IMG/VR virus record: IMGVR_UViG_3300021964_000637
Location: 1-21,747 of that record
Direction: 5' to 3' (one strand)
Source of the DNA: a virus
DNA length: 21,747 bases
The translations under genes and the position numbers were made by a program. Below, piece after piece: positions 1 through 21,747 of this stretch (position 1 is the first letter of the stretch; the number at the start of each line of letters is the position of its first letter). The notes below the pieces were generated by a model. The model was not told the origin of the DNA. It saw only the letters and a list, made by a program, of their open reading frames with translations, and searched no databases.

Positions 1-588
1 TAGTGATTCATCTCTAACTGACCATTCAACTATCTGTCCTACACCTTTAAGAAGGTTTCTCATTTTAAATGACAGTAACACTGCAAAGGAACTAAATAAG
101 TTAACACCTTCTGTGAAAGCAGAGAATATTGCGAGAGATACAGCTCTTTTATGCCAATCTGGTGCTTCATGGCTATCTCTAACTTCCATTAAAGATTCTA
201 TTTTGGCCATAGTAGCTTCATCTTCCATAAATTCAGCAAAGTTATCTAAACCTAACTGCTCATTTAATAGTGAATATGCTTCTGCATGAATAGTTTCTGA
301 AGAACCGAGTGTGGTACCCATCATTATAATCTCTGGTTTACGGAACCATTTAGTTACTAATGTAGACCAGTAATCGTTTACTATAGTTTCTGTTTGTGCA
401 AATCCTTTAAGAATTCCCCCTACTACATTTTTTTCATGATCTTTAAGGTTTGATTTCCAGTCAGTAACATCTTGTGCCATTGGTACTTCAGTATGCAGCC
501 AATGTGCCTGCTGTTGTTTTAACCAGTAATCGTATGCTTTAGGGTATTCAAAAGGCTTATAGACAACTCTTTCTTCTAGTAAACTCAT
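1..588 (-). CDS. nrdB: Ribonucleotide reductase class I small (beta) subunit, 3' part beyond the window
   Basis: This gene encodes the radical-generating subunit of class I ribonucleotide reductase, which supplies dNTPs for phage replication together with NrdA. From the ATG at 588 the frame is open for 196 codons to the window edge, so the C-terminal half is missing. The diiron/tyrosyl-radical signature is visible: E98-T-I-H101 followed by Y105 (the ExxH...Y spacing of E115/H118/Y122 in E. coli NrdB), then E160 and E194 as later carboxylate ligands. The first ligand position, usually Asp, appears to be Glu (E67, in a Q-T-E-T-I-V motif). No Shine-Dalgarno sequence precedes the ATG. The 116-base gap upstream holds a hairpin and a TATTTATA motif, so this gene may start its own transcript. 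Family assignment is very secure; the ligand alignment was made by eye. Confidence 0.95.
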   Translation of the reverse strand, partial: MSLLEERVVYKPFEYPKAYDYWLKQQQAHWLHTEVPMAQDVTDWKSNLKDHEKNVVGGILKGFAQTETIVNDYWSTLVTKWFRKPEIIMMGTTLGSSETIHAEAYSLLNEQLGLDNFAEFMEDEATMAKIESLMEVRDSHEAPDWHKRAVSLAIFSAFTEGVNLFSSFAVLLSFKMRNLLKGVGQIVEWSVRDESL

Positions 589-617
589 ATATCTTTATAT
601 ATTACTTAACTTGTTAG

Positions 618-650
618 ACAAAAACACCCGTCGGACAGAGTCTTTCGGGC
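618..650 (-). terminator. Possible weak intrinsic terminator after gp41
   Basis: On the minus strand a CCCG/CGGG outer stem (646-649 with 627-630) encloses a 3x3 internal loop and an inner GAC-TCT-GTC hairpin, followed by TGTTTTTG. It sits between the gp41 stop and the nrdB start. The stem is interrupted and the U-run is short, so termination may be partial. Confidence 0.4.
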
Positions 651-655
651 ATGTT

Positions 656-663
656 TATAAATA
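656..663 (-). promoter_or_regulatory. TATTTATA motif upstream of nrdB
   Basis: The minus strand reads TATTTATA, preceded directly by the palindrome GAATATATATTC (664-675). It lies in the gap between gp41 and nrdB, about 67 bases before the nrdB start. It is one of six same-orientation copies in the window, all at or just before gene starts. Promoter function is inferred from position only. Confidence 0.4.
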
Positions 664-704
664 GAATATATATTCTAGTTCATGCACGATATTGTACAAA
701 AAAA

Positions 705-2039
705 TTAGAATAATTTACTCAACGTTTCTTGATCTAGGTTAAATCTGGGTCCAGCAGATTCCTGACCATGGGTCTCTGTAACCTTTCCTTCAAATTCAAT
801 ACGACCATTATTAGTGTCCATTTTAACATTATAGGTCATACCGTCTTGTCCATATCTATTTTTCATAACATGAACTCTTCCTGTACCGAGTACTTTATCT
901 TCTTTCTGTCTTGATAGTGATAGACAAATATCTGCAACCATCATTTTATCATAGGAGCCTGCTGCCTTATCTCCTTCGATAACGTTATCTTTAGCACCCA
1001 TTCTATTTACTTGAGAAGGTGTAAGTATTGGTATTTTTAACTCCTTAGCTAAACCTTTGGTAGCTATAAATACGTCGTCTATTTCGTCTTTACGTTCAGA
1101 AAATTTACCTCGAGCAGGAGCTTTTAAGTAGTCAACATAATCAATTATAACCATATCAGGCTTATGATCCATGTCGATACATTTTTGAATATGTGATTTA
1201 ATAGTATTAACTGATGCGTTCTTAGGGGCGTATTCTTTTACTATAAGTCTACCTTTAAGACTGTCTACATAGGTCTGAACCTCTTTACGGTGTTTATTAA
1301 CTTCATCAATAGAGTACCCTGTAAAATAGCAATCAAACCGTTTTCCCACGTAATCTTCTCCGAGTTCAAGTGTATAATAATTAACTTTATGACCCATTTT
1401 AACAGCATGAGCAGCAATAGCAACCATAGTCCAGCTTTTGCCACCTCCTGGATTACCAAAAACAATAGCAAGGTCCCCAGGTCCAAATCCCCCTTGGATA
1501 CCATCATTGAGGATAGGCCAAGGAGAAGGAATAGTAGGACGGTAGTCAGTTCTATAACGGGTTTCAACATCTTTATTATACTCATGTCCAATATTTTTAT
1601 CCATACCGGCTTTCATAGCCTTTTCAATCATATTTCGAATACCGTCGAAATCATGGTCCTTAAGTAGGTCTGCAGAGCTTAATATAGCGTTTTTCATTTC
1701 TTGATTCTTACAAAAAGTTTGAAACTCTTCTTGTACGTAATCTAAATCGTCCTGAGAAGCTTCGTAAGAGTTTCTTAACTCTTCTTTTAAAGCTACTTGA
1801 AGTACTTCATTCTCTAATTTCTGAAGTTCAACTTTAAGTACGTCCATTGTAATATTAGTATGGTACTTATCGAAGTAGTCTTTAATTTGATTGATAATCC
1901 ACTTATGGGAATCAGCATCAAAGTAATGATCATGTAATACATCTCTTACATTAAGTAAAAATGTCTTGTCTGTGAGTAATGATCCTAAGACCTTTAATTG
2001 GAACCCCTTCCCGTACTGCTGTAAGCTTTTTAATGTCAT
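705..2039 (-). CDS. gp41: Replicative DnaB-type DNA helicase (T4 gp41-like)
   Basis: This is the hexameric 5'-3' replicative helicase that unwinds the phage fork. At 444 residues it is close to the roughly 475 of T4 gp41. Residues 1-150 form a helical N-terminal domain. The RecA-like motor begins near 170 (PSPWPILNDG, as in DnaB proteins) and carries Walker A GNPGGGKS at 195-202, the catalytic-Glu segment TLELGEDYVGKR around 223-234, Walker B MVIIDYVD at 296-303, and PSQVNR at 341-346 with the sensor Gln. It is the last gene of a packed unit that starts at uvsX and follows the nucleotidyltransferase gene by 24 bases. AAAGG lies about 10 bases before the ATG and could be a weak ribosome binding site. 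No primase or helicase loader gene is seen in this window. Confidence 0.93.
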   Translation of the reverse strand: MTLKSLQQYGKGFQLKVLGSLLTDKTFLLNVRDVLHDHYFDADSHKWIINQIKDYFDKYHTNITMDVLKVELQKLENEVLQVALKEELRNSYEASQDDLDYVQEEFQTFCKNQEMKNAILSSADLLKDHDFDGIRNMIEKAMKAGMDKNIGHEYNKDVETRYRTDYRPTIPSPWPILNDGIQGGFGPGDLAIVFGNPGGGKSWTMVAIAAHAVKMGHKVNYYTLELGEDYVGKRFDCYFTGYSIDEVNKHRKEVQTYVDSLKGRLIVKEYAPKNASVNTIKSHIQKCIDMDHKPDMVIIDYVDYLKAPARGKFSERKDEIDDVFIATKGLAKELKIPILTPSQVNRMGAKDNVIEGDKAAGSYDKMMVADICLSLSRQKEDKVLGTGRVHVMKNRYGQDGMTYNVKMDTNNGRIEFEGKVTETHGQESAGPRFNLDQETLSKLF

Positions 2040-2056
2040 CTAATAACCTTTGTTTA

Positions 2057-2064
2057 AATATAAC
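2057..2064 (-). promoter_or_regulatory. GTTATATT motif upstream of gp41
   Basis: The minus strand reads GTTATATT 17 bases before the gp41 ATG, overlapping the last base of the preceding gene's stop codon. The same octamer precedes gp32 and the DNA polymerase at similar distances. It resembles part of the TAnnTTTG -7 element of Bacteroidota promoters (TATATTTA here). Function is inferred. Confidence 0.35.
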
Positions 2065-2486
2065 TATTTTTCGTCTAATAACCAACTAGATGATTGAATT
2101 TTATCTCCTAATCCATCAACTAACTCTATACCTAATTTTTTACATACTTTAGCCTCAGGTATAGTTTTATTGGTTTGGTCGCCTCCGTTTGCAAAACAGA
2201 GATTATGTTGCTTTCCATTAAGCTTATGAATATACTTAAGGGATTCGATTTGTGTTTGATCCTTATCTACAGAGACCATAGTATAATCAACATATTTTAT
2301 ACTGTCAACAATAGTAGCTCTTTCTTCTTGATCCATAAATTCTTTCGAACCTTTTAATTCTCTTTGAAGATCTGAGTTAACTATAATAACAAGAATATCT
2401 CCGTATTCTTTTGCTTTTTGAAAGAGCTCTAAATGCCCTTTATGAAGTGGATTAAAATACCCACTAACTATTACTGCTTTTTGCAT
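2064..2486 (-). CDS. HxGH-type nucleotidyltransferase (cytidylyl-/adenylyltransferase fold)
   Basis: This is a 140-residue single-domain enzyme of the nucleotidyltransferase superfamily that includes TagD, NadR/NadM and pantetheine-phosphate adenylyltransferase. The start GYFNPLHKGHLELFQKAK (9-26) has the intact catalytic HxGH motif (H15-K-G-H18) after the first beta strand. A Ser-rich segment, IQSSSWLL, near the C-terminus sits where the family has its ISSTxxR/ISTTxxK nucleotide-binding motif, but the basic residue is not obvious. The family transfers a CMP or AMP from CTP or ATP to a small phosphorylated substrate; the substrate cannot be read from sequence. The start overlaps the preceding nucleotidyltransferase gene by 23 bases, pointing to coupled translation. 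The two proteins are only distantly similar, so they are divergent paralogues or independent acquisitions. Confidence 0.72.
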   Translation of the reverse strand: MQKAVIVSGYFNPLHKGHLELFQKAKEYGDILVIIVNSDLQRELKGSKEFMDQEERATIVDSIKYVDYTMVSVDKDQTQIESLKYIHKLNGKQHNLCFANGGDQTNKTIPEAKVCKKLGIELVDGLGDKIQSSSWLLDEK

Positions 2487-2880
2487 AACTATCTGAAATT
2501 AATTTTTTAAACTTTGTTGTTGACCATCCATGATCTCTACTGAGGTAATGAATTGGTATTTTTAAATTATCACCAGTAAACGGCTTATTAATATAATCAT
2601 CACCTAAAAATCTTATATCAAATTCTCCTAATTTTAACAAATCGTACAGCTGAGCCTCATATGTATATGAAAGTACGTCATCGATGTATTTTATAGAAAG
2701 TAACATTTCTTTTCTTTCATGTACCGATAGTATAGGTTTAAGTTTATGAGGTCTTTCTATAGAAGGATCAGAATGTAGCAATACAATCAGTACTGTACAA
2801 TTCTTCTTCATCTCCTTAAACATCTCAATATAACCTGGATGCAAGACGTCGAAATTACCTGCTATAACTCCTTTTATCAT
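2464..2880 (-). CDS. Second nucleotidyltransferase (TagD-like), with HPGY in place of HxGH
   Basis: This 138-residue protein has the cytidylyltransferase-like start AGNFDVLHPGYIEMF (7-21). Its catalytic motif reads H14-P-G-Y17, so the second His of HxGH is Tyr. The C-terminal motif is well kept: GWSTTKFKKL (118-127) matches the ISTTxxK element of glycerol-3-phosphate-type cytidylyltransferases, and FLGDDY (91-96) fits the central strand. The protein is TagD-sized. The ATG overlaps the stop of the exonuclease gene (ATGA) and the gene runs 23 bases into the other nucleotidyltransferase, so the pair is probably co-translated. The changed His could mean altered chemistry, a regulatory or partner role, or lost activity. 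The substrate is unknown. Confidence 0.68.
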   Translation of the reverse strand: MIKGVIAGNFDVLHPGYIEMFKEMKKNCTVLIVLLHSDPSIERPHKLKPILSVHERKEMLLSIKYIDDVLSYTYEAQLYDLLKLGEFDIRFLGDDYINKPFTGDNLKIPIHYLSRDHGWSTTKFKKLISDSYAKSSNS

Positions 2881-3902
2881 TTTACTGTTGTTAACCCTCT
2901 AAAATTTTCCAACCAACTCTCTGTATTCTTAGTTATCCCTTCAATTTTATCTTGATCTAAGTGATGCAAAAATGCTCCTGTTTGAAGTGCCGGTGTAGGC
3001 TGTTTTAAATTATCCTCTACAATTTCTATTTCATTCTCACTTAATGCTGTTTTATGTAGATCCATCAATTGGTAATTAGTCAATACCTTCTCCCAATTAT
3101 GTATAATTTTAGCAAACACTTTCTTAGGTTTATCTCCATCAAGTTGAGTTTCACAATGATCCCAAACGTCTTGTAATGACGCATTAGTGTCATGAGTAAA
3201 GCTTTTCCATTCAGATAATATAGTCTTAATCCCTAGACCTTTGACACCTGGTAAATTATCTGAATTATCACCAAGTAATGCTTTTACTATATTGTAGTTT
3301 TGAGGTAGTACTCCAATTTCATCTTTTACATTCTCAAACGTAAAAGTTTTTTTCTTAACCGGAGCATATACCTCTATATTTTGATCAATCAATTGAAAGA
3401 AATCTTTATCTGATGATACTATGGTAACTTTTTTATCAGCTTTAGAAGCTCGGTTAGCAATATAAGCTATTATATCATCAGCCTCTAATTTTTCCATACC
3501 GATTTGATGTACTGGTAAGCATTCAAGATAGTCCCTAGTTCTAAATAATTGACCTATCAATGCTTCTTGTTCTTCTTCTCTTGTATCATACAGACCCCAG
3601 TGAGTTATTCGAGCTGTTGCACGTTGTGCTTTATAGTTAGGATTAATATTCTGCCTATTACTAGACCCTCCTTTACCGTCCCATATAATAATCACCCTTG
3701 TTGGATCAAAGATTCTAGTTACATATCCAAGAGAGCGAAGAAACCCTACCAGGCCTCCGATATGTGTGCCTGATGGGTTCATCGCTTTGAGCAGTGAAAA
3801 GCTACGAATTAACATATTCATAGCATCAATAATCAAAATATGATCATTTAAAGCTCTCGGGGGGGTCTCCTTTAAATTATTTAATATGGAATTATATTTC
3901 AT
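2877..3902 (-). CDS. 5'-3' exonuclease / FEN-family nuclease
   Basis: This is a 341-residue metal-dependent 5' nuclease of the family formed by the Pol I N-terminal domain, T5 D15 exonuclease and T4 RNase H. It probably removes RNA primers and 5' flaps. Acidic active-site residues are all visible: D26 (LIIDAMNM), D75 (IIIWDGKGG), E140/D142/D143 (EADDIIAYI), D165/D167 (SSDKDFFQL) and D212/D215 (GDNSDNLPG). A helix-hairpin-helix segment, PGVKGLGIKTI, follows at 218-228. A basic NPNYKAQR stretch at 87-94 fits the DNA-threading arch. No polymerase domain is attached; the phage's family A polymerase is a separate gene at 8220-9536. The ATG overlaps the radical SAM gene by 11 bases and the stop overlaps the next start by ATGA. 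The family is secure; equivalence to T4 rnh is inferred. Confidence 0.93.
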   Translation of the reverse strand: MKYNSILNNLKETPPRALNDHILIIDAMNMLIRSFSLLKAMNPSGTHIGGLVGFLRSLGYVTRIFDPTRVIIIWDGKGGSSNRQNINPNYKAQRATARITHWGLYDTREEEQEALIGQLFRTRDYLECLPVHQIGMEKLEADDIIAYIANRASKADKKVTIVSSDKDFFQLIDQNIEVYAPVKKKTFTFENVKDEIGVLPQNYNIVKALLGDNSDNLPGVKGLGIKTILSEWKSFTHDTNASLQDVWDHCETQLDGDKPKKVFAKIIHNWEKVLTNYQLMDLHKTALSENEIEIVEDNLKQPTPALQTGAFLHHLDQDKIEGITKNTESWLENFRGLTTVK

Positions 3903-5091
3903 TTCTACTTTTTACTTTTTCTTCTCTATGTAATTCAAATATGGTATCAAGTGAATTCTTTTTACCACAGTACATGGAACAGGCTACTTGCTTCCCTCTT
4001 TCCACACTACTATCCCACTTATCATTATATATCTTTTCTATTAATCCTTCAGTTAATATTTTGTCTATAGACGAAGTTCTTAAATTAAAATTTTCCCTAC
4101 CGTATTTATCATGTGCCTCAAACATTTGCCTAAAGGAGTAGGTAACGTACCCTCCTTTATCGTAAGCAGACCTAACTGCGCTAAATCCTAATCCAACAAA
4201 ACAGCAAGGGTGCACAGTACCGTCTACATCGACATAAATGTCATTGTGACCACATCTAGGTACTATTTTGGTCTTATTGGCTTCTTTAACATCCCTCCAA
4301 TCACTATCTAATGTACACCCAAATTCAGGATTAATTTTTTCCAACCAAAGTTCTTCTTCCTTTAATTTAACTTTAGGATTGTCCGGTAGGTAAGTGGGTT
4401 TGAATTTATCTAGATCTGTAGGTTCAAGCCAGTATTTTACTTTTCCCTCTACATCTAATACACTTATGGGTGTTATATTTTCTCCATCATCCAAATTTAC
4501 CGGTGCTTTAAACTCTATAGCTGCAAATCCAAGTTCTTTAGAAAGTTTTTCTGCCTCTTCTATCTGATGTTGATTATGTTTGAATACTAAATAATCCCAA
4601 ATTACAAATATGTTTTTATACTTGGTGACTTCTTTAACATTTGAGATTAATTTATCCCACTTAACATTCCTTCTATATATATGATTAGTATCCTCTAAAC
4701 CGTCTATACTAAATGTAAAAGTAACGTTCTTCGCTTGCATATTATCTAACTCATAACCAACCTCATCCCAGAATTTAGATGTCTTCATCCCACCGTTAGT
4801 ATGCATTTGAAATTTATTAAACTTAAATTGGCTTATATACCTTAATATTTTAGGTAGGTCGGGATTTGTACCAGGGTCTCCGTGATTTCCACAGAAGTTT
4901 AGGTATCTAACTTTTTCCATTACTTCTTCAGGAAACCACTTAATAAACTCTTCGTAGGTAATATAACCTATAAACTGACCAGGAGCAACTTTAGGAGAAG
5001 TACTATTAAAACGAGGGCAGCAAGGACATGCTGCATTACAGAGACTAGATATCTCTAAATGCATATAGTTTATGTAATCGTTTTGTAACAT
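3892..5091 (-). CDS. Radical SAM protein with SPASM-like C-terminal cysteine cluster
   Basis: This radical SAM enzyme is about 399 residues from the ATG at 5091. That start gives a TAATG overlap with the preceding stop, matching other junctions in this genome. A TTG 18 bases earlier (5109) is possible but less likely. The [4Fe-4S] motif CNAACPCC gives C18/C22/C25 (CxxxCxxC), followed by a GDP-containing SAM-binding strand (NFCGNHGDPG). A C-terminal Cys-rich region (CGHND..., HPCCFVG, CSMYCGKK) looks like a SPASM or twitch domain holding auxiliary clusters, as in peptide-modifying and dehydrogenase-type radical SAM enzymes. The substrate is unknown and no precursor peptide is visible nearby. 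It is sandwiched between a 2OG oxygenase-like gene and the 5' nuclease within the uvsX-gp41 unit. The family is secure; the function is open. Confidence 0.9.
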   Translation of the reverse strand: MLQNDYINYMHLEISSLCNAACPCCPRFNSTSPKVAPGQFIGYITYEEFIKWFPEEVMEKVRYLNFCGNHGDPGTNPDLPKILRYISQFKFNKFQMHTNGGMKTSKFWDEVGYELDNMQAKNVTFTFSIDGLEDTNHIYRRNVKWDKLISNVKEVTKYKNIFVIWDYLVFKHNQHQIEEAEKLSKELGFAAIEFKAPVNLDDGENITPISVLDVEGKVKYWLEPTDLDKFKPTYLPDNPKVKLKEEELWLEKINPEFGCTLDSDWRDVKEANKTKIVPRCGHNDIYVDVDGTVHPCCFVGLGFSAVRSAYDKGGYVTYSFRQMFEAHDKYGRENFNLRTSSIDKILTEGLIEKIYNDKWDSSVERGKQVACSMYCGKKNSLDTIFELHREEKVKSRNEI

Positions 5092-5738
5092 TAAATTGTT
5101 AAATTCCAATAACCTATTTCTCTATATCCATCACTAAAGTTCCAACCTTCATGATATGTCCATGGTGTGTTTATATGGAGTACTCCTGTACCTGCTTCTG
5201 TAGGTGCCTGGTAGGTATGTTCACCAAATTCAGGGCGTAGATCTTTCGTCAAAGAATAATCTTTATAGTATTTCGTACCTGAGTTTTTAGGGTTATCTTT
5301 TAGGTTAAAGATTAGTGTTGCTATGATTCCAAAATTATCAATATGTACAGACTGTCTATACCTTGGTGCATCCCTCCATACATCAAACAGCTCTCCTGTG
5401 AACTCTTCTACTTGTCCAATATGCTGATCTATTTTCTGTCTTAGTATCCATTCAGGCCAAACGTTAGTAATATCGTAATCTACTACTGCTCTGGTACGAA
5501 GTAGTTCTCTAACACCTGCTAAAAGGTTTTTTCCAGTTTGATAAAATTCATCAGTAAGTTTAGAATGACATTCTTTACCTTTATAGGCTAAGATATTTTC
5601 AACATCAGCTGTTGCGTTATAAAATTGTGCTGCTGGTGTCCATCCTTCTTCAGGTAATTTAGCAAATAAGGGTATATCGGTTATTTCCCAAAGAGGAATG
5701 TTAGTTGCTTCTCTTTCGAATACAGGTGTAAATTTCAT
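5091..5738 (-). CDS. Putative 2-oxoglutarate/Fe(II)-dependent oxygenase
   Basis: This 215-residue protein has a C-terminal half that fits the double-stranded beta-helix of Fe(II)/2OG oxygenases. H132-I-D134 (SVHIDNFG) forms the HxD pair after an R-Y-R-Q strand, H196 (TYHEG) could be the distal His, and R206 (GYREIGYW), ten residues on, could be the 2OG-binding Arg. An SGTKYY strand and a GTGVLHIN strand between them match the family layout. The N-terminal ~120 residues are mostly helical and unassigned. Such enzymes hydroxylate or demethylate proteins, nucleic acids or small molecules; the substrate here is unknown. Both ends show TAATG junctions, with uvsX upstream and the radical SAM gene downstream. 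The motif assignment is by eye, and another cupin-type fold remains possible. Confidence 0.72.
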   Translation of the reverse strand: MKFTPVFEREATNIPLWEITDIPLFAKLPEEGWTPAAQFYNATADVENILAYKGKECHSKLTDEFYQTGKNLLAGVRELLRTRAVVDYDITNVWPEWILRQKIDQHIGQVEEFTGELFDVWRDAPRYRQSVHIDNFGIIATLIFNLKDNPKNSGTKYYKDYSLTKDLRPEFGEHTYQAPTEAGTGVLHINTPWTYHEGWNFSDGYREIGYWNLTI

Positions 5739-6808
5739 TAGTCTAATAAGTTAGGTGAAATAGTATCTTCTTCAAGATCACCTTCCTCAATTAAATCAAA
5801 GTCTAAACTTCCTACTAATTTTAACCAGTGATCCTTATGTTCGTCTTTATATTTATCAATAGCTCTTTTATCATCTGGTAAGAATCCATGAGAGGTCATA
5901 ACTACTCTACCTCTAGACTGTACTCCTCCAATATGGTTCTTTTCTATCTGTACATTAGTACGTTTAGCAAACTCTACCTGTAAACCGTCTTTGATTGCTT
6001 TAATCTTAGATGTACCAGGATTAGTAATATTACCAAAAGTAACTACTAATGTTGCATCGTACCACATAGACATACCTCCTTTATTTTGTAGTTTAGGTTG
6101 ACCCATTGGTGATTCAGGTTTCATTGTCCACACCTTATTAATAGCAACAAGCGTATTAGTATAAGGAGAGTTTTCTTTTCTAGATAACAAAATCTTTTGA
6201 TTTAAGTTATTACCAAACTGAGTTGACATTGCTCCTGCGTTCCATTCGTTATTATTTTTATTAGAACGAACTGAAAGATCACAAGGTACAGAACCGATAC
6301 TATCCCAGAAGAAACACATATCAAAAGGTAAATTACCTTTAGCTTGTTCATCTAAAAGATCAGCAATATAAACTGCTACCTCTTCGATAGTATTTAATGT
6401 ACCTCTGTCGGCATATAGGAAGTGACCTTCGTAATCAGTTACATTTCCATCGGCATCTGTAACTTCTTCGAACTGTAAGCCCATTTCCTTAGCGTGTTCC
6501 CAGGACCACTTCATCTCAGTAATAATAAATACTGGTAATACTCCTAATTTTTGTGCATTAACTGCAGCTTCTAGTAGTGCAGTAGTTTTTCCTGTATCAC
6601 TATGACCTCTAAGTAAAGTAATATGCCCGGTAGGAATACCAGGAAGAGATGTAATATCTTGAAAAGCTTTTGATAATGGAATCCAGCCTTGTTCTTTAAA
6701 CTTAACTGATGCATTTGAATAACCTTTCTTTTGTTTAAAATTGGATAAGTTAAACGACTTTCTTACTGATGCAGTCGCTTTTTCTTGAGTTTCTTTCTTT
6801 TTTGCCAT
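5738..6808 (-). CDS. uvsX: UvsX/RecA-type recombinase
   Basis: This is a strand-exchange ATPase of the RecA/UvsX family. It forms filaments on ssDNA for recombination-dependent replication and repair, working with gp32. At 356 residues it is slightly shorter than T4 UvsX (about 390). Walker A GHSDTGKT is at 68-75, Walker B CFFWDSIG at 165-172, and a Gln/Asn-rich loop with AMSTQFGNNLNQK corresponds to the L1-L2 DNA-binding region. The C-terminus is acidic (EEGDLEEDTISPNLLD), as in RecA and UvsX regulatory tails. The N-terminus is Lys-rich. The ATG has no Shine-Dalgarno sequence but an AT-rich leader, and a strong terminator separates the gene from gp32 upstream. It appears to lead a unit of seven genes ending with gp41. 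Confidence 0.93.
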   Translation of the reverse strand: MAKKKETQEKATASVRKSFNLSNFKQKKGYSNASVKFKEQGWIPLSKAFQDITSLPGIPTGHITLLRGHSDTGKTTALLEAAVNAQKLGVLPVFIITEMKWSWEHAKEMGLQFEEVTDADGNVTDYEGHFLYADRGTLNTIEEVAVYIADLLDEQAKGNLPFDMCFFWDSIGSVPCDLSVRSNKNNNEWNAGAMSTQFGNNLNQKILLSRKENSPYTNTLVAINKVWTMKPESPMGQPKLQNKGGMSMWYDATLVVTFGNITNPGTSKIKAIKDGLQVEFAKRTNVQIEKNHIGGVQSRGRVVMTSHGFLPDDKRAIDKYKDEHKDHWLKLVGSLDFDLIEEGDLEEDTISPNLLD

Positions 6809-6826
6809 ATAACTATATTATAGTAT

Positions 6827-6834
6827 AATATAAT
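6827..6834 (-). promoter_or_regulatory. ATTATATT motif upstream of uvsX
   Basis: The minus strand reads ATTATATT 18 bases before the uvsX ATG, a one-base variant of the GTTATATT element before gp32, gp41 and the polymerase. It lies just downstream of the gp32 terminator, where a promoter for the uvsX-gp41 unit would be expected. Function is inferred. Confidence 0.35.
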
Positions 6835-6865
6835 AAATTTTTATCGAAATACATACTAAATAAAG

Positions 6866-6890
6866 AAAAAAAAAGGCCGCTAATGCGGCC
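6866..6890 (-). terminator. Rho-independent terminator after gp32
   Basis: On the minus strand the perfect 6-bp stem GGCCGC/GCGGCC with an ATTA loop is followed at once by nine T residues. It starts 7 bases after the gp32 stop codon. This would isolate a short, abundant gp32 transcript from the uvsX unit, in keeping with the high gp32 demand known for T4-like phages. Confidence 0.93.
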
Positions 6891-6897
6891 TGATTTT

Positions 6898-7689
6898 CTA
6901 TTCACTAAACAGGTCGTCGAATTTGCTGACTGTGTTCTGTTTACCGGCTGTAGCATTCTCTAATGTGAAGTCGCTACTTGAAGATTCACTATCACTGCCG
7001 CCTGGTAAAGCAGCAGGAGCAGACTCTTCATTAGAACCAGGGTTTAGGTAATTCTGAAGTTGCTTTTTAATGAATTCGTAGTCATACTCTGTATGTACCT
7101 CTATCGGGTTAGGTTGAGTCTTTAACCATGTATCTACCTGATCGTTATTATCCGATAAAGCAGTTTGTTTAGGTTTAATCCTAACCGAAGTAGTTGGGTA
7201 AGGATTACCTTGTTGTTGTTCAACAACTAAATCCCAACCATTGATTACATCTGTGTAATCCCCTACGTCTTCGTCCTCTGCCAATGCAAGAAGAGCTTTA
7301 TAAATTGTGATACCGAAGCCCCATAGTCTTACGCCTTTATCTTCTTCTCCTCTAACAATAACAGGAGCAAAGATTCTAGTCTTAGGGTTAATTTTACCTG
7401 ATAGTGACCAATTGTCTTTGTCGTTAGTCTTTCTTAGTTCTTTTACGAACTCTTCAATAGGGTCTTGCTTACCAAAATTAGATAATGCAACCATCGGATA
7501 CTTACCGATACCGTAGTGAAATTTTAATTCCTTAAATGGGAATGTTGGATCGTACGCAGAAGGTACGATTCTAATCGTCTGTTTTCCTAATTCAGGTTTC
7601 CAGAAGATAGTTGAATAGTCAGTCTTTTCTCTTTCCTGACCGGTGTTGTTTAACTCGCCGAGTTTCGCTTTAATAGCATTTAAATCCAT
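6898..7689 (-). CDS. gp32: Single-stranded DNA-binding protein (T4 gp32-like), without zinc cysteines
   Basis: This is the ssDNA-binding protein coating replication and recombination intermediates. At 263 residues it is shorter than T4 gp32 (about 300). The N-terminus is a basic helical region. The OB-fold core follows, with Trp/Phe/Tyr-rich strands (IFWKPELGKQTIRIVPS, LKFHYGIGKYPM, VRLWGFGITIYKALL). The tail after ~225 is Ser/Glu/Asp-rich and ends KFDDLFSE, like the acidic protein-interaction tail of gp32. There is no cysteine in the protein, so the His/Cys zinc site of T4 gp32 is absent. The gene has a GTTATATT motif 14 bases before its ATG and a strong terminator after its stop. It lies between the unknown 153-residue protein and uvsX. 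Confidence 0.9.
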   Translation of the reverse strand: MDLNAIKAKLGELNNTGQEREKTDYSTIFWKPELGKQTIRIVPSAYDPTFPFKELKFHYGIGKYPMVALSNFGKQDPIEEFVKELRKTNDKDNWSLSGKINPKTRIFAPVIVRGEEDKGVRLWGFGITIYKALLALAEDEDVGDYTDVINGWDLVVEQQQGNPYPTTSVRIKPKQTALSDNNDQVDTWLKTQPNPIEVHTEYDYEFIKKQLQNYLNPGSNEESAPAALPGGSDSESSSSDFTLENATAGKQNTVSKFDDLFSE

Positions 7690-7703
7690 ATAACTAATTT
7701 TAA

Positions 7704-7711
7704 AATATAAC
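7704..7711 (-). promoter_or_regulatory. GTTATATT motif upstream of gp32
   Basis: The minus strand reads GTTATATTTTAAAA 14 bases before the gp32 ATG, inside the 51-base gap after the 153-residue gene. TATATTTT differs at one position from the TAnnTTTG -7 element of Bacteroidota promoters. No clear upstream TTTG was identified. Function is inferred. Confidence 0.4.
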
Positions 7712-7740
7712 GTTTATTACTATAATATAAGAAGAATAAT

Positions 7741-8202
7741 TTAATTATCCAACTCTACTATCTTATAAAGTTTAGTATTAATCCTTTTTAATTCAGGTCC
7801 TTTAGTAAGAAGTATACAGTTCCTGAAGTCACTCCAATTTATACGGTAAGAAGTATCAAGCACGCCACCGTTTAATTCTTTAATTAAAGTATTTAGTGCA
7901 TTGATTGTATACAGAGTGTTAGATTCTTTTTTTCTATGAACAAGAATGGTATTATCCAAAAATGTGCTTACGTTTCCAAAGTCCACATTGTAAGTACAGA
8001 TGTACTCATCTTGAGATTTTGAATATAGCACAAAAATTTTGTTGTAAATTATTTTGTACTTCTCTTGTATTGTAGCTAGTACTTCGTCTAAGTTTTCTTC
8101 TACAGAGAAAGTACAGAAAAGTTTATTACTCATATCTTCAGTTAAATGGATGGGATCGATATCGTAATCGAACCCTCTATCTATAACGTTTTCATCTTTC
8201 AT
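7741..8202 (-). CDS. Conserved-looking hypothetical protein between polymerase and gp32
   Basis: I do not recognise this 153-residue protein. It is soluble, with no signal peptide or membrane segment. It has an acidic N-terminus, alternating strand-like segments (KIIYNKIFVLY, YICTYNVDF), and a helix-rich C-terminal part (YTINALNTLIKELNGG, then DWSDF-type and ELKRINTKLYKI segments) that looks like a compact DNA- or protein-binding domain. The ATG at 8202 follows the polymerase stop by 17 bases and overlaps a TATTTATA motif. In T4, small regulators of late transcription and helicase loading (33, 59) map beside gene 32, so a replication or transcription accessory role is a reasonable guess from position only. 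The coding call is firm because of length, spacing and strand; the function is unknown. Confidence 0.8.
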   Translation of the reverse strand: MKDENVIDRGFDYDIDPIHLTEDMSNKLFCTFSVEENLDEVLATIQEKYKIIYNKIFVLYSKSQDEYICTYNVDFGNVSTFLDNTILVHRKKESNTLYTINALNTLIKELNGGVLDTSYRINWSDFRNCILLTKGPELKRINTKLYKIVELDN

Positions 8203-8209
8203 ATAAATA
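8202..8209 (-). promoter_or_regulatory. TATTTATA motif overlapping a start codon
   Basis: The minus strand reads TATTTATA, whose final A is the first base of the ATG of the 153-residue gene. It is therefore too close to be that gene's promoter unless the transcript is leaderless or begins at a later gene. It may be a chance copy or a translation-start feature. Confidence 0.2.
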
Positions 8210-8219
8210 TCATTTTGTT

Positions 8220-9536
8220 CTATAAACAGAGATCTTTAGAATATTTAAATTTTATTGGGTATTTACCCCCTGATTCTAATATCTCCTGTAGTTCTTCTAA
8301 GGTTTCTTTACCGTCTTCTTTATGAAAATCAAAAAGTAATGCATCATATGTATATAAAACTAATTTAGTTTTCTTATCTCTAAGATACCCTAGTACATCC
8401 TTTAATATAAGAATATTTCTCGAAGTCTCTAACGATTGCATAATATAATTCATTAACTTCTGAGGATTCATGTCTTTGAGCGAGCTTGTGAAAGGTTTTT
8501 CACTAATTGGAGCCAAGACTTTTCCGTCAGCTTCGTATCGTTTCCATAACTCTTTGATATAATTATCAATTCTTGTAAAGATTTCAAGGAAAGCGTACTT
8601 GTCTGGTATCTTACCATAAATTGCGTGAAAGTTAATCTGTTTTGCTTGGTCATATTCATCTTCCGTGATTTCTTCTTTGTTAAAATATTGTTTTGCTAGC
8701 TGTTTATGAGCTGATTCGCTTGTAAGGTCATACCCAATCTGCTCACAAAGTAGACGAAGGTGATAACCATCAAAATCCAACTCAACAAAGTAATCCCCGG
8801 TCGGTCTAAAACATTTCCTATGTTCTGGGCTTTTAGGGATAGCAGCGAAATTAACGCTATTAAAAGCATTAGTTGGTCTAGAGGTGACATTGTATAAATT
8901 ATAAGAGGTTAAAACTGTATTATCTACTATATTATACAAAGGATCACGTGGTTTAAACATTTCCACAAAATTTTCATAGTAGATTCCAAGACCAGACTGT
9001 TCAATCAAGTAAAATACATTGGTTGCAGTCTTATTATAAAAATCGAAACCAGACGGAATGTCATATTCGATCACATCTTTAACCTTATCGTATACTTTTT
9101 CACATGATTCAAACAATTTACTTATAGGAACTAACTTATTTACTTCCTTAAATCTATTAAATTTATTATAGAAAAAATTTAAATCGTGAGAATACTCTAA
9201 CTTATCGTATTTAGTCATTGAGTATAGTAACGAAAGATCGATGGCTGACTGTATATTAAAGTAATACAGTAGGTTCTTTTTATCTAACGTATATACATTA
9301 GTAGCTTTAGAAAGAATAGCAGAGACACGGTCTCTAGACACATTCATACCTTCATCGTGATCGATAGGAATTATGTACCCTTGCTTGGAGCCTATTAATC
9401 TAATGTAGACTGCCACACAAGAATTCAGCTTAGGGTGATAGGAGTAATTAGATGGGATTACATCTACATAAATTCCAAGTCTAGCAAGCTTTTCGAGATT
9501 GTCTAACTTATCGTCTTGTTCTACTATATAAAACAC
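8220..9536 (-). CDS. Short, divergent family A DNA polymerase with degenerate N-terminal exonuclease-like region
   Basis: This is the phage DNA polymerase, 438 residues, far shorter than E. coli Pol I (928). Palm and fingers motifs are recognisable: TSRPTNAF...AAIPKSPEHRKCF (218-243), like the RLSS...NIP...R motif; motif A ELDFDGYHLRLL (252-263, D254 catalytic); motif B QAKQINFHAIYG (297-308, K299, F303, Y307); MQSLETS (366-372); and motif C LYTYDALLF (394-402, D398 catalytic). Departures are H259 where Pol I has the steric-gate Glu, Tyr before K299 where Arg is usual, and YDA for HDE in motif C. Residues 1-110 resemble the 3'-5' exonuclease fold but without recognisable DxE/Asp metal motifs. 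The start is GTG: an in-frame TAA lies just upstream and the next ATG is residue 64. No T4-type family B polymerase is seen here. Confidence 0.88.
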   Translation of the reverse strand: MFYIVEQDDKLDNLEKLARLGIYVDVIPSNYSYHPKLNSCVAVYIRLIGSKQGYIIPIDHDEGMNVSRDRVSAILSKATNVYTLDKKNLLYYFNIQSAIDLSLLYSMTKYDKLEYSHDLNFFYNKFNRFKEVNKLVPISKLFESCEKVYDKVKDVIEYDIPSGFDFYNKTATNVFYLIEQSGLGIYYENFVEMFKPRDPLYNIVDNTVLTSYNLYNVTSRPTNAFNSVNFAAIPKSPEHRKCFRPTGDYFVELDFDGYHLRLLCEQIGYDLTSESAHKQLAKQYFNKEEITEDEYDQAKQINFHAIYGKIPDKYAFLEIFTRIDNYIKELWKRYEADGKVLAPISEKPFTSSLKDMNPQKLMNYIMQSLETSRNILILKDVLGYLRDKKTKLVLYTYDALLFDFHKEDGKETLEELQEILESGGKYPIKFKYSKDLCL

Positions 9537-9554
9537 GTATAACCATTTTTATTT

Positions 9555-9562
9555 AATATAAC
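9555..9562 (-). promoter_or_regulatory. GTTATATT motif upstream of DNA polymerase
   Basis: The minus strand reads GTTATATT 18 bases before the GTG start of the polymerase, in the 54-base gap that separates the structural block from the replication block. The gap also contains GGTTTATAAAC. A new transcript start here would fit the change in gene function. Function is inferred. Confidence 0.4.
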
Positions 9563-9590
9563 GATTTTTTGTTTATAAACCAACTAATAG

Positions 9591-10118
9591 TTAGTTTTTT
9601 ACAAACTGAGAGGTATTGGTAAGTACTTGTTTTCCTATACCGGGTAGTTCTTTTTCGGCTTGATTAATGACATCTTGGTTCTTTGCTTTAATACCAGGAT
9701 ATACATAACCGTTAATTGTTTGATCTTCTAATTCACCTTTTATATACCAGTTTACTTTTAGAGTCTTTCTATACAGTTTATTTTCTTTTCTTTGCTCTAA
9801 ATATTTTGGTTTATCTACTTCTATGACTCTTCTAGATCTAGCGTCCATTACAAAGTATCTAATAAACGTTCCTTTATTATAGTCTTCTGCTGTTGGCTTG
9901 ACATAAACTGTTCTTAGACCTAACGCCTTCTCTTCTGCAGCAGCGTCTTTAACTAATACTAGAGGTTGGGATTTGCTTGTAACTTCAGAACCTTTAAAGT
10001 AATTGCCTTTATAGTCTTGTACAAATTTACCTAGATACTGCCTGCCTGATGAAGGATCGATTAACTTCCCAGGTACTTTACCGCCTACTTTTATTTTATG
10101 TTTAGGTACGTATCCCAT
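9591..10118 (-). CDS. Unknown protein at the end of the baseplate operon
   Basis: This 175-residue protein is basic and begins MGYVPKHKIKVGGKVPGK. The N-terminal region contains short Gly/Tyr-rich strand segments (GRQYLGKFVQDYKGNYFKGSEV) that look like a small beta domain. It is followed by a charged region, then a C-terminal part with NGYVYPGIKAKNQDVI. There is no signal peptide or transmembrane segment. The ATG forms a TAATG overlap with the stop of the hub-like gene, so it is the last cistron of the baseplate set. The position suggests a baseplate or tail-assembly role, but no family was recognised and I assign no function. Confidence 0.75.
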   Translation of the reverse strand: MGYVPKHKIKVGGKVPGKLIDPSSGRQYLGKFVQDYKGNYFKGSEVTSKSQPLVLVKDAAAEEKALGLRTVYVKPTAEDYNKGTFIRYFVMDARSRRVIEVDKPKYLEQRKENKLYRKTLKVNWYIKGELEDQTINGYVYPGIKAKNQDVINQAEKELPGIGKQVLTNTSQFVKN

Positions 10119-12289
10119 TATATATTTCTCATTTTAGCTCGAAGATTAGTCTTCCAACCTTCTCTTCCAATTTCATGATCCACACCAACAACATAAAAAG
10201 CAAAGTCTTTATATTTTCTAGGAACAATATCTGTATTAATAGTAAAGGTACTAGCAATTTTAAATCCTGAAATACCTTTCATACCTATAGACAGTTCGAT
10301 AGGTACTGGTAGTCCGTTAGGTTTTTTATTCTTAGCATTATCTAACTGTATTGCTCTTTTTAGTTCAGCTGATGCTTCGTTATATAGTTCTGACCAATAA
10401 ACGGGATTAATAACTTCTTTTTCATTTAAGTTTTTCCATGCTTTTTCGAATCTTTCTTTAAAAGGTTCTTTTTTAGCATCATCAGTAGATTCTGTCTTAT
10501 CTCCACCTTTATCGTCTTGCCCTTTAGATAATGCATGTCTATCCACACAGCCAGCATTAAACTTCAAGATATTAGATAAATTATCGTTGTAGTCGGCAGT
10601 ATTTCCTTGGGCAGCAATAGAAACCATACTAGCCATTTCAGATGTAATTTTACTATCTACTTTTATATCGTGTACTGTGCTTGAAAGACCAGAGACTTGT
10701 ATCTCTTTTGGTCTACTTGTAGTAGTAGGAAAGGATCTATCATATACTACATATGTTTGTTTTTCATCATCGTAGAATAAATCCAAATTATTTATTCCTC
10801 CTAAAGAAAAATTAATGCCTGCCAATACAGATTTAATAAATTCAAATATACCTTCTCCTGGTTCTACAGGGTTTTCTACAAAAGTATCCATCTTATCTTT
10901 TAAATAATAAGTCGATATCATGATACTTGTACACAAATTTTCTTTTCCAGCAAGAGCTTTTTGAGCTTTGCCTATAATATCATTTTTAGGTTTAGTTAAG
11001 CTAAAATTAGCAAAAGGATAAGAACTGGAAGCTTTTTTAGGAATAAATACATTCAATGGATCACATGAGTAATGACCAGGAAAGGATACGTATTTTTCTT
11101 GAGAATCTGTTTCAAAACCACAAATAACATTCCCGTGGTGATCTTTCATTAACTCGAAAGAGTTAACAATGTCCAATAATGCTCCTAATGGTATGTAGTT
11201 GATAAAAACAGATGAATTATAAAATAATCTTGTAAACGCATAATTTCCTTCTCCTACTGAGGCTCTAAATCCTACTGTAGGCCAATCTTGTCTAAATTTA
11301 TTAGCAATAGATGGTGCTTTCGCCTCTCTTAGCAAACTAAGTAAGAAGCCATCATCTTTTTTAATTTTTTCTAGTCGTTCACTAATAAAGTGAACTACAC
11401 TCTTAGCTTCTTGTTGACCTTCTTCTTGATCATCATTTTTTTGATCTTCTGCAGATGCGTGAGTTGTAACGTTACTTGCTTTTAGTCCTTCTAGTATGAC
11501 TCCTTTTGAAATTATTTTTACTGAGCAATCATAAGTACCATCGTTACCTAAGGTCCAGTTAAAGTTAGTAATGTACCCAAACATTCCATCGTAGTTCCCA
11601 TCATATTGATTTCTTAGTGTATCAATAGTAGCAACGATTCCTGGTGATGTCCCGTTAAACCATGTAGTATCTGGTACAACCGGGTCCCCGCTAGGTGTTT
11701 TTACATTACCGCTGTTATCTACATAAACTGAATGTCCCCATTCTAGTAATGCTCCGTAACCCACTCTAAAGTATAGTCTTTCGATATCGTCTAAATCCTC
11801 TTTAGAAAAAACTTTAAATTTAACTGATGCTTCTTTTAATGTACCGAAAGTATTTTTAGCCTTTACTGTTGCGCTAATAATACCAGGCATAGGTTTAAAG
11901 CCTGTAGATTTAGAAACATGGTAGGCTCTTGAACCTGCAGAGGTTTTACTAGCATAAGATATGCCACTCCTCATTCCACCGGGATCTAGTACATCAGGAT
12001 TGTTTTGATTTTGTGTAGATTGAGTTAATACGCCTCCTGTCAGTACTAAACTTCTAGCTAATTCATTACTACCCGGTACCGATGATTTTAATGTAGATTG
12101 CTTTAACAGTGATTCTGCTTCTGAGTTGCTGATTGTATTAACAGAAGATCTTAATCTTATCCAAGCATTTGATGAATTAAGATAATTTAATGCAGCCTTA
12201 GATCTAGATGTAGAAGCATGAAGTGCTTCACGTTTAGAAATCTGAGTGTGAACTTTCTCCGAAATTGATGATCCAATACCTTCTGCCAT
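10118..12289 (-). CDS. Large baseplate hub-like protein
   Basis: This 723-residue protein is probably the central hub under the tail tube. After a Ser/Asn-rich N-terminus, residues ~125-270 hold a conserved-looking domain with KPMPGIISATVKAKN, ERLYFRVGYGALLEWGHSVYVDN and GMFGYITNFNWTLGNDGTYDCSVKIISKG. These are reminiscent of the tube-like beta domains of gp27/gpD-type hub proteins. A charged acidic linker (DDQEEGQQEAK) follows. The C-terminus (ELSIGMKGISGFKIASTFTINTDIVP..., then VVGVDHEIGREGWKTNLRAKM) resembles the end of contractile-tail hub proteins, where the last barrel contacts the spike. No lysozyme domain was seen, unlike T4 gp5. It is flanked by TAATG overlaps with the LysM gene upstream and the 175-residue gene downstream. 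Placement after tape measure, tube-cap-like and LysM genes supports the hub call; exact orthology is not certain. Confidence 0.62.
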   Translation of the reverse strand: MAEGIGSSISEKVHTQISKREALHASTSRSKAALNYLNSSNAWIRLRSSVNTISNSEAESLLKQSTLKSSVPGSNELARSLVLTGGVLTQSTQNQNNPDVLDPGGMRSGISYASKTSAGSRAYHVSKSTGFKPMPGIISATVKAKNTFGTLKEASVKFKVFSKEDLDDIERLYFRVGYGALLEWGHSVYVDNSGNVKTPSGDPVVPDTTWFNGTSPGIVATIDTLRNQYDGNYDGMFGYITNFNWTLGNDGTYDCSVKIISKGVILEGLKASNVTTHASAEDQKNDDQEEGQQEAKSVVHFISERLEKIKKDDGFLLSLLREAKAPSIANKFRQDWPTVGFRASVGEGNYAFTRLFYNSSVFINYIPLGALLDIVNSFELMKDHHGNVICGFETDSQEKYVSFPGHYSCDPLNVFIPKKASSSYPFANFSLTKPKNDIIGKAQKALAGKENLCTSIMISTYYLKDKMDTFVENPVEPGEGIFEFIKSVLAGINFSLGGINNLDLFYDDEKQTYVVYDRSFPTTTSRPKEIQVSGLSSTVHDIKVDSKITSEMASMVSIAAQGNTADYNDNLSNILKFNAGCVDRHALSKGQDDKGGDKTESTDDAKKEPFKERFEKAWKNLNEKEVINPVYWSELYNEASAELKRAIQLDNAKNKKPNGLPVPIELSIGMKGISGFKIASTFTINTDIVPRKYKDFAFYVVGVDHEIGREGWKTNLRAKMRNI

Positions 12290-12594
12290 TATAACGTTTC
12301 ATTTAAGCTTTCAAATAATGCTTGTGCTTTTCGGCCATCAGCCGGTATTCTTAATTGCACGCCGGGTTGAACAATCATTCCATCTCTTTTAGAAGTATTC
12401 GCCATAGCAATAACCCACCATAGAGTTTGGTCTCCATAGAACTGCTGTGCTAAAGTATCATACCTATCAGAACCTGTTGTTATAATATAGGTATCGTCCG
12501 CTGTAGCAGGTATCTCTGGGTATATAGCATTCTTTCTATATCTTCTACCGCTTGCAGTATGTAATGATTCTATATTTTTATATCTATCTGCCAT
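12289..12594 (-). CDS. LysM-domain baseplate protein (gp53 / tail protein X-like)
   Basis: This 101-residue protein is mostly one LysM-like domain at about 36-85: YIITTGSDRYDTLAQQFYGD, then LWWVIAMANTSKRDGMIVQPG and VQLRIPA. It has the typical D-T-L-A...Y-G-D, W-W-I-A-x-A-N and P-G-x-x-L-R-I-P positions. In contractile tails, small LysM proteins (T4 gp53, P2 gpX, Afp7-type) bind at the tube-baseplate joint rather than acting on peptidoglycan. There is no signal peptide. Both ends are TAATG overlaps with the flanking baseplate genes, so it is translated in series with them. The domain is clear; which of the LysM tail proteins it matches is inferred. Confidence 0.8.
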   Translation of the reverse strand: MADRYKNIESLHTASGRRYRKNAIYPEIPATADDTYIITTGSDRYDTLAQQFYGDQTLWWVIAMANTSKRDGMIVQPGVQLRIPADGRKAQALFESLNETL

Positions 12595-14162
12595 TATCCT
12601 ATAAATGTACTATTTGCTGTAGGAACGAAATCATGAATTGGAGTAAACGCTACACTTACGTCTAATATGTGAGGTAACATTTTATCTCCTTCACCTTCGT
12701 TATCTATATCCCATGGGTAACCTACATCCCATTTGACACCAACAGATGAAATAAATCCTGATACGTTCTTCATATAATCACCTATTGTAATTTTTGTTAA
12801 CGTACCTCTCATAAAAGATCCTGCTCCATAAGTAGGTGCTGTTGAACCAACTAACTTATTTAGCTTTTCATATAATGGATCTATATCTTTTTTAGAAAAA
12901 GCAGCTATCTTAAAATCAAATGAGATATCTCTTTTAAATCCTTCATAGTTATATAACTCTTCTCCTCTACCAACATACTTAGTACCTCCCCAGTTTCCTG
13001 AGTAGTTATCATTTAATCCTCCTAAGAATGCTCTAAAATATAAGAACTTTCCAGTAGAATCGCCAGGAGTAAATACATTAAATTCAAAAGGAATAATATC
13101 TTGTTTGTCTGAACCTAATATACTTGCTGTTTGAACTGCTAAAGACTGAACTGTATCTGGTTTATCAGCAGCAGGAACTACTGAAGATCTTTTTTCTCTA
13201 TCCTTTCTAGATTCATCTTTTGACCTATTACCTATAACAGTAATTTGATCTGAGTAGAATACTTCAGTACCGTCTATATTAATGTCTTTAATGTACTGTT
13301 GTTGATTATCTTCATACCCAACACTAGGTCTTTGTCTATAAGAACGTGTAGGCTGGTTAGCTATAGGTTTTACTGTGATGGTAGGTTGTGGTTTTGGATC
13401 AACTACTACAGCACTTTCTTGTGGTGGGTTCCATCCTTCACCTCCTGTGTTATCAACAAAAGCTTTATTACCAGCTTTAACTATTTTTCTTATATCACCA
13501 CCTTCAGTATCTATATAGTCGTTCTTCTGCTTTGGTATAAATGTTCCAAAAGCTCTATCCCATGTCTGCCCACTATTATACTTATTATTAGCAGTTTTTC
13601 CTAATCCTGTGATTTGAAAGTTATCTACAACAATAAAACTACCTCCATTTTCTGGGGCATCTGGTGCTATATTTGGTATAATTGAGCCATCTGGAGCAGA
13701 TAAATGAGCTTGTTTCATTCCTTGCTTACCTAAATAAGAAGTATCTTTCAGTCCTCTTATAAGGTGTGTACCTGTACCGTTTGCAGGAATTTGTGCAAGA
13801 ATAGAAGCAGTTGCTAAGACAGTATCAATAGCTGTCTTTTTAGCTCTTTCTCCTAATGCTTGAAGCTTCTGTTTGCCGCTATAAAGAGGTTTACCGTCAG
13901 CATCTTTAGCCATAAACTTGGCTATGTCTTGCTTTATGTTGGTTTGAGCTAATAGAGCTTGGTTACCTAAAAACTTAAGTCCTGGTTTTCTAGCTAGTAT
14001 CTTAACATGTCTAGCTAAATCATCTATACGATGATTAATTTGCATAGAAATACCGCCTGTCTTCGGTGGATCGTTAATATCCTTAGATACCAGCAGGTTT
14101 TTTGTCCCAGTATCGCTATGCTTTAAGGACTTAAGGTTAGTTTTTAGCTCTAATAACGCCAT
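12594..14162 (-). CDS. Baseplate / tail-tube-cap-like structural protein
   Basis: This is a 522-residue two-part protein. Residues 1-350 are low in recognisable structure: an N-terminal helical Lys-rich part (40-125), Gly/Asn-rich loops and a Pro-rich stretch (VVVDPKPQPTITVKPI, 252-267), then a charged linker (SKDESRKDREKR). Residues ~357-522 form a compact domain: IPFEFNVFTPGD, FLYFRAFLGGLNDNYSGNW, YVGRGEELYNYEGFKRDISFDFKI, and VGVKWDVGYPWD followed by LPHILDVSVAFTPIHDFVP. This pattern recalls tube-fold baseplate proteins such as tail-tube initiators and caps (the T4 gp48/gp54 role). The ATG lies 3 bases after the preceding stop, and the stop overlaps the LysM start as TAATG. A structural role is well supported by context; the specific role is inferred. 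Confidence 0.65.
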   Translation of the reverse strand: MALLELKTNLKSLKHSDTGTKNLLVSKDINDPPKTGGISMQINHRIDDLARHVKILARKPGLKFLGNQALLAQTNIKQDIAKFMAKDADGKPLYSGKQKLQALGERAKKTAIDTVLATASILAQIPANGTGTHLIRGLKDTSYLGKQGMKQAHLSAPDGSIIPNIAPDAPENGGSFIVVDNFQITGLGKTANNKYNSGQTWDRAFGTFIPKQKNDYIDTEGGDIRKIVKAGNKAFVDNTGGEGWNPPQESAVVVDPKPQPTITVKPIANQPTRSYRQRPSVGYEDNQQQYIKDINIDGTEVFYSDQITVIGNRSKDESRKDREKRSSVVPAADKPDTVQSLAVQTASILGSDKQDIIPFEFNVFTPGDSTGKFLYFRAFLGGLNDNYSGNWGGTKYVGRGEELYNYEGFKRDISFDFKIAAFSKKDIDPLYEKLNKLVGSTAPTYGAGSFMRGTLTKITIGDYMKNVSGFISSVGVKWDVGYPWDIDNEGEGDKMLPHILDVSVAFTPIHDFVPTANSTFIG

Positions 14163-14165
14163 TTA

Positions 14166-14516
14166 TTAGAATTTGCCTTGTGCTACTTTATCGATTTCCC
14201 TAGCTCCTTCTACTGAGTATTGATTTTTTTTATTCCAGTGAGACTGATCTAAATTTGTTGCTTCGAAACCTAATGCTTTTTTATTAGACTGATAGTTAAA
14301 AGTTTTAGGGTCTGTGTTTGCATTAATACCTTTATTTCTATGATTGTGGGGACCTGCTACGTCCTGTCCACTAGCATGTAAGTCATTTTCTCTAGTAGCT
14401 CCTGCTCTTTGAGGAGGAATACCTCCGTTATAATGTCCTCCATTTTCTAAATTTTTTCCTTGATCACCGTCAAGAAAATGTTGAAGTTGACCTTTGAAAT
14501 CTCCGTAATGTGCCAT
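14166..14516 (-). CDS. Small Gly/Asn/His-rich protein between tape measure and baseplate genes
   Basis: This 116-residue protein is rich in Gly, Asn, His and Gln (for example NGGHYNGGIPPQRAG and ASGQDVAGPHNHRNKG). It has no hydrophobic core segment, membrane helix or signal peptide and is probably largely disordered. The C-terminal third, after the NTDPKTFNYQSNKKALGFEATN segment, looks more ordered. I do not recognise a family. It lies in the tail operon, with a TATTTATA motif 33 bases before its ATG and the next gene starting 3 bases after its stop. A minor virion, scaffold or assembly role is possible. The coding call rests on ORF position, strand and tight packing. Confidence 0.7.
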   Translation of the reverse strand: MAHYGDFKGQLQHFLDGDQGKNLENGGHYNGGIPPQRAGATRENDLHASGQDVAGPHNHRNKGINANTDPKTFNYQSNKKALGFEATNLDQSHWNKKNQYSVEGAREIDKVAQGKF

Positions 14517-14524
14517 TTTATTTA

Positions 14525-14542
14525 ATTTAAGTTATTTAAGTT
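14525..14542. repeat. Tandem 9-base repeat before the 116-residue gene
   Basis: ATTTAAGTT occurs twice in direct tandem (14525-14533 and 14534-14542) in the leader between the TATTTATA motif and the ATG of the 116-residue gene. It is AT-rich and could be chance or a leader element. Confidence 0.45.
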
Positions 14543-14549
14543 AATTTAT

Positions 14550-14557
14550 TATAAATA
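14550..14557 (-). promoter_or_regulatory. TATTTATA motif upstream of the 116-residue gene
   Basis: The minus strand reads TATTTATAATAAA 33 bases before the ATG, in the 42-base gap after the tape-measure stop. The same extended core (TATTTATAATAAA) precedes the tail tube gene. It is a candidate promoter for the baseplate operon. Confidence 0.45.
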
Positions 14558-14558
14558 G

Positions 14559-17500
14559 TTACGATGATTTATATGACGCCATTAATAATGCTTCTCCTGC
14601 TTTATTACCGTCTATATAAACACTACCTCCTTGTTTGACTGCAGCTATAAGCTCATCTAACTTAGCTTCTAAGGCTGCATTTGAAGTTTCTTGAGTTCCT
14701 CCCCCTCCTAAACCAGAAATTAATTCTGTTATAGCACCTGATGCTGCTATCATTGGAGCTGAGAAAGCTGTTGTTGCGATTAAACCTTTCAGTTCATCTA
14801 TTTTTTCTGTCTCTAAAGTACTTAGTGCTAAAGCTACACCAGATAATCCTGCTGCTATTGCTGTTAGCGAAGTACCTACTGTAGCTAATGGTTCTGCCAT
14901 TGCCGCTAATGCTTGTAAGTCACCCATTACACCGCCACCAAATAGAGATGTTAATCCTCCTATTGCAGAAGCTCCAGCCATTGCTAAAGCAAATGCTGTC
15001 ATTCCTCCTGCTACAGCAAATAAACCTACACCTGCTGCTACTAATCCAGAACCTATTCCTGCTAGTTGAGTTAATTGACTTGCTATACCTTCTATATTAG
15101 CATTTGAAGCTAATTGTGCAGCCATTCCTAACACAGCTAATGCTCCTCCAGCAAATAGCAACATAGGTGAAGCTAAACCTAATACAGCTGCTCCTCCTGC
15201 TAACGCAACCATTCCAATACCAGCTAATGCTAGTTGTGGTCCTACTGATGCTATTCCTGTTAGTCCTGTAGCTATTTTTTCTAGATCAGCTTTAGCCATT
15301 ATATTAAATGCTACTGCTGCTGGAATCATTGCTGCTCCTAGAACTGCCAATGCGCCTGCTCCTGCCATAATAAATGGAGCTAAAAATCCTAATCCTGCTG
15401 CTGCTAAAGCGAGTAACGGTAAGGCAATAGAGAAAGCAACTATACTGCCGACATCTACTCCTTTTAGCAGACTAAAGGCAAAAGCTGCTGGGATTAATGC
15501 TAATCCAAGTACTCCTAAAGCAAGTGCTCCTGTCATTATATTACCAGATAAAGCTCCTAAAATAGCTGCTGCTCCACCTAATACAATCATTGCTCCTGAT
15601 AGTCCGATTATTTGTGCTGTATCAACACCTGCCATCATTTTAAATGCATAAGCTGCAGGGATCAGTGATACCCCGACGATACCCATTGCTAAGGCTCCTT
15701 TTATTGCATCATTACCTAGTTTACCTACTAGTGCTAAAGCACCACCGAATACACCTATAGATGCAGCAAATGCAAGCATAGTTTTAGGATCTACTCCTTC
15801 AACCATTTTTAAAGCTAATGCAAATGAACCGCCAATAGCTACTCCTGCAATACCTAAAGCTAAAGCACCTTTTACTACATCCCCAAATTTCTTTCCTATA
15901 GAAGCTAATCCTTGACCAAGGGACTTTAAAAATCCTCCTGGGCCTTGATCTTTTGCTCCTTTAGTTTTTTCTTTCATCTTACCAGTAGCTTCAGCTCCTT
16001 TATCCATTGTTTTAGCCATTGGATTTTTAGCAAATCTACCTTTAGAGTCTCTAAATTTTCCTTGTGCGTCTTTAGTAATTTTTTGTCCAAGGCCTTCTTG
16101 TTTACCGGCTTGGAATTTTCCCATCACTTTATCTTTTAAGCTGACAGCTTTATCTTTGATGGTTTTACCGACTCCGTCTTGACCTAGCTTGGCCATTTTG
16201 CCAACTAGGGTTCCTACACCTTTTATAGTACTTCCTACACTACCTCCTAGAGCCTTCATTGCAACTACTGCTGCCAATATTGGTGCTGCTAGTGGAGATG
16301 CAGCAAGCTTTCCTACTAACTCTACAATAGGAAGTAAAGGAGTTAGCAAGTTAGCTAAAATGTCTTTTGATTTAGTTATTAAATCATTAAACTTATCTTG
16401 GGCTGATTGAGCTTTTGCATTTTCATAAGCAACTTCTCCATACTTAGCTCTAAATTGTTCAGCACCCATATTATTAAGCTCTTGCTGGTATGTCATTTTA
16501 GCAAGTTCTTCTCTTGACATTCCTAGTGCCTGAGCTGCTGCTTTTTGGGCAATAACGTTTTTAGTAGCGAAAGCATTCTTTATAGCTTCTTGATTACCTA
16601 CCTCTTTAGCAAGATTTTCCATATCGCCCATCATGGCGTATTCTCTTGCTTTATTTAAGTTTAATGCATTACCGGTAAGTAGCTGTGCCTGTAATTCGTT
16701 TTCTATAGATGATTCAAAATCTAATAAAGAGTCAGCTATTTTTTCTACACCATCAAGATTTAATCCTAATTTTTTTGCTGCTGCAGCTGCTTTTAATATA
16801 CCTTCAGGTGATTTTCCTAAAGTAAGTACTGTAGCTTTAGAAGCTGATCCTACAGCTTCCATTAAGTCTTTTAGGCTAAATGCTGTTTTATTGGTCATGT
16901 TGAACTTAGTCAACACTTTACCCATATTTCTAAAAGTATCTTCAGTACTTCTGCCTGTCAACCTAGTCATTGTTACAAGTTGACCTGCTGCTTCACCGCT
17001 TAAATGCAGTTTCTCTGTTAAGTACGTAGCACTTTTAACCGCTTCTGTACCTAATATGTGAGCTGATTGACCTACATACTTTGTAAGTTCAATATAGCTC
17101 TTAATCATTTTATCTGTAGTGATAAAATTAGAACCTGAAGCTATTGCTGCTCCTGCTAATTCTGTTCTTAGACCTCTTGCAGCTGAAGCTGATATGGTCA
17201 TATTTTTCTGTAGCTGTACTGCTTGGGAGTTACCTTGTAGTAACGATTTACCGATAAAAGCAAATATGACTGCAGGGTCAGCTAGTTTTTCAAACCCTTT
17301 GCTAAGACCGGCAACCATTCCTTTATATAGGTGGTTTATTTTGGATGCAAGGGTTAGTTCCTTGTATTGAGTCTCTACAACAAGTTTATGATTATCAACT
17401 AACTCTTCTTGAAGATCAACATTTTCTTGTCTTGCTTTTTTGGCTGCTTCTAATTGATCTAATTCAGCTTTAGTTAATTCATCTCTTGCTTCTAAACTAT

Positions 17501-18350
17501 CAATTATTCTTTCCTGCGCTAGTTTTTCTTTTTCAGCAGTTTCGAATAATGCTTTGGCTTCTGAGGCAGTTCTATTTTCATAGTTTATGCCGCCTGTGAT
17601 AGTAACGTCTCTTGTACGTTCTATCTCTTTACGCATATCGTTTTTAATCTTACTAGATATATCGTCAATCTCACTACTAAGACCACTTATACCTAAAGAT
17701 TCTAGAATTTTTCCTACCCCACTAAGAGCAGCGCCTGTGAGTCCAATAGAATTGGTTACTTCTTTTTCTTTCTGTAAGCGTTGGTTAGTTAATTCAATAG
17801 CTCTAGTTTCAACAGAAAACCCATCTCTTTTAGCTCTTAGTAGAGCAGCTTCTTCGGCTGTTATTTTCTTATCTAATTCTAACCTCTTTACCCTAGCGTC
17901 ATAAGCAGCCCCTTGTAAATTTGCTAGACCATTTTCATTTGCTAATTGGTTAGCAGCTAATTTTACTTCTCTTAATCTAATTTGAGCTTTTTGATTAAGC
18001 TGCTTTAATTGCTTCTCATTATACTGTGTTATACCTGCTTCTTCATCTGCTAGCTGTGAAGCTATACTTACAATTCCTTTATAAGCTTTTTTCCCTTGGT
18101 TAATAGCAGAATTTGTCTTAGCAATCTCAGCAAGGTTAGCTGCTAAGTTAGCTCTGATATTAGTAAATTCTGTATTTAGTCCTCGAGCATTAGCCGTAGC
18201 TTCTCTTAGAGAGGATTCCATTTCCGCTATAATCTTAACTACACCTGTACCTGCAGCTTTAGCTTCAGCTAATCTTTGCTTGAATACATTTGTGCTCTGA
18301 CCAGCAGAATTTAATGCTTTTAGTAATTCTTCTATTCTCTTATCGTCCAC
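14559..18350 (-). CDS. Tail tape measure protein with internal hydrophobic repeats
   Basis: This 1263-residue protein sets tail length and is probably ejected with the DNA, about twice the size of T4 gp29. Residues 1-340 are helical and coiled-coil-like (repeated Ala/Glu/Lys/Gln heptads). Residues ~370-660 hold an Ala-rich globular region (LRGTELAGAA-like, SGEAAGQLVTMTRLTGRS). A hydrophobic stretch follows near 660-720, then a basic Gly/Lys-rich linker with KFRDSKGRFAKN. Residues 828 to ~1110 contain five copies of a Gly/Ala-rich hydrophobic unit starting GALALG/GALAMG/GALAVLG at 828, 885, 941, 999 and 1069. The C-terminus (GGSVYIDGNKAGEALL) resembles many phage tape measures. The start codon is GTG (18350), after a TATTTATA motif. 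It follows the paired chaperone genes, the standard order in tailed phages. Confidence 0.92.
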   Translation of the reverse strand: MDDKRIEELLKALNSAGQSTNVFKQRLAEAKAAGTGVVKIIAEMESSLREATANARGLNTEFTNIRANLAANLAEIAKTNSAINQGKKAYKGIVSIASQLADEEAGITQYNEKQLKQLNQKAQIRLREVKLAANQLANENGLANLQGAAYDARVKRLELDKKITAEEAALLRAKRDGFSVETRAIELTNQRLQKEKEVTNSIGLTGAALSGVGKILESLGISGLSSEIDDISSKIKNDMRKEIERTRDVTITGGINYENRTASEAKALFETAEKEKLAQERIIDSLEARDELTKAELDQLEAAKKARQENVDLQEELVDNHKLVVETQYKELTLASKINHLYKGMVAGLSKGFEKLADPAVIFAFIGKSLLQGNSQAVQLQKNMTISASAARGLRTELAGAAIASGSNFITTDKMIKSYIELTKYVGQSAHILGTEAVKSATYLTEKLHLSGEAAGQLVTMTRLTGRSTEDTFRNMGKVLTKFNMTNKTAFSLKDLMEAVGSASKATVLTLGKSPEGILKAAAAAKKLGLNLDGVEKIADSLLDFESSIENELQAQLLTGNALNLNKAREYAMMGDMENLAKEVGNQEAIKNAFATKNVIAQKAAAQALGMSREELAKMTYQQELNNMGAEQFRAKYGEVAYENAKAQSAQDKFNDLITKSKDILANLLTPLLPIVELVGKLAASPLAAPILAAVVAMKALGGSVGSTIKGVGTLVGKMAKLGQDGVGKTIKDKAVSLKDKVMGKFQAGKQEGLGQKITKDAQGKFRDSKGRFAKNPMAKTMDKGAEATGKMKEKTKGAKDQGPGGFLKSLGQGLASIGKKFGDVVKGALALGIAGVAIGGSFALALKMVEGVDPKTMLAFAASIGVFGGALALVGKLGNDAIKGALAMGIVGVSLIPAAYAFKMMAGVDTAQIIGLSGAMIVLGGAAAILGALSGNIMTGALALGVLGLALIPAAFAFSLLKGVDVGSIVAFSIALPLLALAAAGLGFLAPFIMAGAGALAVLGAAMIPAAVAFNIMAKADLEKIATGLTGIASVGPQLALAGIGMVALAGGAAVLGLASPMLLFAGGALAVLGMAAQLASNANIEGIASQLTQLAGIGSGLVAAGVGLFAVAGGMTAFALAMAGASAIGGLTSLFGGGVMGDLQALAAMAEPLATVGTSLTAIAAGLSGVALALSTLETEKIDELKGLIATTAFSAPMIAASGAITELISGLGGGGTQETSNAALEAKLDELIAAVKQGGSVYIDGNKAGEALLMASYKSS
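15147..15869 (-). repeat. Protein-coding tandem repeats in the tape measure (about 57 residues per unit)
   Basis: Four full units begin at 15869, 15698, 15530 and 15356 and a fifth at 15146 (lengths 57, 56, 58 and 70 residues). Each opens with G-A-L-A, then a hydrophobic run with IPAAxAF in units 2-4, then a short polar turn (GVDPKT, GVDTAQ, GVDVGS, KADLEK). The nucleotide sequence has diverged, so these are old duplications kept at protein level. Confidence 0.8.
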
Positions 18351-18368
18351 GGGATGGTATTATATATG

Positions 18369-18376
18369 TATAAATA
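18369..18376 (-). promoter_or_regulatory. TATTTATA motif upstream of tape measure
   Basis: The minus strand reads AACTATTTATAC 18 bases before the GTG start of the tape measure, directly after the hairpin at the end of the chaperone gene. The AACTATTTATA core also occurs before the 116-residue gene. It is a candidate promoter. Confidence 0.45.
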
Positions 18377-18381
18377 GTTAA

Positions 18382-18400
18382 GGCCCGCTATTTGCGAGCC
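18382..18400 (-). terminator. Hairpin spanning the stop codon of the second chaperone gene
   Basis: The minus strand reads GGCTCGC, AAATA, GCGGGCC, a 7-bp stem with one G-U pair. The TAG stop of the 87-residue gene starts in the loop and ends in the stem. It is followed only by TTAACTATTT, not a real U-run, so it may be a weak terminator or a structure that tunes tape-measure translation. Confidence 0.4.
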
Positions 18401-18651
18401 TTTGTACTATAAGAAGGTTGTCTAATTGCCGGACCTTTTGGCATTGACTTAGCAGGCATTGATTTTTTTGACTGCTTTGCCTCTTCTTCGTAATATTCAT
18501 TCATCTTTTTAAATGTAAAATTACGTAGCCATATAGGCATTCCATAAACAGTATCAAAATCATATCCACCTTTCCCATGAAACACTATTTCATGTATTTG
18601 AGTGAATAAATTTACCCTATATTGCTGCGTCAGGCCATAGAAAGGTAACAC
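18388..18651 (-). CDS. Downstream tail assembly chaperone partner (overlapping, +1 frame)
   Basis: This 87-residue reading frame starts at a GTG (18651) and overlaps the upstream chaperone gene by 35 bases, in the +1 frame relative to it. It reads VLPFYGLTQQYRVNLFTQI, then GGYDFDTVYGMPIWLRNFTFKKMNEYYEE, and ends with a Lys/Ser/Pro-rich tail. The compact Trp/Tyr-rich part followed by a basic tail and then a tape-measure gene matches the second ORF of tail assembly chaperone pairs (lambda G/GT type; gp26/gp51-like functions in T4 relatives). The +1 frame is open back to 18699 and a GGGGG run at 18667-18671 would allow slippage, so it may be made as a fusion with the upstream product, by reinitiation at GTG, or both. 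The gene is credible; the mode of expression is inferred. Confidence 0.72.
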   Translation of the reverse strand: MLPFYGLTQQYRVNLFTQIHEIVFHGKGGYDFDTVYGMPIWLRNFTFKKMNEYYEEEAKQSKKSMPAKSMPKGPAIRQPSYSTKARK

Positions 18652-19360
18652 CGATAGGTATCGCCACCCCCTCCTCTGGACCGTTCTCAGGGTAGAATCT
18701 TAAATCTACGTCTGGAGAAATTTTTTCAATATATTTTCTAAAATCTCTAGAATCTCTTGCTAAGAATTGATTATCTACAAATTCTCTGATAGCTTTAGTA
18801 TCACCATTACCGTCAACAGCAGTAATCATATACTTTAACCTAGTAGATAGATCAGGAGAAGCATCTTTATTCACTTTTCTTAGTCCAGTTATTTCTCTTT
18901 GAATATTTGCTTCGTCACCATGAGTTAAAAGTTTAAAGGATAACTCTACTCCTGTTGCAGGAGCTGTAAATTTGAATTCGTTTTTACCTTTTTTTAATAA
19001 GGTATCATCTATTTCCTTCTCTTTTAACAAGGAAAGATCAATTACTTCTTTAGTATCTCCGTAATTGAACTCATAATCCTTACCGTAACCTAAAACTCTT
19101 GCAGCCACAAGGAGAGCATTCTTGTCCCCTATAAGAAGATCACTGTATTTAATGTCTTTGTCTACAATAAGTGCTTGTAGTAGTTTATCAATAACTACAC
19201 CTCTTTCGATGTAATTCTGATTTGTTAAAATGTCCTCTTCTTTTGCAGTCATATATTTCATCTCTATCTTTCCGGATGATAAAGGTGAATCTTCAGAATA
19301 CAATAAGCCTTTAGAGGGTAATTCTACAATTTCGCTAGGAAATTTGTTTTTGTTTTCCAT
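18617..19360 (-). CDS. gp26-like baseplate/tail assembly chaperone
   Basis: This 247-residue protein resembles the gp26-type baseplate assembly proteins of T4-like phages (T4 gp26 is about 208 residues). It begins with VELPSKGLLYSED, then IEMKYMTAKEEDILTNQNYIERGVVIDKLL and LLIGDKNALLVAARVLGYGKDYEF. The central region is mixed alpha/beta, and it ends DVDLRFYPENG...VAIPIGVTFLWPDA, a typical C-terminus for the group. The last 35 bases double as the start of the next gene. Between tail tube and tape measure is the canonical place of tail assembly chaperones, which keep the tape measure soluble until tube polymerisation. A terminator separates it from the tube gene, and a TATTTATA motif lies 28 bases before its ATG, so it may be transcribed separately and at a lower level than the tube. 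Confidence 0.82.
   Translation of the reverse strand: MENKNKFPSEIVELPSKGLLYSEDSPLSSGKIEMKYMTAKEEDILTNQNYIERGVVIDKLLQALIVDKDIKYSDLLIGDKNALLVAARVLGYGKDYEFNYGDTKEVIDLSLLKEKEIDDTLLKKGKNEFKFTAPATGVELSFKLLTHGDEANIQREITGLRKVNKDASPDLSTRLKYMITAVDGNGDTKAIREFVDNQFLARDSRDFRKYIEKISPDVDLRFYPENGPEEGVAIPIGVTFLWPDAAI
18667..18671 (-). other. Candidate +1 programmed frameshift site
   Basis: In the minus-strand message the zero-frame codons are GAG GGG GTG. A P-site Gly-tRNA on GGG can slip one base forward onto the overlapping GGG of the five-G run with perfect re-pairing. The next codons become TGG CGA TAC CTA TCG GTG, leading into the 87-residue frame. The fusion would be about 323 residues. No stimulatory structure was established. 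Confidence 0.4.
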
Positions 19361-19388
19361 ATACTCTTTAAATTAAAACTAGTTTATA

Positions 19389-19396
19389 TATAAATA
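19389..19396 (-). promoter_or_regulatory. TATTTATA motif upstream of the gp26-like gene
   Basis: The minus strand reads TTATATTTATATATAAAC 28 bases before the ATG of the gp26-like gene, downstream of the tube terminator. A promoter is expected here if the terminator is efficient. Confidence 0.45.
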
Positions 19397-19419
19397 TAAG
19401 AAAAATTTATTTTAGAACC

Positions 19420-19446
19420 AAAAAAAAACCCGGAAAAATCCGGGTT
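19420..19446 (-). terminator. Rho-independent terminator after tail tube
   Basis: The minus-strand stem AACCCGG/CCGGGTT (7 bp) with a six-base loop is followed by a run of T residues (nine counting the last stem bases' neighbours at 19420-19428). It begins about 22 bases after the tube stop. It would cap an abundant sheath-tube transcript. Confidence 0.93.
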
Positions 19447-19468
19447 AATTTATTATATGTTGTGTGTA

Positions 19469-19954
19469 TTAGTAATTCAATACACAGTAATCCATGGCAA
19501 CAGAAATGGTCAACTCAGCTACATCAGATGTAGACCAGTCAAATGATCCTTGAGCCATATTTACTATGAAAGCTCCTTTGATTACCCACTCACTTACTAC
19601 ATCCCCTACAGGACCTAATACGTTAAGTGTCAAATCTTTCTTGTAAAAATCTGAATATCCAGCTCTTCCAGTTACAGACTCGTAAGATAGTCTTGCCCAG
19701 TCCATTACTGCTTGAGCACCAGAAGGTGTAATCGGATCATATAGAGTCATATCCATATTCTCCCAGTTTCTCTTACCTCTAATTTTTCGGTAAGTGTTCA
19801 TATGATCGAGTTTAACTTCCTCATCAGTGAAGGAAGGAGCCGTTACGTTTTTGATCATGAAGGACGGAATAGCATCAATATACATGATAAATCTATTCTG
19901 TACCTTTGGTTCAAAGGCTCTAAACATTATTTCGTTAGGATCTAGTACTGCCAT
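19469..19954 (-). CDS. gp19: Tail tube protein (T4 gp19-like)
   Basis: This is the major tail tube subunit, which stacks as hexamer rings inside the sheath. Its 161 residues almost match the roughly 163 of T4 gp19. The family pattern is clear: an N-terminal FEPKVQNRFIMYIDAIPSF strand pair, VTAPSFTDEEVKLDHMN, a KIRGKRNWENMDMTLYDPI hairpin, AVMDWARLSYE and a closing WSTSDVAELTISVAMDYCVLNY strand. The gene follows the sheath by 34 bases, a gap with a TATTTATA motif, and is followed by a strong terminator. The leader AAAGAATAAAAATG has no real Shine-Dalgarno sequence. High expression is expected from the virion copy number in this family. Confidence 0.93.
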   Translation of the reverse strand: MAVLDPNEIMFRAFEPKVQNRFIMYIDAIPSFMIKNVTAPSFTDEEVKLDHMNTYRKIRGKRNWENMDMTLYDPITPSGAQAVMDWARLSYESVTGRAGYSDFYKKDLTLNVLGPVGDVVSEWVIKGAFIVNMAQGSFDWSTSDVAELTISVAMDYCVLNY

Positions 19955-19967
19955 TTTTATTCTTTAT

Positions 19968-19975
19968 TATAAATA
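19968..19975 (-). promoter_or_regulatory. TATTTATA motif upstream of tail tube
   Basis: The minus strand reads GATATTTATAATAAAG 13 bases before the tube ATG, in the 34-base sheath-tube gap. It may give extra tube transcripts independent of the sheath. It shares TATTTATAATAAA with the site before the 116-residue gene. Confidence 0.45.
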
Positions 19976-19988
19976 TCTGTAAATTAAA

Positions 19989-21746
19989 TTACGCTCCAAA
20001 AGTTGCACCAGTAGGCTCGATAGTAAAGTCAAGAACTACAAATTCTACTGTTTTAGCTGGCTGAATAAATACTTGACCGATTAATTGATTTCTGTCAATT
20101 GTATCAGGAGTATTGTTAGTATCATCCATTACTACTCTATACGCATAAAGACCTTGTCTTTGAACTACTGATTCTAAGTACGGGTTAACTGTAGCTAAGA
20201 AACTATTTCTAGTAGCGATAGTATTTTGTTCAAATACTAAAGTCTTAGCAGTATCGCCTAAGAATTTCTTAAGCTCAATTAACAATCTTCTTACGTTAAC
20301 TCTATCAAGAGCGGATTTTTTCTTCTGTAATGTTTTCTGACCAAATACTGAGATTCCGCTTCCTGGGAATGTTGCAATTGGGTTAACATTAGCATTATAT
20401 AATGTATCTCTTTGAGTTCTTGTAAGTTTTCTCTCTGCTTGGATAACGTCACCTAATCCACCTCTAGTAAGACCAGCAGGTGCAAACCATGGTGCTGCAG
20501 CTCCGTCAGTGAAAGCATAAACTCCAGGGATAATTACTGATGCAGGAATCCAAACTGTTTTACCTGTAGCAGATAAAGTTTGTAGCCATGGCCAGTAAGT
20601 CGCTGTATAAGAACTATTAACTGTTGCAGCAGTACCAGTTACGTTAGCTACTGTTGCTCCATAATTTTGTAAATCAACTACTGCGATACAATCTCCTCTA
20701 GACTCAGCTAAAGAAATGATTGAATCAAGTTGTGTTTTGTGATCTCCGAACTCATAAATCAATCCTGGTGCTGAAATTATGTTATAAACGTACTCGTCTT
20801 GATTGTTAAGGATTGAAATCGCATCTGCATAACAGCCTCCAGTTAAACCTTGTACATCTGTTCCGTTGATGTCTCCAAAGTAGTTATCTCTGTTGCTGCT
20901 TCCTTCTACGTTAGTACCAGTAGCACCGTGGAATGATCCTGATTGAGCTGATGGAAGTGAACCTGAGAATGAATTTCCAGATCCGTCAGTTCTAACGGTT
21001 AATCCGTCGTTTCCTACATAGTCAAGAGTTTGTCTAACAGAATCTACTCTAATAAACTTAGATCTGTTTACATACTCTCCAGTAGTGCTGATATAGTACT
21101 GTGAACCATCAGAAGCTTTTGTTTTATATTGGTTACCAATTACTGCTTCGATGTAGTTTTCAGAATTTGGATCTAACGATAAGTCATTCCAAGTTTCTAA
21201 AATAATTTTGTTTTTTGAATTATCGTCCCCTCTTCTAACTAATAGTCCGAATGTACCTGTTGCATTATCAACGTTTACAACCTCCCATCTTAGGTTATCA
21301 GCAGATCCTGACTTTAACGAACCATCAGAATTTTCATCATATCCTACTTCATTGTAAGATGATCCAGTTACGTTATTGTAGATTGCTCCTTTTCCTAATG
21401 TTTTGATTGCAAATGGTGCATCACCGCTATCTGATGCTGTAAGGCCAGTGTTTTGTCCAACTCCAAATGATCCAGTTACTACTCTAGTAACAAGCATTGA
21501 GTTACCACCTTGATTAAAATAAGATTTAACAGCAATAGAAGTAAGGAATTCCTGCTTTGTAGAACCAGAAGTAAATGTAGTACCGAAAATGTTTTGGTAC
21601 TGTCCATAAGAAGTGACTATATTTGGTTCTTCTACAGGTCCTTTAACAGTTGGTCCAATAATTGCTGCCCCTGCCTCTAATGCGGCTGGTGCTATGAAAG
21701 ATAAGTCGTTTTCTCTCGCTAGTACGCCTGGGGAAATTAATGTTTC
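19989..21746 (-). CDS. gp18: Tail sheath protein (T4 gp18-like), N-terminus beyond the window
   Basis: This is the contractile sheath subunit, of which about 585 residues lie inside the window; the start codon is beyond the right edge. The frame is open to the edge, so the internal ATG at 21497 is not the start. The visible N-terminal part reads ISPGVLARENDLSFIAPA, as in many T4-like sheaths, then AAIIGPTVKGPVEEP and the YGQYQNIFG segment. The middle region is a variable Gly/Ser/Asn-rich domain (approximately 21250-20850). The C-terminal sheath core is well kept, with RGGLGDVIQAERKLTRTQRDTLY, FGQKTLQKKKSALDRVNVRRLLIELKKF and the closing VFIQPAKTVEFVVLDFTIEPTGATF. The LQ..SALD.VNVRRL motif is characteristic of phage sheath C-terminal domains. 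It is the first of the tail genes and precedes the tube gene. Confidence 0.97.
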   Translation of the reverse strand, partial: ETLISPGVLARENDLSFIAPAALEAGAAIIGPTVKGPVEEPNIVTSYGQYQNIFGTTFTSGSTKQEFLTSIAVKSYFNQGGNSMLVTRVVTGSFGVGQNTGLTASDSGDAPFAIKTLGKGAIYNNVTGSSYNEVGYDENSDGSLKSGSADNLRWEVVNVDNATGTFGLLVRRGDDNSKNKIILETWNDLSLDPNSENYIEAVIGNQYKTKASDGSQYYISTTGEYVNRSKFIRVDSVRQTLDYVGNDGLTVRTDGSGNSFSGSLPSAQSGSFHGATGTNVEGSSNRDNYFGDINGTDVQGLTGGCYADAISILNNQDEYVYNIISAPGLIYEFGDHKTQLDSIISLAESRGDCIAVVDLQNYGATVANVTGTAATVNSSYTATYWPWLQTLSATGKTVWIPASVIIPGVYAFTDGAAAPWFAPAGLTRGGLGDVIQAERKLTRTQRDTLYNANVNPIATFPGSGISVFGQKTLQKKKSALDRVNVRRLLIELKKFLGDTAKTLVFEQNTIATRNSFLATVNPYLESVVQRQGLYAYRVVMDDTNNTPDTIDRNQLIGQVFIQPAKTVEFVVLDFTIEPTGATFGA

Positions 21747-21747
21747 T

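Follow-up and report, generated by a model that had tools for sequence, protein, structure and literature searches.

Invariant pocket substitutions and an obligate neighbor gene in divPolA1, a probable accessory DNA polymerase of phages

The gene at 8220..9536 of the window (the whole stretch of marine phage DNA analyzed here, 21,747 nucleotides) belongs by its sequence to the published divPolA1 family of family A DNA polymerases, and residues of its nucleotide pocket that differ from those of E. coli DNA polymerase I are fixed in about 290 relatives. We favor, with moderate confidence, the view that divPolA1 is an active accessory polymerase of a module containing SSB, UvsX, a 5' exonuclease and a helicase, where it would serve in gap filling or end extension with the product of the adjacent gene, P153, as its partner. 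Because the family is published and relatives have the gene alongside a regular replication polymerase, the window gene is a known oddity and not a new replicase. Its fixed pocket changes and obligate neighbor give it a greater interest than the published account conveys. With an invariant His at the Glu710 position, the Arg754 and Glu883 equivalents lost and the catalytic core kept, the family is a natural test of the purpose of those residues, and P153 is a concrete candidate partner for the enzyme.

The open reading frame begins with a GTG start codon at 9536 and ends at 8220. It had been assigned to the family A polymerases in a preliminary description made from the sequence alone, and both Pfam and the predicted fold agree with that assignment, to which we add the minus strand.

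8220..9536, minus strand: divPolA1-type family A DNA polymerase, 438 aa, with a degenerate 3'-5' exonuclease domain, a reduced thumb, and palm and fingers
9147..9536, minus strand: degenerate exonuclease-like domain, approximately residues 1-130

The Pfam DNA_pol_A model matches residues 205-422 with 35.4 bits, against a cut-off of 34.3 bits. An AlphaFold2 model built from a family alignment of 62 sequences reached a pLDDT of 93 and a pTM of 0.90, and a Foldseek search with it returned family A DNA polymerases only among the 50 matches listed. With VIA-align the whole chain (1-438) fits Pol I large fragments, the match to 6vdd_A having a Z of 27.0 over 405 residues at 3.8 A and that to a Bacillus Pol I fragment a Z of 26-27. 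The modeled fold is that of a Pol I large fragment in which the exonuclease carboxylates have been lost, the thumb shortened and the palm left intact. Global hhalign alignment with Klenow residues 6-599 yielded no counterparts in the window protein of the exonuclease carboxylates D355, E357, D424 and D501, and it left a gap of ~85 residues against the Klenow thumb; the fingers are short as well. The exonuclease-like domain is not merely decaying, because H34, H60, K87 and D100 are invariant within it (295-sequence alignment), a pattern that suggests a new use for an otherwise degenerate domain.

Within the polymerase domain, residue equivalences were taken from an hhalign profile-profile alignment whose comparison set includes E. 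coli Klenow. The segments concerned are as follows, with the E. coli equivalent after each equals sign.

8754..8777, minus strand: motif A, DFDGYHLR, residues 254-261 (D254=D705, H259=E710)
8613..8654, minus strand: motif B, YDQAKQINFHAIYG, residues 295-308 (Y295=R754, K299=K758, F303=F762, H304=G763, Y307=Y766)
8424..8450, minus strand: NYIMQSLET, residues 363-371 (N363=N845, Q367=Q849)
8340..8354, minus strand: motif C, YTYDA, residues 395-399 (Y397=H881, D398=D882, A399=E883)

All of the residues named in the preliminary description (DFDGYHLR, Y295, K299, F303, H304, Y307 and TYDA at 396-399) are present, and the alignment confirms the register behind its reading, in which Glu710 is replaced by His, Arg754 by Tyr, Gly763 by His and VHDE by TYDA. 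No shift of register restores the Glu of the steric gate, because hhalign aligns H259 with E710; we found no alignment that puts Glu back at this position, and a misaligned gate residue is rejected since the profile alignment to Klenow fixes the register. The family thus shares with Klenow a common fold, the catalytic Asp pair and the equivalents of K758, F762, Y766, R668 (R220 in the window protein), N845 and Q849, and it departs from Klenow by E710H, R754Y, G763H/Q/K, H881Y and E883A/S.

These states were counted in an alignment of 295 divPolA1 sequences (229 distinct), whose lineages reach down to 24% identity. The E710 position is His in 290/290 relatives and the R754 position Tyr in 292/292; the G763 position is never Gly, and the E883 position is Ala in 265 and Ser in 29, so that motif C reads YD[A/S] in 294/294. 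The catalytic residues are just as constant, with Asp at the D705 position in 290/290 and at the D882 position in 294/294, the K758, F762 and Y766 equivalents kept in 292/292, and those of R668 and Q849 in essentially all of the ~290 sequences. The gene is under purifying selection, with a median dN/dS of 0.08 over 59 pairs and values of 0.09-0.14 between the window and its close relatives. Since the substitutions are invariant in ~290 relatives of several lineages and the gene is under such selection, they are not due to chance. All 12 ordinary PolAs compared besides Klenow retain the Glu710 and Arg754 equivalents, and divPolA1 falls outside the canonical Pol I type defined by Glu at 710 and Arg at 754. 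One published paper describes E710 as a universal feature of family A, and another identifies it as the steric gate. D256, at the Ser707 position, was considered as a substitute for the lost Glu883 carboxylate, an idea weakened by the presence of Ser there in 7 of 290 relatives.

The retention of D254, D398, K299, F303 and Y307, noted previously for the window protein, is evident in both the Klenow alignment and the invariance of the family, and divPolA1 is probably catalytically active. Without equivalents of Arg754 and Glu883, the enzyme could be weak or dead.

The divPolA1 family was described by Yutin et al. 2024 (Virol J 21:200, PMC11348598) in 14 phages, with Flavobacterium phage immuto named, and a literature search on the name divPolA1 found only that paper and its preprint. 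The authors reported that the thumb is truncated, the exonuclease inactivated and the set of downstream replication genes conserved, and called the main catalytic residues conserved; the replaced pocket residues and P153 are not discussed in their text. With immuto gp001 the window protein shares 61.7% identity across 100% of its own length (E 3e-177), and the two are alike in full-length homology, dead exonuclease, truncated thumb, intact palm and downstream replication genes. The preliminary description had supposed that a wider group may exist, as indeed it does in the form of ~290 relatives and the published family. A peptide-pattern scan of IMG/VR recovered 204 related stretches, a profile scan at least 545, and a scan with the protein of Microcystis phage Mel-JY01 109. 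The family is also carried by an uncultured phage genome of 484 kb (LR756508), the protein of which, used alone as a query, gave zero confirmed viral contigs. Where the published list has 14 phages, we thus have contigs in the hundreds together with a Microcystis phage and one of 484 kb, and to the published text we add the strict pocket signature, the obligate neighbor P153 and the spread to cyanophage-like and jumbo phages. The Mel-JY01 copy is annotated as hypothetical, and PF00476 fails to detect it; in the same phage (L087:17309-18349 and 11914-13140) the label "DNA polymerase I" (TIGR00593) sits on the gene that aligns with the 5'-3' exonuclease of the window. Relatives in host genomes are limited to two MAG contigs (L366, CALMEO010000055.1, and L367, CAJXAT010000086.1), one of 104 kb, and such contigs are probably phage contigs in bacterial bins.

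Two other systems invite comparison. Yutin et al. also described divPolA2 (AUR84708), which resembles divPolA1 in being a short divergent PolA from phages with a regular PolB as well; its N-terminal domain is different, and its motifs A, B and C, read by eye, contain Glu, R..K and FDE, respectively. Rhodothermus phage RM378 is like the window phage in being T4-related and in having polymerase and exonuclease on separate genes. The preliminary description gave it a family A polymerase, which is wrong: p092 matches the family B polymerases (PF00136, E 2e-33), p024 is a family B exonuclease domain (DNA_pol_B_exo1) and p012 a 5'-3' exonuclease, and we reject RM378 as a family A relative because its gene is of family B and unrelated. 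The RM378 enzyme is a split family B polymerase (L120-L121, NC_004735.1), with the genes for the polymerase and exonuclease domains ~57 kb apart.

The large, T4-related phages that encode divPolA1 have, according to Yutin et al., a regular DNA polymerase of family A, B or C as well. The same was true of our records, where all 11 relatives of at least 110 kb had one, PolA in four and PolB in seven, a count made on records of this size since shorter contigs without a second polymerase carry no information. In the immuto branch the second enzyme is a full-length PolA of ~780-800 aa with exonuclease and polymerase (immuto gp199; also records G001, G002, G025, G027, G030-G033 and G045), and it is of family B in the Mel-JY01 branch, more distant lineages and the 484-kb phage (records W03, W02, G024, G026, G028, G029, G035, G037, G040, G046, G047 and G049). 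Judged in its relatives, divPolA1 is therefore not the only DNA polymerase of its genome, and the proposal of an unusual replicase is not upheld. A second, canonical polymerase, which the preliminary description held would make this enzyme an accessory one, can be inferred for the window phage; it is seen in the relatives and not in the window because the latter is a 21.7-kb fragment, within which there is a single PF00476 match and no second polymerase was seen. The immuto-branch enzymes (gp199 at L082:37898-40231, L091, L092 and L270-L275) are PolAs of the Leu762 type with HDQ in motif C, whereas divPolA1 keeps Phe762. A published paper associates Leu762 with less efficient and more faithful synthesis, and position 762 with phage lifecycle.

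The genes downstream of divPolA1 in the window form a replication module.

7741..8202, minus strand: P153, 153 aa, with no assigned fold; obligate downstream neighbor of divPolA1 by gene order and co-occurrence
6898..7689, minus strand: gp32-like ssDNA-binding protein
5738..6808, minus strand: UvsX/RecA-like recombinase
2877..3902, minus strand: 5'-3' exonuclease (Pol I N-terminal/T4 RNase H-like)
705..2039, minus strand: DnaB-like replicative helicase

The order divPolA1, P153, SSB, (UvsX), 5'-3' exonuclease and DnaB-like helicase is found in the window and in its relatives. P153 lies directly downstream of divPolA1 in 220/220 loci with room for it, divPolA1 lies upstream in 79/79 P153 loci with enough upstream sequence, and P153 occurs in 6 of 50,697 phage records, 6/6 of which also carry divPolA1, although gene order and co-occurrence, on which the partnership rests, are both inflated by shared ancestry. 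P153 is probably a binding partner of divPolA1, perhaps replacing the missing thumb. Its AlphaFold2 model is poor (pLDDT 60), and no PDB structure matched it at an E below 0.24; its sequence has zero PDB matches, and its PHROG matches are weak and scattered. Two tandem cytidylyltransferase-like genes (PF01467) of 138 and 140 aa separate the 5'-3' exonuclease from the helicase (2064-2880, minus strand) and recur in many immuto-branch relatives. Two further genes occupy the interval between UvsX and the 5'-3' exonuclease (3892-5738, minus strand), one for a radical SAM/SPASM-like protein and one for a protein of 215 aa with zero Pfam or PHROG matches, and both are missing from the commonest gene orders of the relatives.

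The accessory polymerase that we favor would fill gaps, or extend primers, arising from recombination or at Okazaki junctions. It would work together with SSB and the 5' nuclease, and copying of the genome would fall to the second polymerase. P153 would bind divPolA1, perhaps taking the place of the missing thumb, and the rebuilt pocket would probably change how sugars or mismatches are discriminated; sequence does not give the direction of that change. Alternatively, divPolA1 may be a dead or nearly dead enzyme, kept as a subunit of the replication/recombination module that binds DNA or acts as a scaffold. The lost Arg754, Glu883 and His881 equivalents, the dead exonuclease and the reduced thumb would all fit such a role, and an obligate partner gene suits a structural complex. 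A scaffold, however, would have no need of the D705, D882, K758, Y766, F762, R668 and Q849 equivalents that essentially all of the ~290 sequences keep, and we regard this alternative as unlikely.

The altered gate raises another alternative, in which divPolA1 would use rNTPs or be sugar-tolerant, as a maker of primers or RNA. The Glu that is published as the universal family A gate is gone, replaced by His in 290/290, and D[A/S] in motif C resembles the HDS of single-subunit RNA polymerases. Yet HDS is also found in the ordinary phage DNA PolAs of Twort, CRP-3 and Pikmin, divPolA1 keeps Phe762 and Tyr766, the 2'-OH may still be shut out by His, and the best structural matches are to DNA polymerases, so that this alternative seems improbable. 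A role as primase is further weakened by the separate DnaG-like primase encoded in 7/7 tested records of at least 156 kb (in immuto by annotation and Pfam, in the six others by tblastn), although an rNTP-tolerant gap filler would not be weakened by it. Finally, divPolA1 as main replicase with the second polymerase as accessory is very doubtful: the conserved replication cluster holds divPolA1 and not the regular polymerase, the function of which Yutin et al. find the less obvious of the two, and the second PolA of the immuto branch is of the Leu762 type, but divPolA1 is without proofreading and has a truncated thumb, whereas the second enzyme either has an intact exonuclease and a canonical pocket or is of family B.

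Returning to an accessory role, the divPolA1-P153 pair persists whether the replicase beside it is a PolA or a PolB, which suggests that the pair has a function of its own in phage replication. One distinctly tentative possibility is that the two proteins form an obligate two-subunit polymerase, in which a pocket with a His gate and without Arg754 and Glu883 would relax or alter sugar or lesion selectivity, and that it has a separate, recombination-linked job in replication that is kept across unrelated replicases.

The pocket had also been linked to modified nucleotides, a connection that we find unsupported. Immuto has genes annotated for queuosine/7-deazaguanine biosynthesis (preQ0) and for DpdA (L082:18607-37015), which suggest that its DNA may be 7-deazaguanine-modified, with no argument tying them to the polymerase. 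DpdA swaps bases in already finished DNA, so altered polymerase selectivity is not required, and we reject a tie between divPolA1 and base modification on these grounds.

Lastly, clear Shine-Dalgarno sequences are mostly missing upstream of the gene starts in the window, and TTAT occurs within 10 nt upstream of 7/20 of them, against a background of 6% of 10-mers.
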